A DNA stretch of 64,000 nt from an uncultured Gemmatimonadota bacterium (lineage in GTDB: Bacteria > Gemmatimonadota > Gemmatimonadetes > Gemmatimonadales > Gemmatimonadaceae): NCBI GenBank assembly GCA_903910555.1, contig CAIVZZ010000029.1, positions 1 through 64,000 on the forward strand, written 5' to 3'. A program made the translations under genes and the position numbers. The notes under the pieces were generated by a model, which was given only the letters and a program-made list of their open reading frames with translations, ran no database searches and had not been told where the DNA came from. Of the stretch, positions 1 through 64,000 are shown piece by piece (position 1 is the first letter of the stretch; each line of letters begins with the position of its first letter).

Positions 1-90
1 CCACTGCGACGGGTGCTCCGTCGTCTGCTCCATCACCAACCGAACGGCGCGCTCACGCACCTCCGGCGAGAACCGTGTCAATCTTCCCAT
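1..90 (-). CDS. IS3-family transposase OrfA, N-terminal fragment (runs off window)
   Basis: An ATG at 90 opens a frame of 30 codons that is still open at base 1. The protein begins [19 protein letters not shown] and continues [11 protein letters not shown]. This is the typical start of the OrfA helix-turn-helix DNA-binding subunit of IS3-family transposases, which binds the inverted repeats. A purine-rich GAGAGGATGGAG precedes the start. Whether the complete gene or its OrfB partner is intact lies outside the window. Confidence 0.8.
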
Positions 91-140
91 GACTCCATCC
101 TCTCACAGTTTGGAGTCTCCGGCAATCCCGGTACGATTCA
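1..140 (-). mobile_element. IS3-family insertion sequence, orfA-proximal end (partial)
   Basis: The reverse strand from 140 begins TGAATCGTACCGGGATTGCC and continues with GGAGACTCC, which resembles the TG-initiated terminal inverted repeats of IS3-family elements. The start of an OrfA-type transposase follows about 50 bases further in. The element therefore ends near position 140 and extends beyond the left edge of the window. The other end and any target duplication cannot be seen, so completeness is unknown. The element borders the remains of a regulator gene. Confidence 0.75.
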
Positions 141-256
141 ATCACTGCGGATACGCCTAACGACGGCCGCCACGACAAATGTCGCGCGACAACGAATCGC
201 TCCGACGAAAGTGTTGCACGACAGCGTGGCTCCCGCCGCGCGGGGCGATGTCGGCA

Positions 257-1377
257 TTATTGATCACCCGCTCCTGTCCGCTCTTCATCAGCGCGAAGCT
301 TCGCTCGACGGCGATAAAGCGTGCTTCTGTCGAGACCAAGCCTCGATGCTGCCAGGCTGATGTTGTGATCGGCGTCCGCAATCGCTCGCTCTATGTCATC
401 GAGTGCAAGCGACGTGTCGGGTCTGGCAATGCCCCGTAAATAGCGCAGGTTCTCGCGACAGTGGTTCAGCGTCAGCTCGTGCGCTCCCTCCGCCTCAAAA
501 AGGATACAGTGCACTGTTGAATTCAATTGCCGCAGGTTGTACGGCCACGGGGCGTGCGTGAGCGCTTGCATCAACTCCGGCGTGACCGCAGGAAGCGCAC
601 GCCCGTAGCCGCACCCCGGGGCGTGGCTCGCGAGATACGAGTTTACCAATAGCGGTATATCCGCACGCCTCTGGCGCAGCGGCGGAAGTACACGCGAAAC
701 GCTTCGAGTCTCGCGTGCAGGTCGGGGAGAAACCGATTCTCTTCGACGAGACTCGCAAGCGGGCGGTTGCTCGCCGTCACCACTCGCGCGTTCACACGAA
801 CTTTTCGGTCAGCGCCCAGCGGTCGGACTTCACCGTATTCAACCGCGTGTAAGAGCTTCTGCTGGACTGCCAGAGACGCTTTGCCGATCTCGTCAAGAAA
901 GATCGTGCCGTCTTTCGCGGAGACGAAACAGCCCGCTCTGTTTCGGCGTGCGTCTGTGAACGCACCTGCGATGTGTCCGAACAGCTCCGAACTCGCTAGA
1001 GTGTCGTCTAACGTCCCGATGTCGACATGTTCGAAGGGCCCGTCACTTCGCGGTGAGATCGCATGCATGTAACGCGCAAGCAGCGTCTTTCCCGTTCCGG
1101 TCTCGCCTTCGATCAGGATTGGAACGTCCGAATGACTGGCGAATCGCCGCGTCTGCTCGAGCGCTTTGATGGCCTTAGCACTCCGAAGGTCTCGGAATAG
1201 CGGAGCGAACGAGTGTAGCGTAACGCGAAGAGGGTCGCGATCGAGCGAATCGGAAGGCGCACTTCTGTGCTCACTGCGCCCTTCCACGCGGGTGCGCAGC
1301 GGTGAATTCCGGACAGGGTCGACATCGGTGTGCGTCACCGGCTGGGCGCCATAACTTCGCAGACTCCCGTCATTCAC
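257..1377 (-). pseudogene. Sigma-54-type transcriptional activator, broken by a single-base frameshift
   Basis: The upstream part (1377 to about 690) encodes an AAA+ domain with Walker A GETGTGKT, a GAFTDA loop in place of the usual GAFTGA, and Walker B GTIFLDEIG. The frame is then lost at about 690. Adding one base after the codon for VY restores LPPLRQRRADIPLLVNSYLA, which continues in the frame 257-649 and ends in a Fis-type helix-turn-helix (NISLAASRLGLDRSTLYRRR). The two frames together make one enhancer-binding-protein architecture without a long sensory domain. The GTG at 1377 is a guess at the start, because no ATG or strong ribosome site is visible. Decay beside the neighbouring IS or a sequencing error would both explain the break. 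Confidence 0.8.
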
Positions 1378-1558
1378 TGCGGTTTCAGTGCCGGCGGCGA
1401 GCGACGATCCGCGATGATGTGGTGAAAACTGTTGGTTGGGCGGACCAACAAAGTACGGCGCTGACGTCGGAACCGTCCAGTGCAGTTTTCGTCGCACGAC
1501 GATAGCGCGACACAATCCGGCCACATCCGGCCATATCCGGAAAAATTGCTTAAATGCC

Positions 1559-1590
1559 AAAGGGGCCCGGGCTTTCGCCCGGACCCCTTT
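1559..1590 (-). terminator. Rho-independent terminator after the Ig-domain lipoprotein gene
   Basis: A hairpin has arms AAAGGGGCCCGGGC and GCCCGGACCCCTTT around a TTTC loop, with one internal mismatch. It lies 35 bases past the stop codon at 1625 on the minus strand. A run of T residues follows a little further on. Confidence 0.75.
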
Positions 1591-1624
1591 GTTTGCTGCG
1601 ACTGCTAAGCCCGACCTGCCGAGC

Positions 1625-4447
1625 TTACTTGACGATGTGCAAGGTGTACGCGGCGGCGTTGAGCATACCAATCGAGCCGTTCGCGTTGTAGCCGATCGCA
1701 ATCACTTGCGTGGTTGAGGTCCCCGTGAACCCGAGCTGTGTGTACAGCGTCGCGCCGCTGATCGGGAGCGTCCACGAGAACGTGCGGACGCCAACGTCGA
1801 CGAGCGAGGAAACCGTCGCCGAACCGATCAGAACCTGCATCGTGCCAGCCGCACCGCCCAAGTTCGCAGCGTAGAAGTCTACGCGGGAGAACGGGTTGTT
1901 GAACGTGGCGGTCGGGCCTGTCGCTGTCACCGTCAGCGTACCCGTCGCCGGGTTGTCACCTGTCGCCGCCGCCGTAACGCCGGAGCTGATGGTGTTGCTG
2001 GCGATGCTGTTCGTGATCGCCGGGAAGGTCACGATGCCGACCGGAGCGAACGCTACAAGTGCCGGAGTAACCGTCGGCGTCACAACTGAACCGCCGACCG
2101 TCTTCGTGTTGACCACGTTCGTCGCATTCACGTTGATGTTCGACATCGGGTACAGCGTACCAGCCAACGACTGCAGCGCGAGCGGCAGAGTGACCGGACC
2201 GGTGATTGCGTAGTTCGTGTTGAGGAACGAAGCAGCGTTGAAGCCGTCAACTGCCGTGACCGCCTGTACGAAGCGGAGAGGAGCGGCGCTCGGGCCTGCC
2301 GCAAACGGAGCCGGCAGCGTAGCGAAGTCACCCGAGAACGAGAAGCTGCCGATATCCAGGCCGTCGTTGATGAACGCGCTGGCCGAGTAGCCCTGGGCCG
2401 AAACCGTGATCGGCGTCGAGACATTGCCGACAAGGAACGGACCAGCGTCGTGCGCGACGATACGCGGAGCGATCGTCGTCGAGTTACCAGCGGCGTCGGT
2501 AGCCGTTGCCGTGAACGTGAGGTACGCGTTCGCCGTCAGCGCGGCCATCGCCGTCGTGTAGATCGGGTTGCCAGCAGCGTTCACACCGGTCGCGGTCAGC
2601 GTACCGCAAGTCGCTGCCGTGTTGTTGGCGTTCAAGCAGCTCGTCGTGCCCGGGCCGTTGCCGGCTGCCAAGACCTGCGAAACCTGCATGAGAACCGGGT
2701 TATTGAGCTGCATGCCCGAGTTGCCGACCAAGCCAGTATCCGAAACCGTCACGCTGAACTCCGTAGCGAGCGTCGCCGTCGCAACGAGTGCGTTGGCAGC
2801 CAAACCGCCGCTGTACGAGATGAGCGGAGCGATGCGGTCAACGCCGAACTGCACAGAGGCGCTGCCTGCAGCCGGCAGAGCCAGATACGTCGTGCTCACA
2901 GCCGGAACTGCGCACGACGTGCCGCCCGGGCTCGTCGTGCTGTTTCCGAGCAAGTCAGCCGTGTAAACAACTGCGCAATAGCTGGCGTTCGTTGCCAGCA
3001 TCGCCAGCGTCGACGAGTTCGCAAGAGCGGGTGACGTCTTCGCCAGAGCGTACGTCGTGCCGACCTGAACATTGTACGTGATCGTGCCACCGATGCCGGC
3101 GTCAACAACCGCGGCCGCAATCGCGCCGTTCAGGTTGGTGGCCGAGGTCACCGTGTTCAGCGTCACTGCGTCGTTGATCCAGTTGCCCCAACGACCGTTC
3201 ACCACAAGGTTCGGGATAAGGCCAGCCGTCGGCGGAGCAACGTTGTCGAAGCGGACGCCCGTCTGAGCGTTCAGCACGCCCGTGAAGCTCGTGACGTTCG
3301 CCAAACCACCAAGTGCGATGACGTTGCCACCGGCGTCGAGCGCCGTGATGAGCGGCATGTTCGGCGCCGTCGTCGTGCAACCAGCCGGCGACTGCGCAGC
3401 AGCGAGCGGCAGGATGATGACATACGTGCCAGCGGTCGCCATCGTGGACGAAACCGCCGCACCAACGCCAGAGGCGCAGGTGCCGCCGGTCGCGCCGGAA
3501 CCGAGCGAGGCCGTGACCGTGCCAACCGTCTTGCCCGAGTACATGACCGGGCGAGCGTTGACTGTGACCGTGCCGTTACCCCACCAGGCGTAGCCGGTCG
3601 CATCGTTTGCCGTGTGGCCGTTGTTCGTCAGCGTAACCTGGAAACCATCCGCGTTGCCGACGATGTATGCAGCGCTCTGCGCGGCGGAGTTCGTCGCCGC
3701 CGAGGCGCCCTGATGGCCGTACGCGACTGCGGAAATCGTGAGCGCACCGTTCGGGTACGTCACTGCGCCCGTCGTCGTGTTGTACGCGGCCGTGTTGATC
3801 GAGAAAACAAGCGTCGGCAGGAGACCCTGCGCGGCGAGTGCGTCATTCGCTGCCGAGCGGAGCGCAGCAGCCTGACCCGACGTGAACGTCTGCGTGCCGG
3901 CAACCTTACCGTTGAGCAGGACCTGGACCGAGTCAATCTTCTCGGTGCCCGGGTTCACGTTAACCGAAACGTTGATCTGGCCAGCGACGACGCCCGGCGG
4001 AACCGGAACCGGAGCGTTGAGGCCGTTGGCACCCGTGACCGAAGCAATCTGCAGAACTGCCGGTGTGATCGTCTGAGCGGGCTGGACGACAACCGTCGCG
4101 CAATTCTCGACGCTCGCGGCCTTAGCCGCGCTCGCTGTGGCGCAAACCGCTACGCCCGGCGATGACAGTGCGCCGGTGACCGTGGTGCCCGTGTTGCTGG
4201 ACGACGACAGTGTCGCGGCAGCGCTGCTGGACGACCATGCGACCGTTGCAGTGACGCCGGCGTCAACGTTGACCGCTGCGGTCAGCGTGACGGCCTGGCC
4301 GACGCTGATCGTCGCCGAACTCGGCGCGACGAGAACGCTTTCGATCTTCAGCGCGGTCGAGCTCGGACCCGCGACAGTGACCTTGTCGCCGCAAGCGGCG
4401 GCGATAATCGCCGTAGCTGCAACGAGTGACAGACGAAGGACTCTCAT
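1625..4447 (-). CDS. Large Ig-like-domain surface lipoprotein
   Basis: A 940-residue protein with a signal peptide ending in the lipobox IIAAAC (Cys19), so it is probably lipid-anchored at the cell envelope. Residues of about 30-125 (SVLVAPSSATISVGQAVTLT, then VAWSSSS) look like a bacterial Ig-like (Big2) domain. The remainder is rich in Ala, Thr, Asn and Val with repeated beta-strand-like stretches and a few Cys pairs, but no catalytic motif was recognised. A strong ribosome site (GGGGGG, 6-8 bases upstream) supports the ATG at 4447. It stands alone with its own terminator. Adhesion or a structural envelope role is possible but not shown by the sequence. Confidence 0.75.
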   Translation of the reverse strand: MRVLRLSLVAATAIIAAACGDKVTVAGPSSTALKIESVLVAPSSATISVGQAVTLTAAVNVDAGVTATVAWSSSSAAATLSSSSNTGTTVTGALSSPGVAVCATASAAKAASVENCATVVVQPAQTITPAVLQIASVTGANGLNAPVPVPPGVVAGQINVSVNVNPGTEKIDSVQVLLNGKVAGTQTFTSGQAAALRSAANDALAAQGLLPTLVFSINTAAYNTTTGAVTYPNGALTISAVAYGHQGASAATNSAAQSAAYIVGNADGFQVTLTNNGHTANDATGYAWWGNGTVTVNARPVMYSGKTVGTVTASLGSGATGGTCASGVGAAVSSTMATAGTYVIILPLAAAQSPAGCTTTAPNMPLITALDAGGNVIALGGLANVTSFTGVLNAQTGVRFDNVAPPTAGLIPNLVVNGRWGNWINDAVTLNTVTSATNLNGAIAAAVVDAGIGGTITYNVQVGTTYALAKTSPALANSSTLAMLATNASYCAVVYTADLLGNSTTSPGGTSCAVPAVSTTYLALPAAGSASVQFGVDRIAPLISYSGGLAANALVATATLATEFSVTVSDTGLVGNSGMQLNNPVLMQVSQVLAAGNGPGTTSCLNANNTAATCGTLTATGVNAAGNPIYTTAMAALTANAYLTFTATATDAAGNSTTIAPRIVAHDAGPFLVGNVSTPITVSAQGYSASAFINDGLDIGSFSFSGDFATLPAPFAAGPSAAPLRFVQAVTAVDGFNAASFLNTNYAITGPVTLPLALQSLAGTLYPMSNINVNATNVVNTKTVGGSVVTPTVTPALVAFAPVGIVTFPAITNSIASNTISSGVTAAATGDNPATGTLTVTATGPTATFNNPFSRVDFYAANLGGAAGTMQVLIGSATVSSLVDVGVRTFSWTLPISGATLYTQLGFTGTSTTQVIAIGYNANGSIGMLNAAAYTLHIVK

Positions 4448-4714
4448 GTATTACCCCCCAAGAAGTGAAAAACCGATTGTACAATCCTGCCAAATATGCG
4501 GACGACAGGACGGATCGGCAACCCTGAATAAAGAAGGGGCCGCGATCCGCCATCATGTCGCCACTCTTTTCGCCCGCACCTGAACCTACAGTGCGAGTGA
4601 TGAAGCTACCTGCACACACCGAGGCCGTCAAGCAACTGGTCAGCTTCGGTCTTACCTATCGCGTAACAGACGAACCGTCAAAAGAATCGGTAACGGGGGA
4701 AGTTCCAGCCCGCC

Positions 4715-5329
4715 TCAGGCATCCTCGGGGATCACCCCACGACAGAACTCCCTTCTATGATGTGCCGTCAGACCAGCCAATCGGAGCCCCGAGAGGTGAA
4801 TCGGCGTCCCGTACCCGGCGTTTTGGCCCCAGCCGTAGGCCGGATACCGAACAGAGAGCGAAGTCATCAGCCTATCTCGGGTCACCTTGGCAATAATCGA
4901 GGCGCAGGCGACGCTATAGCAGCGGCGATCGCCGCCAATCACGGCCTTGTGCGCGATCTCCAGTGTCCGGATCGGCTTCCCATCTATAAGAACGGCGTCG
5001 GGCTTAACGGCCAGACGCCGCAGCGCGCGGCGCATTGCGAGAACGGTCGCCTGATAAATATTGAGCGCGGCGATCTCGCGCACACTTGCGGCGCCGAGCG
5101 AAATCGCGATCGCCTCTCTGCGAATCAACACCGCGAGACGCACGCGCTCCTGCGCGGTGAGTTTCTTGGAATCGTCGACGCCGCCGATCGCGCGCTTGTC
5201 GTGCGGCATCACGATGGCACAAACGACGACGGGGCCCGCAAGCGGGCCCCGTCCAACTTCATCTACTCCGGCAATCAGTGTAGCGCCTTCTGCGCGCAGC
5301 TCTCGTTCGATTGAACTCCAGCGCGCCAT
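4715..5329 (-). CDS. rnhB: Ribonuclease HII
   Basis: A 204-residue RNase HII, which cleaves the RNA strand of RNA/DNA hybrids and removes single ribonucleotides from DNA. The acidic active site is visible in GVDEVGRGPLAGPV (about residues 21-34), in VLIDGKP, and in ACASIIAKVTRD. The usual C-terminal signature GYGTPIHLSGLRLAGLTAHH is present. Length matches the family. It is the last gene of the ffh-rpsP-rimM-trmD-rplS operon, 45 bases after rplS, a common position for rnhB. The start has only a weak ribosome site. Confidence 0.95.
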   Translation of the reverse strand: MARWSSIERELRAEGATLIAGVDEVGRGPLAGPVVVCAIVMPHDKRAIGGVDDSKKLTAQERVRLAVLIRREAIAISLGAASVREIAALNIYQATVLAMRRALRRLAVKPDAVLIDGKPIRTLEIAHKAVIGGDRRCYSVACASIIAKVTRDRLMTSLSVRYPAYGWGQNAGYGTPIHLSGLRLAGLTAHHRREFCRGVIPEDA

Positions 5330-5374
5330 CTCGGGACTTGAACGCGGGACGAGTGGTCGTTCCCTAAGAGCGAC

Positions 5375-5788
5375 TTACTCGGCGTCCGCGTTACCGGTCA
5401 CGGGAACGACCACGCGCACCTTCTTCTCCTTGATGCGCGCGCTCTTGCCCGTGACGTTGCGCAGATAGAACAGCTTCGCGCGGCGCACGCGGCCGCGGCG
5501 CACGACAACAATCTCGGCGAGCATCGGCGAGTGCACCGGGAAAATGCGCTCGACACCAACGCCGTTCGAAATCTTGCGGACCGTGAAGGTCTCAGAGACA
5601 CCAGCACCACGACGCGCGATGCACACGCCCTCGAAAGCCTGGAGACGCTCTTTTTCGCCTTCCTTCACACGGACGTTCACGCGAAGCGTGTCGCCGGCGC
5701 GGAAGGGGGGAATGGTTTTCATCCATTCCTTCTGGGTTTCGATAAACGGGTGCATTTGACTGGCTCGGAGATATTGGGGTTGAGCCAT
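5375..5788 (-). CDS. rplS: 50S ribosomal protein L19
   Basis: A 137-residue L19, located at the 30S-50S interface. The core [19 protein letters not shown], then [20 protein letters not shown] and [14 protein letters not shown], is diagnostic. The N-terminus from the ATG at 5788 is slightly longer than usual; an internal ATG at 5755 gives [11 protein letters not shown], closer to typical L19. Neither start has a clear Shine-Dalgarno sequence. It sits 25 bases after trmD, the standard rpsP-rimM-trmD-rplS order. Confidence 0.97.
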
Positions 5789-5813
5789 GCAACTTAGTCG
5801 ACTTCAACGACTT

Positions 5814-6446
5814 CTACAAGGGATCCCGATGCCGCCACTTCTCGATCTCGGCGTGGTTTCCGGAGAGAAGGACGTCTGGAACGACATGGCCCCGATACTC
5901 CGGGGGTCTCGTATACGAGGGGGCCGAGATGCCCCTTCCGTAAAACGAGTCCGTTTTGGCGCTCTCGATGTCGCTCATCGCGCCCGGGAGCAGCCTCACC
6001 GTGGCGTCGATGATCGACAGTGCAGCGGGTTCGCCGCCGCTGAGGACGAAATCGCCCAGCGACAGCTCTTCAGTCGCGAGATGATCGGCGACGCGCTGAT
6101 CGACGTCCTTATAGTGGCCGCAGAGCAGGGTGAACTCCTCGAGCTGCGACAGACGCTCCGCATCGGCGTGCACAAACTTTCTGCCGCGCGGAGAGAGCAG
6201 AATTATCGGCGGCTTCGCGCCGATCCCTTCTACGGCTTCGAAAAACGGTGCGGGCTTCATCACCATGCCGGCGCCGCCGCCATACGGCGCGTCGTCGACC
6301 GTCCGGTGCTTGTCGTGCGTGTAATCGCGGAGATCTACGAGCTGATATGTGACGAGACCCGCTGCCGCCGCGCGCGCAGGAATGGAAAGCGAGAGCGGGC
6401 CGCTGAAAAAATCCGGGAAGATCGACACGACGCGAATCGTGAGCAT
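5814..6446 (-). CDS. trmD: tRNA (guanine-N1)-methyltransferase, short C-terminus
   Basis: TrmD methylates G37 next to the anticodon of tRNAs using S-adenosylmethionine. The trefoil-knot motifs are present: TVDDAPYGGGAGMVMKP, LLCGHYKDVDQRV and LGDFVLSGGEPAALSI, as well as DSFYGRGISAPSYTRP. The protein has only 210 residues and stops at EIEKWRHRDPL, where longer homologues continue with about 25-40 residues of C-terminal helix. The other frames after the stop do not restore that helix, so the short form looks natural. It starts 2 bases after rimM. Confidence 0.95.
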   Translation of the reverse strand: MLTIRVVSIFPDFFSGPLSLSIPARAAAAGLVTYQLVDLRDYTHDKHRTVDDAPYGGGAGMVMKPAPFFEAVEGIGAKPPIILLSPRGRKFVHADAERLSQLEEFTLLCGHYKDVDQRVADHLATEELSLGDFVLSGGEPAALSIIDATVRLLPGAMSDIESAKTDSFYGRGISAPSYTRPPEYRGHVVPDVLLSGNHAEIEKWRHRDPL

Positions 6447-6448
6447 CG

Positions 6449-7012
6449 CTACTCGGTGCCACCGGAGAAAAGTTCGTCGGGGATCGAGACAACGAGACTG
6501 CGATCGGCGCGATTCACGCTTCTCACAAACTGCTCGTTGAACGGCAGCGCGACTTCACCGCGGCTCGTGTGCACATCGAGCAGTATGCCGTGCGGCACGG
6601 GGTAAAAGCCGCGCACGTCGCCGAGTTCGGTGCCGCGTTCGTCGAGGACCCGCATGCCGGCGAGCTCGTGTAGAAACACCGCGCCGTCTTCGGGCTGCGT
6701 GAGCTCGTCGATCGGCACCATGAGATGGCGATCGTTCCACTTCTCAGATTCGTTGCGATCGGTGACGGCGTCGAGCGTGACGAGCAGTCCGCCCTTGAAC
6801 GGGCGGCTCGAGAGAACTTTCAGTTCGCGCGTCGCACCGGATTTCGGATCGATAAATATTTCGCCGGCGGCTGTGCCCTGAAAAACGCGAGCGCCGGACG
6901 CGAAGATCGCGTCCGGCGCATCGGTCATCAGTTCCACTACGAGTTCGCCGCGAATTCCATGTGCACGGCGAACGCGGCCGACGATCGCAAACTTCCGCGC
7001 GTCGGTGGAAAT
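6449..7012 (-). CDS. rimM: Ribosome maturation factor RimM, probable AUU start
   Basis: RimM assists 30S subunit assembly around the 16S 3' domain and protein S19. The family N-terminal motif VGRVRRAHGIRGELVVE is encoded upstream of the first in-frame ATG (6937), so that ATG cannot be the real start. Reading upstream in frame, no ATG, GTG or TTG occurs before the motif. An ATT at 7012 lies 8 bases after AAGGAAGG (7021-7028), a near-perfect ribosome site. Starting there gives 187 residues, a normal length, with the PRC-barrel-like C-terminal half (LHELAGMRVLDERGTELGDV) intact. It begins 4 bases after the rpsP stop codon. An AUU start would make its translation sensitive to IF3, as for infC. 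Confidence 0.9.
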   Translation of the reverse strand: MSTDARKFAIVGRVRRAHGIRGELVVELMTDAPDAIFASGARVFQGTAAGEIFIDPKSGATRELKVLSSRPFKGGLLVTLDAVTDRNESEKWNDRHLMVPIDELTQPEDGAVFLHELAGMRVLDERGTELGDVRGFYPVPHGILLDVHTSRGEVALPFNEQFVRSVNRADRSLVVSIPDELFSGGTE

Positions 7013-7016
7013 GTGC

Positions 7017-7325
7017 TCAGCCTTCCTTGAGCGGCACTGCGGCGGCGGTCTTCTTCGCCGCGAGGCGCGTCTCGTGACGAACCTTCAGCACGCCGGCCTT
7101 ACGGAGCAGCGAGCGCACGGTGTCGCTCGGCTGTGCGCCGTTGTCCATCCAGTAATTCGCGCGGGCGACATCGAGATTGAGAGCGAGTTCACCGCTGCGA
7201 GGAGCGTACTGGCCAATGATCTCGATGAACTTTCCTTCGCGCGGGCTGCGTGAATCGGCGACGACGATACGGTAGGTCGGAGCCTTTTTGCGGCCAGTGC
7301 GGCGGAGACGGATTTTTACGGACAT
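7017..7325 (-). CDS. rpsP: 30S ribosomal protein S16
   Basis: A 102-residue S16, an early-assembling small-subunit protein. The N-terminus VKIRLRRTGRKKAPTYRIVV, followed by ADSRSPREGKFIEIIGQY, is diagnostic. It is the second gene of the ffh operon, 134 bases after ffh. Its last codons also carry the ribosome site of rimM. Confidence 0.98.
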   Translation of the reverse strand: MSVKIRLRRTGRKKAPTYRIVVADSRSPREGKFIEIIGQYAPRSGELALNLDVARANYWMDNGAQPSDTVRSLLRKAGVLKVRHETRLAAKKTAAAVPLKEG

Positions 7326-7459
7326 TCATTACTCCTCGGTAAAACGTTACGGTGAATCGCTGAGCTCATCGCGGGGCCGGGAGATCCGGGTCGCACTCAG
7401 GTACTACGACAACGGCAAAACTCTCAGACGAAAACTGTCAGCGGCAAAGCTGCCAGACT

Positions 7460-8788
7460 TTAAGGGATGCCCCCGAACATTCCCGGCGGCATTCTCCCAC
7501 CGCCGCTCATCTTCTTCATCATCTTCTGCATATCGCGGAACTGTTCGAGCAGCCTGTTCACTTCGCTGATCGGCCGTCCGCTTCCTTTCGCCACCCGCAA
7601 TCTACGCGATCCGTTCAGCAGATCGGGCTTTTTGCGTTCCTGGTCGGTCATCGAGAGGACAATCGCTTCAACCCACTTGAGCCTGCGCGGATCGGCGTTC
7701 GCCTGCTTGAGCATTTTCGTATTCACGCCGGGCAGCATTTTCAAAACACCTTCGAGCGGCCCGAGCTTTTGGATCTGTTTCATCGCCGCGAGAAAGTCGT
7801 TCAAGTCCATTCCCTCTTTGCGGACTTTTTTCTCGAGCTTCTTGGTTGCTTCTACATCGAACGTTTCCTGCGCCTTCTCGACAAGCGTGATGATGTCGCC
7901 CTGCTGAAGAATTCGTCCGGCCATACGATCCGGATAAAAATCTTCGAGCGCATCAGTCTTCTCGCCTGTGCCGATGTACTTGATCGGCTTCTTCGTCACA
8001 CCGTAAATCGAGAGCGCCGCACCACCGCGCGCATCGCCGTCGAGCTTCGTGAGGATCACTCCGGTCACGCCAAGCGCACTGTCGAAACCTTGCGCGATCT
8101 TCACTGCTTCCTGACCGGTCATGCCGTCGGCCACCAACAAAATCTCATCCGGATGAATCGCGTCCTTCAAACGGACCAACTCGTCCATCATCTCTGAATC
8201 GATCTGCAGCCGTCCCGCCGTGTCGAGGATGACCACGCGATCCCGTTCGCGGCGTGACTGATCGAGACCAGCTCGCGCGATTTTCACAACATCCTGCGTC
8301 GAGCGATCGGCGTACACCGGAATGTCGAGTTCCTTACCGAGCGTTTCGAGCTGGTCGATTGCCGCGGGACGATACACGTCGCCGGCAATCATCCTTACTT
8401 GCCTGCCCTCACCCTTCAACTTCCGCGCGAGCTTCGCTGCGGTCGTCGTTTTTCCTGAACCCTGCAATCCGACCATCATCACGACGGTCGGCGGAACACT
8501 CGAAAGCTTGAGTCCTTCGCGACGTTCGCCGAGCATCACCGTGAGCTCGTCGAACACGATCTTGACCAGCTGCTGCGCGGGACTGACGGTGCGCAGCTGT
8601 GAAACGCCAACGGCCTTCTTCGTTACACGTTCGAGGAACTCACCGGTCAGCTGAAAATTGACGTCAGCTTCAAGCAGGATACTCCGGACATCGCGAAGGC
8701 CATCCTTGATGTCGGATTCGGAGAGAGTGCCACGGCCGCGGAGCTTTGCGAAGGTGGCTTCTAGCTTGGAGGAGAGTTCGTCGAACAT
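7460..8788 (-). CDS. ffh: Signal recognition particle protein Ffh
   Basis: A 442-residue SRP54 GTPase that binds the SRP RNA and hydrophobic signal sequences and delivers nascent membrane proteins to FtsY. The N domain covers about residues 1-95. The G domain has GLQGSGKTTTAAKLA (about 107-121), DTAGR and TKLDGDARGG. The C-terminal M domain ends with KKMSGGGRMPPGMFGGIP, typical of the flexible Met/Gly tail. It heads the operon with rpsP, rimM, trmD, rplS and rnhB. Confidence 0.98.
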   Translation of the reverse strand: MFDELSSKLEATFAKLRGRGTLSESDIKDGLRDVRSILLEADVNFQLTGEFLERVTKKAVGVSQLRTVSPAQQLVKIVFDELTVMLGERREGLKLSSVPPTVVMMVGLQGSGKTTTAAKLARKLKGEGRQVRMIAGDVYRPAAIDQLETLGKELDIPVYADRSTQDVVKIARAGLDQSRRERDRVVILDTAGRLQIDSEMMDELVRLKDAIHPDEILLVADGMTGQEAVKIAQGFDSALGVTGVILTKLDGDARGGAALSIYGVTKKPIKYIGTGEKTDALEDFYPDRMAGRILQQGDIITLVEKAQETFDVEATKKLEKKVRKEGMDLNDFLAAMKQIQKLGPLEGVLKMLPGVNTKMLKQANADPRRLKWVEAIVLSMTDQERKKPDLLNGSRRLRVAKGSGRPISEVNRLLEQFRDMQKMMKKMSGGGRMPPGMFGGIP

Positions 8789-8855
8789 TCAGCCTTGCAA
8801 GCTATCCGGATACGTGGCGATATCCAAGGGGAACTAGCGGGATTTTGGGCTCAAA

Positions 8856-8997
8856 CGAGTGAACTGTTAACTACTAACTGTTGGTCGGTTAACCAAGGTT
8901 TTCCGTCCGGGCACGGAGCCGCGTCGTCACGGCTCTGCGATATGACTAATTTTCACACAGAACACCGACCAACAGTTAGTGGTTAACAGTTCACTCG
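8856..8997. repeat. Intergenic inverted-repeat element, copy A
   Basis: Two 34-nt arms at 8856-8889 and 8964-8997 match as inverted repeats at 33 of 34 positions. The outer ends read CGAGTGAACTGTTAAC and the inner ends ACTAACTGTTGGTCGGT. The 74-nt core begins TAACCAAGG and ends ACAGAAC, which copy B at 59059 shares, but the rest of the core is unrelated to copy B. The core holds a small GAGCCG/CGGCTC hairpin. The element lies between divergent ffh and lon and contains no gene. Confidence 0.85.
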
Positions 8998-9018
8998 TCG
9001 GACACGTGGCCCTGCGCG

Positions 9019-9045
9019 CTAGTCGGTGAGTTCACCGGGAACTAG
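9019..9045 (+). promoter_or_regulatory. Small hairpin just upstream of lon
   Basis: CTAGT and ACTAG (9019-9023 and 9041-9045) enclose CGGTGA-GT-TCACCG, making a nested stem that ends 12 bases before the lon GTG start. It could be an operator or a leader structure. No clear Shine-Dalgarno sequence is visible between it and lon. Confidence 0.3.
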
Positions 9046-9056
9046 CTTATTCCAAC

Positions 9057-11504
9057 GTGACCGCCCCCCAATTGCCGCCTGAGCTCCCCCTACTGGCGCT
9101 CCGCTCGACAATAGTCTTCCCCCACGGCACCATCGCCGTGCAAATGGGTGCCCCCGACAACCTCGCGCTGCTCAGAGCGCACCCCGAACCGGGCGCACTC
9201 GTCCTCCTCGCCGTAGCACTCGGCGATGACGCACAGGACCCCGCTCGGCTAGAAGGCCGCATTGGCGTGTTCGCACGGGTCAAAGACCGCAGCAGCTCCG
9301 GCGCCGAGACCATTCAAGTCACGCTCGAGGGGCTCACGCGCGTGCGCATCGGCGCGCTGACCTCACGCACGCCATTTCCTGTGGCTCGCGTAGAGCCGAT
9401 CGAAGAGACCGTCGCCCCGCGTGATGCCGCGCGCGCGCTGATGGACAAAATTGTCATTACGGCCGAAGCGCTCGTTGAACGCAACGATCAGTTCCCCGCG
9501 GAAGTCCCGGGACTGCTGCGCCGCGTCGCGAACAATGCATCGCGCTTTGCCGATCTCGCTGCCTCACATGGCAACCTGCGGATTGCCGAGCGCGATGAAG
9601 TTCTTCAGCGGCTCGATATTGCCGCGCGACTCGAGTTCGTTGCGACCAAGTGGGAAAAAGAAGTCGCCCGCGCGACGGTGCTCGAAGAAGTAAAGCAGCA
9701 GACCGAAGTCAAAGTCGAACAGCATCACCGCGAATTTTATCTCCGCCAGCAGCTGCAGGCGATTCGCGCGGAACTCGGCGAGCGTGATCCCACCGAGAGC
9801 GATGCGCAGGAACTCGTGCGCCAGATCGACGCGGCGAATCTGCCGGAGCGCGTCGCACAGGAAGCGCGGCGCGAGACCGAACGGCTGCGCGCGCTTTCAC
9901 CTGCGTCGAGCGAATATCAGGTTCTGCGCAACTACGTCGAGTGGGTGCTGGCGCTGCCGTGGCATGCACGCTCGGGCGATGAAGATATTGCTGTCGAAAA
10001 AGTGGAAGCGGCGCTCGACACGCGGCATTACGGACTCGAGGAAGCGAAGGAAAGAATTCTCGAATACTTGTCCGTACGCAAACTGCTCAAGCAAAGCGGC
10101 GGCTATTCGCACGGACCGATTCTCTGTTTTGTCGGGCCGCCGGGAACGGGAAAGACTTCGCTTGGCGAGGCCATTGCACAGTCGATCGGGCGCGCGTTCT
10201 ATCGCATCTCGGTCGGCGGCGTTCGCGATGAAGCTGAAATTCGCGGACATCGCCGCACGTATGTCGGATCGCTCCCCGGACTAATTCTTCAGGCACTTCG
10301 CCGCGTACAGGTCTGCGATCCCGTTCTCATGATAGACGAGATCGACAAGATGCAGGGCGGCGGGCCAAGCGGTGATCCGCTCGCTGCGATGCTCGAGGTG
10401 CTCGATCCGCAGCAGAACGGAACGTTTGTCGATCACTACCTGAATCTTCCATTTGATCTGCGGCCCGTGCTGTTCATTTGCACGGCAAACAATCTCTTTG
10501 ATATTCCGCCGGCGCTGCGCGATCGCATGGAAGTCATTCGCATCGCCGGCTACACGGTCGAAGAAAAAGTTGAAATCGCGTGGCGCTACCTGCTGCCGCG
10601 TATGGTCGTCGAGCATGGCATCACCGATCTCGACATCCAGTTCACAGACGAGTCGCTCTCTACTATTTCCAGCAGATACTCGCGCGAAGCCGGGCTCCGC
10701 GGATTTGAGCGGAATCTCTCCGCCCTGATGCGCCGTCGCGCGCGCCGCAAAGCGCAGGGCGAACAGGGCGCGTGGATCGTCGATACCGCGCGGATCGAAG
10801 ACGTGCTCGGATCGCCACGCTACGCCTCCGACGAAGCGGAAATCGAACCAGAGATCGGAACTGTTACCGGCCTCGCCTGGACCGCATCAGGCGGCGAGCT
10901 CATGACGATCGAGGCCCTGCGCATGCCCGGCAGCGGCAAGCTGACCGTCACCGGACAGCTCGGCGATGTGATGCGTGAATCTGTTGACGCTGCTTGCTCG
11001 TACGTACGATCACGGGCACGGGCGCTGCGGATTGTCGACGCGGAGATGAAGAGCACGGATCTCCACATTCACTTCCCGGCGGGTTCTGTGCCGAAGGACG
11101 GGCCGAGCGCCGGCGTCGCGGTGACGCTGGCGATCGCGAGCGTGATGAGCCGGCGGGCAGTGCGGCGTGATGTCGCGGTCACAGGCGAAGTCACGCTGCG
11201 CGGACGAGTGCTGGAAATCGGAGGAGTGAAAGAGAAAGTGCTAGCGGCGTATCGATCGGGGCTGCGCAATGTGATGTTGCCGGCGGCGAATGAGAAGGAT
11301 TTGCGGGAGGTGCCCGAATTAATTCGGGCTGCCGTGAAATTTTCGTTTGTGTCCACTATGGATGAAGTCATTGCGGCGTTGTTGCTGCCGGAGAGTGCGG
11401 TTCAAGTTGCGGACGCAGCTACTGTGGACGAGGGCGATCTTTCCGTTCGCGGGGGCCGTGGGACGACAGCTGTTAGCGGACAGCTGACAGACCGTGTGGA
11501 CTGA
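9057..11504 (+). CDS. lon: ATP-dependent protease Lon
   Basis: An 815-residue Lon that degrades misfolded and regulatory proteins in the cytosol. The N-terminal substrate-binding (LAN) domain begins LPLLALRSTIVFPH. The AAA+ module has Walker A GPPGTGKTSLGEAIAQ and GDPLAAMLEVLDPQQNGTF. The protease domain has the catalytic Ser in PKDGPSAGVAVTLAIAS and the catalytic Lys in GGVKEKVLAAYRSG. The start is GTG at 9057, with no clear ribosome site. The last roughly 30 residues after MDEVIAALLLPE are a low-complexity tail whose DNA overlaps a repeat-like stretch at 11466-11497. The DUF445 gene begins 3 bases later. Confidence 0.97.
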   Translation: MTAPQLPPELPLLALRSTIVFPHGTIAVQMGAPDNLALLRAHPEPGALVLLAVALGDDAQDPARLEGRIGVFARVKDRSSSGAETIQVTLEGLTRVRIGALTSRTPFPVARVEPIEETVAPRDAARALMDKIVITAEALVERNDQFPAEVPGLLRRVANNASRFADLAASHGNLRIAERDEVLQRLDIAARLEFVATKWEKEVARATVLEEVKQQTEVKVEQHHREFYLRQQLQAIRAELGERDPTESDAQELVRQIDAANLPERVAQEARRETERLRALSPASSEYQVLRNYVEWVLALPWHARSGDEDIAVEKVEAALDTRHYGLEEAKERILEYLSVRKLLKQSGGYSHGPILCFVGPPGTGKTSLGEAIAQSIGRAFYRISVGGVRDEAEIRGHRRTYVGSLPGLILQALRRVQVCDPVLMIDEIDKMQGGGPSGDPLAAMLEVLDPQQNGTFVDHYLNLPFDLRPVLFICTANNLFDIPPALRDRMEVIRIAGYTVEEKVEIAWRYLLPRMVVEHGITDLDIQFTDESLSTISSRYSREAGLRGFERNLSALMRRRARRKAQGEQGAWIVDTARIEDVLGSPRYASDEAEIEPEIGTVTGLAWTASGGELMTIEALRMPGSGKLTVTGQLGDVMRESVDAACSYVRSRARALRIVDAEMKSTDLHIHFPAGSVPKDGPSAGVAVTLAIASVMSRRAVRRDVAVTGEVTLRGRVLEIGGVKEKVLAAYRSGLRNVMLPAANEKDLREVPELIRAAVKFSFVSTMDEVIAALLLPESAVQVADAATVDEGDLSVRGGRGTTAVSGQLTDRVD

Positions 11505-11507
11505 GGG

Positions 11508-12449
11508 GTGGTCGATTATACGCGGTTGGCGCTCGATGTTTTGCTCGGCTCAATTTCCGGCGGCGTAACCAGCTGGGTTGCGGTCGTGATGATTTTCCGG
11601 CCGTACGAGCGGACGTTTGGATTGCACGGGGCGATTCCGAAAAACAAAGCGCGGCTCGCAAAGACTATCGGGAAGACGGTCGGTGAGCGGTTGCTCACGC
11701 CGGCGGATATCGTCGAAGAGCTTCAGCGCTCTGGATTGCGCGAGGCGATCGAGGCGAAGCTCGCGGACGTTGCGGTCGAAGCGCTGGAGCGCGATCGCGG
11801 GCCGCTGCGCGAACTGTTGCCGCCTGCAGTTGTGAGTGAAATCGAGCGATTGATTTCCGAGGCGGGGCCGGACGCGGCCGCGGCGTACGAGCGATATGTG
11901 GCGCGGCCGGAGTTTGAGGAGCAGGTGCGCGCGTTCGTCGCGCGGTCACGCAAAGAAGTGCCGTCCGATGAAACCGGCGTCGAAGTTGCGACTGAAAAAC
12001 GCACTGGCATCGCTGGGAAAGCCGCGGGCTTGGCCGCCGGCCTCATCGACGATGTGATCGTGAAATGGGCGCTGCGTGCGGCGCGATCAGAACGTGCGCG
12101 CGCGATGGCGGTTGAAGCGGTGCACGGCGCGGGTGTCGCGCTGCTCGATCGTCCGATGGGGCGCCTGGGCCGCTGGCTTCCGGACGATGCGCCGCGCCGT
12201 CTCGTTGCAACTGCGGCGCCGGCGGTGTGGAATCAAATCATCGAGAAACTTCCCGCGCTGCTCGAGACCGTTGATATCCCCGCGATGGTCGAGCGAAAAG
12301 TTCTCGGCTTCAGTACGCAGCGCGTTGAGGATCTCGTACGCGGCGTGACTCAGCGCGAACTCAATTTGATTGTGCAGCTAGGCTATGTGCTGGGGGCGGC
12401 GATTGGGGCTGCGCAGTTTGCCGTGGAGCAGTGGCTGCGGGCGGGATAA
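11508..12449 (+). CDS. DUF445 family membrane-associated protein
   Basis: A 313-residue protein of the DUF445 family (YheB-like), whose biochemical role is unknown. The conserved N-terminal core SISGGVTSWVAVVMIFRPYE, followed by GAIPKNKARLAKTIGKTVGE, is present. The C-terminus ends in a hydrophobic segment (LIVQLGYVLGAAIGAAQFAV). Together with a hydrophobic N-terminus this suggests membrane anchoring at both ends around a long helical middle. The GTG start is 3 bases after lon, so the two genes are probably co-transcribed. Confidence 0.85.
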   Translation: MVDYTRLALDVLLGSISGGVTSWVAVVMIFRPYERTFGLHGAIPKNKARLAKTIGKTVGERLLTPADIVEELQRSGLREAIEAKLADVAVEALERDRGPLRELLPPAVVSEIERLISEAGPDAAAAYERYVARPEFEEQVRAFVARSRKEVPSDETGVEVATEKRTGIAGKAAGLAAGLIDDVIVKWALRAARSERARAMAVEAVHGAGVALLDRPMGRLGRWLPDDAPRRLVATAAPAVWNQIIEKLPALLETVDIPAMVERKVLGFSTQRVEDLVRGVTQRELNLIVQLGYVLGAAIGAAQFAVEQWLRAG

Positions 12450-12564
12450 CCTTTTCCGCCACGGGATCCCAGTGCACGCAGGCACCAAGTGAAATCATCG
12501 AGAGAGAGAGCATCAAGGCCGGGCGCCACAGCATGAGCAAGTTACGCAACTGACGGATAAGCAT
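12361..12564 (-). CDS. Possible small lipoprotein, 67 residues
   Basis: A short frame begins MLIRQLRNLLMLWRPALMLS and reaches the lipobox SLGAC at residue 29. A 38-residue Pro/Ala/Gln-rich mature part follows. GAGG lies about 6 bases upstream of the ATG, and the frame follows the 435-residue metallopeptidase gene by 16 bases on the same strand. It overlaps the 3' end of the convergent DUF445 gene by 89 bases, which argues for caution. No family was recognised. Confidence 0.35.
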   Translation of the reverse strand: MLIRQLRNLLMLWRPALMLSLSMISLGACVHWDPVAEKVIPPAATAPRQTAQPQSPPPAHSLAAQSN

Positions 12565-12580
12565 CCCGGCCTCAAGTATT

Positions 12581-13888
12581 TCAGGGTTTCATGAGCTTCA
12601 CTTTTCCAGCGTCTATCAGACGCGTTGACGCGCCCGCTGGAACATCGGTGAACAGTACTGCTGGCTTTCCCTGCACCGTGACGGCCGCGAGCTCGACTGA
12701 CCGTCCCTTTGCAGAAAACTTTCTCGTCGTACCGGTGCCGCCCGACCCATGCGGCGTCTTGAATCGCTTCTCGATCGACTGCTCCATCAGGTCGCGGAAC
12801 TGCGCGGCGGTGACTGGAGAATCCCAGACGGTCAGCCAAGTCAGCCCTGCACCCTGTGGTGTATTGACGACCAAGTAGCGGTCACCTTCCCAACCCGCCG
12901 CACCACGGGCAGCCGTCGCAGCGTCGCCGAGATGCTGGAACAGGAAGAGCCGAGTCTCGAACTCTCCCAGGTCGTTCTCATAGACGACTGAACCGCTCTC
13001 AGGTTTCGGCAGTATCACGCGAGTCGGCACATCGACTTTCGTCGAGTCGAGAAAGAGCTCGGGATGCAGCACCTGCTTCGTCGATGCAGGTGGTGGATTG
13101 AATGGCATCTGCCCCGGCCGTCTCTCCTTGAAGTGACGCACGCACTCGGCGCCGCTCAGGTACGGAAAGAGCAGCGTTTCCTGGATGAACATCGGCGCCG
13201 TCGCGAACACGGGCATCGTCCCCTGCGCATCGCGAATCATCTGGCGCACACGCTCCCACCCTCCGGGGAGCGCCATCGCAAAATTGCTTCCGCCGAGCAT
13301 TGCGTTCATTTGCTCGAACACCGCTTCGCCTTCGATCACCGCCTGCACCGCGCTGGTGTGATCGTTGTCGCCATGTTCTTTCTCGAGCGAGTCGAGCGGG
13401 AAGTACTGATCCTGAAGCGCGTGGACGAGCTCGTGCGTGATCGTGACCGAAATCATTTCCTGCGTCACGGCGCCGGGACCGTTACCCGAGGTGCCGACCA
13501 CATAGAGCACTTTCGTCGCGGGATCGTAGTAGCCGGCCACCTGCTCGGTGAGCAGGCCGAGCATGAATTTTCTGAGATCTAGCGTGTCGGGAATCAGTCC
13601 GAAAAGCTTGTACGACCGCTCGGCGCCGGCGAGTTCGAGCGCGGGAAGATCTTCGTTGAATTTTTTCTCGAGAAAAGCGCGCACTTCGTCTTTGGAGCGC
13701 GACTCAACTTTCGGCGGGGATTTGAACTTCAGCCCAACGGCCTTCTCAATCGCAGGAATGGCCGTGGCGACTTCCTTCGCGTAGGGACCCTTCCCGACCG
13801 CGCGGTCCGCCTGGCACGCAGCGAGAACCGGAAGAAATGCGAGCGCGAGAGTCGCGAGGGCAGTGTTGCGAGAGTTGTGCGAAGTCAT
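12581..13888 (-). CDS. Lipoprotein with zinc-metallopeptidase motif
   Basis: A 435-residue protein with a signal peptide and lipobox LAAC (Cys25), so probably membrane-anchored and exported. HELVHALQD at 152-160 is an HExxH zinc site, and EGEA at 186-189, about 30 residues on, fits a gluzincin third ligand. GYYDPATKVLYV upstream resembles other predicted envelope metallopeptidases. Its substrate is unknown. The ATG overlaps the stop of the prepilin peptidase gene by 4 bases, implying translational coupling. Confidence 0.7.
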   Translation of the reverse strand: MTSHNSRNTALATLALAFLPVLAACQADRAVGKGPYAKEVATAIPAIEKAVGLKFKSPPKVESRSKDEVRAFLEKKFNEDLPALELAGAERSYKLFGLIPDTLDLRKFMLGLLTEQVAGYYDPATKVLYVVGTSGNGPGAVTQEMISVTITHELVHALQDQYFPLDSLEKEHGDNDHTSAVQAVIEGEAVFEQMNAMLGGSNFAMALPGGWERVRQMIRDAQGTMPVFATAPMFIQETLLFPYLSGAECVRHFKERRPGQMPFNPPPASTKQVLHPELFLDSTKVDVPTRVILPKPESGSVVYENDLGEFETRLFLFQHLGDAATAARGAAGWEGDRYLVVNTPQGAGLTWLTVWDSPVTAAQFRDLMEQSIEKRFKTPHGSGGTGTTRKFSAKGRSVELAAVTVQGKPAVLFTDVPAGASTRLIDAGKVKLMKP

Positions 13889-14706
13889 CCGATGATCCGG
13901 TCGAGATACCAGGCAATGATTGAGGAGCCGCAGAGCAAAGTGAACAGCGCGGCCGGTGCGAGAAAAACGCCGAACGGAACGAGCGGCACTTCAAACTTTT
14001 CGCCGCGCGAGCGCGCCCGCAGCATGCCGACCGGATACACCACGAGCAGAAATGCGGCAGCGGCGAAGAATGCGCCGACGAAAATCGTGAGCAGTGCGCG
14101 GCTCGGGCCGAGTGCGACACCGACCATCGCCATGAGCGTCGTGTCGCCGAAACCCATCGCTTCTTTTTTCAGCGCGACTTCGCCGAGCCAGCCGATGATC
14201 GTCACGGCGCCGGCGCCAACGCACGCGCCATACAGGGCGTCGATCGGCGATGCGAACGGATCCTGTGACATGAGATAGGCGCCGATCAAACTCGACAGCC
14301 CGCCCCAAAAGAGCCCGGTGATCGTGAAGCCGTCGGGAATCAGATAATGCTTGGCATCTGTGACGGCGATTCCGAAAAGGATCGTCGCGAAGATGGCGAC
14401 GCGGAGCGCGACGAACTCGGGGCCGAACCACCAGACGCTCGCGACCCAGGTGAAGCCGATGATCGCTTCCACCGCTGGATAGATCGGCGAGATGGGGAGT
14501 CCGCAGTTGCGGCACTTCGCGCGCAAAATGAACCAGGAGACTACCGGGACGTTGTCGTACCACGCGATGCCGGCCGCGCAGCGCGGGCAGCGCGAACGCG
14601 GGTGCACGACGGATTGCTCAGCCGGCCAGCGCGCGATGCACACGTTGAGGAACGACCCGACGGTCGCGCCCATAAAAAACACGAATACATAGAACGTTGC
14701 GCTCAT
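13885..14706 (-). CDS. pilD: Prepilin peptidase / N-methyltransferase (A24A)
   Basis: A 273-residue membrane protein that cleaves leader peptides of type IV pilins or type II pseudopilins and methylates the new N-terminus. GATVGSFLNVCIARWP is the family N-terminal motif. Two CxxC pairs (C40/C43 and C65/C68) form the zinc site of the methylase domain. The aspartyl active site is D117 (VTDAKHYLIPD) and D188 in MGFGDTTLM. The ATG at 14706 is chosen because the family motif follows directly. It overlaps its neighbours on both sides by 4 bases. It would process substrates of the secretion ATPase at 59.7-62 kb. Confidence 0.92.
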   Translation of the reverse strand: MSATFYVFVFFMGATVGSFLNVCIARWPAEQSVVHPRSRCPRCAAGIAWYDNVPVVSWFILRAKCRNCGLPISPIYPAVEAIIGFTWVASVWWFGPEFVALRVAIFATILFGIAVTDAKHYLIPDGFTITGLFWGGLSSLIGAYLMSQDPFASPIDALYGACVGAGAVTIIGWLGEVALKKEAMGFGDTTLMAMVGVALGPSRALLTIFVGAFFAAAAFLLVVYPVGMLRARSRGEKFEVPLVPFGVFLAPAALFTLLCGSSIIAWYLDRIIG

Positions 14707-15461
14707 GTGCGGAGTGCCCAAAGCATGATGCCGGCGGCAACCGACACGTTGAGTGATTCCACCGCAGCGCCCATCGGAAGGCCGACGATTTTTTCGGCTC
14801 GCGCGCGAATCTCCGTGCTCAAGCCGGCACCCTCGTTGCCCACGGCGAGCGCGAGACGGTGCGGTGGCTTGGCTGCATCCACGTTCTCGCCGTCCGCATC
14901 CGCGCCCCACAGTGCAACGCGCTGGGACTCGAGAAAGAGCGCGAGTTCATCGGGCGATGCATGCATGGCGGGAACGCGAAAATGCGCGCCCACGCCGCTG
15001 CGAACCGCTTTTGCGTTCCAGAGGTCGGCAGTGCCGGGGAGCGCGACGACCGCGCTGACGCCAAGCGCCGCAGCGGTTCTTACGAGCGTGCCGGCATTGC
15101 CGGGATCCTGAATCGCATCGAGCACGAGGATTCGCGCGGCTTCGTTTAGCGTGAGTGCGGCGAGACTGTGATCCGGGACATCGGCAATCGCGAGTATGCC
15201 CTGCGGATGTTCGGTGTCGGCCGCTGAGAGAAAATCTTTCTCGTCTACCTCAAGGCATTCTATGTCACGGCGGGCGAGATCGTCCAGCAGGGTGGCACCG
15301 CGCGGATTCTCGGCGAACGCGCCGGTGCGCAGCACCCCGCGCACGACGACGGTCGAACGCAGCAGCTCTTCAACAGTGCGCACACCTTCGGCGACGAACT
15401 GCGCGCGCCGCTCCCGCGCCTTGCGACGCTTGAGGTCTCTCGCTAGGGTCAACAGTTGCAT
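14703..15461 (-). CDS. TrmH/SpoU-family RNA 2'-O-methyltransferase
   Basis: A 252-residue SPOUT methyltransferase. The N-terminal substrate-binding domain begins QLLTLARDLKRRKARERRAQ and contains VAEG, as in RlmB/TsnR-like enzymes. The catalytic half has LDAIQDPGNAGTLVRTAAAL, LALAVGNEGAGLS and GAAVESLNVSVAAGIMLW, the three SpoU motifs that form the knot and bind S-adenosylmethionine. The target is probably a ribose in 23S rRNA or tRNA but cannot be fixed from sequence. The ATG at 15461 has AAAAGGA upstream. It is the first gene of the run with prepilin peptidase and the metallopeptidase. Confidence 0.9.
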   Translation of the reverse strand: MQLLTLARDLKRRKARERRAQFVAEGVRTVEELLRSTVVVRGVLRTGAFAENPRGATLLDDLARRDIECLEVDEKDFLSAADTEHPQGILAIADVPDHSLAALTLNEAARILVLDAIQDPGNAGTLVRTAAALGVSAVVALPGTADLWNAKAVRSGVGAHFRVPAMHASPDELALFLESQRVALWGADADGENVDAAKPPHRLALAVGNEGAGLSTEIRARAEKIVGLPMGAAVESLNVSVAAGIMLWALRT

Positions 15462-15528
15462 GCCATTCCTTTTGCCATTCAATAAACTAGCACCTACACA
15501 CCGCGTCTCCACGAAGACGCGCGAGCTG

Positions 15529-16338
15529 ATGCGCGCGTTTCTTTTGTGCGCCGCAACAGCTGCCACCGGCGCCGTGCTCGACGCGTGCGCCGTGTCACAG
15601 GCGAAAGAAGTGCAAATGGGCGTGAACAGCGCGGCGCAGATCGCCCAGCAGCTTCCGCTCATCACCGATCCCGAGGCACTCCGGTACATCAACGTGCTCG
15701 GCGACTCGCTCGCGAAGGTGACCGACCAGCGCGACCTCCAATGGCATTTCGCCATTGTCGATAGCAAAGAGGTCAACGCCTTTGCCGTGCCGGGTGGTTA
15801 CGTCTACATAAATCGCGGGCTGATCGAGCGCGCGCAGTCGATGAGCGAAGTCGCCGGCGTGATGGGGCATGAGATCGGCCACGTCACCCTGCGCCACTCG
15901 ATCAAGCAGCAGCAGAAGGCGCAGGGGACAAACCTGGGAATGACTCTTGGCTGCATTCTGGCGCGCGTGTGCGGATCAGCCGTCGGCGCGGCCGCAGATA
16001 TTGGGGCCGGCGCCATGTTCGCGCACTTCAGCCGGAGCGATGAATCCGAGGCCGATGAAGAAGGGATTCGCACGGCGGTGAAGGCCGGGATCGATCCGTA
16101 TGGACTGCCGGAGATGTTTCAGATTCTGCTCGACGAGCGAAAGAAGAATCCGGGCACCGTGGACGCGTGGTTCGCGAGCCACCCGATGGAAGAAGACCGG
16201 ATCGCTGCGACGCGCGCGCTGATTGCGAGTTATCCGCCGGGGCAACTCGAAGGACTCACGCGCGATTCGCAGAACTTCCACGTGTTCAAAGATCGCCTCG
16301 CGAGTTTGCCGCCGTCGCCGGATGCAAGGAAGCGCTAG
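15529..16338 (+). CDS. M48-family zinc metallopeptidase, secreted or membrane-anchored
   Basis: A 269-residue protease. The zinc site is GHEIGH (His114, Glu115, His118), and ESEAD near 172-176 supplies the third ligand. VNAFAVPGGYVYINRGL is typical of the LoiP/BepA-like M48 group that acts on envelope proteins. The ATG at 15529 begins a hydrophobic segment ending VLDAC (Cys20); that is an imperfect lipobox because of the Asp at -2, so lipidation is uncertain. Two earlier in-frame ATGs would add a non-hydrophobic extension. It is divergent from the RNA methyltransferase gene. Confidence 0.85.
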   Translation: MRAFLLCAATAATGAVLDACAVSQAKEVQMGVNSAAQIAQQLPLITDPEALRYINVLGDSLAKVTDQRDLQWHFAIVDSKEVNAFAVPGGYVYINRGLIERAQSMSEVAGVMGHEIGHVTLRHSIKQQQKAQGTNLGMTLGCILARVCGSAVGAAADIGAGAMFAHFSRSDESEADEEGIRTAVKAGIDPYGLPEMFQILLDERKKNPGTVDAWFASHPMEEDRIAATRALIASYPPGQLEGLTRDSQNFHVFKDRLASLPPSPDARKR

Positions 16339-16356
16339 AGCGCTGGGCGTGTACAG

Positions 16357-16375
16357 GAAGCGCTAATAGCGCTTC
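16357..16375. terminator. Short palindrome between convergent M48 and punA genes
   Basis: GAAGCGCT-AAT-AGCGCTTC forms a perfect 8-bp stem in the 56-bp gap between convergent stop codons. A partial copy of the same words (GGAAGCGCTAGAGCGCT) lies just upstream at 16328-16344. There is no strong T-run, so a bidirectional terminator role is only likely. Confidence 0.4.
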
Positions 16376-16394
16376 GCGGATACAAGAAAAGACG

Positions 16395-17228
16395 CTAGAG
16401 CCGGGAAACGAACTCCGAGACGAGCGTAGCGAACCGCGTGGCCGCGTGCGCGCCGACCTCGACAACCTCCGCATGATTCAGCGGCGCGTCTGAAATTCCC
16501 GCAGCGGCGTTCGTAATCAGACTGATCCCCGCGCATTCCATTTTCATCGCGCCGGCGACGATCGCCTCAGGAACGGTCGACATCCCGACAGCATCAGCGC
16601 CGAGCGTCGCGAGCATTCGAACCTCCGCCGGCGTCTCGTAGTTCGGGCCGAGCAGCCCCGCATACACGCCCGACTGCACCGGGATTCCCGTTTTTTTCGC
16701 ACTCTCACGCAGCAGTGCGATCAACCGCGGCGACCAGGGCGCGGACATATCGGGAAAACGATCGTCGGTTGATTCAACAGCGCCGAAGAGCGGATTTCTG
16801 AACATGAGGTTGAGATGATCTTCGATGATCATCAGATCGCCCGGTGCGAACGAGCGGCGGATTCCGCCGGCAGCATTAGAGACGAACAGCACACGCGCGC
16901 CGAGCGCGTGCAGCACGCGAACGGGATATGCCGCTGTTCGCGCACCATGTCCCTCATACATGTGAAAGCGCCCTGCGAGCGCGAGCACTTCGCGGCCTGC
17001 AAGCGTGCCGCGGATCAGCTCGCCGCGATGGCCGGCGACGTTCGTCGCGTGAAAACCGGGAATCTCTGCGTAAGGAACGCTGACGGAATCTTTGATCTGC
17101 GCCGCGAGGTCGCCAAGTCCGCTGCCGAGAACAATAGCCGCGACCGGTGCGCGGACGCCGAGGCGCGCGCGAATCGTCTCTGCGGCGGCCTGCGCGGCGG
17201 CGGAACCGCTTTCGCTGGAGAGACTCAA
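16395..17228 (-). CDS. punA: Purine nucleoside phosphorylase
   Basis: A 277-residue enzyme of the trimeric PNP family that splits inosine and guanosine with phosphate into base and ribose 1-phosphate. Landmarks are VLGSGLGDLA near residue 33, GHRGELIRGTLAG, LALAGRFHMYEGH, VSNAAGGI, and GPNYETPAEVRML with VGMSTVPEAIVA in the C-terminal half. It is the last gene of the salvage operon, and its ATG overlaps the stop of the adenosine deaminase gene by 4 bases. Confidence 0.95.
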   Translation of the reverse strand: MSLSSESGSAAAQAAAETIRARLGVRAPVAAIVLGSGLGDLAAQIKDSVSVPYAEIPGFHATNVAGHRGELIRGTLAGREVLALAGRFHMYEGHGARTAAYPVRVLHALGARVLFVSNAAGGIRRSFAPGDLMIIEDHLNLMFRNPLFGAVESTDDRFPDMSAPWSPRLIALLRESAKKTGIPVQSGVYAGLLGPNYETPAEVRMLATLGADAVGMSTVPEAIVAGAMKMECAGISLITNAAAGISDAPLNHAEVVEVGAHAATRFATLVSEFVSRL

Positions 17229-18268
17229 GCGGCCTCAGCGCGCAGCTGCGCGAACTCGTTATCGACCGTGGCGAGAAGAGTCTTTCGCTCATCGTCCGTC
17301 ATGAACGCGCTTTCAAATCCGTTGCGCGCAATCGTGCAGAGCTCGCTCACGCTGAAGTGCAGCTCTTTGGCAGCGTGCGCATACTCAGCGGTGAGCGTGG
17401 TGCCGCTCATGAGCCGGTTGTCGGTATTCAGCGTTACGCGTACGCCGCGCTCGAAATAGGTCCGCAACGGGTGCGATGCGTAATCCTTTGTCGCGCGCGT
17501 CTGCACGTTGCTCGTCAGGCACGCCTCGACGGCGATGCCGTTCTTTGCGAGCTCGTCGGTGAGACGCGAATCCTCAATGAGCCGCGTACCGTGGCCGATG
17601 CGCTGTGCTCCGCAAACGTGCACGGCTTCGGCGATCGATTCGGGGCCGGCACCTTCGCCGGCGTGACAGGTGCAGAACATGCCGTGTTCACGCGCATACA
17701 AGAATGCGGCGCGATGGACCGACGCGGGATGCCCCGCTTCACCGCCAGCGAGATCGAATCCGACCACGCCTTTGCCCTGATACGCGACGGCGAGACGCGC
17801 GAGCTCGAGCGAGATATCGGGCGAGAGGTGACGCAGCCCGCAGATGATCACGCGTCCCACGATTCCATGAGCCGCCTGCGCGCGCTCGAGCCCGCGCAGC
17901 GACGCATCGACCGCTGCTTCGAGCGACAGGCCGAGTTTCTGATTGAGGACGGGCGCATACCGTGTTTCGATGTAACGCACGCCATCCGCAGCGGCGTCCT
18001 CGCCGAGTTCGAACGCGATACGCTCGATCGCGCGTTCTGTTTGCATCACGCTCAGCGTGACGTCGAATCGCGTGAGGAAATCTTCGAGATGCCGCGCGTC
18101 GCGAACATACATGTGATGCGCGAGCGCGTCGGCTGACGCCTCGGGCATCGGGACACCGTATTCGCGGCCGAGCTCGAGCAGCGTTGAGGGCCGCACCGAG
18201 CCGTCGAGATGACAGTGCAGTTCGGCTTTGGGAATGCGACGGAGCGTCGCATGGGAGATCGCGGTCAA
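17225..18268 (-). CDS. add: Adenosine deaminase
   Basis: A 347-residue adenosine deaminase converting adenosine to inosine, which the downstream phosphorylase can use. Zinc and catalytic motifs are visible: KAELHCHLDGS near residue 14, CHAGEGAGPESI, RIGHGTRL and TLNTDNRLMSGT. TSNVQT lies between the last two. Both ends overlap neighbouring genes by 4 bases, so the operon is translated as a coupled set. Confidence 0.95.
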   Translation of the reverse strand: MTAISHATLRRIPKAELHCHLDGSVRPSTLLELGREYGVPMPEASADALAHHMYVRDARHLEDFLTRFDVTLSVMQTERAIERIAFELGEDAAADGVRYIETRYAPVLNQKLGLSLEAAVDASLRGLERAQAAHGIVGRVIICGLRHLSPDISLELARLAVAYQGKGVVGFDLAGGEAGHPASVHRAAFLYAREHGMFCTCHAGEGAGPESIAEAVHVCGAQRIGHGTRLIEDSRLTDELAKNGIAVEACLTSNVQTRATKDYASHPLRTYFERGVRVTLNTDNRLMSGTTLTAEYAHAAKELHFSVSELCTIARNGFESAFMTDDERKTLLATVDNEFAQLRAEAA

Positions 18269-18510
18269 GCGGACTCCTCGGCGGTGCGGAGCGCTCTCGC
18301 AGAAACAATTCGCAGCACCATGCCGCCGGTGAGCGGCGTATCAGACGCGGCGGGGAGGCCGCGGCTGTCGGTCACAGCGCGCGTTCCGGCGGCGACTTCC
18401 GCCGCTTCGGCCGCGTCGAATGCACGAACGGCATCGAGTATCGTCGCGCCGTGATTCACGGAGAGGCCGGTTCCGTTCACGAACACGCGCAGTTCAGCTG
18501 GTTCCGTCAT
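18265..18510 (-). CDS. Small beta-grasp (ThiS/MoaD-like) protein of unknown role
   Basis: An 81-residue protein. LRVFVNGTGLSVNHGATILD and the later DTPLTGGMVLRIVSAR resemble the N- and C-terminal strands of ThiS/MoaD or ferredoxin-like beta-grasp folds. It lacks the C-terminal GlyGly of sulfur carriers and has no Cys for an iron-sulfur cluster. It is bracketed by 4-bp overlaps with the nucleotidase and the adenosine deaminase genes, so it is co-translated with purine salvage enzymes. A regulatory or binding subunit is one guess. The fold call rests on motif spacing alone. Confidence 0.75.
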   Translation of the reverse strand: MTEPAELRVFVNGTGLSVNHGATILDAVRAFDAAEAAEVAAGTRAVTDSRGLPAASDTPLTGGMVLRIVSARALRTAEESA

Positions 18511-21500
18511 TTCGAATCCGGGATGAGACGCAGTGTGGCGTCGGGTTTCACGATGCCGCCGGGCTGCGATTCTACGTACGTGATAAGCGCGTCGAGATCG
18601 ACTATCCCGAGCGTCTCCTGCTTGACCGCGGAATTCGCGAGCGCGAGCCCTTCACCCGTGCCCGCCATGAAATCAGTGAAGGCCACAGAATAGTCGCGGG
18701 CGTCATCGAGCGGGGAGCCGCCAACCATGACCGAGACGATTCGCGCGCCGGCGGGGCGCGTGGGATCGTAATGCATGACGACGCCGCTGACATGATTGCG
18801 CGGCGTTCCGCGCGCGACGAACGATTCGAGATATGCGCGAAGATCCTTCCCGTGCACGGTGAGGCGCACGAGGAGGTTGCTGAACGGCTGGACCTCGAAG
18901 AGCGTTCCGTACGACGCAGGACCCGCGTGAAGATCGGTGCGAATGCCGCCGTTGTTCATCACGCCGACGTCTGCGCGCGCGGCCGCGCGCTGCGCGTCGG
19001 CGATGAGGTTGCCCAGCGCATATTGATCGCCGTGCCGCGGCATATCGGCCGCAATCGTCGCGATCGGGCGCGCGACAATCGACGCGACACTTTGCGCTGC
19101 GCCACGCTGCAACGCGTCGGCCGCAGGGTCGGCACTGATCGAGTCGGTATTCACGTAACGCACTTCTTCGTGCGTGGTCGCTCGATTCGCGCGGTCGACC
19201 GGGAGATCGATCACACCGATCGCGCGACCGGAAGACATCGCCTGCACGATCGGGATTCCTTTCACGATGGTGTTCACGAGCGAATGCGTGTGGCCGCTCA
19301 CGATCGCGTCGACCGGCTCGGTCAGGCGTTGCGCAAGATCGATAATCTCGCCGCGGCAGCCGGTGTCGCGATTGCAGAACGCGCCGTCGTGTTCGACGAC
19401 GATAACGAGCTCGGCTCCGCGCGCGCGCAACGATTTCGCGTGCGCGTTCACGGTCGCAACGGGATCGTCGAATCGAAGGCCGACCACGTTGGTCGCCTTG
19501 GTTGTGCTTGGCGTGAGCTGCGTGGCGATGCCGACGATTCCGATTTTCACACCGCCGCGTACGACGATTGTATCCTGGCGAATCCAGGGCACGTCGCGGC
19601 CGTCGGAATAGTGGATGTTCGCGCCGAGCATTTCGTAGCGCGCCTGACGCATGCGTGCGCGCAGCGTGTCCTGTCCCCAGTCGAACTCGTGATTGCCGAT
19701 CGCCGATGCGGCGAGATTCAGGGAGTTGAGGAGATCAACCACCGGCCGGCCGAACGCGAGATTCGATGCCGGTGTGCCCTGAAATTCATCGCCGGCGTCG
19801 AGATAAATCGATGCGCACGATCCGCTGCATTCGGATTCGGCGCGATGGATCATCGCCGCGACCTGCGCTGCGCCGCCGCGCATGCCGAAGTTGCCGTCGG
19901 GGCGCGCTTCGAGCGCGCCGTGGAAATCATTCGTCGAGATGATGCGGATCGTCGTCGCGACCCGCGCTTGTCCGCCACCGCCACCGGGACTGTCGAACTC
20001 CGCCTGCCGGCCGGCGCGCGCCGGCGCGACCAGTTTCCAATTCGGGGTGAAGTAATCAGCGGGCTTGAGCGTACCGCGCTTGGCCACTTCATCGATCAGC
20101 AGCTGGCGCATGTCCTGCTGGTGATCGTACGTCACGGGCGCGCCCTGAAGCATCGCGTAGCCGCCCGAACCTTCGGCGCGGTAGTTCGAGAGCGCAATCG
20201 TGAAAGTATCGGCTTCGCGCACCGGCTTACCGCGGTACGACAACCCAACGATGCGGTCGCCCATCTGACGGGTGAGATCGACGGTGTAATCCACGCCCGT
20301 GACGACTTCGTAGTTGTAGCCTGGAATCGAGGGGTCCGCAGACCAGCGTGCCGCGCTCCCGCTTCCGGTCACCTGGAAATAGTGCGCGCTCTGCTCGAGG
20401 TACGACTTGAGAACTGCGCCGCTGATCCGCACCACCCGCAGCGTGTTCTCATACGGATAGAGCTGCGCCATCTGCGCGACGGTGATATTCCCCGCCGGAA
20501 TTTTCACATCGACCGAGAACGTCGAGACCGACGCGAGGTCCGCGCCCGAGGCACGGCGCATGACTTCGGCCATGAAATCCATGATCGGCACATCGGCCAC
20601 ACGCGCAGAATCAGAGCTCCACGCGACTTCCGTGCGACCGATCACCGTGCTCGCATATTTTCTCGCGGAGTCGTGCCCACGCTGCGCAGCTGCGACCACA
20701 GCGGCCGCTTCGGGGTGGCCCGCGGTGCGCACGACTGACGCGCGCTTCGACGCAACGCGCCATTTTCCACTCGTCTTCTCGAGCACCAGATGCGCGAGCG
20801 AGACGCTCGCCGCCCAGTAGCGCGGCTGCGTTACGAGCACGCCGCCGATTGTCGTATCGGCCAGCTCGCGGTGCGTATGGCCAAATACAATCAGATCGAT
20901 CCCGGGAACATCGCGCGCCACTCGCGCAATGGGATTCTCTTCGAGCGTGTCGCCGGTGATTCCGGCATGCGCAACGAGTACGACCGCATCAGCGCCCGCT
21001 GCGCGCGCCGCGGTGACGGCTTTGGCAACGGCGGGGATCATTTCTCCAACCGTCACGCCGGCAGCGCGAAGGTTCGATGAATCCCAGCGCATCGATCCCT
21101 GCGTCGTCGCGCCGACGATGCCGATCTTCACGCCATCGCGCTCGACGATCGTCCACGAACTCCACGTGCCCGCAGCCTGCCCGCCGGTCGCGTTTGCGGC
21201 GAGGAGCTTGAAGGTTGCCGTCGCAGTCTCGCGATGCAGCGTCGGAACGCCGTAGTTGAACTCGTGATTCCCAACGGTCACCGCGTCGTACCGCATCGCG
21301 TTCATCGCAGCGACCACGGCACTCGGCGCCGTCGTATCGATGCGCGCTGCCGCATAGGTGAACGGATTGCCCTGCAGGAAGTCACCCGCATCCACCAGGA
21401 TCACGCGCCCCGGATTCGCATCCCGCACGGAATCGACAACCGTTGCCGCGCGCGCGAGGCCACGGCTGGATTCGGCGCTATCAGCGAAGTAGTCCCAGCT

Positions 21501-21626
21501 CCGGACGTGGCCGTGAACGTCGGTGGTCGCCGCGACGACGATGTCGACGGTTTGGGCGGCTGCGGGCGTGCCGCCGGCGATACTCAAAAACATCGCAAAC
21601 GCGGCGGCTAAGAATCGGCGTTCCAT
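18507..21626 (-). CDS. Secreted bifunctional 2',3'-cyclic phosphodiesterase / 5'-nucleotidase (CpdB-UshA fusion)
   Basis: A 1039-residue exported protein with a signal peptide ending near GGTPAAAQ (residue 25). Module 1 (about 27-532) has TTDVHGH, VDAGDFLQG, VGNHEFNYG and FGHTH, like CpdB. A Gly/Ala-rich linker (about 535-556) joins module 2 (about 558-1037), which has STNDFHG, DAGDEFQG, IGNHEFDWG and SGHTHS, like UshA. Each module has its own C-terminal substrate domain. Bacillus YfkN has a comparable fusion. It would turn extracellular nucleotides and cyclic nucleotides into nucleosides for the Add and PunA enzymes downstream, while releasing phosphate. It is the first gene of the operon. 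Confidence 0.92.
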   Translation of the reverse strand: MERRFLAAAFAMFLSIAGGTPAAAQTVDIVVAATTDVHGHVRSWDYFADSAESSRGLARAATVVDSVRDANPGRVILVDAGDFLQGNPFTYAAARIDTTAPSAVVAAMNAMRYDAVTVGNHEFNYGVPTLHRETATATFKLLAANATGGQAAGTWSSWTIVERDGVKIGIVGATTQGSMRWDSSNLRAAGVTVGEMIPAVAKAVTAARAAGADAVVLVAHAGITGDTLEENPIARVARDVPGIDLIVFGHTHRELADTTIGGVLVTQPRYWAASVSLAHLVLEKTSGKWRVASKRASVVRTAGHPEAAAVVAAAQRGHDSARKYASTVIGRTEVAWSSDSARVADVPIMDFMAEVMRRASGADLASVSTFSVDVKIPAGNITVAQMAQLYPYENTLRVVRISGAVLKSYLEQSAHYFQVTGSGSAARWSADPSIPGYNYEVVTGVDYTVDLTRQMGDRIVGLSYRGKPVREADTFTIALSNYRAEGSGGYAMLQGAPVTYDHQQDMRQLLIDEVAKRGTLKPADYFTPNWKLVAPARAGRQAEFDSPGGGGGQARVATTIRIISTNDFHGALEARPDGNFGMRGGAAQVAAMIHRAESECSGSCASIYLDAGDEFQGTPASNLAFGRPVVDLLNSLNLAASAIGNHEFDWGQDTLRARMRQARYEMLGANIHYSDGRDVPWIRQDTIVVRGGVKIGIVGIATQLTPSTTKATNVVGLRFDDPVATVNAHAKSLRARGAELVIVVEHDGAFCNRDTGCRGEIIDLAQRLTEPVDAIVSGHTHSLVNTIVKGIPIVQAMSSGRAIGVIDLPVDRANRATTHEEVRYVNTDSISADPAADALQRGAAQSVASIVARPIATIAADMPRHGDQYALGNLIADAQRAAARADVGVMNNGGIRTDLHAGPASYGTLFEVQPFSNLLVRLTVHGKDLRAYLESFVARGTPRNHVSGVVMHYDPTRPAGARIVSVMVGGSPLDDARDYSVAFTDFMAGTGEGLALANSAVKQETLGIVDLDALITYVESQPGGIVKPDATLRLIPDSK

Positions 21627-21659
21627 GGAAGAAAGCTAAGATGGTTGACTGATTCCCGT

Positions 21660-21690
21660 ACAGAACACCGACCAACAGAAAACAGTTAAC
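21660..21690. repeat. Remnant of the inverted-repeat element (right arm), copy C
   Basis: ACAGAACACCGACCAACAG at 21660-21678 is identical to the right inner arm of copies A and B. It is followed by AAAACAGTTAAC, where A and B have the TTAGTNGTTAACAG segment. No left arm is visible. It lies between the divergent nucleotidase and udk genes. Confidence 0.7.
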
Positions 21691-21746
21691 CTGCGGATGG
21701 TACTCGCCTGTTGACTCCCCCGCCCCTTCGGCGCACGATACACAAC

Positions 21747-21808
21747 CGTGACACCACTTCAGCTTCTTTTTTTCGTGACAATTCAGGAACTTTCCCCCGT
21801 GACAATTC
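21747..21808 (+). promoter_or_regulatory. Direct repeats upstream of udk
   Basis: CGTGACAATTC occurs at 21774-21784 and 21798-21808, and a related CGTGACACCACTTC starts at 21747. The two exact copies are 24 bases apart. They lie just upstream of the udk-phoB-phoR genes and could be regulator binding sites. No protein can be assigned. Confidence 0.3.
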
Positions 21809-21824
21809 CGGCCCGTTCGGCACG

Positions 21825-22463
21825 ATGAAACCGACCATAATCGGCATCGCGGGCGGCTCGGGATCGGGGAAGTCCACGGTGGCGCGCAAGATCGCAGAGG
21901 CACTGAAGCCGGCATCAGTGGCATTTGTCGACATGGACGCGTACTACCGGAATCACACGGAGATGACGCTCGAGGAGCGGCGCCGCGTGAACTGGGATCA
22001 CCCCGACGCACTCGACTTCGATCTCTTGGTGTCGCACCTCGAAGCCCTCTCACGCGGGGAAGCAGTTGAGAAGCCGGTCTACAACTACGTCACGCATCTG
22101 CGCGAAGAAAAAACCGAACGCATCGAGCCTTCCGATGTGGTCGTTCTCGACGGAATCCTGTTGTTCATTGACGAGCGAATTCGCGCGCGTTGCGACGTGA
22201 AAGCCTTCGTGGACACCGACTCAGACGTGCGCCTGATCCGCCGCATCCGCCGCGACATGGCAAAACGGGGACGCCCGCTGCAGGAAATCCTCGACCAGTA
22301 TCTCACAACCGTCCAGCCCATGCATCTACAGTTCGTCGAGCCGAGTAAGCGTTACGCGGACCTGATCGTGCCGCGCGGGGGACACAACACCGTGGCGATA
22401 GACCTGCTGGTCGGCGCGATCTCGCGCCGCGTTTCCCAGGTACAATCAGGAGCCGCGCAATGA
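21825..22463 (+). CDS. udk: Uridine kinase
   Basis: A 212-residue uridine/cytidine kinase that phosphorylates pyrimidine nucleosides in salvage. Walker A is GIAGGSGSGKSTVA at the N-terminus. DMDAYYRNHTEMTLEERRRV, NWDHPDALDF and YNYVTHLREEKTERI are family signatures. The ATG at 21825 is chosen because it sits just before the P-loop at the usual distance. An upstream in-frame start would add 38 residues of poor composition. Its stop overlaps the start of phoB by 4 bases. Confidence 0.95.
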   Translation: MKPTIIGIAGGSGSGKSTVARKIAEALKPASVAFVDMDAYYRNHTEMTLEERRRVNWDHPDALDFDLLVSHLEALSRGEAVEKPVYNYVTHLREEKTERIEPSDVVVLDGILLFIDERIRARCDVKAFVDTDSDVRLIRRIRRDMAKRGRPLQEILDQYLTTVQPMHLQFVEPSKRYADLIVPRGGHNTVAIDLLVGAISRRVSQVQSGAAQ

Positions 22464-23185
22464 GCGCGCCGGCAATGGCGGCCGTGCCCGGCGAGCGCGT
22501 GCTGGTAGTAGACGACGAGCCGGATATCGTCGCGCTCGTCGTCTACCATCTCGCAAAAGCCGGATATCGTGTGTCATCGGCTGCCGCGGGTCCGGACGCG
22601 CTGACCATTGCGCGACGCGAACATCCGGCGCTGATCGTACTCGATCTCATGCTCCCCGGCATGTCGGGGTTCGATGTGCTCGAGGAACTTCAGCATGATG
22701 ACGCGACGCGCGGCATCGCCGTGATGATGCTCACCGCGCGCAAAGAAGAGGTCGATCGCATTCGCGGGCTCTCGCTCGGTGCAGACGATTATCTCACGAA
22801 GCCGTTCAGCCCGCAGGAAATGGTGCTGCGCGTCGGAGCGATCCTGCGGCGCGTCAACGCATCGCCCGACGCCGGCGACATGCTCGTCACCGGCCCGATC
22901 CGCATCGACCGGTCCGCACATCGCGTGTGGGTGAACGAAGAAGAAGTCGAGCTCACCGCTACCGAGTTCCGGCTGCTGCGCGCGCTCGCGGAACGTCGCG
23001 GCCGGACGCTTGGCCGGACGCACCTGCTCGAAACAGTCTGGGAGGCCGCCCCAGATATTCAGACGCGCACGGTCGACATGCACGTGCAGCGGCTGCGCAC
23101 AAAGCTCCAACCCGCAGGCGCGCTGATCGAGACCGTGCGCGGATTCGGCTACCGCATGAAGGCACCGACCGCGCGTGATCCGTGA
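22460..23185 (+). CDS. phoB: Phosphate-regulon response regulator PhoB
   Basis: A 241-residue OmpR/PhoB-type regulator. The receiver domain has VDDEPDIV, the phospho-acceptor Asp in IVLDLMLPGMSGFDV, and Lys in DYLTKPFSP. The C-terminal winged helix carries ELTATEFRLLRALAERRGR and TRTVDMHVQRLRTKL, close to PhoB. Assignment to phosphate control rests on the sequence class together with phoR, ppx, ppk, phoU and pst in the same region. It would bind the tandem 11-bp repeats upstream of pstS and the porin gene. Confidence 0.9.
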   Translation: MSAPAMAAVPGERVLVVDDEPDIVALVVYHLAKAGYRVSSAAAGPDALTIARREHPALIVLDLMLPGMSGFDVLEELQHDDATRGIAVMMLTARKEEVDRIRGLSLGADDYLTKPFSPQEMVLRVGAILRRVNASPDAGDMLVTGPIRIDRSAHRVWVNEEEVELTATEFRLLRALAERRGRTLGRTHLLETVWEAAPDIQTRTVDMHVQRLRTKLQPAGALIETVRGFGYRMKAPTARDP

Positions 23186-23213
23186 CCGCTGAAGAATTGC
23201 GGATGAGCCTCGC

Positions 23214-24941
23214 GTGAGGCTGACCAACCGCGTCCTGCTCGGGGCGCTCTTCGTCGTTGGCGTGCACGTGATGGTGATGGCGTATCTCGTCGATCGCCAG
23301 CTGGGATCGCGCCTTCACGATGAAGCCGTGGCCGGACTCGCGCGCGAAGCACAGGTGGTGGCCGCGCACTGGACTTCCGGCACTGATCCCTATGCGCTCG
23401 CGCACGAAGACGGCCGCGCGCTCGGACATCGCGTCACCCTGATCCGTCCGGACGGCGTCGTAGTCGGCGATGCGGATTTCGATCACGAAGGAATGGCGAA
23501 GCTCGAGAATCATTCGAAGCGCCCCGAAGTGGTCGCCGCACAGTCCGGCGCGCTCGGTGTCGCGACGCGGCCGAGCCCGTCCGACGGCGACGACCAGCTC
23601 TATGTGGCGATTCGCACGCCGCTCGGCACCGCGCGTGTCTCGATGCCGCTGATCTCGCTGACCAACACGATTGCCGATGCGCAGCGTGCGGTGACGGTCG
23701 CGGGGATCGTCGCACTCGCGATCGCGCTGCTCGTCGCATGGAGCATGTCGCGCACGATCACGCGCCCGCTCGTTGAACTGCGCAACGTTGCACGCGCGAT
23801 TGCGGATGGCGATCTCGAGCGCCGTGCGTCGCTCGACGCGCCCGGTGAACTCGGCGAGCTCGCGCTCTCGCTGCGCGAGCTCTCGGTCCAGCTCGCGGCC
23901 CGTGATGCCGCGCGCCGCGCAGACGAGGCGTTGCTCGTGCAGCTGACGGAGTCGCTCAACGAAGGTGTGTTTGGCGTCGACGCCACACGCCATGTGATCC
24001 GGATCAACGAGACCGGCCGCCGCCTGCTCGGTGTGCGCGACGCGATTCCCTTCTCCGCCGATCTCATTCCGCGTGAACGAGCGCTGCGCGATGCGCTCCA
24101 GGCCGCGTTCGATGGGAATACCACAGAGGGGAGCGAGGCCACCTTGCTCGGCCGCACCGTGAACATCACCGCGCGGCCGCTTGAGTCAGGCGGCGCGGTG
24201 CTCGCGCTGCTCGATCTCACACGGCTGCGCCGGCTGGAATCGGTACGGCGCGACTTCGTCGCGAATGTTTCGCACGAGCTGCGCACGCCGCTGACGATCA
24301 TTGGCGGATTTGCGGAGACGCTCGTGCACGACGATCCGCCGATCGAGCGCCGGCAGCAGTTCGCCGAGCGCATTTTGGGGAACACGCGACGCATGCAGCG
24401 GATCGTGGACGACCTGCTCGATCTCTCACGCATCGAATCGGGGAGCTGGACGCCGGCCCCGGTGAAAGTCGATCTTGCCGCGGTTGCCGCCGATGTGATC
24501 ACCGCCGCGCGCGACGCGGCCGGGGCCAAGGGAGTGCGGCTCGAGGCCGGGATTCATCCGCGTGCGCGTGAACTCTGGGCAGATCCCACGGCAATCCGGC
24601 AGGTGCTCGGCAATCTCGTCGACAACGCCGTGCGACACACGACCACCGGACATGTCGCGATCTATTCCGTGGTGCGCGACGATGGCGGCGTGACGGTTGG
24701 GGTGCGCGATACGGGGAGCGGAATCGCACCGGAGCATCTGCCGCGCATATTCGAGCGATTCTACCGCGTGGATCCAGGGCGTTCGCGCGACGAGGGCGGC
24801 ACGGGGCTCGGCTTGTCGATTGTGAAGCATCTCGTGGAAGCGCACGGCGGCACCGTTCGCGCAGAGAGCGCGGTTGGAGTCGGCACGACGATTGCGGTGC
24901 ACTTCCCCGCGGAGACGCCTCCGGATTTGCGGTCGATCTAA
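23214..24941 (+). CDS. phoR: Phosphate-sensing histidine kinase PhoR
   Basis: A 575-residue sensor kinase. Transmembrane segments lie near residues 7-25 and 160-182 and flank a periplasmic region. A HAMP segment (SRTITRPLVELRNVARAIAD) and a PAS-like region (about 240-340) follow. The phospho-accepting His is in FVANVSHELRTPLTIIGG, and the ATPase has NLVDNAVRHT, DTGSGI and GGTGLGLSIVKHLVEAHGG. It starts with GTG 28 bases after phoB. In homologues PhoR is held inactive by PstSCAB and PhoU when phosphate is plentiful. Confidence 0.9.
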   Translation: MRLTNRVLLGALFVVGVHVMVMAYLVDRQLGSRLHDEAVAGLAREAQVVAAHWTSGTDPYALAHEDGRALGHRVTLIRPDGVVVGDADFDHEGMAKLENHSKRPEVVAAQSGALGVATRPSPSDGDDQLYVAIRTPLGTARVSMPLISLTNTIADAQRAVTVAGIVALAIALLVAWSMSRTITRPLVELRNVARAIADGDLERRASLDAPGELGELALSLRELSVQLAARDAARRADEALLVQLTESLNEGVFGVDATRHVIRINETGRRLLGVRDAIPFSADLIPRERALRDALQAAFDGNTTEGSEATLLGRTVNITARPLESGGAVLALLDLTRLRRLESVRRDFVANVSHELRTPLTIIGGFAETLVHDDPPIERRQQFAERILGNTRRMQRIVDDLLDLSRIESGSWTPAPVKVDLAAVAADVITAARDAAGAKGVRLEAGIHPRARELWADPTAIRQVLGNLVDNAVRHTTTGHVAIYSVVRDDGGVTVGVRDTGSGIAPEHLPRIFERFYRVDPGRSRDEGGTGLGLSIVKHLVEAHGGTVRAESAVGVGTTIAVHFPAETPPDLRSI

Positions 24942-24999
24942 AGTCTTTGCGGCAGCTGTTTCGCGTTGGGAGCTTTTTGCTTAGCGTTGACGGAGAGAT

Positions 25000-26655
25000 A
25001 TGAGTTCACCCACGCCGCTCCGTCTGGCTTCGTCATCCACTGACGGTCCTTATCGCGCCGTTCGCGAAGAGGGCGATCAGCGCATCGCCGCTATCGACAT
25101 CGGATCGAACTCGATCCGCCAGATCGTCGCCGACGTCAGCACCAACGGGCAGATTCGCGTCGTCGATGAAATGAAAGCGGCGCCGCGACTCGGCACCGGG
25201 CTCGTCGAAACGAACACGCTTTCCGACGAGCCGATGCGCCTCGCGATAGAATCGCTGATTCGTATGGCGACGCTCGCGCGGCAGCTCGGCGCAAAACGAA
25301 TCGAAGCGGTCGCGACGAGCGCCGTGCGCGATGCGAGCAATGGCACAGCGTTCATCACCCGTGTGCGGCAGGAGACGGGACTGCGCGTGCGCGTGCTGGT
25401 GGGCGAAGAAGAGGCCCGGCTCGCGTTCCGCAGCGCGCTCGCGCATTTCGAACTCGGCCACGGCCGCGCCGTGGTGATGGACATCGGCGGCGGGTCGCTT
25501 GAGCTCGCACTTTCGGCCGAGGGATTGGTCGAGCGGCTGATCTCCCTCCCGTTTGGCGCGCTGCGGCTCACCGAGCAGTTTCTCGGCGCGACACCGCGCG
25601 CGAAAGACGTGAAGAAACTTCGCAAACATATTCGCGAGGGGATCCAGCGCTCGCTCCCGCTGCGCGATTGGCGCGGCGCCGATGTCATTGGCTCCGGCGG
25701 TACGTTCACGAACCTCGCGGGCATCTATCTCGCGCGTCAGGGGATGCGCGCGGCGAGATCGGTGCATGGTACGCGGATTCCGCGCGTTGAAGTCGAGCAT
25801 GTGCTGGAGATGCTGCAGGAGATGTCAGTAGCCGAGCGCCTCACGGTGCCGGGACTCAATGCCGGGCGCGCGGATATTATCGTGGCGGGGCTCGCCGTTG
25901 CCGCGGAGGTTCTTGCGCGTGTCGAGCCGCGCGATCTTGCGGCATCGGCATATGGAATCCGCGAAGGACTGCTCCTCGAAGTCGCGCGCGTGATGCCGAC
26001 GATCGCGGATCCCGGCGAGGCCCGCTCGAGATCAGTGCGCGAGTTTGCCGAACGCTGCCACTATGAAGAGCCGCACTCGCGTCAGGTGCAGCGTCTCGCG
26101 CTTCAGCTGTTCGATTCGATTGGCGAGCGTTTGGGATGCGCACCAGAGGACCGGCGCATTCTCTCGGACGCGGCGCTGCTGCACGATGTGGGTTATCACA
26201 TCAACTACGAAGGGCACAACAAGCATTCGTACCATCTGATCCTGCACGCCGATCTGCTCGGCATGTCACCAACCGAGCAGGTGATTGTCGCGCATGTGGG
26301 GCGTTATCATCGCGGCGCGGAGCCGAACAAGAAAAAGCATCTGGCGTATGCGCAACTCGAAAAGCGAACGCGCGCGCGGATCAAACGGCTGTCCGCGATT
26401 TTGCGCGTCGCCGACGGATTCGACCGCGGTCATGTGAGCGCGATCGACAAGGTGAAAGTGCGGTGGATGGAGAGGGCCCTGCGGATTACGCCGGTGCCGG
26501 TGCCGAAGGCGAAGTCATTGAGGCTTGAGCTGTGGGGAGCGTCGCGGAAATCGGCGCTGCTCGAGCGGCTGATCGGGGTTCCGGTGGAGATTGTCGGGCT
26601 CGATGGGAAGGTGGTGCAGCCATCGGAAGAGGAGCACCCGGAGATGGTTGACTAG
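25000..26655 (+). CDS. ppx: Exopolyphosphatase / pppGpp phosphatase with HD domain
   Basis: A 551-residue Ppx/GppA-family phosphatase that releases phosphate from polyphosphate ends or converts pppGpp to ppGpp. The actin-like ATPase fold shows AAIDIGSNSIRQIVADVS, AVATSAVRDASNG, VMDIGGGSLELALS and VIGSGGTFTNLAGIY. The C-terminal HD-type part has LLHDVGYHINYEGHNKHSYH and IVAHVGRYHRG. It faces ppk1 convergently, pairing polyphosphate breakdown with synthesis next to the Pho regulators. Confidence 0.92.
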   Translation: MSSPTPLRLASSSTDGPYRAVREEGDQRIAAIDIGSNSIRQIVADVSTNGQIRVVDEMKAAPRLGTGLVETNTLSDEPMRLAIESLIRMATLARQLGAKRIEAVATSAVRDASNGTAFITRVRQETGLRVRVLVGEEEARLAFRSALAHFELGHGRAVVMDIGGGSLELALSAEGLVERLISLPFGALRLTEQFLGATPRAKDVKKLRKHIREGIQRSLPLRDWRGADVIGSGGTFTNLAGIYLARQGMRAARSVHGTRIPRVEVEHVLEMLQEMSVAERLTVPGLNAGRADIIVAGLAVAAEVLARVEPRDLAASAYGIREGLLLEVARVMPTIADPGEARSRSVREFAERCHYEEPHSRQVQRLALQLFDSIGERLGCAPEDRRILSDAALLHDVGYHINYEGHNKHSYHLILHADLLGMSPTEQVIVAHVGRYHRGAEPNKKKHLAYAQLEKRTRARIKRLSAILRVADGFDRGHVSAIDKVKVRWMERALRITPVPVPKAKSLRLELWGASRKSALLERLIGVPVEIVGLDGKVVQPSEEEHPEMVD

Positions 26656-26995
26656 ATAGTAGATACGAGATTGGAGGGGCGAGGACAGTCACCAGATGGG
26701 AGAGCAGACTCGAGGGGCGAGTACGAGGGGTGAGCGGATAGATTTAGGGGTCTAGGGGTGAGCACGAGATGGGAGTGGCGAGGACTACTCGCGGCTTCGA
26801 CGCGTTCGTTATTGGGTTGGTTTTACAGCTGACCAAATGACGGAGTTATGAGAAGAGGGCGCGTCCCTCGCCCCTGAGAACTCGTGCTCACCTCTCCCCC
26901 CCAAATTCTGTCCCGCTCACCCCTGGCCCTCGCCCCTCGAGTCTGATCTCCCATCTCGTGTCTCCTCTCACCCCTCCCACCTCACAACTCAACCT
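26656..26995. other. Gene-free convergent gap between ppx and ppk1
   Basis: This 340-base stretch has no credible coding frame. Its left half is purine-rich (repeated GAGGGGCGAG and GGGGTGAGC words) and its right half pyrimidine-rich. The two halves form the long inverted repeat at 26694-26956. It probably acts as a transcription barrier between convergent genes or as a mobile-repeat remnant. Confidence 0.8.
26694..26956. repeat. Long imperfect inverted repeat, G-rich/C-rich arms
   Basis: Arms of about 90 nt face each other around a loop of about 75 nt. The outer core 26694-26721 (begins AGATGGGAGAGCAGACTCGA) matches the complement of 26929-26956 at 27 of 28 positions. AGGGGTGAGCGG at 26726-26737 matches 26913-26924 exactly. 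AGGGGTGAGCACGAG at 26754-26768 matches 26881-26895 at 14 of 15. The sequence is unrelated to the copies at 8856 and 59059. Confidence 0.85.
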
Positions 26996-29140
26996 CTATC
27001 CGAACGCCTCCGCCGGTGCGTGCCCCACACTCGCCGCCTTCGGCGCCGAGTCGCGGTTCTGTCCCCACGACTCCCGCAGCAAAATCTTGTGCGACGCGAA
27101 TTCTTTCGTGTCATTCCGAATGCGCTGCGCATAGCTCCCCTCGGGCGAGAGCTCCCACGCCTGACGGTTGTCTGCGAGACAGGTCTCCAGCAGCGCCATG
27201 AGCCGCGTGTGCAGCTGCGGATCTTCCACCGGCACCGCGCACTCCACGCGACGGTCGAAGTTGCGCGGCATCCAGTCGGCGGAGCCAATGTAGTACTCGG
27301 GCTTTGAATCGTTCGCGAAATACCAGATGCGCGAATGCTCGAGGAAGCGGCCGATGATACTGATCACCCGGATGCGATCCGAGAGCCCCTCAACTTGCGG
27401 CCGCAGGCAGCAGATCCCGCGGACGATGAGGTCGATTTCGACGCCCGCCTGCGACGCGACGTAGAGCGCCTCGATCATCTCGGCATCCACGAGCGCGTTC
27501 ATCTTCACGATGATCCGTGCCGGCCGTCCCGCCGTCGCATGCTCGGCTTCACGCTCGACGAGCTGCAGGAAGCGCTGCCGCATGCCGTGCGGCGCGACGA
27601 TCAGCTTGCGGTACACGCGCTGACGTGAGAACCCGGTCAGCATGTTGAAGAGATCGCTGACGTCTGCGCCGATCGCCTGATTGCAGGTGAACAAACCGAC
27701 GTCCGTATAGACGCGCGCCGTTCTCGCGTTGTAGTTGCCGGTGCTGAGATGCACATAGCGCCGGATGCCGTCCGGCTCGCGCCGAACGACGAGCGCGACT
27801 TTCGCGTGCGTCTTCAGTCCTTGAATTCCGTAGGCCACGTGCACGCCGAACGATTCCAGCGTGCGCGCGAAGTTGATGTTGTTCGTCTCTTCAAACCGCG
27901 CCTGGAGCTCTACGAGCACCGCCACCTGAATGCCGCGCTGCGCGGCTTCGGTGAGAGCGCGCACGACGGCGCCGCCCCCCGTGCGGTACAGCGTCATCTT
28001 GATGGCGAGCGTCTGTTCATCGCGCGCGGCCGCCTCGATGAACTGCTCAACTGACGAACTGAACGAGTCGAACGGATGGTGGACCAGCACATCACGCTCG
28101 CGAATCGCGTCGAAAATCGAGCGCTCTCCGTCGCGCAACTCGGCCGGGATCGCGGGTACGAGCGGCGGATCTTTCAAGTCCGGCAAATCGAGCGATGTGA
28201 GCGCCATGAGATCGCCGAGATCGAGCAGCGGACTCGGCGTATGCACTTCGCGATCGGTCAGCGGCGTGATCTCAGGATCTTCGGTGTCGCGAAGTTCGTC
28301 GAGCAGCAGCGCACGCAGCCCTGGCGGCATGTCGGCCTGCATTTCAAGACGCACGACTTCGCCAAAGCGGCGCTGGAAGACCTGCTCTTCGATCATCGCG
28401 AGCAGATCTTCCGGCTCTTCGCTGTTCGCTATTTCCAAATCTGAATAGCGCGTGATGCGAAATGTGTGCGAGCCAAGGATCTGCATTCCCGGAAAGAGCG
28501 TGCCGAGATGCGCACCGATCACCTGTTCGAGCGGCACGAAGTGATTCGGCCGTCCTTCGACGGGCACCCAGCGCGCGAGCGACTTCGGAACTTTCACGCG
28601 CGCAAAATGCTCGTGCGCGTGCTCGGGCTCACGCAGCTGCACCGCGAGCGAGAGCGAAAGATTCGAGATGTATGGGAACGGGTGCCCCGGATCGACGGCG
28701 AGCGGCGTGAGCACCGGAAACACGTGCGTCTCAAAAAACGCGTCCATCGATTCGCGCTCGGCCGCGGTCAGTTCCGCCATCGTCAGCAGCCGAACGCCGT
28801 TTGCCGCGAGTGCGGGGAGCAGCAGATCGTGCAGGCAGTGCCGCGCCTGCTCGAGCAGATCGGTGACCCGCCGTTCGATGGCGTCCAACTGTTCGCGCGC
28901 CGTAAGCCCATCTGGCGGCGTTTGCTGTACGCGCGCCGCGACCTGCCTGCGCAGCCCGGCCACGCGCACCATATAGAACTCGTCCAGATTCGTGCTGAAG
29001 ATCGCGAGAAACTTCAGCCGCTCGAGGAGTGGATTACGCTCATCGAACGCCTCCGCAAGCACGCGCGCGTCGAACTCGAGCCACGAGAGTTCGCGGTTCA
29101 GGAAGAGCGCGGAAGATGCCGGCGATTGCGAGGGAGTCAT
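26996..29140 (-). CDS. ppk1: Polyphosphate kinase 1
   Basis: A 714-residue PPK1 that reversibly polymerises ATP gamma-phosphate into polyphosphate. The N-terminal domain begins LFLNRELSWLEFDARVLAEA. The C-terminal phospholipase-D-like domains show VALVVRREPDGIRRYVHLST followed by GNYN, where the His of HLSTGNYN is the phospho-acceptor. A second conserved stretch is IRVISIIGRFLEHSRIWYF followed by FANDSKPEYYIGSADW. The ATG at 29140 is preferred because the conserved domain starts ten residues later. It is 16 bases after the phoU stop, so it is probably part of the pst-phoU operon. Confidence 0.97.
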   Translation of the reverse strand: MTPSQSPASSALFLNRELSWLEFDARVLAEAFDERNPLLERLKFLAIFSTNLDEFYMVRVAGLRRQVAARVQQTPPDGLTAREQLDAIERRVTDLLEQARHCLHDLLLPALAANGVRLLTMAELTAAERESMDAFFETHVFPVLTPLAVDPGHPFPYISNLSLSLAVQLREPEHAHEHFARVKVPKSLARWVPVEGRPNHFVPLEQVIGAHLGTLFPGMQILGSHTFRITRYSDLEIANSEEPEDLLAMIEEQVFQRRFGEVVRLEMQADMPPGLRALLLDELRDTEDPEITPLTDREVHTPSPLLDLGDLMALTSLDLPDLKDPPLVPAIPAELRDGERSIFDAIRERDVLVHHPFDSFSSSVEQFIEAAARDEQTLAIKMTLYRTGGGAVVRALTEAAQRGIQVAVLVELQARFEETNNINFARTLESFGVHVAYGIQGLKTHAKVALVVRREPDGIRRYVHLSTGNYNARTARVYTDVGLFTCNQAIGADVSDLFNMLTGFSRQRVYRKLIVAPHGMRQRFLQLVEREAEHATAGRPARIIVKMNALVDAEMIEALYVASQAGVEIDLIVRGICCLRPQVEGLSDRIRVISIIGRFLEHSRIWYFANDSKPEYYIGSADWMPRNFDRRVECAVPVEDPQLHTRLMALLETCLADNRQAWELSPEGSYAQRIRNDTKEFASHKILLRESWGQNRDSAPKAASVGHAPAEAFG

Positions 29141-29156
29141 GGGTGAGGAGTGACGA

Positions 29157-29885
29157 TCAGACGTGCAACTGGGGCACATGTGGAGCGGCCGCCGCCGCCC
29201 GGTCCTCGAGATGGTGCTTGATCGTAATACCCTCAGCGAGGTAAACGGCGTCCTCGGCCACATTGGTGGCCAAATCGGCCACCCGCTCAAGGTTGCGGCT
29301 CACCAGCAGGAGCTCGAGCGCCGCGGAGATCGTCGACGGATCCTCCATCATATGAGTGAGGAGAATGCGAAAGACCGACTCGTGAAGCTCGTCTACTTCG
29401 TCGTCGCGCTTGCACACCTCGCGGCCGAGCACGCCGTCGAGCCTGACCACGGCGTCGAGCGCGTCGCTCAGCATTTTTCGCGACCGGTGCGCCATCTCGG
29501 CAATCTCCGGCGGCGGCGTCACGCCCGCGCGCAGATCGATCATGCGCAGCGCGCTCTGCGCGATGTTCACCGCGTGATCGCCGACGCGTTCGAGATCGCC
29601 TGAAATGCGAATCGAGCTGACGATGAAGCGCAGGTCACGCGCCATCGGCTGCTGCAGCGCGAGCAGCGATATGGCGAGTTGCTCGATTTCGACTTCGAGC
29701 AGATCAACCTCGTTGTCCGCCGGCAGGACAGACTCGGCCTTCAGCGCATCACGGCGCAGGAACGCCTGCACAGCGGTCGCAAGCAATTCCTCGGCGAGCT
29801 GCGACATGTCGAGCAGCCGCTGCTTGAGAAGGTCGAGCTTCTCATGAAAAGTTTTATGGCCCGTGGGCGTGTCTGTTGCAGTCAT
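29157..29885 (-). CDS. phoU: Phosphate transport system regulator PhoU
   Basis: A 242-residue PhoU with two three-helix repeats. The first has MARDLRFIVSSIRISGDLER and VGDHAVNIA (about residues 75-105), the second SRNLERVADLATNVAEDAVY (about 190-210), both carrying the metal-binding E/D-rich pattern. It links PstB and PhoR and damps signalling when phosphate is sufficient. The ATG at 29885 is chosen because GGAG lies 6 bases upstream; earlier in-frame ATGs overlap pstB. Confidence 0.93.
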   Translation of the reverse strand: MTATDTPTGHKTFHEKLDLLKQRLLDMSQLAEELLATAVQAFLRRDALKAESVLPADNEVDLLEVEIEQLAISLLALQQPMARDLRFIVSSIRISGDLERVGDHAVNIAQSALRMIDLRAGVTPPPEIAEMAHRSRKMLSDALDAVVRLDGVLGREVCKRDDEVDELHESVFRILLTHMMEDPSTISAALELLLVSRNLERVADLATNVAEDAVYLAEGITIKHHLEDRAAAAAPHVPQLHV

Positions 29886-29931
29886 TCTCAACTCCATGGC
29901 GCGTGGCCTGCGGTTTCGTGTGCGGTGCGCA

Positions 29932-30840
29932 TCAGCCGAACCGGCCGGTGACATAATCTTCCGTTTCCTTGCGGCTCGGCGCCTGGAAAATCTGCTCGGT
30001 CTTGTCGAATTCCACGAGTTTTCCCATGAGGAAAAAGCCCGTGTAATCCGACACGCGCGCCGCCTGCTGCATGTTGTGCGTCACGATCACGATCGTGCAG
30101 CTGTCGGCGAGCGTCAACAGAAGCTCCTCGATCTTCGACGTCGAGATCGGATCGAGCGCAGAGCACGGTTCGTCGAGCAGCAAGACTTCTGGATCGACGG
30201 CGAGCGCTCTCGCAATGCACAAGCGCTGTTGCTGTCCACCGGAGAGTCCGTACGCCGACTCGTGCAGTTTGTGCTTGACCTCGTCCCACAGGGCGGAGCG
30301 CACCAGGCTCCGCTCCACACGCTCGGCAACTTCGGCGCGTGACAATCCGCCGTTCACGCGCAGCCCGTACGCGACGTTGTCGAATATCGACTTGGGAAAC
30401 GGGTTCGAACGCTGAAAGACCATTCCCACACGGCGCCGCACTGATGTCACGTCGAGGCCGAACACATCTTCGCCGTCGAGCTGCACGTCGCCCTCGACGC
30501 GGGTGCCTTTGACCGTATCGCACATCCGGTTCAGCGTGCGCAGAAAGGTCGACTTACCGCAGCCCGACGGTCCGATGAACGCGGTCACATGATTCGTCGG
30601 AATCCGGATCGAGATGTTGTACAGCGCCTGCGCTTTGCCGTAGAAGAAATTGAGATCGGTCGCGCGCATCTTCTCGCCGACTCCCGCGGCGAACAGCGCG
30701 GCGGGCGCCGGTGCGACATTCGGCGCGGGCGTCGCGTCCGCGATCTGCGTTGCGCGCGCAGCGGGATCGTTCATCGGCGGCGAGGCGCGGGGCACGCGGG
30801 TCTCCGGCGTGCGTTCATGCGCTTCCATGGGAATCGACAT
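29932..30840 (-). CDS. pstB: Phosphate ABC transporter ATPase PstB
   Basis: A 302-residue ATPase powering the Pst importer. Walker A is [17 protein letters not shown], the signature [15 protein letters not shown], and Walker [14 protein letters not shown]. It has an Ala/Pro-rich N-terminal extension of about 50 residues before the conserved [15 protein letters not shown] later ATG (Met23) would shorten it, but GGAGG upstream of 30840 supports the long form. It starts 3 bases after pstA. Confidence 0.96.
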
Positions 30841-30843
30841 CGG

Positions 30844-31701
30844 TCAGCGGCCTCCACTATATCGCGAACGCGACAAGATCATTCGCGCTGAGACATTGAT
30901 TGTCAGAATGAGCATGAGCAGCACGAATCCTGCGGCCCACGCCTGGCGGTGCCAGTCGTCGTACGGCGAAAGGGCGTACGTGTAAATCATCACCGGGAGC
31001 GTCGACGTCGGCTGATTGATCCCGGGACTCCAAAAACGATTGTTGAGGCTCGTAAACAGGAGCGGCGCCGTCTCGCCGGCGACACGGGCGAGGTTGAGCA
31101 TGATGCCGGTGATGATTCCATCCTTCGCGGCGGGAATCACAACGGTCGCGAGCGCGCGCCACTTTGGTGTGCCAAGTGCGAGCGCGCCTTCGCGCAGGCC
31201 GTTCGGCACCGCTCTCAGGAACTCTTCCGTGCTGCGAACGGAGATTGGAATCATCATCAGGCCGAGCGCCATACCGCCGGCGAACGCCGAGAAGTGTTTC
31301 GCTTTCAGGACGACGAGCGTGAACGCGAAGATGCCGATCACGATCGACGGCACGCCATTCAGCAGGTCCGTCAGATAGCGCACCGCGAAGGCGAACGACT
31401 TGTTTCCATATTCCGCGAGGTAGACGCCGCCGAGGAATCCGATCGGCACACCGATCGCGGTCGCCATGCCAAGAATCTTCGCGCTGCCAACAATCGCGTT
31501 CGCCATGCCGCCGCCGGTTTCGCCGGTCGGCTTGGGAAGCTGGGTAAAGAACGCGAAATCGAGATTTCGCGCGCCGTTGATAAACAGATACCCGAGGATG
31601 AACAGCAGCGCGCCCGCGATGATGATCGTGAAGAGGCCCGTGAGGCCGAGCATCACGTTGTTCACCATGTGGCGCGAACGGAGGCGGGTCGCTTCCGTCA
31701 T
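30844..31701 (-). CDS. pstA: Phosphate ABC transporter permease PstA
   Basis: A 285-residue inner-membrane permease with about six transmembrane helices. GVPIGFLGGVYLAEYG and the EAA-type coupling loop LREGALALGTPKWRALATVV are typical of PstA. ETAPLLFTSLNN near the C-terminus is also characteristic. Its start overlaps the pstC stop by 4 bases. Confidence 0.96.
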   Translation of the reverse strand: MTEATRLRSRHMVNNVMLGLTGLFTIIIAGALLFILGYLFINGARNLDFAFFTQLPKPTGETGGGMANAIVGSAKILGMATAIGVPIGFLGGVYLAEYGNKSFAFAVRYLTDLLNGVPSIVIGIFAFTLVVLKAKHFSAFAGGMALGLMMIPISVRSTEEFLRAVPNGLREGALALGTPKWRALATVVIPAAKDGIITGIMLNLARVAGETAPLLFTSLNNRFWSPGINQPTSTLPVMIYTYALSPYDDWHRQAWAAGFVLLMLILTINVSARMILSRSRYSGGR

Positions 31702-32702
31702 GTGCTGCTCACCGAGAACTTCGCGGTGCTGCTCACGAGAAGCCGCGCGAGGCCATTGATGATGATCGTCAGCGCAAACAGCACGAGTCCGAGTTCGATC
31801 AACGAGTGCACGTACAAGTCGTACGTTGCCTCCGTGAACTCATTTGCGATTACGGCTGCGATCGAATACCCCGGCGCAAAGAGCGACGCTTTGATCTGCG
31901 GCGTGTTGCCAATGACCATCGTGACGGCCATCGTCTCGCCGAGCGAGCGGGCGAGCGCGAGGAAGACCGAGCCGTAGATGCCGCGCTGCGCGAACGGCAC
32001 CACGACCTTCCACGTTGATTCCCATTTGGTTGCGCCGAGCGCGAGCGCACCCTCGCGCTGATCGTTCGGCACCGCGAGGAGTACTTGTCTCGAAACAGAA
32101 ACGATGAACGGCAGAATCATCACCGCGAGCACGATCCCCGCAACCAGCATGCTCGGGCCGTAAAACGGACCACTGAACAGCGGCGTCCACCCGAGCGTTC
32201 CCTTGAGGACCGGATGGAGATACTGCTTGATCAGCGGCATGAGCACGAAGACGCCGAGCAGTCCGTAGATCACGCTGGGCACCGCGGCGAGCAGCTCGAT
32301 GCAAAAGGTCAGTGCATTCGAGAGCTTCGGCGGCGCGAGCTCGGAGAGGAAGATTGCCGCGCCGACACCAAGCGGCACCGCGATCAGCAGCGCGACGAAC
32401 GACGTCACGACCGTGCCGAACACAAAAGCGAGCGCGCCGAATTGCCCCGCATTTGGATCCCACACCTGCGTCGTGAGGAAATGCCAGCCGAACTTTTCGC
32501 GCGCCAGGTGCGAGTTGATCCAGAGCTCATAGACGAGGAGCACCGTCACGAGCAAAATCAGCGCGGCGGAGATGGTCACGAGCGCGCGCGCGATTTCGTC
32601 GCCGCTGAAGAACCTCAGCGCGAAAGCGCGCGCCCCCGGATTTCTCTTGGTGCCGGGAACGCGCGCCTCGCCTTGCACTTTCAATGTTTCCGAACTGTGC
32701 AT
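31698..32702 (-). CDS. pstC: Phosphate ABC transporter permease PstC
   Basis: A 334-residue permease with about six membrane helices, partner of PstA. VPLGVGAAIFLSELAPPKL, LAAVPSVIYGLLGVFVL and the coupling loop QREGALALGATKWESTWKVV are PstC hallmarks, followed by SLGETMAVTMVIGN. It begins 16 bases after the pstS stop. Confidence 0.96.
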   Translation of the reverse strand: MHSSETLKVQGEARVPGTKRNPGARAFALRFFSGDEIARALVTISAALILLVTVLLVYELWINSHLAREKFGWHFLTTQVWDPNAGQFGALAFVFGTVVTSFVALLIAVPLGVGAAIFLSELAPPKLSNALTFCIELLAAVPSVIYGLLGVFVLMPLIKQYLHPVLKGTLGWTPLFSGPFYGPSMLVAGIVLAVMILPFIVSVSRQVLLAVPNDQREGALALGATKWESTWKVVVPFAQRGIYGSVFLALARSLGETMAVTMVIGNTPQIKASLFAPGYSIAAVIANEFTEATYDLYVHSLIELGLVLFALTIIINGLARLLVSSTAKFSVSST

Positions 32703-32718
32703 TCGGTGCTTGCTGCTC

Positions 32719-33756
32719 CTATTGAATCTTCGAGATCGCCTTCAGTTCTTTCGCGACCACTTCTTTCGGCAGCTTGGCGTAGGACAGCGCCTCGGTCATG
32801 TTCTGGCCGTCGCCGAGCGCCCACTTGAGGAAATCGACGATCGCCTTCTTCTTGCCTGCGTCGGCGATCTTGCTCGGCACGAGCAGCCAGGTGAAGCTCG
32901 AAATCGGATATGCCGTCTTGCCGGCCGCGTTCGTGATCGAGACGCGGAAGTCTTCGGGCATTTTCGCCGCAGCTGCCGCCGCCGCCGCGCTGACGCCGGC
33001 GAGCGTGGCCGACACGAACTCACCCGAAGCGTTCTGCACCGAGCCGTAGGAGATGTTCGTCTGCACCGCGTAGATCAGCTCGACGTAGCCGATCGAACCT
33101 TCTGTCTGCTTGACCAATCCGGCGACTCCGGCGTTCTGCGCGCCGCCCAGCCCAACCGGCCAGTTCGGTGAGGTGTTCGCGCCGACTTTTCCCTTCCACG
33201 TGTCGCTGACTTTCGAGAGGTAGTCCGTCCAGATGTACGTCGTGCCGCTGCCGTCGGAGCGGTGCACGACGACGATGTCAGACGCCGGAAGCTTCACGCC
33301 CTTGTTCGGGCCCGCGATGGCCGGATCGTTCCACTTGGTGATCGTGCCGAGATAAATGCCTGCGAGGGCGGCCGGCGTGAACTTCAGCGCGGTCGCAACG
33401 CCCGGCACGTTGTAAATCGGAACCACCGCGCCCATCACCGTCGGGAAGTGCAGCACATCATTGCCGCGCTTGGTTTTGAAATCACCGAGCTGCGTGTCGT
33501 TCATCGGTCCGTCTGTCGCGCCAAAGTCCACCGTGCCCTCGGTCACCTGGCGAATGCCGCCGCCCGAACCGATCGCCTGGTAGTTGATCTGCACTTCAGG
33601 ATGCGCGGTGTGGTACGTGTCGAACCACTTCGTATACATCGGGCCCGGGAACGTCGCGCCGGCACCGGTCACTTGCGTTTGCGCCAACAACATGGCGGGC
33701 GCCAGCATCACCGCGGCGGCCATCAATCTGAGGGAGATCACTGTTTTCATTCGCAT
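32719..33756 (-). CDS. pstS: Periplasmic phosphate-binding protein PstS
   Basis: A 345-residue binding protein with a signal peptide cleaved near MLLAQTQ. VTGAGATFPGPMYTKWF and INYQAIGSGGGIRQ form the first phosphate contacts, VDFGATDGPM the second, and VVHRSDGSGTTYIWTDYLS the third. It delivers phosphate to PstCA. The ATG at 33756 has GGAG ten bases upstream. Candidate Pho boxes lie 44-76 bases upstream of the start, so it heads the pstSCAB-phoU(-ppk1) operon. Confidence 0.96.
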   Translation of the reverse strand: MRMKTVISLRLMAAAVMLAPAMLLAQTQVTGAGATFPGPMYTKWFDTYHTAHPEVQINYQAIGSGGGIRQVTEGTVDFGATDGPMNDTQLGDFKTKRGNDVLHFPTVMGAVVPIYNVPGVATALKFTPAALAGIYLGTITKWNDPAIAGPNKGVKLPASDIVVVHRSDGSGTTYIWTDYLSKVSDTWKGKVGANTSPNWPVGLGGAQNAGVAGLVKQTEGSIGYVELIYAVQTNISYGSVQNASGEFVSATLAGVSAAAAAAAAKMPEDFRVSITNAAGKTAYPISSFTWLLVPSKIADAGKKKAIVDFLKWALGDGQNMTEALSYAKLPKEVVAKELKAISKIQ

Positions 33757-33799
33757 TTTTAGGGTGCTCCGAAAGCTGAAGTAGGGGGTGCGGGAGCGG

Positions 33800-33832
33800 A
33801 GTGATAACTGTGTAACGGCTATGTCACGACGA
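33800..33832 (-). promoter_or_regulatory. Candidate Pho box upstream of pstS
   Basis: On the plus strand GAGTGAT-AACT-GTGTAAC-GGCT-ATGTCAC gives three 7-base units separated by 4-base spacers, an 11-base period. PhoB-family regulators bind 7-bp direct repeats with 4-bp spacers. The site is 44 bases upstream of the pstS start, between it and the porin gene's terminator. Confidence 0.55.
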
Positions 33833-33847
33833 GACTTACGGAAACGA

Positions 33848-33895
33848 CACAGCGCGCCGACGGATCGCCCAAAGAGGCTCCGTCGGCGCGCTGTG
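33848..33895 (-). terminator. Terminator hairpin after the porin gene
   Basis: CACAGCGCGCCGACGGA (33848-33864) is perfectly complementary to TCCGTCGGCGCGCTGTG (33879-33895) with a 14-base loop. It starts 9 bases past the stop codon of the minus-strand porin gene and should separate it from pstS. The T-run is short. Confidence 0.7.
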
Positions 33896-33903
33896 ATAAC
33901 GAC

Positions 33904-35334
33904 TTACGGCAGGACGTAGCGGAACGAGGTGAACAGCATGTTGTCGATCGCCTGCGGCTGGTTGCCGGCGGCATCCGACCACGTGTTGCGGCTCGTGTAC
34001 GAGTAGTGCATGCCCCACTGAACCGTGCCGGCTGCGCCCTTATAGAAGCGGTACCAGAATCCGAGGTTCGCCTGCCAGAGCGCGCGCGTGTCGGCGTTGC
34101 AAGTGCCCGCAGCAGGAGCGAAGTCGCTCGTCGGCGCGGCTTCAGTCTGGCACCCTGCGTTGCTGTTCAGCGCTGAACCGTAGCCGACGCCCTTGCCGGC
34201 GGCGTTCACGAAATCCGAACGGCCTGCGAACTCGGCGCCGATGTAGCCGTACAGATCGAAGTTTTTCGTCGGGTGCGTTTCGAGCGAGAGCAGCGCCATG
34301 CCGGCGGTGATCGGCGTCAGCGTGCCCGTGTTCGTCACGGTCGCGTCGGGAAGCTGCGAGCTGCCGTAGCGGCCGATGCCCTGTCCCCAAAGTCCGGAGA
34401 GTCCGAAGTCCATCACGTCGCGACCGTCAGCCATGAGCGGGATGTAAACGCCGAAGCCGAGGCCGAATCCGTAGTTGGTCGCGTTGCGGGTTCCGCCGGA
34501 GACGTTTGTCGGATCGAACACGCGATCGCGGAACGAGCTCGCCAAGCCTTTGAGCTCCCAGTGGCCCATGTCCTTCGGGTCGAAGGCAAGCTTTACGATC
34601 AGGTCCGGCGAGTAATCCGTCGAGTAGTTGTTGGTCGCGTTGAGCGTGCTGCCGCCAGCCTGTCCGATGATGAAGTCCGTCGGAAGATTGCGGCCGCTGA
34701 ACGTCGACTGCGACTCTTCGATCGCGATGCCGAACGTGGCGACGTCGCTCATCTTGTTCGTCAAACGGAATCCCGCCTGGCGCGCCCAGTTGAAGCCGAC
34801 GGAGTACTGCGCGTCGATCGTCAGCGGGATCGCTTCAGAGCGATACGCCATGCCCGTCTTGTTCGTCGTGAGCAGCGACCAGCTCTGCCCGGCGCCGAAG
34901 GTCCAGCCGTTGCCGGCCGCGACCGATCCCCAGAACTGCCGGACGCGAAGCACGTAGCTGTTGCTCTCGTTCGCGTTCGACGATGTGCCGACGCCGAGGA
35001 AGTCAGACTCAAAGAACCCGCTGAACTTTGTGTCGCCGCTCGAGCCCGTTGCGAGCATGCCGAAGCGCGACTGGCGGCCCGTGAGGTGCGTCTCGGTCAT
35101 GTTGCCGGCGGACGTTCCCGAGAACGGGATCGCAGTGAACGACGAGCCGATATCAGCCGTGATGTTGCGCTGACGCCATACGCCCTCGGCGGCAACAAAG
35201 CCGACCGGGGTGAGCGTCACGCCCTTGTAGTGAATCGAGGCCGTGCTGTCCTGCGCCTGTGCGCCCTTGAGCGCGGCGAGCGACAGAGCCATCGCGGCCG
35301 CGAGAGCGACCATGCGTGGACGAACGAAAGTCAT
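33904..35334 (-). CDS. Outer-membrane porin-like beta-barrel, probably Pho-regulated
   Basis: A 476-residue protein with a signal peptide ending near GAQAQDS (residue 28). Alternating-residue, aromatic-rich strands continue to a C-terminal FTSFRYVLP that resembles a barrel-end signal. FGMLATGSSGDTKFSGFFES and RQFWGSVAAGNGWTFGAGQS resemble trimeric porin/DcaP-like barrels. An AGGA ribosome site supports the ATG at 35334; an upstream extension lacks a signal. Its position between pstS and pit, with Pho-box-like repeats upstream, suggests a route for phosphate across the outer membrane. Substrate specificity is inferred only. Confidence 0.75.
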   Translation of the reverse strand: MTFVRPRMVALAAAMALSLAALKGAQAQDSTASIHYKGVTLTPVGFVAAEGVWRQRNITADIGSSFTAIPFSGTSAGNMTETHLTGRQSRFGMLATGSSGDTKFSGFFESDFLGVGTSSNANESNSYVLRVRQFWGSVAAGNGWTFGAGQSWSLLTTNKTGMAYRSEAIPLTIDAQYSVGFNWARQAGFRLTNKMSDVATFGIAIEESQSTFSGRNLPTDFIIGQAGGSTLNATNNYSTDYSPDLIVKLAFDPKDMGHWELKGLASSFRDRVFDPTNVSGGTRNATNYGFGLGFGVYIPLMADGRDVMDFGLSGLWGQGIGRYGSSQLPDATVTNTGTLTPITAGMALLSLETHPTKNFDLYGYIGAEFAGRSDFVNAAGKGVGYGSALNSNAGCQTEAAPTSDFAPAAGTCNADTRALWQANLGFWYRFYKGAAGTVQWGMHYSYTSRNTWSDAAGNQPQAIDNMLFTSFRYVLP

Positions 35335-35405
35335 CGTGAGATCCTGGTAGAGGGGGTGTGACCAGAGTATCGGCCCGATTGTAACAGCCATAAACTCCCT
35401 CCCCC

Positions 35406-35456
35406 ATGTCACGGACCTACGCCCGACGGGTAACGGCCATGTAACGAGCGTGACGG
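35406..35456 (-). promoter_or_regulatory. Candidate Pho boxes upstream of the porin gene
   Basis: GGGTAAC-GGCC-ATGTAAC-GAGC-GTGACGG at 35428-35456 has the same 7+4 spacing as the pstS site. ATGTCAC at 35406-35412 is identical to one unit of that site. They lie 72-122 bases upstream of the porin start. Confidence 0.45.
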
Positions 35457-35486
35457 GTGCCACACGCCGCCCGTCTTTCCCCTCTG

Positions 35487-36521
35487 CTACTCGGCGATGA
35501 GGCGCGCGAGAATCAGGTAGACAACCGCCGCAATGGTTGCCGCAGCCGGCAGCGTCAGGACCCAGGCCCACACAATGCGCCGCGCGACACCCCAGCGGAC
35601 CGCCGAGAGGCGGTTGGTCGCGCCAACGCCGACGATCGAACCCGTGATCGTGTGCGTCGTGCTCACCGGAATTCCAAAGCTCGATGCGGTGAGAATCGCG
35701 ATTGCCGCGCCCGCCTCAGCGCAGAAGCCGCTGACCGGACGGAGCTTGGTGATGCGTGATCCCATCGTGTGCACGATGCGCCAGCCGCCGAACAGTGTAC
35801 CGAGCGAAATGCAGCTGAACGCGCCGAGCTTTACCCATGCCGGGATGTTCTTCACATCTTCGATGTAGAACATCGACATCACGCCGGTTTGGCCCGCGAA
35901 CTTTGCTTTTGACGCGGCGAGAAGAACCACGATGATGCCAATGGTCTTCTGCGCGTCATTGGTGCCGTGCGCGATGCTCATCAGAGCGGAACTTGCGAGC
36001 TGTCCGGGACGGAATATCTGATCAACACGCCGCGGCGACACTTTCTGGAACAGGTTGAACACCAGCACCATGAGCAGAAAACCGATCGCCATGCCGATCA
36101 TCGGCGAGAGCACGATGAACGAGAGCGTCTGCTTGAACTTCGTTCCCCAGATCAGCACGCTGAACCCGGCTTTCGCGACGGCCGCGCCGGAGAAGCCGCC
36201 GATGATCGCGTGCGACGAACTCGACGGGATGCCGAAGAACCAGGTGATGAGGTTCCAGAAGATCGCGCCGAGGAGCCCCGCGCAGATCACGTTCGGCGTG
36301 ACGATGGCCTGATCGACGAACCCGCTGCTGACTGCCTTGGCAACGGCGGTGCTGCCGAGAAAAACCGCCGCGAAGTTGAACGTCGCCGCCCACACAACGG
36401 CCGCAAACGGACTCAGCACTCGCGTCCCGACGATCGTCGCGATGGCGTTCGCGGAATCGTGGAACCCATTGATGAAGTCGAACGCGAAGGCGATCAGGAC
36501 GATCGCGAGTACGTAAGTCAC
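35487..36521 (-). CDS. pit: Low-affinity inorganic phosphate transporter, Pit family
   Basis: A 344-residue secondary transporter with about ten transmembrane helices that imports metal-phosphate with protons. FDFINGFHDSANAIATIVGT is the family N-terminal signature and AHGTNDAQKTIGIIVVLL the matching repeat in the C-terminal half. GIPSSSSHAIIGG and GIPVSTTHTITGSI also occur as a pair. It follows the DUF47 gene by 16 bases. In many bacteria Pit works when phosphate is plentiful and Pst when it is scarce. Confidence 0.95.
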   Translation of the reverse strand: MTYVLAIVLIAFAFDFINGFHDSANAIATIVGTRVLSPFAAVVWAATFNFAAVFLGSTAVAKAVSSGFVDQAIVTPNVICAGLLGAIFWNLITWFFGIPSSSSHAIIGGFSGAAVAKAGFSVLIWGTKFKQTLSFIVLSPMIGMAIGFLLMVLVFNLFQKVSPRRVDQIFRPGQLASSALMSIAHGTNDAQKTIGIIVVLLAASKAKFAGQTGVMSMFYIEDVKNIPAWVKLGAFSCISLGTLFGGWRIVHTMGSRITKLRPVSGFCAEAGAAIAILTASSFGIPVSTTHTITGSIVGVGATNRLSAVRWGVARRIVWAWVLTLPAAATIAAVVYLILARLIAE

Positions 36522-36537
36522 AGCGCGGCGCGCCCGC

Positions 36538-37149
36538 TCAGCTGTTCTTCAGGGAAACGCTCTCGAGGACGTTGAGCACGTCCTCACACTCGTCGATCGC
36601 GTCTTCGATGTTGTCGTAAAGCTCTTTCCATTTGATCACATCGAGCGCGTTCGGCGTGCCTTCAAACAGGGCGCCGACCGCTTTTGAATAGAGCGCGTCG
36701 CCGGTTTCCTCGAGGAGCTTCATCTCGCGGCCGATGCGCGCGACTTCGTGCGGGTTCTTGAGCGAACCCGTCGCCTTCGCGATCGACTCGGTCGCCTCGA
36801 CGAGAACGTGCGTGAGTTCCTTGGCATGCTCGCGACGGTCGCTGAGATGAAACATCTGCGCCCGGCGCGCAGTGCCGTCGATGAGGTCGACGACGTTGTC
36901 GAGCCGCGTCGCGAGCCGATGGATGTCCTCGCGATCGAGCGGCGTGACAAAGCTCTTATCGATCCGGTTCATCACTTCGTGCGTGATCACGTCGCCCTCA
37001 TGCTCGAGCGTCTTGATCTGCGCGGCAAACACGTCGAGGCGATTCGGCTCGTTGAACAGCTCGTCGAGCACTTTCGCGGACCGGACCATGATCGACGCGA
37101 GCGCGTCGAACATTTCGAAAAAGCCTTCGTCTTTTGGAATGAGCCGCAC
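36538..37149 (-). CDS. DUF47 PhoU-like protein, Pit accessory
   Basis: A 203-residue all-helical protein of the DUF47 family, related to PhoU. KDEGFFEMFDALASIM, LEHEGDVITHEVMNRIDKSF and VTPLDREDIHRLATRLDNVV, with DLIDG following, are family signatures with acidic metal-binding positions. Such genes sit next to pit in many genomes and are thought to regulate the transporter. Here the gene lies directly upstream of pit, 16 bases apart. Confidence 0.93.
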   Translation of the reverse strand: MRLIPKDEGFFEMFDALASIMVRSAKVLDELFNEPNRLDVFAAQIKTLEHEGDVITHEVMNRIDKSFVTPLDREDIHRLATRLDNVVDLIDGTARRAQMFHLSDRREHAKELTHVLVEATESIAKATGSLKNPHEVARIGREMKLLEETGDALYSKAVGALFEGTPNALDVIKWKELYDNIEDAIDECEDVLNVLESVSLKNS

Positions 37150-37242
37150 GGCCGCGTTGCCTCTGTGTTTACGAAGGCGCAGAACGCGCCGTCAGTGGGG
37201 GAGCCGAAAGTTACGGCCCTGTACGCGACCGCCGCAAACGCG

Positions 37243-38007
37243 CTAGCCGCTCCCGAAGGCAACTCTGCGCCGGGCAAGGAGATCGGGCCGCTCAAAGAAG
37301 CGAACCAGAAGAATCCCTGCCATGAATCCGCCCACATGGGCCCAGACCGCCACGCCTCCGGTCGGCTCCCCGCCAGACGCATGCAACTCGGGCAGTCCGC
37401 TGAGCACCTGAATGGCAAACCAGTACAACAGCACCACCCACGCCGGTATGCGAAAGATCTTGAAGAAGATGATGAAGAAGAAAAACATGTGCACGCGCAC
37501 GCGCGGGAAGAGCAGCAGGTACGCGCCCATCACGCCCGAGATTGCGCCCGACGCGCCGACGGTCGGCACCGGCGATGACGGGTTCACTGCAATCTGCGCC
37601 GCCGCCGCCGCGAGGCCGCAGATCAAATAGAATCCGAGAAAGCGCATCGGACCCATCACATCTTCGATCGCGCGCCCAAAGACCCAGAGAAAAAGCGCGT
37701 TGCCGAGGATGTGCATCCATCCGCCGTGCAGAAACATCGAGAGGACGGGCGTGAGATAGTTGATGCGATCGTTATCGACGGCGCACTCGAGGCCGGGGCC
37801 GAGCGGAACGGCGGTGCCGAGGCGGGCGAGATGCGTAATCTCGCCGGGCACCATCCCGAAGTTGCACACGGTGGTCGCAAGCATGACCGGATTCGTCGGG
37901 AATCCGCCGCCCTGCACGACGATCCAAACGGTGAACATCGCGACGAGGATGAGAATGGTCATCCACGGCGGGCGGATGCTGCGGTTCTCGACGCTGAGGG
38001 GAATCAT
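37243..38007 (-). CDS. Rhomboid-family intramembrane serine protease
   Basis: A 254-residue membrane protein with about six helices. The catalytic pair is Ser153 in GASGAISGVMGAY and His224 in WAHVGGFMAG. HGGWMHILGN (94-103) is the conserved loop and oxyanion region. It cleaves transmembrane segments of unknown targets. Its ATG overlaps the LysR regulator stop by 4 bases. Confidence 0.93.
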   Translation of the reverse strand: MIPLSVENRSIRPPWMTILILVAMFTVWIVVQGGGFPTNPVMLATTVCNFGMVPGEITHLARLGTAVPLGPGLECAVDNDRINYLTPVLSMFLHGGWMHILGNALFLWVFGRAIEDVMGPMRFLGFYLICGLAAAAAQIAVNPSSPVPTVGASGAISGVMGAYLLLFPRVRVHMFFFFIIFFKIFRIPAWVVLLYWFAIQVLSGLPELHASGGEPTGGVAVWAHVGGFMAGILLVRFFERPDLLARRRVAFGSG

Positions 38008-38909
38008 TTCGCCTTTACGTTAACGTCGCCGGCGTCGAGCAACAGTTCGAATGCCTTCGCGGCGGGACTCGCGCGGCGCTGTTTGAGCGAGAGCCGGTAG
38101 AACGGGCGCGTGATTTTCAGGCCGGGGATATCGAGCACGACCAGACTGCCCAGCGCGAGCTGCTCGACGACCGTATACCCCGATACAATCGCAATCCCCC
38201 GCCCCGCGGCGGCGATCTGTTTGATCGCTTCGGGGCCATCGATTTCCATCGTGCGCCCCGGCTTCACGCCCGCCGCGGCGAGCCCCTCGACGACGATCGC
38301 ACGCGTGCCCGATTCGCGTTCGCGCAGCAGCAACAGTTCGATCGCGAGGGCGGACGGCGGGATTTTGCGCCGAGTTGCAAGGGGATGCTTGGGGGATGCA
38401 ACGGCGACGAGTTGGTCCGTGCGCCAGCGGCGCGATTGGATTTTTTCGTCCGACACCGGTGCTTCCGTGAGCGCGATGTCGATGTGATAGTCGAGGAGCA
38501 TCTGCGCGACCGCGCGCGTGTGCGCGCTATCGAGCCGAACGTCCACGGCCGGATGATCCTCGAGAAAGCGGCCGATGAATGTCGGAAGCACATACGTCGC
38601 GATCGTCGTGCTCGCGCCGATGTGCAGCCGTCCGTGGCCGAGTCCGCCGAGCGCGGCGACGGCTTCTTCGGCGGTGCGCATCGCGCCGATCACTTCGCGC
38701 GCGTTCAATAGGAACGATTCACCGGCGCGCGTCAGCTGAATTCCCTTTGGCGCGCGTTCGAGCAGCGCGAAGCCACAACTCCGCTCGAGATCGCGCACCG
38801 CGCGCGACACGGCCGGTTGGCTTACGCCCATCGCGCGCGCCGCGGCGGTGAAGCCGCCGTGTTCGGCGACGGCGATGAATGCGCGGAGCAACGCCGGATT
38901 CATGTTCAT
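38004..38909 (-). CDS. LysR-family transcriptional regulator
   Basis: A 301-residue LysR regulator. The N-terminal helix-turn-helix is LLRAFIAVAEHGGFTAAARA followed by MGVSQPAVSRAVRDLE. The remaining 210 residues form the two-lobed effector-binding domain (GRLHIGASTTIATYVLPTFI near residue 93). It is divergent from the RND efflux operon with an 81-bp shared promoter region, so it probably controls that operon. The effector is unknown. Confidence 0.92.
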   Translation of the reverse strand: MNMNPALLRAFIAVAEHGGFTAAARAMGVSQPAVSRAVRDLERSCGFALLERAPKGIQLTRAGESFLLNAREVIGAMRTAEEAVAALGGLGHGRLHIGASTTIATYVLPTFIGRFLEDHPAVDVRLDSAHTRAVAQMLLDYHIDIALTEAPVSDEKIQSRRWRTDQLVAVASPKHPLATRRKIPPSALAIELLLLRERESGTRAIVVEGLAAAGVKPGRTMEIDGPEAIKQIAAAGRGIAIVSGYTVVEQLALGSLVVLDIPGLKITRPFYRLSLKQRRASPAAKAFELLLDAGDVNVKAK

Positions 38910-38929
38910 GAATCGCTATACCATTTATG

Positions 38930-38970
38930 TTATGAGTGCTATAACTATCATACGCTTGCATTATGAGCGC
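38930..38970. promoter_or_regulatory. Candidate LysR operator between the regulator and the RND operon
   Basis: TTATGAGTGC at 38930-38939 and TTATGAGCGC at 38961-38970 are direct repeats 31 bases apart, about three helical turns. TATGA and TCATA (38931-38952) also form an interrupted palindrome. The gap is much more AT-rich than its surroundings. Confidence 0.4.
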
Positions 38971-38990
38971 AAGACCCTCAGCTTCTTCTC

Positions 38991-41900
38991 ATGTGGATCG
39001 TCAGACTCGCTCTTCGTCAGCCGTACACCGTCGCGGTGCTCGCCGCCGTGATGATTCTCATGGGCGCGCTCTCCATGCAGTCGATGCAGGTCGACATCTT
39101 CCCTGCCATCGACATTCCGGTCGTCGTCATGGCATGGACGTTCCCCGGGCTCTCCGCGCAGGACATGGAGACGCGCGTGGTGACGCTGAGCGAGCGCAAC
39201 CTCTCATCGACCGTCGACGGCATCGAGCGAATTGAATCGTCGTCGATTCCGGGCATGGGGCTGATTCGCATCTACCTCCAGCCGGGAACCGAGATCGGCA
39301 ATGCAATAGCCCAGATCGGGTCCTCCGCCTCGACTTCGCTGCGCAACATGCCGCGCGGCATCCAGCCGCCCTACATCATTCAGTCGAACGCGTCGAGCGT
39401 GCCGGTCGCGCAGCTGACGCTGTCGAGTTCGTCGATGACCGAAGAGGCCATTGCCGACTACGCGCAAAACTTTCTCCGCCTGCGCCTCTTCACCGTCCCC
39501 GGGCTCTCGACGCCATCACCGTACGGCGGCAAGACGCGTGAAATCACGGTCGATGTGAACCCTGCGCTCATGGCGGCGAAGGGACTTTCCGCTGAAGAAG
39601 TCGTTCGAACTGTCCTCGCGTCGAACGTGTTCATTCCCGCCGGCACCGCACGGCTTGGAAATCGCGAATACAACATCGCGCTCAACTCGAGTCCGTCCGC
39701 GGTATCCGAGTTCGCCGCGATTCCGATCAAAGTCGTCAATGGCGCGCCGGTGACCATCGGCGATGTCGCGCGCGTGTCCGATGGGTTTGCGGATCAAACG
39801 AACATCGTGCGCGTGAACGGACATCGCGCGGCGTATATGTCGATTCTCAAGAAAGCGGATGCATCCACCATTGCGGTCGTCGAGTCCGCGCGCTCGCTGC
39901 TCCCGCTGATTCGCTCGACCGCCCCGGACGGCCTCGAACTGAACGTCGATTTCGATCAATCAGTTTTCGTACGCGCCGCCGTGAAGAGCGTGGTGACCGA
40001 GGGACTCACGGCCGCACTTCTCGTGTCGCTGATGATCCTCGTCTTCCTCGGCAGCTGGCGGAGCGTCGTCGTCGCATGCGCGTCGATTCCGCTTGCGATC
40101 GCGTGCGCGATCATCGGCCTGAAGATGACCGGGAATTCGTTCAACATCATGACGCTCGGCGGGCTGAGCCTTTCGATTGGACTGCTCGTCGATGTCGCGA
40201 CAATCACCGTCGAGAACATCCATCGCAATCGCTCGCTGGGAAAGCCGCTCACAGTCAGCATTCTCGACGGCGCCGCGCAGATCTCGCTGCCGGTGATCAT
40301 GGCGACCCTGGCCATCTGCATTGTCTTCTTTCCTATAGTCTTGCTCACCGGCCCGGCGCGTTTTCTCTTCGTCCCCATGGCCATCGCGGTGGTCATCGCG
40401 ATGCTCGCCGCGTACGTGCTTTCGCGCACACTCGTGAAAACGCTGTCGCGGATGCTGCTCGCCGGCGAGGCGGCGCACGGACATGGCCACGACGTCGAGA
40501 CGCATCATCCGCCGCATGCGAGCGCAGTCGCGCGATTCTCATTCGCGTTCAACCGCGGACGCGATCGCCTATTCACGAAATTTCAGGACGCATACAGCCG
40601 CCTGCTTCGCGTGCTCGTAACGCATCCGGGATTCACGCTGATCGTTTCGGCGCTGATCGTGCTCGCGACGCTCGCCGTCGCACCGAGCATCGGGACGGAT
40701 TTCTTCCCTTCGACTGACGCCGGCCTCATGAAGCTGCACTTCCGCGCGCCGAGCGGTTCGCGGATCGAATACACGGACGCGCTCGTTTCGCAGGTCGAGG
40801 ATCACATCCGTGCCATTGTGCCGGCGGCCGAGCTCGGCACGATCAATTCAATGATCGGGGTGCCGCAGCCGCTCAATCTCGCGTTCACGCCGACGGACAA
40901 CACCAGCGCGATGGACGCCGAGATTCTGATTTCACTCAAGGCGGGTCATCGCCCGACCGAAGGCTACGTACGGAAGATCCGCGCGGATCTTGCCGCGGCG
41001 TTCCCGGGGTCGTCTTCGTATTTCCAGACGGCGGACATCGTCAGCCAGGTGCTCAACTTTGGATTGTCGGCACCGATCGACGTGCAGGTGCAGTACAAGG
41101 ATTTGCGCGAGGCGTATCGCGTAGCCTCACTGCTGCGCGACAAGATCAGCACGATCCCCGGCGCTGCCGACGTGCATGTAAAGCAGGCGCTCGACTATCC
41201 GACCTTCGCGGTGGACGTGGACCGGCAGCGCGCGTCGGAGTTGGGATTGAGCCAAAGTGACGTGGCGAACTCCGTTCTCGTTTCGCTTTCGTCGAGCGCG
41301 CTCGTCTCGCCTTCGTACTATATCGATCCATCAAACGGCGTGAACTATCTCGTCGCCGTGAAAGTGCCGCTTAAGCAGCTCGGCAATGTGCGGAGCGTGA
41401 TGGCGACGCCGATTTCCGCGCCCGGTGAACTCTCGCCGCGTGAGGCGGCAGGCATTCCGGCGGAAGTCCCGCACGCCCCCGGACAAACGCTCAGCAACAT
41501 CGCGACGGTCAGCGAGCAGGTCGTGCCGAACGAAATCGACCATTACACGGTGCAGCGCGTCGTCGACATCAACGCGAACGTGGAAGGAAGCGATCTCGGC
41601 TCGGTGGTCGGCGGGATCAACAAGGTCATTGCGAACATCGGGAAACTGCCGCCGGGCATGATTCTGGTCGTGCGCGGGCAGGGCGAGGTGATGTCGCAAA
41701 CGTTCCAGCGGCTCGGGCTCGGCCTCGTCGTCGCGATTCTCCTGGTGTACCTGCTGATGGTCGTGATGTTTCAGTCCTGGCTCGACCCGTTCATCATCAT
41801 GGTCGCAGTGCCGGGCGCGCTCGTCGGCGTCTTGTGGATGCTCGCGCTCACGGGGACCACCATCAACGTGGTGTCGCTCATGGGCACGATCATGGCCGTC

Positions 41901-42269
41901 GGCATTGGCGTGTCGAACGCGATCCTGCTCGTGAGTTTTGCAAATGATCTGCGCCTCGAAGAGCAGCTCGGCCCCGTGGACGCGGCCGTCGAGGCCGGGC
42001 GCGTGCGCCTGCGCCCCGTGCTCATGACGGCGCTCGCGATGATCCTCGGCATGCTGCCCATGGCGATCGGTGCGGGTGAAGGCGGCGAGCAAAACGCGCC
42101 GCTCGGACGGGCGGTGATCGGCGGTCTCATGATCGCGACGTGCGTGACGCTGCTCGTCATTCCGGTCGTGTACGCGAAACTCCGGCGCGCGCTGCCGACG
42201 AAGCACCTGCTCGAGCAGCGTTTTGCGGCCGAATCACAGGGACTCACTTTCGACGAAGGGGCAATCTGA
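38991..42269 (+). CDS. RND efflux transporter permease
   Basis: A 1092-residue inner-membrane pump of the AcrB/MdtB superfamily. VDIFPAIDIPVVVMAWTFPG at the N-terminus, SLSIGLLVDVATITVENIHR in the central membrane block and TIMAVGIGVSNAILLVSFAN in the C-terminal block are hallmark stretches. The second periplasmic domain follows APSIGTDFFPSTDAGLMKLH. It exports small molecules, driven by protons; the substrate is not evident. No clear ribosome site precedes the ATG. The permease comes first here, ahead of adaptor and channel. Confidence 0.93.
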   Translation: MWIVRLALRQPYTVAVLAAVMILMGALSMQSMQVDIFPAIDIPVVVMAWTFPGLSAQDMETRVVTLSERNLSSTVDGIERIESSSIPGMGLIRIYLQPGTEIGNAIAQIGSSASTSLRNMPRGIQPPYIIQSNASSVPVAQLTLSSSSMTEEAIADYAQNFLRLRLFTVPGLSTPSPYGGKTREITVDVNPALMAAKGLSAEEVVRTVLASNVFIPAGTARLGNREYNIALNSSPSAVSEFAAIPIKVVNGAPVTIGDVARVSDGFADQTNIVRVNGHRAAYMSILKKADASTIAVVESARSLLPLIRSTAPDGLELNVDFDQSVFVRAAVKSVVTEGLTAALLVSLMILVFLGSWRSVVVACASIPLAIACAIIGLKMTGNSFNIMTLGGLSLSIGLLVDVATITVENIHRNRSLGKPLTVSILDGAAQISLPVIMATLAICIVFFPIVLLTGPARFLFVPMAIAVVIAMLAAYVLSRTLVKTLSRMLLAGEAAHGHGHDVETHHPPHASAVARFSFAFNRGRDRLFTKFQDAYSRLLRVLVTHPGFTLIVSALIVLATLAVAPSIGTDFFPSTDAGLMKLHFRAPSGSRIEYTDALVSQVEDHIRAIVPAAELGTINSMIGVPQPLNLAFTPTDNTSAMDAEILISLKAGHRPTEGYVRKIRADLAAAFPGSSSYFQTADIVSQVLNFGLSAPIDVQVQYKDLREAYRVASLLRDKISTIPGAADVHVKQALDYPTFAVDVDRQRASELGLSQSDVANSVLVSLSSSALVSPSYYIDPSNGVNYLVAVKVPLKQLGNVRSVMATPISAPGELSPREAAGIPAEVPHAPGQTLSNIATVSEQVVPNEIDHYTVQRVVDINANVEGSDLGSVVGGINKVIANIGKLPPGMILVVRGQGEVMSQTFQRLGLGLVVAILLVYLLMVVMFQSWLDPFIIMVAVPGALVGVLWMLALTGTTINVVSLMGTIMAVGIGVSNAILLVSFANDLRLEEQLGPVDAAVEAGRVRLRPVLMTALAMILGMLPMAIGAGEGGEQNAPLGRAVIGGLMIATCVTLLVIPVVYAKLRRALPTKHLLEQRFAAESQGLTFDEGAI

Positions 42270-42270
42270 A

Positions 42271-43422
42271 ATGGCGACGCCTTCCGGCAGCCCGAACTCG
42301 TCTGACGCCAACCGGCCCGCGCCGGTGTCCGGTGGACTGCGCACCGTCGCCGCCGTAGTGGTGATCGCCGCGATCGCCGCCGCCGCGCTGTTGGCTTCGC
42401 GCAAATCGCGGGCGGCGTCGAGCGAGACCGCCGTTCGCGTGAACGATGCAGTCGGAGGTCCCGTTGTCCGCGCAATCGCCGCGGTGCCGTCCGCTCCGTC
42501 GCACCATCTGGTCCTGCTCGCGGAGGCACGCCCGTTCGCCTCCGTTACGCTCTACGCCAAAGTCAGCGGCTATCTGAAGTGGATCGGCGTCGACAAAGGC
42601 GACCACGTGAAAGCCGACCAGGTGATCGCCATTGTCGAATCCCCTGAGACTGATGCGGCCTGGAGCGCGGCAACCGCAGACCACGCACAGAAAGCGCTGA
42701 CGGCGTCGCGTCTCAAACAATTGCTCGACAAGAAATTCGCGTCGCAGGAAGAGACCGACCTCGCCGCCGCGGATGAAGCCGTGGCGCGCGAAAAACTCGA
42801 GTCGCTCACGCAGCAGCGCGAGTTCGAAAAACTGAAAGTGCCGTTCAAGGGAACTGTGACTGCGCGCTTTGCCGACCCTGGTGCGCTCGTGCAAAACGCC
42901 GCGTCGTCGCAAACGTCGGCGCTGCCCGTCGTGACCGTGGACGACACCGACAGCCTGAGAGTCTACGCATATCTCGACCAGGCCGACGCGCAGAGCGTAC
43001 GCACCGGACAGTCGGCGGTGATCACGATGGACGAACGCGCGGGAGTACGGATCCCCGTGAAGGTCGCGCGCACGAGCGGCGAGCTCGACGCGAAGACACG
43101 CAAACTGCTGGTAGAGTTCGACGTGGACAATCGCGGCGCGATCATCGTTCCCGGCAGTTTCGTTCATGTCGAGCTCGACGTTCCCGAGGCGGTGCTCCCG
43201 GAGCTGCCGTCGGAAGCGCTGATCGTGCGCGGCACCCGTTCGATCGTCGCCGTACTCGCGCCAGACAGCACCGTGCACTTTCACGATGTCACGGTAGCGA
43301 GCGACGACGGGCGACGCATCCGCATCCTCACCGGGATATCCTCGGGCGATCGCGCGATTCTAAACGCAGGCGACGCGCTGACAGACGGTGCTCGAGTGCG
43401 CCCCGCCGGAACGCCTAAATGA
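42271..43422 (+). CDS. RND efflux periplasmic adaptor (membrane fusion protein)
   Basis: A 383-residue HlyD/AcrA-type adaptor. A single N-terminal membrane segment (VAAVVVIAAIAAAALLAS, about 28-45) anchors it. The lipoyl-like halves are YAKVSGYLKWIGVDKGDHVK and FEKLKVPFKGTVTARFADPG, joined by a helical hairpin of about 60 residues. It starts one base after the permease stop and its end overlaps the TolC-family gene by 4 bases. Confidence 0.92.
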   Translation: MATPSGSPNSSDANRPAPVSGGLRTVAAVVVIAAIAAAALLASRKSRAASSETAVRVNDAVGGPVVRAIAAVPSAPSHHLVLLAEARPFASVTLYAKVSGYLKWIGVDKGDHVKADQVIAIVESPETDAAWSAATADHAQKALTASRLKQLLDKKFASQEETDLAAADEAVAREKLESLTQQREFEKLKVPFKGTVTARFADPGALVQNAASSQTSALPVVTVDDTDSLRVYAYLDQADAQSVRTGQSAVITMDERAGVRIPVKVARTSGELDAKTRKLLVEFDVDNRGAIIVPGSFVHVELDVPEAVLPELPSEALIVRGTRSIVAVLAPDSTVHFHDVTVASDDGRRIRILTGISSGDRAILNAGDALTDGARVRPAGTPK

Positions 43423-44795
43423 TGCGAGCCCTGCTGGTGTGCGCCGCATACACCGGCGTTCTCGGCGCGCAGACGCCGCGGTCGCCGGCTGATTCAGTGC
43501 ATCTCACGCTTGAGCAAAGCCTCGCTCGCGCGCGCACACTTTCGACTGAAGTCCTCGTCGCATCAGACAGCCTCAGAGTGAGCGGCGCCCGTGTCCTCGC
43601 AGCGTACGGCGCGTTTCTGCCCGGCGTCACGGGCGGCGCGTACGCGTTGTCCGCGCAGGGCACGACGTTTCTGTCCGGCTCCGCGCTGCGAGCCTCGCAG
43701 GCTGGCTGGTACGCGGCTGAATACCAAGTCTCAACAGCGCTTAATATTTTCAACGGGCTGCGCGACCGCGCAGCGCTGAAGAGTTCGCGCTTTCTCCAGG
43801 ACGCCGCAGGATTTTCGCTCGAACAAGCGAAGCAGCGCATCACGTTCGACGTGCTGCAGTCGTACTTCCAGGTTGTGCTCGACCATGCGTTGATCGACGT
43901 CGCCAACTCGAATCTCGCGCTGTCGCGATCACGCCAGGCGCGCCTCGAAGGCCAGGTACAAGTCGGATTCCGATCCCCACCGGATCTGTTCCGCCAGCGC
44001 GCACAAACCGCGTCGGATGAAGCCGGCGTGATCGACATCCATGCCCGGGCGCAAACGGACCTCGTTGGTCTGCTCCGCCGCCTGCGCCTCGAGGCGACGC
44101 GCGAATATTCTGTGCTCGACCCGCAGCTCGACACGACATCGCTTGCGGCAGACGCGCTCGATATGTCGAGTCTGATCGCGCACGCGCTGGCGAGCCGGCC
44201 GGATTTGCTCGCGGCGCAGTCGCGTGCGTCCGCGGCGGCGGCGGCGATCGCCCAAGCCACCGGCGAATACCTCCCTCAAGTCGTGCTCGGCGCGGACTTC
44301 GGCGTCTACGGCCGCAACTACGAATGGGAACGGCTGAACGGAGTCAACGCGCTGAACGAGAGTCAGCGCGCGATAGGCTCGCAGCTCGACAGCCAGGGAT
44401 TGGGAGTAATCTCGCTCGGTGTCGTCGTGCCGATCTTCGACCGCTTCGCGACGCGATTCGATATTGAGAGAGCGCGCGCGACGTCGCACATCACGACGCT
44501 CGCCGCCGAAGACGCGCGCCTGCAAGTGCTCGGTGATGTGCGGCAGGCGACGGACGATTATCGGGCCGCCGTCCAGAAACTTCGCGCAACCGATGCGGGG
44601 CTCGCCTCGGCGCAAGAAGCGTTTGACGCGGTTTCCGCGCGATTCGATGTCGGCCTCGGAATCTTTCTTGATGTCGAAGCCGCACAGTCGGCGCTCTCGG
44701 AGGCGAAAGCGCAGCACGCCGCGGCCTCGGTGAACCTCGTGCTTCAGAAGCAGGTCCTGCGCTATGTCACTGGCACGCCGCTCGGAACGCCGTAG
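43419..44795 (+). CDS. TolC-family outer-membrane efflux channel
   Basis: A 458-residue outer-membrane factor with a signal peptide ending near GVLGAQTP (about residue 18). Two similar halves begin LTLEQSLARARTLSTEVLVA and LIAHALASRPDLLAAQSRAS, each followed by long coiled-coil helices, as in TolC/OprM trimers. It completes the tripartite pump encoded by this operon. Confidence 0.9.
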   Translation: MMRALLVCAAYTGVLGAQTPRSPADSVHLTLEQSLARARTLSTEVLVASDSLRVSGARVLAAYGAFLPGVTGGAYALSAQGTTFLSGSALRASQAGWYAAEYQVSTALNIFNGLRDRAALKSSRFLQDAAGFSLEQAKQRITFDVLQSYFQVVLDHALIDVANSNLALSRSRQARLEGQVQVGFRSPPDLFRQRAQTASDEAGVIDIHARAQTDLVGLLRRLRLEATREYSVLDPQLDTTSLAADALDMSSLIAHALASRPDLLAAQSRASAAAAAIAQATGEYLPQVVLGADFGVYGRNYEWERLNGVNALNESQRAIGSQLDSQGLGVISLGVVVPIFDRFATRFDIERARATSHITTLAAEDARLQVLGDVRQATDDYRAAVQKLRATDAGLASAQEAFDAVSARFDVGLGIFLDVEAAQSALSEAKAQHAAASVNLVLQKQVLRYVTGTPLGTP

Positions 44796-44814
44796 TCGCC
44801 ATTAGAGCATCTCC

Positions 44815-45651
44815 ATGACAACTCTCACCTTCGCCGCGCTGGTCGCGATCTGCTCTGTCGGCGCCGGGCTCATCGGCGCACTGACCGGCCTTGGCGGCGG
44901 AATCATTCTCGTGCCGCTGCTCACGCTCGGCTTCGGTGTGAATCTGCGCTACGCCGCCGGCGCATCGCTCGTGTCGGTGATTGCGACTTCGTCAGGGGCG
45001 GCAGCGAGCTTCGTTCGCGACGGCTACGCGAATATTCGGCTCGGCATGCTGCTCGAAGTCGCAACGACACTGGGCGCAGTGGCCGGCGCGGTGCTCGCCG
45101 GATATGCGTCTACTCGATCGATCGAAATAATCTTCGGCATCGTGTTGCTCTACTCAGCGTTTCGCTCGATCAAGGCGGACGCCGACGCGCGCCGAAGCGA
45201 GCCGCCGGATCCCATCGCGACACGGCTGCGGCTCGACGGGACTTTTCCGGGCCCAAACGGACCGCAATCGTACACGGTTCATCGCGTTCCGCTTGGATTC
45301 AGCATTATGGCGCTCGCCGGTGTGCTCTCCGGATTGCTCGGGGTTGGCTCGGGCGCTGTGAAAGTGCTCGCGATGGACCAAGCGATGCGCCTGCCGCTCA
45401 AGGTGTCGACGACGACCAGCAACTTTATGATTGGCGTGACGGCTGCCGCGAGTGCCGGCGTGTATTTGCGCCGCGGCTATATCGACCCGGTGCTCGCCTT
45501 TCCGGTTGTACTCGGCGTTCTGGCGGGCGCGATGATCGGCGCGAGACTGCTGCCCAACATTCGCGTCTCTGCGCTGCGAAAGGTGTTCGGGATTGCGATC
45601 GCCGCGCTCGCGGTCGAGATGATTGTGAGTGGCGTGAGAGGCGGTTCGTGA
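44815..45651 (+). CDS. TauE/SafE-family sulfite/anion exporter
   Basis: A 278-residue membrane protein with about eight helices in two repeats. GALTGLGGGIILVPLLTL and the second-half GVLSGLLGVGSGAVKVLAM are the paired family motifs. Members move sulfite, sulfonates or other small anions; the substrate here is not known. It follows the efflux operon by 19 bases and overlaps the DUF1634 gene by 4 bases. Confidence 0.9.
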   Translation: MTTLTFAALVAICSVGAGLIGALTGLGGGIILVPLLTLGFGVNLRYAAGASLVSVIATSSGAAASFVRDGYANIRLGMLLEVATTLGAVAGAVLAGYASTRSIEIIFGIVLLYSAFRSIKADADARRSEPPDPIATRLRLDGTFPGPNGPQSYTVHRVPLGFSIMALAGVLSGLLGVGSGAVKVLAMDQAMRLPLKVSTTTSNFMIGVTAAASAGVYLRRGYIDPVLAFPVVLGVLAGAMIGARLLPNIRVSALRKVFGIAIAALAVEMIVSGVRGGS

Positions 45652-46049
45652 CCGACCCGGCCCACAGCGACGCTGCACAATCCGAGGCGCGATTCGTCGA
45701 GCGGTTGGTCAGCGTCGTATTGCGCGGCGGCGTTCTCGCGGCGGCCGCGGTCACCGCCGTTGGCGGCGCGGTTTATCTCTCGCGACACGCAGCCGAACCC
45801 GTGAACTTCCGGGTCTTCAACGGCGAACCTGCCACGCTGAGGACGCTGCCGGGAATCGTGCACGGGGCGGCAGCATTTCGCGGCGAGTGGATCATCGCGC
45901 TCGGACTGTTGCTCCTGATCGCTACGCCGGTCGCTCGCGTTGCGGTGCTGCTTATTGCGTTCGCCCGGGAGCGTGACCGGTTGTACGTGGCAGTGAGCGC
46001 GCTGGTTCTGGCGGTACTGCTTGTCAGTGCATTCGACGGCAGGGTGTAG
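45648..46049 (+). CDS. DUF1634 membrane protein, TauE/SafE partner
   Basis: A 133-residue protein with three membrane segments (about 23-44, 81-106 and 113-129). LVSVVLRGGVLAAAAVTAVG and the later LLIATPVARVAVLLIAFARE match the DUF1634 pattern. DUF1634 genes commonly follow TauE/SafE genes, as here with a 4-base overlap. Function is unknown; an accessory subunit of the exporter is likely. Confidence 0.88.
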   Translation: MTDPAHSDAAQSEARFVERLVSVVLRGGVLAAAAVTAVGGAVYLSRHAAEPVNFRVFNGEPATLRTLPGIVHGAAAFRGEWIIALGLLLLIATPVARVAVLLIAFARERDRLYVAVSALVLAVLLVSAFDGRV

Positions 46050-46220
46050 CCGCTAGGGCAAACCGCCGTTTTGACAGGCCGAATCGCCTCTAACAACTCA
46101 TTTTTTCAGCCACTTTGGCCGCGATTTATGGCCCTTTCCTTGCTCTTTAAGCCGGCCATCGGGTGCCCCATCTCGGAGGGCTCCCACTAACTCACGATCA
46201 AAACAACTCTTGAGGATCGA

Positions 46221-48146
46221 ATGGCTGACAAGGTGATTGGAATCGACCTGGGCACAACCAACTCCGTCGTTGCAGTGATGGAGGGTGGCGACCCTGTTGT
46301 GATCCCGAACGCCGAAGGCGGACGCACCACGCCGTCCGTCGTCGGCTTCAGCAAAGATGGCGAGCGTCTCGTCGGTCAGATCGCGAAACGCCAGGCCGTC
46401 ACCAACCCGCAGAATACCGTCTTCTCGATCAAGCGCTTCATGGGCCGCAAAATGCCCGAAGTGACCGAGGAGATTAAGCGCGTCCCGTACGCCGTGAAGA
46501 GCGGCACGAATGACGTCGCCGCCGTCGAAGTTCAGGGCAAGCGCTACACGCCGCCCGAAATCTCGGCGATGATTCTTCAGAAAATGAAGCAGACCGCAGA
46601 AGACTACCTCGGTCATCCGGTGACCAAGGCTGTCGTCACGGTGCCTGCGTATTTCAACGACTCGCAGCGTCAGGCCACGAAGGACGCCGGCAAGATCGCA
46701 GGCTTGGACGTGCTCCGCATTATCAACGAGCCGACCGCAGCGGCACTCGCATACGGCCTCGACAAGCAGGGCAAGAAAGACGAAAAAGTCGCCGTGTTCG
46801 ACTTGGGCGGCGGCACGTACGACATCTCCGTGCTCGAGCTCTACGAAGTTGACGGCGCCAAGCAGTTCGAAGTGAAGTCGACCAACGGCGACACGCACTT
46901 GGGCGGCGACGACTTCGACCAGCGCGTCATCGACTGGCTCGTTGCCGAGTTCAAGAAGGATCAGGCGATTGATCTCTCGAAAGATCCGATGGCGCTTCAG
47001 CGCTTGAAGGAAGCCGCCGAGAAAGCAAAGATCGAGCTCTCCGGCACGATGACGACGGACATCAATCTTCCGTTCATCACCGCCGATGCATCGGGTCCGA
47101 AGCATCTGAACTATCAGCTCACGCGCGCGAAGTTCGAGCAGCTCGTTGACGATCTGGTGCAGCGCACGCTTGAGCCAATGAAAAAGGCGCTGGCCGACGC
47201 GAAGATGTCGCCGTCGGAGATCGACGAGATTCTGCTCGTCGGTGGATCGACCCGTATCCCCAAGGTGCAGGAAGTGGTGAAGGCCTTCTTCGGCAAGGAG
47301 CCGAACAAGGGCGTGAACCCGGACGAAGTCGTGGCGGTTGGCGCGGCGATTCAGGGCGCAGTGCTCACGGGCGAGCAGAAGGACGTTCTGCTGCTGGATG
47401 TCAGCCCGCTGTCGCTCGGCATCGAGACGCTGGGCGGAGTCACCACGGTGCTCATCCCGCGCAACACGACAATCCCGACGAAGAAATCAGAAACGTTCTC
47501 CACCGCGGACGACAACCAGACAACGGTTGAGATCCACGTGCTGCAGGGCGAGCGCGATCTTGCCGTCTACAACAAGACCATCGGAAAATTCCAGCTCACC
47601 GGAATTCCGCCGGCACCGCGCGGCATGCCTCAGGTCGAAGTCACGTTCGACATCGACGCAAACGGCATCCTGCACGTCGCCGCGAAGGACAAGGCGACCG
47701 GCAAGGAACAGAAGATTCGCATTGAAGCATCGAGCGGCCTCTCCGACGGCGAGGTCGACCGCATGGTGAAGGACGCCGAGGCGAACGCGGCTGAGGACAA
47801 GCGCAAACGCGAGGAGATCGACACGCGTAATCGTCTTGACACACTCGCATATCAGGTTGAGAAGGAATCAAAGGAGTGGTCGGACAAGGTTCCGGCCGAG
47901 CTCAAGACTCGTCTCGATGCAGCCATCGAGCGCGCACGCAAGGCGCACAAGGGCGACGACATGAACGAGATCAAGGGCGCGCTGGATGAACTGAACGCGG
48001 CGTTCCAGGCGGCAGGTCAGGCGGTGTACGCGGCGCAGGCTGCGCAGCCGTCGGCAGATGCGCCTGCCGCTGAAGGTTCCACCGAAGCGAAGAAAGAAGA
48101 AGTCGCCGACGCGGATTACGAAATCGTAGACGAAGCGAAGAAGTAA
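46221..48146 (+). CDS. dnaK: Chaperone DnaK (Hsp70)
   Basis: A 641-residue Hsp70. The ATPase domain begins [20 protein letters not shown] and contains [15 protein letters not shown] and [16 protein letters not shown]. The substrate domain follows [18 protein letters not shown], and the C-terminus ends in an Ala-rich tail. grpE and dnaJ are not adjacent. Upstream, TTGACA at 46071 is a consensus -35 hexamer without a good -10. CCCCATCT at 46166 resembles a heat-shock sigma -10, but its -35 partner is too far. No CIRCE element is present. Confidence 0.98.
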
Positions 48147-48160
48147 GTCGTAGGTTTAAC

Positions 48161-48193
48161 GGCGCCGGCGCGGAAACTTTCCGCGCCGGCGCC
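48161..48193 (+). terminator. Terminator after dnaK
   Basis: GGCGCCGGCGCGGAAA and TTTCCGCGCCGGCGCC form a perfect, very GC-rich stem starting 14 bases past the dnaK stop. There is no long T-run after it. Confidence 0.65.
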
Positions 48194-48261
48194 GGGTCTA
48201 ATCAGTGGTAGTATTGTTCAGTGGTTGTCCAACCGATTCAACCGTAGCGAAGGAAAAAACC

Positions 48262-49815
48262 ATGACCATCCATCTATCCAAATCCAAAATCCTTGCAGTG
48301 GGCGCCGTTGCGTTCATCGCCGGCATTTTCTTCGCGTCGTCCATGAACTGGACGCGCATTCTGGGAGCGCAGGGCAAAGTCTCCGGGCGTTCGGCGCTCG
48401 TGTCGAACGCCGCGCTCGAAGATTCGCAGAACGCATTCGTTTCAGTTGCTGAGCGTGTAACACCCGCAGTGGTCTCGGTGACAGCAGAGCGCGCGGCACA
48501 TCCCGTGGCGCAGCGCAACAACCGCCTGAGCCAGATTCCGCCGGAGATGCGGCAGTTCTTCCAGGAGCCGCAGGATGCCGGCCCGCAGGAAGCGCAGGGG
48601 TCGGGCTTCATCGTGAGCAAAGACGGCTACATCCTCACGAACAATCATGTTGTCGATGGCGCGGACAAAGTCACGATCGAACTGCTCGATCATCGTCAGT
48701 TCAAGGCGAAGGTCGTCGGCCATGATCCTCAGACAGATGTCGCGGTTCTGAAAATCGACGCGACCGATCTGCCCACCGTAGTGCTCGGCGACGACAGCAA
48801 GACACGCGTCGGCGAGTGGGCGCTCGCAATCGGCAATCCGTTCGGTCTCGACTTCACCGTCACGGCCGGCATCATCAGCGCCAAGGGACGCACGAACGAA
48901 CTCCGCGGCCTGAACAGAAACGACTACAGAATTCAGGACTTTATCCAGACCGATGCCGCAATCAATCCGGGCAACTCGGGTGGACCGCTGATGAACATCC
49001 GCGGCGAAGTCGTCGGCATCAACACGGCGATCGCGAGCGAGACCGGTTCGTACACGGGCTACGGTTTCGCGATTCCGATCACGCTCGCGAAGACGGTGAT
49101 GGATGACATCATCTCTCACGGTCGCGTGCGCCGCGCAATCCTCGGCGCGCGAATCAATGATGTGAGCGCCGAAGACGCGGGCGTTGCAAAGCTCAAGGAC
49201 CTCAACGGCATCGTGGTGGTTTCGTTCACCGAAGGCAGTCCCGCGGAGAAGGCCGGCATGGAGCCGGGCGACGTCGTGGTGAAGATCGACGGCAAGCAGG
49301 TTGATCGTGTGAGCGAGTTGCAGCGTCTCATTCGCACCCATCAGCCGGGGGACGTCGTCAATCTCGAGGCCGTTCGCTTTGGCGATCACAAAGACTTCAA
49401 GGTCAAGCTGATCGAGGCGCCGAGCGACGAGGCTGTCGTGGCGTCTGCCGGCGGTGCAGCGCCAAAGGAAGCCGCGCCGACACCTGTGACCATGCCGGCC
49501 AAAAAGCTCGGTATCGTGGTTGAGGCACTGACGCCGGAGATCATCAAGGCAACCGGCGCGTCGGCAACTGTCCATGGCGTCGCGGTCAGTTCAGTTGAGC
49601 GCGATGGCCCGGCGATTCTCAAGCTGAGCCGCGGCGACATCATCACGGCGGTGACCTATCCGTTGCCGGCGACACCCGTGCGCAGTGTGGAGGATCTCCA
49701 GCGTGCGCTTTCGAAGGCGAAGGATGGCGACTTCATCCAGCTCTCCGTCGATCGCGTGTCAGACAGCGCGGGGCACCACTCGAACGTCGTTGTGAGCATC
49801 CGCGTCGGGAACTAA
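48262..49815 (+). CDS. degP: HtrA/DegP-family periplasmic serine protease
   Basis: A 517-residue envelope quality-control protease. An uncleaved-looking N-terminal membrane segment (about 10-26) may anchor it. The catalytic triad is His129 (TNNHVVDG), Asp159 (QTDVAVLK) and Ser239 in NPGNSGGPLM. PDZ domains follow at about 285-375 and 405-505. AAGGAA upstream supports the ATG at 48262. Its placement right after dnaK groups two protein-folding stress genes, though a terminator separates them. Confidence 0.92.
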   Translation: MTIHLSKSKILAVGAVAFIAGIFFASSMNWTRILGAQGKVSGRSALVSNAALEDSQNAFVSVAERVTPAVVSVTAERAAHPVAQRNNRLSQIPPEMRQFFQEPQDAGPQEAQGSGFIVSKDGYILTNNHVVDGADKVTIELLDHRQFKAKVVGHDPQTDVAVLKIDATDLPTVVLGDDSKTRVGEWALAIGNPFGLDFTVTAGIISAKGRTNELRGLNRNDYRIQDFIQTDAAINPGNSGGPLMNIRGEVVGINTAIASETGSYTGYGFAIPITLAKTVMDDIISHGRVRRAILGARINDVSAEDAGVAKLKDLNGIVVVSFTEGSPAEKAGMEPGDVVVKIDGKQVDRVSELQRLIRTHQPGDVVNLEAVRFGDHKDFKVKLIEAPSDEAVVASAGGAAPKEAAPTPVTMPAKKLGIVVEALTPEIIKATGASATVHGVAVSSVERDGPAILKLSRGDIITAVTYPLPATPVRSVEDLQRALSKAKDGDFIQLSVDRVSDSAGHHSNVVVSIRVGN

Positions 49816-49839
49816 CCGGCTCGATATCGCCAGGAAGTT

Positions 49840-49869
49840 CGAAGGGGCCGCCGAGTGGCGGCCCCTTCG
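49840..49869 (+). terminator. Terminator after degP
   Basis: CGAAGGGGCCGCC (49840-49852) pairs perfectly with GGCGGCCCCTTCG (49857-49869) around a GAGT loop, 24 bases past the degP stop. Confidence 0.8.
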
Positions 49870-49941
49870 TAATTTGTCGCTCATGCTAGCCGCTCTGGTC
49901 GTGCAGGACTAACATAGGTCGTCCTGCCACCGAGGTTCGTC

Positions 49942-51144
49942 ATGCGTCACGCTCGACTGCTCGCCGCACTCGTCTTGCTCAGCGCGCCGGTTTCGCTCCG
50001 CGGCCAGGGCGACGTCATTCTCATCCGCGGCGCCACGATTCATCCGGCCTCGGGCGCGCCAATCCCGAACGGCTCGATTCTCATTCGCGACGGAAAGATC
50101 GCGGCCGTCGGCACTTCGGTCGCTGCGCCGGCAGGCGCGCTCATCATCGAAGCCGCGGGAAAAGATGTGATCCCCGGAATGATCGACAACCACTCACACA
50201 TCGGCGCACGAGCCAGCGATCTCAACGACTCACCGATGGTGGTCGGACCGCAGCACCGTTTCATGGACGCGCTCGACCTGAACGACACCGATTTTAAAGA
50301 CGCGGTGACCGGCGGTGTGACGACGGTGGTCACAGGTCCCGGCAGCGGCGAGAACGTCAGCGGAATGGCGATCGTCATCAAAACATTCGGCGACAACCTC
50401 GCACATCGCCTCCTGCTTGAAAAAGGCGGGATGAAGTTTGCGATGGGCGCCAAGTCGCGTGACCGGTACCCGACCACGACGATGGGAGTTGCCGCGAACC
50501 TGCGGCAGTATCTGATCAAGACGCAGGAGTACATCGCCGCGCAGAAAAAATTCATCGACGACGGCCAAAAGGGGACGCCACCGGCACGCGATCTCGGCTA
50601 CGAGGCGATGACCGACGTGCTCACGCATAAGACCTATGTGCGCGCGCACGTCCATGCCGCGACGGATATCATGACGCTGCTCCGCCTCAAGGACGAGTTT
50701 GGTTTCGAACTCACGCTGCATCACGCGACCGAGGCGTACAAAGTGGCCGCCGAAGTTGCGAAGCGCGGCGTGTCCGCGGTCGTGCTTCCGCTCGGCCCGC
50801 GCATCGGAATCACCGACGACGCGATGGCCGGCCCATACGTTCTGTGGAAGGCGGGCGTGAAGATCGCGCTGCACACCGACGCTCCGGTGATCGACGAGAA
50901 ATGGCTCCGGCTCTGCGCCGCACTCGTGATGCGTTACGGCATCCCTGAAGAAGAGGCGCTGAAGATGGTGACGCTCAACGCCGCGCAAATCGCGCGTGTG
51001 AGCGACCGTGTCGGCAGTCTCGAAGTTGGCAAAGACGCCGACGTAGTCATCTTCAACGGCGCCTGGTACGAGCCGCGCTCGCGTGTGGACGTGGTGGTTG
51101 GCGACGGGAAGGTCATTTACGATCGCGCGAAGGAGGGCAACTAA
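49942..51144 (+). CDS. Secreted amidohydrolase
   Basis: A 400-residue amidohydrolase-superfamily enzyme with a signal peptide ending near SLRGQGD (residue 22). The metal site is visible: His84 and His86 in GMIDNHSHIG, His236/His238 in RAHVHAATDI, His260/His261 in LHHATEAY, and His311 and Asp313 in LHTDAPV. GSLEVGKDADVVIF is the usual C-terminal composite-domain motif. Related enzymes hydrolyse dipeptides, hydantoins or other cyclic amides; the substrate is not evident. It ends one base before the paralogous next gene. Confidence 0.88.
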   Translation: MRHARLLAALVLLSAPVSLRGQGDVILIRGATIHPASGAPIPNGSILIRDGKIAAVGTSVAAPAGALIIEAAGKDVIPGMIDNHSHIGARASDLNDSPMVVGPQHRFMDALDLNDTDFKDAVTGGVTTVVTGPGSGENVSGMAIVIKTFGDNLAHRLLLEKGGMKFAMGAKSRDRYPTTTMGVAANLRQYLIKTQEYIAAQKKFIDDGQKGTPPARDLGYEAMTDVLTHKTYVRAHVHAATDIMTLLRLKDEFGFELTLHHATEAYKVAAEVAKRGVSAVVLPLGPRIGITDDAMAGPYVLWKAGVKIALHTDAPVIDEKWLRLCAALVMRYGIPEEEALKMVTLNAAQIARVSDRVGSLEVGKDADVVIFNGAWYEPRSRVDVVVGDGKVIYDRAKEGN

Positions 51145-51145
51145 C

Positions 51146-52438
51146 ATGACCCGTCGCACCATCGCTCCTATTGCAGCCGTCGTCGCGCTGCTGCTCGCTG
51201 CGCTGTCGCTCTCGCCGCGCTCGCTCGTTGCGCAGGAAAAGGTGATCGCCATTCGCGGCGGCACTGTGCTTCCGATCAGCGGTCCGCCGATCGCAAACGG
51301 CATCGTCATCATCCGCGGCACGAAGATCGCCGCTGTCGGTGCGGGGATCGCCATTCCGGCGGGCGCCGAGATCGTCGACGCCACGGGGAAGTACGTGATG
51401 CCGGGCGTGATCGACGCAGCGTCGCAAATCGGAATCGATGCCAGCGATCAGAACGAGGCGAGCGACCCAATCACTCCCGCGCTGCGCGCGTTCGAGAGCT
51501 ACAATCCGTTTGGCACGCTGGGTTTGGGAAAACCCGGTCCGCTGCGGAACACCGAACTGCTCGCCGGCGGCGTGACCACTATGTATGTGAGTCCGGCCGA
51601 CGCGACGATTGTCGGCGGCCAGGGATTCGTCGTGAAGACCGCGGGGAACACGCTCGACGCGCTCGTCGTGCGCGACCCGGCGGCAATGGATATGACGCTC
51701 GGCACGCCGCCCAAAACCGCGGCGCGCGCGCGGAACCGCGATCCATACACGCGCATGGCCGAGGTCGCGCTGATCCGGCAGGCGTTGATCAAGGCGCAGG
51801 AGTATCAGCGCAACAAACAGGCGAGGCCAGAGCTTCCGCGCGACCTCGGCAACGAGGCGTTCGGTGCGATGCTGCGGCGCGAGATTCCCGCGCGCATCCA
51901 GGCGAACAACGCAACGGATATCCGGTCAGCGCTAAGGCTCGGCGAAGAATTCGGCATCGACGTGATCATCGACGGCGGCGCGATGGCGTACGAGTTCAGA
52001 GATGAACTCGCGGCGAAACACATTCCGGTTATCCTCGGACAGGTCTCGCATCAGTACATCAGCAACGAGGAGGTCCCGGACAAAACGGACTATCCTCCCG
52101 CAGACGAGCGACTTGCTGCACGCCTTACCGCGGCGGGTGTCACGACGGCGATCGCGACGTTCTCGCGCGCGTTTGGCTCGCTCGCGCCGTCGGGGAGCGG
52201 CAAATGGCTGCTGATAGACGCGGCGATCTCGGCGGGCTACGGCATGTCGGACGCGGACGTGTTGAAAGCGGTGACGCTGGTGCCGGCCACGATCCTCGGT
52301 GTCGCGAAGCGCGTTGGGTCGCTCGAGGCCGGCAAGGACGCCGACGTCATCATCCTCGACGGGCCGCCGCTGAGTGTGAAGACATGGGTGCAGCGGACGT
52401 ACGTCAATGGTGAACTGGTGCACCGGCGTGCGCCTTGA
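51146..52438 (+). CDS. Amidohydrolase-like protein lacking the metal ligands (probable pseudoenzyme)
   Basis: A 430-residue secreted paralog of the preceding enzyme, with a signal peptide ending near SLVAQEK (residue 31). It keeps the fold markers VMPGVID, ARIQANNATDI and GSLEAGKDADVIIL. The first paralog's HxH becomes A92-S-Q94, RAHVH becomes R-I-Q252-A-N254, LHHAT becomes I-D276-G-G-A, and LHTDAP becomes TFSRAF. All candidate metal ligands are therefore gone, although the frame is intact and long. A non-catalytic partner of the upstream enzyme is the simplest idea. GGAGG lies about 13 bases upstream of the ATG. Confidence 0.85.
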   Translation: MTRRTIAPIAAVVALLLAALSLSPRSLVAQEKVIAIRGGTVLPISGPPIANGIVIIRGTKIAAVGAGIAIPAGAEIVDATGKYVMPGVIDAASQIGIDASDQNEASDPITPALRAFESYNPFGTLGLGKPGPLRNTELLAGGVTTMYVSPADATIVGGQGFVVKTAGNTLDALVVRDPAAMDMTLGTPPKTAARARNRDPYTRMAEVALIRQALIKAQEYQRNKQARPELPRDLGNEAFGAMLRREIPARIQANNATDIRSALRLGEEFGIDVIIDGGAMAYEFRDELAAKHIPVILGQVSHQYISNEEVPDKTDYPPADERLAARLTAAGVTTAIATFSRAFGSLAPSGSGKWLLIDAAISAGYGMSDADVLKAVTLVPATILGVAKRVGSLEAGKDADVIILDGPPLSVKTWVQRTYVNGELVHRRAP

Positions 52439-52474
52439 GAAGCGTGCATTGGTTTTCGATGTGATCAAACCGCT

Positions 52475-52957
52475 ATGACGAGGCACGCAATCGTCGCAAC
52501 GCTCGACGTGGTTTTGCTGATTGCGTTTCTCGCGCTGGAGACGCCCGGCGCGTCCACCGGATTCAAGTTCCACGAGTGGGTCGGGATCGCATTCGTGGGA
52601 TTCTTCGTTGTGCACGTGGCACTCTCGTGGAGTTGGATCTCCGGTACGATCGGGCGGCTCCGCCAGGATGCAGTTCCGCGCATCAGGGTGAACTTCGTCC
52701 TGAACGCCGCATTGTTTGTCATGGCGCTCGTCGCGATCGTTTCAGGGTTTCTCGTTTCCGATTATTTGCTGCCGTCGGCGCACTTGACGACGAGCGATGA
52801 CCCGCGCTGGCGGAACGTGCACAACATGACGGCCTCGTTCCTGCTCGCCGTCGTGGGGCTCCACATTGCGCTCAACTGGAACTGGATCAAGGGCGCATTT
52901 CGGCGATACATGACAAGGCAGTCGAGTCGCGACATTGGCGGGGAGAGCGACTCGTGA
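52475..52957 (+). CDS. DUF4405-type membrane protein
   Basis: A 160-residue protein with four membrane helices. HEWVGIAFVGFFVVHVALSW and HNMTASFLLAVVGLHIALNW contain paired histidines spaced like those of b-type heme-binding four-helix membrane proteins. This matches DUF4405. A redox role is possible but unproven. Its stop overlaps the following small gene by 4 bases. Confidence 0.75.
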   Translation: MTRHAIVATLDVVLLIAFLALETPGASTGFKFHEWVGIAFVGFFVVHVALSWSWISGTIGRLRQDAVPRIRVNFVLNAALFVMALVAIVSGFLVSDYLLPSAHLTTSDDPRWRNVHNMTASFLLAVVGLHIALNWNWIKGAFRRYMTRQSSRDIGGESDS

Positions 52958-53274
52958 GCGCGGCCGTGATCGATCGCGCCGAACGAAGTCGCCGCCGATT
53001 TCGATTGCTCGAGCTCACGGTGGTCGTTCTCGCCCTCTTTCCGTTCAGCATCTTTGCGCTTCGCAGCAGCGATGGCTCAGGGCCTCGCCTCGTAAGCACG
53101 GGCCGTCCTGGCCGTGCGCCGGTTCGACGCGAACTGACGAGAACTGAGCTCCGGGACCGCCGGGCACGGACGCAGCCTACGCTGGCGGACGCGTTGCTCG
53201 ATGTCTCCATCCAACTCGTGTGGATCGGGCTGGCGGCGTGGCTTGGGCGGCGCTGGTTCGCATTGCGCCTCTGA
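52954..53274 (+). CDS. Small two-helix membrane protein, unknown
   Basis: A 106-residue protein begins with GTG inside the end of the DUF4405 gene. Hydrophobic segments lie near residues 19-36 (LELTVVVLALFPFSIFAL) and 83-100 (LLDVSIQLVWIGLAAWLG), separated by an Arg-rich stretch of about 45 residues. No family was recognised. The 4-base overlap suggests it works with the DUF4405 protein. Confidence 0.6.
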   Translation: MSAAVIDRAERSRRRFRLLELTVVVLALFPFSIFALRSSDGSGPRLVSTGRPGRAPVRRELTRTELRDRRARTQPTLADALLDVSIQLVWIGLAAWLGRRWFALRL

Positions 53275-53349
53275 TCGGCCAGCCGGGTCATCGCGCGCAG
53301 GGCCATTCGGCTTGCGTAAGCCGTTCGCAAATCAGAACTTTCGGGCTAC

Positions 53350-53431
53350 GCGAGAGTGGCGGAACTGGCAGACGCGCAGGACTTAGGATCCTGTGGGGCA
53401 ACCCGTCCGGGTTCGACTCCCGGCTTTCGCA
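53350..53431 (+). tRNA. tRNA-Leu (anticodon TAG)
   Basis: The acceptor stem GCGAGAG pairs with CTTTCGC, followed by discriminator A at 53431. The anticodon stem-loop CAGGA-CTTAGGA-TCCTG carries TAG, reading CTA and related Leu codons. A long variable arm (TGGGGCAACCCGTCC region) and the T-arm CCGGGTTCGACTCCCGG fit class II tRNA-Leu. CCA is not encoded. It ends 18 bases before tig. Confidence 0.97.
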
Positions 53432-53449
53432 CTTAGTTATCTTTAGGAC

Positions 53450-54694
53450 ATGGATATCGAAGTAGTTTCCCGTAAATCCGAAGGCGTCGAGCGGCGCCTC
53501 GGTATCAGCATCTCCGCCTCCCGTGTAGCCGACGCCAAAGAGCGCGCTACAAAGCGTGTCGCCGGTCAGGTTCGCCTGCCTGGCTTCCGCCCCGGTAAGG
53601 CGCCCGCCGCCGTCGTCCGAAAGAAATTCGCCGACGAAATCCAGCAGGAAGCCCTCGAGTCGCTCATGCGCGATGCGTACCAGTCCGTGCTCGAGAGCGA
53701 GAAGCTCGAGCCCGTGACTCAGCCGCACGCGCACGATGTGAAGTTCGAAGAAGGCCAGCCGCTCACGTTTGAGCTTCACTGCGAAGTGAAGCCGGTCATC
53801 GAGCTCGCGCGCCTTTCCGGCTTCACGGTCAAGCGCGCATCAAACGTGGTCTCGGATCAAATGATCACGGACCAGATCGCCGAGCTGCGCGATCAGCGCG
53901 CGACCTGGACTCCGGTCGATGAAAAACCGCGGGAGGCCGACATGGTCACGGTGAGTCTCGCCGTCGCCGATGAAACCGGCGTCGTTCCCGAAGGCAAGGA
54001 ATACCGCATCGTCCTCGGCTCGGGTCAGGCGATTGCCGCGATCGAAGAAGTCATCATGGAGCTCGCACCGGGCGCCAGCATCGAGCGCGCCGTGAAATGG
54101 CCCGATGATTTCCCCGACGCTGAACAGGCCGGCAAGAGCAAGCAGGTGCGCGTCGCGCTGAGCGAAGTGAAGCGGAAGTCGCTTCCGCCGCTCGACGACA
54201 CGCTCGCCCGCGAGCTTGGCGATTTCGATTCGCTCGACGCGCTGAACAAGGCCGTGCGCGAAGATCTTGAGGGACAGGCCGTGCGCGAAGCCGATGCGGC
54301 CGTGCGCACGTCGCTCGTCGATGAAATCATTGCAGCGAATCAGTTCGATGTGCCGCCCACCTGGGTGCGCGACTTGGTGAGCCATTACGCCGAGGCGTAT
54401 CGCATTCCGCCGGAAGAGCAGGAAAAGTTCGCGACGGAATTCCGCACGATGGCGGAGCGTCAGGTGCGTCGCGATCTCATTCTCGAGACGATCGCGCAGC
54501 GCGAGAAGCTCGTTGCCGAAGAGAAGGACGTGGACGCGAAGGTCGCCGAGATGGCGGCCAAGCGCGGAGCAGACGCCGGACAGGTGTATTCGGCACTGCA
54601 GAAGGGCGGCCGGCTCCGTGAGATTGAACGCGGCATCACCGAGGACCGCGTGTTCGAGTTCCTTTTGGCCCAGAATACCGTCGAACAGGCGTAG
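53450..54694 (+). CDS. tig: Trigger factor
   Basis: A 414-residue ribosome-associated chaperone and peptidyl-prolyl isomerase. The ribosome-docking motif is GFRPGKAPAAVVRKKF near residue 44. The PPIase-like domain covers roughly 150-240 and is rather short and divergent. The C-terminal helical arms follow. The ATG is only 18 bases from the upstream tRNA-Leu, with AGGA almost touching the start codon. It is followed by clpP and clpX, the usual order. Confidence 0.95.
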   Translation: MDIEVVSRKSEGVERRLGISISASRVADAKERATKRVAGQVRLPGFRPGKAPAAVVRKKFADEIQQEALESLMRDAYQSVLESEKLEPVTQPHAHDVKFEEGQPLTFELHCEVKPVIELARLSGFTVKRASNVVSDQMITDQIAELRDQRATWTPVDEKPREADMVTVSLAVADETGVVPEGKEYRIVLGSGQAIAAIEEVIMELAPGASIERAVKWPDDFPDAEQAGKSKQVRVALSEVKRKSLPPLDDTLARELGDFDSLDALNKAVREDLEGQAVREADAAVRTSLVDEIIAANQFDVPPTWVRDLVSHYAEAYRIPPEEQEKFATEFRTMAERQVRRDLILETIAQREKLVAEEKDVDAKVAEMAAKRGADAGQVYSALQKGGRLREIERGITEDRVFEFLLAQNTVEQA

Positions 54695-54727
54695 CAGAAG
54701 ACTCCACGTTCTCAGAGAAAAAACACT

Positions 54728-55354
54728 ATGACGATCATTCCGAATCCGTACGTCATCGAGCGCTCAAGCCGCGGCGAGCGCAGCTATGACGTCTATTCGC
54801 GGCTCCTGATGGACCGCATCATTTTCCTCGGCACGCAGATCAACGACGACGTCGCGAACATGATCATCGCGCAAATGTTGTTTTTGGATGCGGACAACCC
54901 GGGGCGCGACATCTATCTGTATCTCAACTCGCCGGGCGGCAACGTCTCGAGCGGCATGGCGATTTACGATACGATGCAGTTCCTGCGCTCGCCGGTGAAC
55001 ACGATTTGCATGGGAATGGCGGCGTCGATGGGTTCGTTCCTGCTGGCCGCGGGCCACGCTGGCAGGCGTTCAGCGCTGCCGCACGCGCGCATCATGATCC
55101 ACCAGCCTTCGGGCGGCGCGCAGGGCACGGCGGCGGACATCGAGATCCAGGCGAAAGAGATTCTTTATCTCCGTGCGCAGATGAACGGGCTGTACGCAAA
55201 GCACACCGGCCGGCCGCTTGAGCAGATCGAGCGCGACATGGAGCGCGACTTCTTCATGTCCGCCGAAGAGGCTGTGAAATACGGCATTATCGACAGCGTG
55301 ATCACCCAGCCGGTGAACGAGCCGTCGAAGTCGGCGCTGACCGCTACCAAGTAG
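54728..55354 (+). CDS. clpP: ATP-dependent Clp protease proteolytic subunit
   Basis: A 208-residue ClpP forming the barrel-shaped peptidase used by ClpX. The triad is Ser100 ([14 protein letters not shown]), His125 in [11 protein letters not shown], and Asp174 near the family [11 protein letters not shown] motif. [19 protein letters not shown] is also diagnostic. It lies 33 bases after tig. Confidence 0.97.
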
Positions 55355-55367
55355 GGCAGTAACTGCG

Positions 55368-55394
55368 GCACCGGGCCGGAGATCGACCCGGTGC
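55368..55394 (+). terminator. Hairpin between clpP and clpX
   Basis: GCACCGGG and CCCGGTGC (55368-55375 and 55387-55394) form an 8-bp stem 13 bases past the clpP stop, without a T-run. Downstream, TGTACCC is repeated at 55449 and 55459, ten bases apart. The 166-bp gap could hold a separate clpX promoter. Confidence 0.35.
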
Positions 55395-55520
55395 TTGCAG
55401 GGTACTATCAATTGTTACAGATATGTGTGTGGTGCGTCGAAACTGAGATGTACCCGTTTGTACCCAGTCCGATCGAGACGCACGAGTAATCCCCAGTTTT
55501 TCGAGGTCTGTTAGCGATCC

Positions 55521-56786
55521 ATGACGTCCATGTCCCACGATCGGCACCTGCGCTGTTCTTTTTGCGGAAAGTCCAAGGATTCGGTGAGGAAGTTCATCTC
55601 CGGCCCTTCGGTCTACATCTGCAACGAGTGCATCGCGCTGTGCAACGAGATCCTGGCCGAGGACGAGGAGCGCGAGGTCGCTGAAGCGGTCACCTCGGTC
55701 CCTGCCCCACAAGAAATCAAGGATGTCCTCGATCAGTACGTGATCGGCCAGGAGAACGCGAAGAAGGCGCTCGCCGTGGCCGTCTACAACCACTACAAGC
55801 GCATCAACTCGAGTGCCTCGCGTCGTGAAAACGATGTGGAGCTCGATAAGTCGAATATCCTCCTGCTAGGACCAACAGGAGTCGGCAAAACGCTGCTCGC
55901 GCAGACGCTCGCGCGCATGCTCGATGTGCCGTTCACGATCGCTGATGCGACGACGCTCACCGAAGCCGGGTATGTTGGCGAGGATGTCGAGAACATTCTC
56001 GTCCGCTTGCTGCAGGCCGGTGATTTCAACGTGGCCGAGTGCGAGCGCGGCATCGTTTATATCGATGAAATCGACAAGATCGCGCGCAAGTCGGAGAACC
56101 CGAGCATCACGCGCGACGTCAGCGGCGAAGGCGTACAGCAGGCACTGCTGAAGATTCTGGAAGGCACGGTTGCGAGCGTTCCCCCGCAGGGTGGCCGCAA
56201 GCATCCGCAGCAGGAATACATCCAGATCAACACGAAAGACATTCTGTTCATTTGCGGCGGTGCGTTTGACGGGCTCGAGAAGATCATCGAGGCACGTTTG
56301 GGCCGCCGCCAGATCGGATTCAATCCATCGGACGAAGCGAAGAAGGGCGGGCTCAAGGCGGCAACAAATGTGTTCGGCGACGTGGAGCCGGAGGATTTGC
56401 TGCGCTTCGGGCTCATTCCGGAGCTCGTAGGCCGGTTGCCGGTGACGGTGCCGCTCGAGTCGCTCGACGAAGAAGCGCTGGTGCGGATCCTGAAGGAGCC
56501 GAAGAATGCGCTCGTCAAGCAGTATGCGAAGCTGTTCGAGCTTGAGGATGTTCAGATCACGTTCGAAGAGTCGGCGCTGAAGGCGATATCGAAGAAGGCG
56601 ATCGAGCGCGGGACGGGAGCGCGCGGGCTGCGGGCGATCCTTGAGGAGATCCTGCTGGATACGATGTTCGATTTGCCGGGACGGGACGATGTTATTGAGG
56701 TGAGGGTTACGGAGTCGAGCGTTACTAATAAGACGCCGCCGTTGCTGGAGCTTTCTGGGGGGAAGAGGCAGAAGAAAGAGGCTTAA
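55521..56786 (+). CDS. clpX: ATP-dependent unfoldase ClpX
   Basis: A 421-residue ClpX that recognises, unfolds and feeds substrates to ClpP. The N-terminal zinc finger uses Cys12, Cys15, Cys34 and Cys37 (CSFCGKS and [10 protein letters not shown]). Walker A is GPTGVGKT (117-124), Walker [11 protein letters not shown], and the pore loop [10 protein letters not shown]. The C-terminal sensor-2 region has [20 protein letters not shown]. Confidence 0.98.
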
Positions 56787-56888
56787 CTACATCGACGTCA
56801 GACGTTAGCTGTCAGCTGCTAGCGGTCAGACAACGGCTACATGACAGATTTGCGGCGGGCCCATGGGGTCCGCCGTTATCTTTTAAGC

Positions 56889-57533
56889 GTGAATTCCCCA
56901 GCCGACTCCGCAGGCAAGAAAGATCCGCTAGTCATTCGTGACCTCGAATTCCTCGGGGGGATGGCTACGGCTGATGGATGGCGGCCGGAAGCCTCGTTGC
57001 CGGAGATTGCGTTTGCGGGGCGGTCGAACGTTGGGAAGTCTTCCCTGCTCAACCGCCTCGTGCGCCGCAAAGCATTTGCGCGCGTCAGCAATACGCCGGG
57101 GCGGACGCGGGAGCTGAACTTTTTTCTCGTCAACAAAGTATTTGTGCTCGTGGATTTGCCGGGCTACGGATATGCGAAGATTTCCAAGACGCGGCGGGCC
57201 GAGTGGCGGCCGTTGATTGAGGGATATTTGAAAGGCTCGCCGGCGCTGCGTGGAATTGTGCAGTTGCTCGATGTGCGGCATGCGCCGACGGACGAAGACC
57301 GGCAGCTCTTTGATATGCTCGCGGAGATTGGAGTGCCGGCGATCATTGCGGTCACGAAAATCGACAAGCTCACCAAACCCAAAGTGCAGGAACGCATTCA
57401 CGCGCTTGCGGTCGAGCTCGAGCTCGACGAGGATCAGATGATCCCGTTCAGTGCCGTGACGGGCGAGGGGCGCGATGAACTCGCCGAGGCGCTGGTATCA
57501 TTGCTGGAGCAGCCAGACTGGAGGACGGCGTGA
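56889..57533 (+). CDS. engB: Ribosome-biogenesis GTPase EngB (YsxC/YihA)
   Basis: A 214-residue GTPase needed for large-subunit assembly. G1 is FAGRSNVGKSSLLNRL, the switch region SNTPGRTRELNFF, G3 DLPGYGYAK, and G4 AVTKIDKL. The GTG at 56889 gives a family-typical length. An in-frame ATG at 56841 would add 16 residues (TDLRRAHGVRRYLLS); neither has a ribosome site. A TATCTT stands 8 bases before the GTG. The stop overlaps the next gene by 4 bases. Confidence 0.93.
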   Translation: MNSPADSAGKKDPLVIRDLEFLGGMATADGWRPEASLPEIAFAGRSNVGKSSLLNRLVRRKAFARVSNTPGRTRELNFFLVNKVFVLVDLPGYGYAKISKTRRAEWRPLIEGYLKGSPALRGIVQLLDVRHAPTDEDRQLFDMLAEIGVPAIIAVTKIDKLTKPKVQERIHALAVELELDEDQMIPFSAVTGEGRDELAEALVSLLEQPDWRTA

Positions 57534-58180
57534 GCGCTTTACGTCCCGCAATCGCGATTTTCTTGCTGCCGCTCGGGCTGTTCGCCCAGGCCGGAAAGGT
57601 GACCGCTCCGCCGCCAGCCGACACCACGAAGCGCATTGTCGAGCGCGAGGGGATCCCACCGGCGGGGTTCGGCACGCTCCGTCAGGATCAGATCGCAATC
57701 CGTGTCCAGACGAACGGGCTGACCATCAGCGCGATCCCGCTCGAAGAGAGCATCATTCGCACGCTCGCGCCGGATTCATACCGCACGCTGCACAATATTC
57801 GCGAGAGCAAAAAGGCCGCGCTCGAGGCGCTGCGCGCGCGCAGCGGGATGACGAACGTCGAGGCGTGGTATGTCTGGTTCTCCAACGTCCAGCAGGGCGA
57901 CGCACGCTTCGATGCGTTCGATTTCATCATCCGCAGCGTTGGACAAGATTTCCGTCCGATCGATGCGCTCGCACTCACACCCGGGTTCGGTGACGGTCGC
58001 GTTGCGCAGCGCGCTCAGCAGGCTGCGGTCTACGCGTTCGATCCTCAGATAGATCTCAACCAGCCGCTCACTGTCACAGCGCTCGGTCAGCAGACCACGG
58101 TGTGGGGCGATACGATGCTTCCACTCATCGAGCGCGAGCGCTCGCTGATCTGGTCGCGCTCGGCGGCAGGCAAGCCGTAA
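57530..58180 (+). CDS. Secreted protein of unknown function
   Basis: A 216-residue protein starting with GTG in a 4-base overlap with engB. It has a signal peptide (ALRPAIAIFLLPLGLFAQAG, cleaved near residue 20). The mature part has one recognisable pattern, an Asp/Phe-rich YVWFSNVQQGDARFDAFDF followed by PIDALALTPGFGDGRV. No Cys and no enzymatic motif were found. No family was recognised. Confidence 0.75.
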   Translation: MSALRPAIAIFLLPLGLFAQAGKVTAPPPADTTKRIVEREGIPPAGFGTLRQDQIAIRVQTNGLTISAIPLEESIIRTLAPDSYRTLHNIRESKKAALEALRARSGMTNVEAWYVWFSNVQQGDARFDAFDFIIRSVGQDFRPIDALALTPGFGDGRVAQRAQQAAVYAFDPQIDLNQPLTVTALGQQTTVWGDTMLPLIERERSLIWSRSAAGKP

Positions 58181-58211
58181 CAGCAGAGTCCTTCCACAGG
58201 ATCCGATTCCC

Positions 58212-59054
58212 ATGGTACACAGACCGCTGCGCCACTCACTCCGTCCGCTCCCCGCGCTGCACGACGACTGGCTGGAGCGCATCAGCGGGACACTGAAAGA
58301 CCCGACGCTCGACCGCTCGCATTTCTGCCGCGAGATTCTCTGCGAGATCGCATATCCCGAATACGTCGTGAACTACGACACGGCCCTCGTCGATCCCAAA
58401 ATTCCACTCGGCACACGGCTGGCGCTCTCGACGCTCGACCCGCGCCACGTCACGCTCGAGCCGGAGTACTACGCCGACTGCGATGACGAGAAGTTCCAGC
58501 GCGTGAAGCCGCTGCTTTGGCTCTGGTATTCGTTTGATCGCCTGCCCGTGGGCGGACAGAACGTCGAGCTCGGAGTGCGATTCAGGCGCCTGCTCGCGCC
58601 GCACATTTTCAAGAGTGTCGGCGAGCGATTCAAGGCGTTTCAGCATGTGGAGTTTTCGTACGGCTATAATATCGAATGCGGCGACGACGTCGTCGTGCAT
58701 CGTCATGTGCTCCTCGACGACCGCGGCGGGATCAAGATCGGCAACAAGGTTTCGATCAGCGACTACGCAAATATTTACAGCCACACGCACAGCATCGTCG
58801 ATCAGAAAGATGTGACGAACGCGACGACGGTTTTAGAGGATGGCGTGCGGATTACGTATCACGCGACGGTATTTGCCGGCGTGAAGGTCGGGCTAGATTC
58901 GATGGTGGGGGCGATGGCGGTCGCGACCAAAGATGTCCGGCCGCATCATGTGAATGTGGGGATCCCGGCGAAGTCGGTGCGGGTTAAGCCCAATGCGCCG
59001 AACACGACGCCGGATCGGTTGCATACTTCGCATGAGAGGGAGCATAAGAGTTGA
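58212..59054 (+). CDS. Hexapeptide-repeat O-acyltransferase
   Basis: A 280-residue protein. An N-terminal helical region (about 1-130) precedes a left-handed beta-helix made of hexapeptide repeats (about 140-250, for example NIECGDDVVVHRHVLLDDRG and VGLDSMVGAMAVATKDVRPH). IYSHTHSI holds the His expected for acetyl-transfer in maltose/galactoside acetyltransferase relatives. The acceptor is unknown; envelope sugar modification is plausible. Confidence 0.8.
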   Translation: MVHRPLRHSLRPLPALHDDWLERISGTLKDPTLDRSHFCREILCEIAYPEYVVNYDTALVDPKIPLGTRLALSTLDPRHVTLEPEYYADCDDEKFQRVKPLLWLWYSFDRLPVGGQNVELGVRFRRLLAPHIFKSVGERFKAFQHVEFSYGYNIECGDDVVVHRHVLLDDRGGIKIGNKVSISDYANIYSHTHSIVDQKDVTNATTVLEDGVRITYHATVFAGVKVGLDSMVGAMAVATKDVRPHHVNVGIPAKSVRVKPNAPNTTPDRLHTSHEREHKS

Positions 59055-59058
59055 ACTG

Positions 59059-59205
59059 CGAGTGAACTGTTAACGACTAACTGTTGGTCGGTTAACCAAG
59101 GTAAGAAAATCAGTCCTGGCTGCGACCCGCTTCGACGCGGCTCGATGCCAGGACTGATTTTTTAACAGAACACCGACCAACAGTTAGTTGTTAACAGTTC
59201 ACTCG
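59059..59205. repeat. Intergenic inverted-repeat element, copy B, with nested hairpin
   Basis: Arms at 59059-59092 and 59172-59205 match at 33 of 34 positions and are the same sequence as copy A at 8856 except at position 17. The core is different from copy A and contains its own perfect 15-bp stem: AAAATCAGTCCTGGC (59106-59120) with GCCAGGACTGATTTT (59147-59161). It lies between convergent acyltransferase and Nudix genes, and its right arm end overlaps the Nudix stop at 59199. Confidence 0.88.
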
Positions 59206-59663
59206 TTTTTGACTCGAAGAACGTCCTCAACGACGCCCGCGTCGCCAGACTTAAGCAGCTGCCGCATCTGCCGCAGCGAGTCCGCATCCCGCGGCCACGT
59301 GAGCCGTTTCACCGCCGCCGCGAACGAAAGCCACTCGTACCTGTCGTGCTCAGCGCCGAGCGTCACGCGATCTGAATCCACGATCGCGGCGAACACGAGT
59401 GCCACCTGCACCGCATCTGCCTTGATCAGATAAAACGGATTCACCGTGATGCTGTAGAGCTTTTCGGTCTTCAGCCCGGATTCTTCCCACAGCTCGCGCC
59501 GCGCCGCCGCAGCCGGCAGCTCACCCGGCTCGATATGCCCATGAACGAATTCCCAGCTGCCGGGGCTGCGCCCTGTCGCGCGGCGCAAAACGAGAACCTT
59601 CCACGCACGACCGACGATCCGAATAACTCCCACGTCGACAACGCCGACGTGGACGGTCGTCAC
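59199..59663 (-). CDS. Nudix hydrolase
   Basis: A 154-residue pyrophosphohydrolase. The Nudix box is complete: GHIEPGELPAAAARRELWEE followed by SGL fits GX5EX7REUXEEXGU. It cleaves a nucleoside-diphosphate-linked substrate that cannot be predicted. Its start overlaps the end of the GspE-like ATPase gene by 4 bases. Its last codons lie inside the right arm of repeat copy B. Confidence 0.92.
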   Translation of the reverse strand: MTTVHVGVVDVGVIRIVGRAWKVLVLRRATGRSPGSWEFVHGHIEPGELPAAAARRELWEESGLKTEKLYSITVNPFYLIKADAVQVALVFAAIVDSDRVTLGAEHDRYEWLSFAAAVKRLTWPRDADSLRQMRQLLKSGDAGVVEDVLRVKNE

Positions 59664-61978
59664 TCTTTCGCGCGGGTCAGGAGTGCATGCAGGCGCGCGG
59701 AGAGCGCGCGGGGACGGAACGGCTTGGTGAGATAGTCGCTCGCGCGGTATTCGAACACACGGACTTCACTGTCTTCATCGCCCTTCGCGGTGAGCACGAT
59801 CACCGGCAGATCGGCCGTCGCAGGGCGCGCGCGAAGATGGCTCAGCACGCCGTAGCCATCGAGGCGCGGCAGGTTGAGATCGAGCACGACGATATCCGGG
59901 TTCGCGCGGTCGATTTCATCGAGCGCCTTCACGCCGTCTGCCGCTTCGAACACGGTGAAGCCCTCGCGCTCCAGCAAATCCTTCAGCACTCGGCGCAGGG
60001 CGTCTTCGTCTTCAACGAGCAGCACTTTCCGCGACTGTCCGTTCGCATTGACATTTTGTTCGTCGACGAGCTGGAACGACTCGCCCGTAAATACCGACGG
60101 CGCCTTGGAGTGCAGTGTCTGCACGCGCCCCTTTTCCGGCGGCGGCAGAATATCGGCCTCGATCGTCGCCGTCGAGCGCGGCGTACGCGGCGCGTTGCCG
60201 TTCGCGGGCGGAGCTTCGACCGCCGAACTCGACCGCGTTGACTGCGTCAGGCGCGGCACCTGCGGCGGCCCTTGCGGTGACGGCTGCTCGATCGGGGCTT
60301 CGATGACGCGCAACAGTTCTTCGATGCTCGTAATGCCGTTCCGGATGTGCTGCACGCCGGACTCCCACAGTCCGCGCATGCCGGCCTCGCGTGCACCGTC
60401 CGCAATCCGCTCCGACGATTCGTTCGCCGCAATGCGGCGCTCGATCTCCGGACTCGAGATCAGCACTTCCATCACAGCGAGACGCCCGCGGAATCCCGTG
60501 TTTGAACACTCCGCGCACCCCACCGGACGGTAGATCGTCGAGCCGTCGGGGAACCACTGTTTCAGTCTGTCCGGCGTTCCCTCAACCGAAAGCTCGCGGC
60601 AATGCGGGCAGAGGCGGCGCAGCAGCCGCTGTGCAACGACACCCTTGATGGCCGCGGCGATCTTGTAGCTCTCGATGCCGATGTCCATGAGGCGCGTCAC
60701 CGAGCTCGCCGCGTCGATCGTGTGCAGCGTCGTGAGCACCATGTGGCCTGTGAGCGATGCCTGCACGGCGATCATTGCCGTTTCTTTGTCGCGCACTTCG
60801 CCGACGAGAATCACGTCCGGGTCCTGACGCAGGATAGAGCGCAGCGCCGCCGGGAAGGTGAGCCCGGCCTTTTCATTCACCTGCACCTGGACGATTCCCT
60901 GCAGACGATATTCGACCGGGTCTTCAACCGTGACGATGTTCACTCCGCGTGCCTGAATCGCGCGGAGCATCGAATAGAGCGTGGTCGTTTTTCCGGAGCC
61001 TGTCGGACCGGTGACGAGAATGATTCCTTCGCGCGAGCCGAGCAGCGTGTGGATGCGCTCGAGCTCGTCGGGATTCATGCCGAGCCCGTCGAGCGAGAGC
61101 ACCGTCGCGCGCTGGTCCAGAATACGAATAACGACTTTCTCACCCTGCGACGCCGGCAGCGTCGAGACGCGCAGGTCGACACGGTTGCCGCTGACCGCGA
61201 CGCGTGCGCGGCCGTCCTGCGGACGCAGACGATCGGCGATGTCCAGCTGCGCCATGATCTTCACGCGCGACACGAGCGGAATACCCGCGGCCTTCGGCAG
61301 CACCATCACCTGGCGGAGCACACCGTCGATACGATAGCGGACCGCTACACCGCCCTCCTCGGGCTCGAGGTGGATGTCCGACGCGCGCGACTGAATTCCC
61401 TCTGCAACGATGCGATCGACCAGCTGAATGACCGGCCGTTCCGTCGCTCTGTTTTGTCCAAGCTCCAGTTCGGCTTCGTCAACCGACTCCGAGATCGACT
61501 CGATGTCGTAGTTCCCGGTGACGCCCTCGAGGATTTTCTCGATGACATTTTCAGGGCGGTACACTTCGTCGAGGCGCTCGAGAATCTTCGTCGGCGACGC
61601 GAGCGACATGCGCACCGTGCGGCCGAGCGCGAACGCGAGCGTGCGCTCGCAGTCGAGATCGTGCGGATCGGCGGTGGCGATGTCGAGGATCGAATCCGAG
61701 ATCTGCAGCGGGAGCACGCCATATTTGCGCACGAGCTGCTCGGGGACGAGCTCCTTGGCCTGCTGCGAAACGAGCGACAGGTTGGCGACTTTCATCCGGA
61801 AGCGCTTCGCCAGCGCCGACAGAATCAAATCGTCAGTGGTCCATCCGCGACGGGTGGCGGCCTCCCAGTAACTATCCTCACGGGCAGCCTTCAATTGACC
61901 AAACTGGTCGGGGGTAATGAGCCCCTCGAGCGTAGTCAGTACCCACTCGTCACGAGCCTGTCGTGCCGAAGTCCCCAT
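59660..61978 (-). CDS. GspE/PilB-type secretion ATPase with C-terminal receiver domain
   Basis: A 772-residue fusion. The N-terminal MshEN-like domain (about 1-160) precedes the ATPase with Walker A TGPTGSGKTTTLYSML, Asp box TVEDPVEYR, Walker B QDPDVILVGEVRDKETA and HMVLTTLHT. A four-Cys zinc site follows (LCPHC and CAEC). A disordered Pro/Ser linker (about 570-645) joins a complete response-regulator receiver at 651-772, with VEDED, phospho-acceptor Asp700 (IVVLDLNLP), Thr730 and Lys in YLTKPFRP. It powers a type II secretion or type IV pilus system, apparently with phosphorylation input. Confidence 0.9.
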   Translation of the reverse strand: MGTSARQARDEWVLTTLEGLITPDQFGQLKAAREDSYWEAATRRGWTTDDLILSALAKRFRMKVANLSLVSQQAKELVPEQLVRKYGVLPLQISDSILDIATADPHDLDCERTLAFALGRTVRMSLASPTKILERLDEVYRPENVIEKILEGVTGNYDIESISESVDEAELELGQNRATERPVIQLVDRIVAEGIQSRASDIHLEPEEGGVAVRYRIDGVLRQVMVLPKAAGIPLVSRVKIMAQLDIADRLRPQDGRARVAVSGNRVDLRVSTLPASQGEKVVIRILDQRATVLSLDGLGMNPDELERIHTLLGSREGIILVTGPTGSGKTTTLYSMLRAIQARGVNIVTVEDPVEYRLQGIVQVQVNEKAGLTFPAALRSILRQDPDVILVGEVRDKETAMIAVQASLTGHMVLTTLHTIDAASSVTRLMDIGIESYKIAAAIKGVVAQRLLRRLCPHCRELSVEGTPDRLKQWFPDGSTIYRPVGCAECSNTGFRGRLAVMEVLISSPEIERRIAANESSERIADGAREAGMRGLWESGVQHIRNGITSIEELLRVIEAPIEQPSPQGPPQVPRLTQSTRSSSAVEAPPANGNAPRTPRSTATIEADILPPPEKGRVQTLHSKAPSVFTGESFQLVDEQNVNANGQSRKVLLVEDEDALRRVLKDLLEREGFTVFEAADGVKALDEIDRANPDIVVLDLNLPRLDGYGVLSHLRARPATADLPVIVLTAKGDEDSEVRVFEYRASDYLTKPFRPRALSARLHALLTRAKE

Positions 61979-62072
61979 TTACTCCCTCAGCGGGTTATGT
62001 CGCGTGCTGCCCTTGCTTTAGCCAGTTAATACTAACGCGCGTCGATAGGGCCGCCAGCGATTGCTTTTCGGC

Positions 62073-64000
62073 TTACAGTATGCGCCAAAAATCGCGGGTG
62101 AAGTCGACGGCGAAGGTCCAGCGGCCGCCACGCACGCCGCGCGCAATATCGAACCTGAGCGCGTCAAAGAGCGTCAATACACCGAGGCCGACCGAATCAT
62201 GCCACCCGGCAGAAACGGCCGCGTTTGGGCCGCTGGAGCCGATCCAAATGCCCTGTACGAACGGCGCCAGGGTGACAGGCATCGCCAATGCGCCAAAACG
62301 TCCGAGCGGGACGGGAATATCGAACGCCGGATGTCGCCATTCTACACGCTCGCCGATTCCGACAGTTCCGCTGAACTGGTGATAGCCGTAACCGGGGCCG
62401 GAGATAGGGCCGCCGAAATACACCAGATCCTGCGCGGGCGCGCCGGCGCCGAGCACTGCGGAGGCGTTGGTTTCGAGCACGAGGTGGTCTGTTCCGAACG
62501 GCCGCTCGAACTGAGCGGCGCCGACGACGCGGCCGGTCCACAGCTCCATACCGGCGCGCGCGGCAGCGTCGAAGTGAGCGCGCGCCGCACTCACGGAGCC
62601 GCTCAGCTGCAACGTCGATCCGAGCGGCGCATCGCTGCGCGCGTGACGTGCGCTGAGCGTCGCGCGCCATTCGGTGAGAGAGTCCGCAGCGAACGCCGGC
62701 TGAAACGCGCCACTCACCGGCTTCGCGTGCACGGCGAGCGGCGACTGCTGATCGCGGTCGAGCGTGAGCTTCCATCGCGCGCCGAACAGCTCGCCGGCGT
62801 CGATGCCAAGCGTGAGGCCGCGCGAACGGAACTCGTCACTCATATCCGAGCCGAACTCCTGCGCCGCGATCGTATTGCGAAGCCCGCTGACTTCCTGCAC
62901 ATCGCCGGCCGAGCGGAAGTTGTCGTGCGCGCCGAGCGAAACCCCGGCGCCGCTCGCGCGATTCCACGCAGCCGTCAGCGATTCCTTGAATGCGTGATCG
63001 CCGGTGCCGAATCGCACCTGTGCACCGGCGGAGAATCCGCTCCCCAGACTGCGCATGAGGCCGGCGCCGAACGCGAGCCCTTCGACGCGATTCATCCGCA
63101 CGATGTCGCTGATTGACGGGATACTCAGCGCGGTGCGCTGCACCCGCGCCAGCGCGTCTGCACGAACGAGTGCGCGCGCCTCATCCTGCACGCGGCGCAC
63201 GTCGTCGTTTTCACCGAGCTTCACATCGCCGGGCATCGCGTCGAGCACGGATCCCTTGAACGGATATTTTTTGAGCGCGTCCGGTGAGAGTGAGACTATT
63301 TCGGGGCCCTGGAACAGCGGCGTGCCGAGATCGGCGTTCACCTGCACACAGCAGATTTCCCAGCGGCCGCGGATGATTCCGCGGGCAGGAAATTGCAGCC
63401 AACTCCCCGTGCGGCGAATCTCGATCTCCTGCCGGCGCGGAAGCCAGAAGCGGCCGTCGACAAGACCGCTCTCGAGAATGATCGAGACGTCTTCAAGCTG
63501 ATCGTCTTTCAGCGCGGCACGCGTAAAGCTGAACGTCATCCGCACGACGCTGCCGTTCGCGCGATCCAAATACACCGCGCCGACCGCCCGCGGCTTCGTG
63601 ACGTCCTTGGGACGCACGCTCACCATCACGACATCGAACGTGCGGTCGTTCGTCTTGATCGTCAGCGAGTCGGTTACCGCAAAATCGTAGAGCGCGCGGC
63701 CGAGCGCGGAGAGTGGGTGCGGCACATCCCGAACTTCATCGCCATCACCGAGGCGAATGATCGACGGAAAGTTGTTTTGGACGATCGCAAGATGGTCGCG
63801 GTGGTACTGAATGTCCGTCGGAAGCAGCAGCGTGTCGCGGCGGCCGACGATCCTCTGCTTGCTCTCATTCGGCGCGCGCCAATAGACTTCCACGGCGAGC
63901 TCGTCCGTGCGCACCACTTTTGGCGGGTCGGGGAACCCTTCGCCCAGCTGGGCGAGGAAGGTCAGCGATCCGTGGGCAGTGGCGTGAAAGTTGGCGAGCC
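62073..64000 (-). CDS. Outer-membrane beta-barrel protein, 5' end outside window
   Basis: The frame is open from 64000 to the stop at 62073, about 642 residues, so the start lies beyond the window. A GTG at 63917 is in frame, but upstream codons read as continuous protein (for example GSLTFLAQLGEGFPDPPKVV). The N-terminal half has mixed strands; the C-terminal half (from about 63060 down) has regular amphipathic strands and ends FAVDFTRDFWRIL, a typical barrel-end signal. The region GPISGPGYGYHQFSGTVGIG resembles D15/Bac_surface_Ag barrels. Function is unknown. Confidence 0.75.
   Translation of the reverse strand, partial: LANFHATAHGSLTFLAQLGEGFPDPPKVVRTDELAVEVYWRAPNESKQRIVGRRDTLLLPTDIQYHRDHLAIVQNNFPSIIRLGDGDEVRDVPHPLSALGRALYDFAVTDSLTIKTNDRTFDVVMVSVRPKDVTKPRAVGAVYLDRANGSVVRMTFSFTRAALKDDQLEDVSIILESGLVDGRFWLPRRQEIEIRRTGSWLQFPARGIIRGRWEICCVQVNADLGTPLFQGPEIVSLSPDALKKYPFKGSVLDAMPGDVKLGENDDVRRVQDEARALVRADALARVQRTALSIPSISDIVRMNRVEGLAFGAGLMRSLGSGFSAGAQVRFGTGDHAFKESLTAAWNRASGAGVSLGAHDNFRSAGDVQEVSGLRNTIAAQEFGSDMSDEFRSRGLTLGIDAGELFGARWKLTLDRDQQSPLAVHAKPVSGAFQPAFAADSLTEWRATLSARHARSDAPLGSTLQLSGSVSAARAHFDAAARAGMELWTGRVVGAAQFERPFGTDHLVLETNASAVLGAGAPAQDLVYFGGPISGPGYGYHQFSGTVGIGERVEWRHPAFDIPVPLGRFGALAMPVTLAPFVQGIWIGSSGPNAAVSAGWHDSVGLGVLTLFDALRFDIARGVRGGRWTFAVDFTRDFWRIL

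Follow-up and report, generated by a model that had tools for sequence, protein, structure and literature searches.

Several described systems combine short inverted repeats with a dedicated gene or with dispersal between genes. REPINs are pairs of inverted palindromes dispersed in extragenic space, and each family is tied to a RAYT (TnpA_REP) gene (PMC3116915, PMC2817692, PMC3733652). The intervening sequences (IVSs) in the 23S rRNA genes of Coxiella and Leptospira enclose an S23/IVP ORF; they have been called selfish, and their mode of movement is unknown (PMC4990558). The published heptameric repeats (STRRs) of Nostoc, Calothrix and Xanthomonas are of unknown function and often occur as inverted pairs, with 70-75 such pairs in Xanthomonas, and replication slippage has been proposed for them (PMC4692102). 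The protein family PF05635 resembles Avd, an accessory protein of diversity-generating retroelements (DGRs), in sequence and fold (PMC10053308). Here we compare these systems with a palindromic element that is dispersed in a Gemmatimonadaceae-like genome of 3.2 Mb (assembly listed as 100 % complete).

Copies in the window and in the genome

The window, the whole stretch of 64,000 nucleotides that was analysed, contains two copies of the element, at 8856-8997 and 59059-59205, and one separate inverted repeat:

8856-8889, plus strand: left 34-nt arm of copy 1, between ffh and lon; member of the genome-wide family
8890-8899, plus strand: left inner module of copy 1, type T (TAACCAAGGT)
8900-8956, no strand: core of copy 1; looks mosaic, left of the TTTCCGTCC type, right of the GACTAATT type
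8957-8963, minus strand: right inner module of copy 1, type G (GTTCTGT on the minus strand)
8964-8997, minus strand: right 34-nt arm of copy 1
26667-26983, no strand: separate gene-less inverted repeat, arms of about 71 nt, loop of 175, between convergent ppx-like and ppk genes
59059-59092, plus strand: left 34-nt arm of copy 2, 4 bp past one stop codon
59093-59102, plus strand: left inner module of copy 2, type T
59103-59164, no strand: core hairpin of copy 2, AATCAGTCCTGGC ... GCCAGGACTGATT
59165-59171, minus strand: right inner module of copy 2, type G
59172-59205, minus strand: right 34-nt arm of copy 2

Copy 2 lies between convergent acetyltransferase-like and NUDIX-like genes. As the original prediction had it, the copies share both arms: the 34-nt inverted arms are identical save for one variable base at position 17. 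A half-arm search of the window found them nowhere else than in copies 1 and 2, each arm half having four matches against 0.02 and 0.33 expected by chance. Across the whole genome, the inner half-arm (up to two mismatches) matched 34 times in forward and 35 times in reverse orientation, and its reversed control gave no genome matches at the same stringency. These 69 half-arms fall at about 40 places, with 32 two-armed copies and eight that have one recognisable arm. The two-armed copies are mostly 140-150 bp long, apart from four short 96-bp forms and one of 617 bp; the latter carries a gene, and about 39 places are gene-less. A terminal CGAGT tag is conserved on the arms. We conclude that the arms are genuine and exact, and that they lie well beyond chance. 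The expectation of further copies genome-wide thus held, as did the description of a dispersed gene-less element whose arms, alike within the genome, are selected or homogenised.

A single recent duplication was rejected as the origin of the pair, given the approximately 40 places, the diverged cores and the relatives in other species. Exact matches in Clostridium and Delongbacteria contigs were lone 17-mers and were taken as chance. At several sites of the related genome G009 (L222, L228, L233), assembly contigs stop at or near palindromes, so that draft genomes probably contain more copies than were counted. Scored at the Rfam gathering threshold, the window gave only a tRNA and no known structured RNA at the copies. 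The repeat at 26667-26983 resembles copies 1 and 2 in architecture but belongs to another family; its arms had no clear match among the arms of the 11 IVP genes of the genome described below. A decayed IVP gene inside this palindrome was considered and rejected, there being no significant match.

Compared over the 32 two-armed copies, the cores are versions of one hairpin, AATCAGTCC-GGCC ... GGCC-GGACTGATT, and the long copies approach a single 150-bp palindrome. Each side of the core meets its arm via one of two inner modules, TAACCAAGGT ('T') or GTTCTGT ('G'), and all combinations are present (TT 14, TG 11, GG 7), both window copies being T...G. The claim that the cores are unrelated was therefore not borne out; the window pair had misled because copy 1 looks mosaic. 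The suggested exchange of cargo between unrelated cores is likewise unsupported, with the single gene-bearing copy as the exception. The 96-bp forms (L044, L053, L065, L072) are without the inner core hairpin and consist of arms and a 28-nt loop (GTTCTGTT ... AACAGAAC).

An IVP gene between arms of the family

The 617-bp copy (contig 11, 20874-21490) sits between ychF and pth, and its arms enclose an ORF. This ORF scored 107.6 bits against PF05635 (cut-off 33.8) and 108.1 bits against TIGR02436 (cut-off 24), and it matched the solved relative Xcc0516 (PDB 2gsc) with an E value of 2e-15. By these profile matches it clearly belongs to the '23S rRNA intervening sequence protein' family (PF05635/TIGR02436; S23/four-helix bundle), abbreviated IVP here. 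The absence of coding capacity stated in the original prediction thus applies to the gene-less copies and fails for this one; the term 'non-autonomous' fits, the gene-bearing copy having arms of the identical family.

The genome has 11 IVP genes, all 11 between inverted arms and each with its own arm sequence. With one fixed score threshold for own genome, genus, phylum and controls, inverted arms flanked 14/22 IVP genes from congeneric species and 19/26 from further genera within the phylum, compared with 0/59 shifted controls. The gene is under purifying selection (dN/dS about 0.07). The more alike two IVP proteins are, the more similar the arms of their genes tend to be (Mantel r 0.49, 0/2000 permutations): pairs alike in both arms and protein occur in unrelated genomic contexts (L077/L123, L078/L122) as well as in conserved ones (L085/L119/L127, L082/L107, L101/L102), which indicates that arms and gene travel or descend together. 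The four genomes with the present arm family carry the most IVP genes (7-11 versus 0-4), a comparison of few genomes in which the count ignores phylogeny.

Between ychF and pth, an IVP gene is present in 12 of 18 genus members and absent in four. In G007 and G008 (L106, L110), the IVP gene at this locus is kept without visible arms, and its frame continues into the pth region; it may have a role that is independent of the arms.

Most gene-less palindromes match the arms of resident IVP genes

A de novo search for inverted repeats in 664 kb of the genome, made up of stretches from two contigs and of the window, yielded 18 palindromes. Fourteen of them match the arms of one of the 11 own IVP elements beyond 60 dinucleotide shuffles, and four have no IVP-arm match. 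Scored against a larger set of own and foreign IVP flanks, the own flanks were ahead by more than 4 points for 14 palindromes and behind for one. Several arm families are involved, mainly those of the IVP loci L078, L080, L081, L084 and L087.

G063, a member of another genus with 10 IVP genes, has 26 palindromes, and most of the repetitive ones among them match its own IVP arms. The margin of own over foreign arms is smaller there (8 versus 0, p 0.005), and about ten of the 26 are without an IVP-arm match. The genus-mate G016, which has no IVP gene, showed three weak inverted repeats per 280 kb, as against 9 palindromes here. These findings demonstrate a strong association, in which the gene-less palindromes mostly belong to families headed by the genome's own IVP genes.

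Quite different palindromes or repeat arrays, such as ACTGCGG and CAACTGCAACTG, occupy the ffh-lon spacer, the site of copy 1, in G013, G012, G014 and G004 (L218, L219, L223, L225). These four genomes have just one or two IVP genes, yet carry palindromes at this site.

Arms turn over in concert at persistent sites

We searched the flanks of seven loci in three relatives (G001, G005, G009); the genomes compared in this work are mostly draft metagenome assemblies. A palindrome was present at 17/17 readable site-genome pairs. In G005, the arms at every site read belong to a family of its own (CGAGTAATCGGTCGTTGGTC...); those of G001 form a third, heterogeneous family, and those of G009 are nearly of the type found here. 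Arm identity between different sites of one genome was 0.93 in our genome and 0.85 in G005. For the same site compared between our genome and G005 it was 0.57, with a shuffled baseline of 0.53. The dispersed short arms thus undergo concerted evolution while their sites stay fixed.

Core identity at the same site (0.55-0.73) was not clearly higher than the mean of 0.64 across different sites, and site-specific cores are therefore not claimed. Over evolutionary time, exchange concerns the arms and not the cores. The arms of the ychF-pth IVP gene are close to the dispersed arms of their own species here (0.92) and in G009 (0.86). In G001 they are intermediate, with 0.67 to the dispersed arms of that species and 0.75 to those of our genome.

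Seven-base periodicity and plasmid-borne IVP genes

Pooled arms autocorrelate at lags 7, 14 and 21, with lag-7 z values of 9.7 for the own genome, 10.9 for the genus, 24.7 for the phylum and 11.1 for gene-less palindromes. On its own the 34-nt family has weak peaks (z 1.8 at lag 7 and 2.9 at lag 14) and is a degenerate case of 7-nt repeat arms.

Among the matches listed, plasmid IVP genes are almost all cyanobacterial (Nostoc, Calothrix, Anabaena and others), together with one from Azospirillum and one from Gemmatirosa. Nine of the 13 examined lie between inverted heptad arrays, for example of GGAGTCA, GGGAACA or GGTGACA (0/26 controls), and their arms reach a z of 16 at lag 7. IVP genes on plasmids of cyanobacteria and of Azospirillum thus share the inverted-array architecture. 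On three cyanobacterial plasmids (L308, L312, L319), IVP genes lie within CRISPR-Cas operons, in the order cas6-IVP-cas4 in Pseudanabaena and Anabaena and cas10-IVP-cmr3 in Picosynechococcus.

A proposed IVP-headed palindrome family

IVP genes, arm families and gene-less palindromes match one another, and the arms change in concert at fixed sites. From this we infer, with a probability of about 0.5, that the copies in the window are gene-less members of a family of palindromic elements with an IVP gene at its head, REPIN-like but with IVP in place of the transposase. IVP may cause the spread or the homogenisation of the arms. The protein would recognise the heptad arms as hairpin or cruciform DNA. 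Together with host replication or repair, it might promote the copying of arms between copies, through hairpin-templated repair or gene conversion, and rarely the seeding of new copies beside stop codons. By analogy with RAYT transposases, which are thought to act on REPINs in this way, it would act in trans on the gene-less copies. To our knowledge, IVP is no known nuclease, and we know of no IVP activity on DNA.

More tentatively, IVP/S23 proteins in general may be the agents of a widespread bacterial selfish DNA; they would recognise heptad-repeat hairpins and overwrite dispersed gene-less arms from a template copy, using neither a transposase nor a reverse transcriptase. If this wider proposal is true, it would explain the dispersed heptanucleotide repeats and the spread of 23S rRNA intervening sequences. 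Three puzzles may then be one, namely the role of IVP/S23, the movement of IVSs and the origin of the heptanucleotide repeats of Nostoc and Xanthomonas. The data supply a testable link, in which every IVP gene goes with an arm family and gene-less palindromes of its own. If IVP drives the concerted change of arms, it would constitute a system that homogenises or mobilises sequences with no transposase involved, and this could be tested in culturable cyanobacteria. An association of IVP with heptad palindromes was not found in a search confined to open-access journal literature.

Some observations speak against a family headed by IVP. The arm-less IVP genes at ychF-pth in G007 and G008 make another role possible. 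Other palindromes occupy the copy-1 site in the four genomes with one or two IVP genes, and some palindromes here and in G063 resemble no IVP arm. Plain gene conversion between repeats could homogenise the arms without IVP. Neither an insertion nor a target duplication was seen, and there was no clean empty site at low divergence, all 17 checked sites being already occupied; the relatives compared are diverged species, none of them near-identical strains.

Alternative explanations

The main rival is a combination of ordinary gene conversion and host selection on 3'-end hairpins. According to this explanation, the copies are bidirectional terminators or protectors of mRNA 3' ends maintained by the host, ordinary gene conversion homogenises their arms, and IVP is an RNA-binding partner or a passenger. 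Of the 39 copies that a simple gene caller could classify, convergent genes flank 19 and divergent genes three, compared with 8 convergent among 50 gene pairs in the window. Copies are usually within about 10 bp of stop codons, and a T-run follows many of them. This placement is compatible with a terminator role as well as with copies being tolerated at 3' ends, and the persistence of sites in relatives agrees with host maintenance. However, stems of 140-150 nt far exceed the needs of a terminator, and host-maintained hairpins do not predict a wholesale, synchronous replacement of arms or the match between arm family and IVP gene. When the arms of IVP elements were read on the sense strand of the gene, G-U mismatches were not in excess of A-C mismatches (74 versus 71). 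This favours a palindrome at the DNA level over one at the RNA level, without being decisive, and gives no support to an RNA structure with selected arms, the other option of the original prediction. Overall, we regard this rival as a doubtful account of the family.

It is improbable that the copies are miniature inverted-repeat transposable elements (MITEs) derived from an insertion sequence with a lost or overlooked transposase. Inverted termini, many copies and the lack of genes would suit such an origin from an insertion sequence with 'CGAGTGAACTG' ends. A transposase with matching ends was sought in the genome and none was found; no arm pair surrounds a transposase, and IVP is the only enclosed gene. 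Inspection of the flanks of the 32 two-armed copies revealed no target duplications. Moreover, the sites are old and shared while the termini change, unlike transposon insertions.

Equally little credence goes to slippage and chance, by which replication slippage would grow the arms, template switching would invert copies and IVP genes would merely tolerate such sites. The 7-nt periodicity agrees with slippage, the process already proposed for heptameric repeats. It leaves unexplained the flanking of IVP genes in several tested phyla, the match between arm family and IVP gene and their co-inheritance; the shifted controls, with inverted heptad arrays at 0/59 and 0/26, also stand against it. 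Classical REPINs mobilised by a RAYT, for which paired inverted palindromes in extragenic space, the conserved CGAGT tag and a single-copy gene with the same ends at a conserved locus could be cited, are highly improbable and, barring a very divergent RAYT, refuted already for this assembly, since PF01797 (Y1_Tnp) had 0 matches in the genome in a search that was positive in E. coli and four other controls.

Comparison with known systems

With MITEs, the present elements share shortness, inverted termini, high copy number and the lack of genes. They differ in having no parent transposase and hence no termini in common with a transposase-encoding transposon, no target-site duplication, and conserved sites with changing termini. 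The resemblance of PF05635 to Avd does not extend to a DGR, as the genome is without reverse transcriptase (PF00078, 0 matches). With the 23S rRNA IVSs, they have in common inverted repeats that form a stem around an S23/IVP ORF (PMC4990558). Unlike IVSs, they lie between protein genes, such as ychF and pth, and not in a 23S rRNA gene, and they have many gene-less relatives. By the tests run, the element is not a MITE; neither is it an IVS inside 23S rRNA or a DGR.

The heptameric repeats are similar in being intergenic, degenerate 7-nt repeats with few copies between divergent genes (PMC4692102), and the pooled arms have the same 7-nt tandem periodicity. They differ in that PMC4692102 draws no link to IVP, its text containing neither 'S23' nor 'xcc0516'; overlap with the present system was compared only via the cyanobacterial plasmid IVP genes.

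The REPIN/RAYT system also consists of inverted pairs that are scattered through extragenic space and end in a short tag. Each of its families goes with a particular single-copy gene that has the family's palindromes on either side, and its populations persist vertically (PMC3116915, PMC2817692, PMC3733652). Here, too, paired extragenic palindromes accompany one family gene, but this gene encodes the IVP four-helix bundle and not a Y1 (HUH) transposase, and the arms consist of 7-nt repeats, which are exchanged together from one species to the next while the sites stay fixed. The lack of a Y1 transposase excludes the element from the REPIN/RAYT system. By analogy, it appears to act as REPINs do with their RAYTs, in families of inverted pairs that are each tied to a distinct gene (PMC3116915).

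Follow-up and report, generated by a model that had tools for sequence, protein, structure and literature searches.

The combination of active and inactive subunits is a principle already known from pseudo-dihydroorotase (pDHO) and from the M16 metallopeptidases, and the gene pair described in this study belongs to neither of these systems. PMC7053772 describes the pDHO chain of Pseudomonas ATCase as an inactive chain of the amidohydrolase superfamily which is necessary for the activity of its partner. This active partner, ATCase, is not homologous to the inactive chain, whereas the active and inactive chains of the present pair are paralogues and are probably exported. In case of the M16 metallopeptidases, two halves are essential and the active-site residues are typically found in only one of them, as stated in PMC12731061. 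The fold and chemistry of these peptidases are unrelated to those of the present pair and the likeness is in principle only. The M16 halves occur either as separate subunits or in fused form. CRMP and dihydropyrimidinase-related proteins were also found among the listed homology matches. They are non-catalytic proteins of amidohydrolase fold that are kept by selection, and they are cytoplasmic and eukaryotic; they are closer to the hydantoinases than to the present family and are not known to be encoded beside an active paralogue.

Among solved structures, both proteins of the pair are closest to 3OOQ, an amidohydrolase from Thermotoga maritima that is uncharacterised (structural alignments with 37-38% identity and Z about 50). 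It retains the HxH, His, His and Asp residues in the alignment, like the first protein of the pair; unlike the proteins described here, its solved chain starts at the barrel part and has no leader. No paper naming 3OOQ was found in the open-access PMC literature. In the phmmer search it was the best PDB match for both the first (E 1.6e-60) and the second protein (E 2.6e-63), the next-best matches being at E 2e-11 and 3e-10, respectively. The full-length similarity of both proteins to 3OOQ is thus well above that to other amidohydrolases and places them in the 3OOQ-type subfamily, which we take to be COG1228-like. Both proteins also scored above the cut-off for Pfam Amidohydro_1 and Amidohydro_3. 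Named NCBIfam enzymes, including imidazolonepropionase and Xaa-Pro dipeptidase, were considered and rejected, as the best scores, 66 and 52 bits, fell far below the respective cut-offs of 500 and 391.

The pair lies on the window, i.e. the whole 64,000-nucleotide stretch of DNA that was analysed, and the nearest named relatives of its genome are Gemmatimonadetes MAGs (84% protein identity, locus L040). The preliminary description of this DNA had reported that the second protein aligns with the first along its length, that its frame is intact and that a single base separates the genes, and all of these observations were reproduced. The two proteins are 40% identical over the whole length of the alignment and share 3ooq as best PDB relative, the second frame is open for 430 residues, and the junction consists of a TAA stop, one base and an ATG start. 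A further full-length homologue was not found in the same genome (3.2 Mb, 32 contigs). The features of the locus are collected in Table 1.

Table 1. Coordinates of the tandem amidohydrolase genes, their active-site codons and nearby elements in the window.
Feature	Position	Strand	Basis or remark
First gene, probably exported amidohydrolase, predicted catalytic subunit (400 aa)	49942..51144	+	intact HxH / His / His / Asp site
Second gene, non-catalytic paralogue, all five canonical residues substituted (430 aa)	51146..52438	+	ATG 1 base past preceding stop
Candidate terminator, 13-bp GC-rich hairpin with weak T tail	49840..49869	+	z -5.6; between htrA and the pair
Probable Sec signal peptide, first protein, residues ~1-22	49942..50007	+	hydrophobic 11-mer, KD 2.42
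His84-Ser-His86 codons, strand-1 HxH	50191..50199	+	invariant in 27/27 intact relatives
His236 codon, strand 5	50647..50649	+	alignment; invariant in 27/27 intact relatives
His261 codon, strand 6	50722..50724	+	alignment; invariant in 27/27 intact relatives
Asp313 codon, strand 8	50878..50880	+	alignment; invariant in 27/27 intact relatives
Probable Sec signal peptide, second protein, residues ~1-30	51146..51235	+	hydrophobic 11-mer, KD 3.03; helix 7-20 in model
Ala92-Ser-Gln94 where HxH is expected, second protein	51419..51427	+	alignment
Gln252 at the His236 position, second protein	51899..51901	+	alignment
Gly277 at the His261 position, second protein	51974..51976	+	alignment
Phe339 at the catalytic Asp313 position, second protein	52160..52162	+	alignment; invariant in 22/22 orthologues

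The AlphaFold2 models reached a pLDDT of 88.7 for the first and 86.4 for the second protein. The first model was superposed on 3ooq with Z 49.9 (369 residues aligned, rmsd 1.9) and the second with Z 53.4 (373 residues, rmsd 1.7), and both show the fold of the amidohydrolase superfamily, a (beta/alpha)8 barrel with an N-/C-terminal beta sandwich. The barrel fold of the second protein is therefore predicted to be intact; as intact and ligand-poor rows are mixed in the alignments from which the two models were built, its model may lean towards the fold of the enzyme.

The canonical residues of a mononuclear-type amidohydrolase are HxH on strand 1, His on strands 5 and 6 and Asp on strand 8. The first protein carries this full set in His84, His86, His236, His261 and Asp313, the strands being assigned from its AlphaFold2 model, and thus has the residues of a catalytic member. 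In the second protein, all of them are replaced (His84 by Ala92, His86 by Gln94, His236 by Gln252, His261 by Gly277 and Asp313 by Phe339), and the residues of a catalytic member are lacking. The preliminary description had listed eight lost metal ligands, including also His238, His260 and His311. These last three, which are replaced by Asn254, Asp276 and Ala337, do not belong to the canonical set and are variable in the 27 intact relatives: 14 of these have Tyr at position 238, and position 260 is occupied by Glu, Gln, His or another residue and position 311 by Asn, His, Met or another residue. The replacements it gave for the first six sites (Ala, Gln, Gln, Asn, Asp and Gly) were found as described; the Phe and Arg given for His311 and Asp313 had to be corrected, since the MAFFT alignments pair His311 with Ala337 and Asp313 with Phe339, the earlier reading being off by two residues.

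The former site of the second protein has also been found to hold conserved residues. Among its 22 window-type orthologues, Asp90 (equivalent to Asp82 of the first protein), Asp276 (in the His260 column) and Phe339 are invariant, the conserved acidic residues left are Asp90, Asp152, Asp258 and Asp276, and no invariant His or Cys is present. Within the clade of the window, these features argue for a site swapped for a partly conserved set of residues rather than one lost by drift. Over a set of 218 family members, which is redundant and was gathered with the second protein as query, the tally of canonical residues is bimodal: 91 members retain all five, 126 retain 0-2 and one retains four.

Nei-Gojobori comparison with eight orthologues gave dN/dS ratios of about 0.05-0.15 (first gene) and 0.10-0.21 (second gene) at partly saturated dS; three closer pairs gave 0.25, 0.11 and 0 for the first gene and 0.07, 0.13 and 0.05 for the second. 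Both genes are thus under purifying selection, and the mean pairwise identity across the 22 orthologous pairs is 63% in each gene family. Together with the lack of an invariant His or Cys, these values support the earlier suggestion that the second protein is selected as a non-catalytic one. A second protein with retained ligands, sought as a counterexample, was absent from the window-type orthologues (0/22 retain the set), and distant basal relatives retain a part of it (L237 three of five residues, L045 and L234 two each).

With the second protein as query, 172 of 200 Gemmatimonadota genomes gave a match at E 1e-20. An orthologue of at least 49% identity was present in 21 other genomes, and in each of them (21/21) it directly follows an intact gene of the same orientation. 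The recurrence of the pair with the same losses, which had been proposed as a check, was hence observed at 22/22 window-type loci, the ligand-less gene always lying just downstream of the intact one; this regularity, like the bimodal tally of canonical residues, goes beyond chance. In a wider set of 52 loci from the ligand-less query (L040-L091), the order of ligand-poor (dead) and intact (live) members was dead-live-dead in 33, live-dead in 11 and dead-live in 6, with one intact gene alone and one locus without an intact frame; L046 shows a lone intact gene where the stored stretch ends, and L084 one that is split across two frames.

As this first search had used a ligand-less query, it was run again with 15 aligned intact proteins as query. 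Matches at E 1e-25 were obtained in 141/249 genomes of Bacillota, 94/148 of Bacteroidota and 48/99 of Acidobacteriota, and at E 1e-40 in 46/99 genomes of Planctomycetota, 15/200 of Pseudomonadota and 4/100 of Actinomycetota, the phylum names being assigned after the named loci used as centres. A ligand-poor relative on the same strand within 1.5 kb, or fused, was counted as a partner. Among the best-scoring matches of each sample, which are partly MAG data, such a partner was found at 29/29 loci of Bacteroidota, 29/29 of Acidobacteriota, 20/20 of Planctomycetota and 16/16 of Pseudomonadota (15 genomes), i.e. 94/94, and at 0/30 loci of Bacillota and 0/4 of Actinomycetota, i.e. 0/34. The co-occurrence of live and dead genes is thus conserved in four diderm phyla, in addition to the 22 window-type pairs. 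Among the counted partners, L237 retains three of the five residues and the other nearly full-length downstream ones retain two or fewer. In Bacillota, the neighbour is a second intact copy at 7 of the 30 loci (live-live). Outside this sample of 30, a ligand-less neighbour was found in Lutispora (L169) and, in broken form, in Lysinibacillus (L167).

Fusion of the two kinds of domains has been observed repeatedly. At 20 Bacteroidota loci picked for frames of about 1000 residues, an upstream ligand-poor domain is fused to the intact domain in every case (996-1164 aa per frame), and at 18 of these loci a further ligand-poor gene follows downstream as a frame of its own. The same fusion of a ligand-poor and an intact domain was found at three Gemmatimonadota loci (L146, L154 and L156). 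In Planctomycetota, live and dead domains are fused at L281, L283 and L286, and five of the 20 loci (L287, L288, L291, L295 and L296) encode the order dead-live-dead within a single frame (1320-1396 aa). Eight further Planctomycetota loci (L322-L329), picked for clustered matches, carry about 7-11 family members in a row, counted by eye with split domains joined, and 1-3 of these keep four to five of the five residues.

In the IQ-TREE tree of 59 rows, from which the long-branch Planctomycetota rows and Lutispora were left out, one branch separates 27 intact from 32 ligand-poor proteins (support 92/92, 94% of 200 bootstrap trees). After removal of 27 active-site columns, two changes were needed and a single change was not excluded. 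The FastTree tree of 130 rows, which omits L092, a remote amidohydrolase, also gave two changes, one of them being the partial-ligand L237, counted as intact there. A single origin of the dead branch is favoured by the tree of 59 rows and is no longer secure when the site columns are dropped. In the tree of 130 rows, the partial-ligand members L237 (RHRHD), L045 (GHRHS) and L234 (HSRHG) occupy near-basal positions in the main dead group. Upstream and downstream ligand-poor partners group separately in the trees, and the substitutions at the lost active-site positions vary from lineage to lineage. As intact and ligand-poor proteins fall on opposite sides of the tree, the loss of ligands and the duplication are ancient, and the live and dead genes appear either to have stayed together since the duplication or to have been transferred together.

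Both proteins of the pair begin with hydrophobic segments, as found by a simple hydropathy test and not by a trained predictor, and both are probably exported via Sec. In front of the intact domain, a hydrophobic 11-mer was found in 29/29 proteins of Bacteroidota, 19/29 of Acidobacteriota, 30/40 of Gemmatimonadota and 1/37 of Bacillota; the test is crude, with 10/29 and 10/40 intact proteins of two of these phyla being missed by it. Most of the Bacillota intact proteins begin at the domain itself. The segment is hence frequent in the paired phyla and rare in Bacillota, and pairing seems to go with export; this link is imperfect, as Lutispora, a member of Bacillota, has a ligand-less neighbour.

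The surroundings of the pair were also considered as a clue to its substrate. Eleven neighbours in the window (DnaK, HtrA, TauE/SafE, trigger factor, ClpP, ClpX and others) were searched in 40 loci of relatives (L120-L159), and none of them was found there, the search having been checked by a self-search. Conserved genome context was consequently dropped as a substrate clue, and the proteostasis genes around the pair in the window are uninformative in this respect; the pair appears from these loci to travel alone. Among 87 ORFs adjoining the pairs of relatives (85 of 115 listed, after near-copies and short and doubtful frames were dropped, plus two hand-picked ones, L120:8098-9216 on the other strand and L124:9079-10569), M19 was found 6 times, M20 5 times, M28 4 times and Amidohydro_3 7 times. 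None of these families was among the matches listed for 73 distant control ORFs, which cover 25 of 62 families, so that single matches are possible. The control probably contains spurious GC-rich frames and the adjacent list contains near-copies, and the peptidase neighbours are therefore given little weight; they give a weak hint that the substrates are extracytoplasmic peptides or amides.

Taken together, we consider it probable (about 0.7) that the pair represents the two kinds of subunits of one exported hetero-oligomeric amidohydrolase, with live and non-catalytic barrels. Both proteins would be exported by Sec, and the ligand-less barrel would pack on the catalytic barrel in place of the second identical subunit of a homo-oligomer. 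The live subunit may need the dead barrel to assemble, to remain stable and/or to shape or gate the side of its active site where the substrate binds, and the extracytoplasmic substrate cleaved by the catalytic subunit would be a small amide or peptide. The adjacency at 94/94 sampled loci of four diderm phyla and the natural fusions lend strong, though indirect, support to the paired complex of enzyme and pseudoenzyme suggested in the preliminary description; they indicate a functional linkage, which is not necessarily a stable complex. The second protein could instead be a separate exported binding protein, i.e. a sensor, carrier or buffer whose remodelled pocket would bind the substrate or product of the enzyme while no stable complex is formed, and the invariance of Asp90, Asp276 and Phe339 in and around the old site of the 22 orthologues looks as if a pocket had been kept. 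Tandem expression would suit such a role too; however, it leaves unexplained the in-frame fusion to the intact domain at all 20 Bacteroidota loci chosen for long frames as well as the single dead-live-dead polypeptides of Planctomycetota, and we regard it as unlikely. The same fusions exceed what co-regulation would require if the two proteins acted sequentially or independently and their tandem order were kept by a shared nutrient response. Mixed hydrolase operons do exist, as seen from the M19, M20 and M28 members (6, 5 and 4) of the 87 adjacent ORFs, but the strict live-then-dead or dead-live-dead order on one strand, mostly within a few hundred bases, goes beyond this need, and such an explanation appears highly improbable.

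Catalysis by the second protein in a way that does not need the canonical residues, either metal-independent or with the metal bound elsewhere, would be consistent with the intact barrel of the model, with the conserved acidic residues Asp90, Asp152, Asp258 and Asp276 and with the four of five residues retained in some Planctomycetota members (HHHGD, HHHAD). Against it, no His or Cys is invariant among the 22 orthologues, the strand-8 Asp is Phe in 22/22 and the substitutions differ between lineages, which makes an activity of this kind very unlikely. The loss of all five residues and a rate of protein change somewhat higher than in the first gene would also be expected from a recent duplicate drifting to a pseudogene. 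This is contradicted by the dN/dS of about 0.05-0.21, by the long open frame in 22/22 orthologues and by the clustering of ligand-poor proteins across phyla, which makes the duplication ancient; recent duplication and decay were accordingly rejected on dN/dS and trees and can hardly be credited.

If the reading as a hetero-oligomer is extended beyond the window, the diderm subfamily as a whole would consist of exported hetero-oligomers of one live and at least one dead barrel derived from an ancient duplication, with the cytoplasmic relatives of Bacillota and Actinomycetota working solo; we hold this extension to be an even bet. If true, these mixed assemblies would form an unrecognised class of amidohydrolases and would range from the duo through the dead-live-dead trio and the single-chain fusion to the Planctomycetota arrays of about 7-11 paralogues, and these arrays, with 1-3 near-complete sites each, could form hetero-rings. 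Pseudoenzyme subunits are usually described enzyme by enzyme, and a description of this live and dead pairing was not found in the open-access PMC literature, searched with a few terms and with subscription papers outside its scope. Here, one family offers a natural series of solo genes, live-live tandems, live-dead duos, dead-live-dead trios, fusions and large arrays, and, with partial-ligand relatives placed close to where the dead branch begins, it makes the transition from homo- to hetero-oligomer, and the role of the dead subunit, testable. It also follows for annotation that many genes with an amidohydrolase profile in Bacteroidota, Acidobacteriota, Planctomycetota, Pseudomonadota and Gemmatimonadota are without catalytic residues and are better left out of enzyme counts.

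Terminator-like sites around the pair numbered four, against 2.9 expected by chance, which is weak in itself. One of them, the GC-rich hairpin of Table 1, parts the pair from the htrA-like gene upstream, and the tandem genes may thus form their own transcription unit.

Partners retaining two or three of the five active-site residues (His84, His86, His236, His261 and Asp313) were found in Acidobacteriota and Wallbacteria at the loci L237, L045 and L234, and the tree of 130 rows places their branches close to the main ligand-poor group's base. It is possible that these partners are intermediates of a stepwise residue loss. In the Planctomycetota loci L322-L329, about 7-11 family members stand in tandem per array and one to three of them have near-complete active sites. 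Some members of these arrays carry Gly or Ala in place of the strand-6 His and retain the HxH, the other His and the Asp (HHHGD and HHHAD at the five sites, in order), which possibly gives an altered active site.

In Bacillota, both copies of the tandems at L174, L177, L178, L180, L185, L186 and L189 keep all five residues, and an export signal is mostly absent from these proteins. Two loci of this phylum are exceptions: a ligand-less gene (LVNGC) adjoins the intact one in Lutispora (L169), and a broken gene does so in Lysinibacillus (L167).

The pair in the window is surrounded by proteostasis genes, whose names were read from the sequences, HtrA being additionally confirmed. When these neighbours were searched for in 40 loci of relatives, this context was not found.

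Surroundings of the amidohydrolase pair in the window
Feature	Position	Remark
DnaK, HtrA-like protease, trigger factor, ClpP, ClpX	46221-57533	surround the pair
Small membrane protein, DUF4405 / cytochrome b561-like domain	52475-52957	directly downstream of the pair

In Nitritalea halalkaliphila LW7 (L084), where an intact gene lies between two ligand-poor ones, this middle gene is spread across two frames; the split is a frameshift or a sequencing error.
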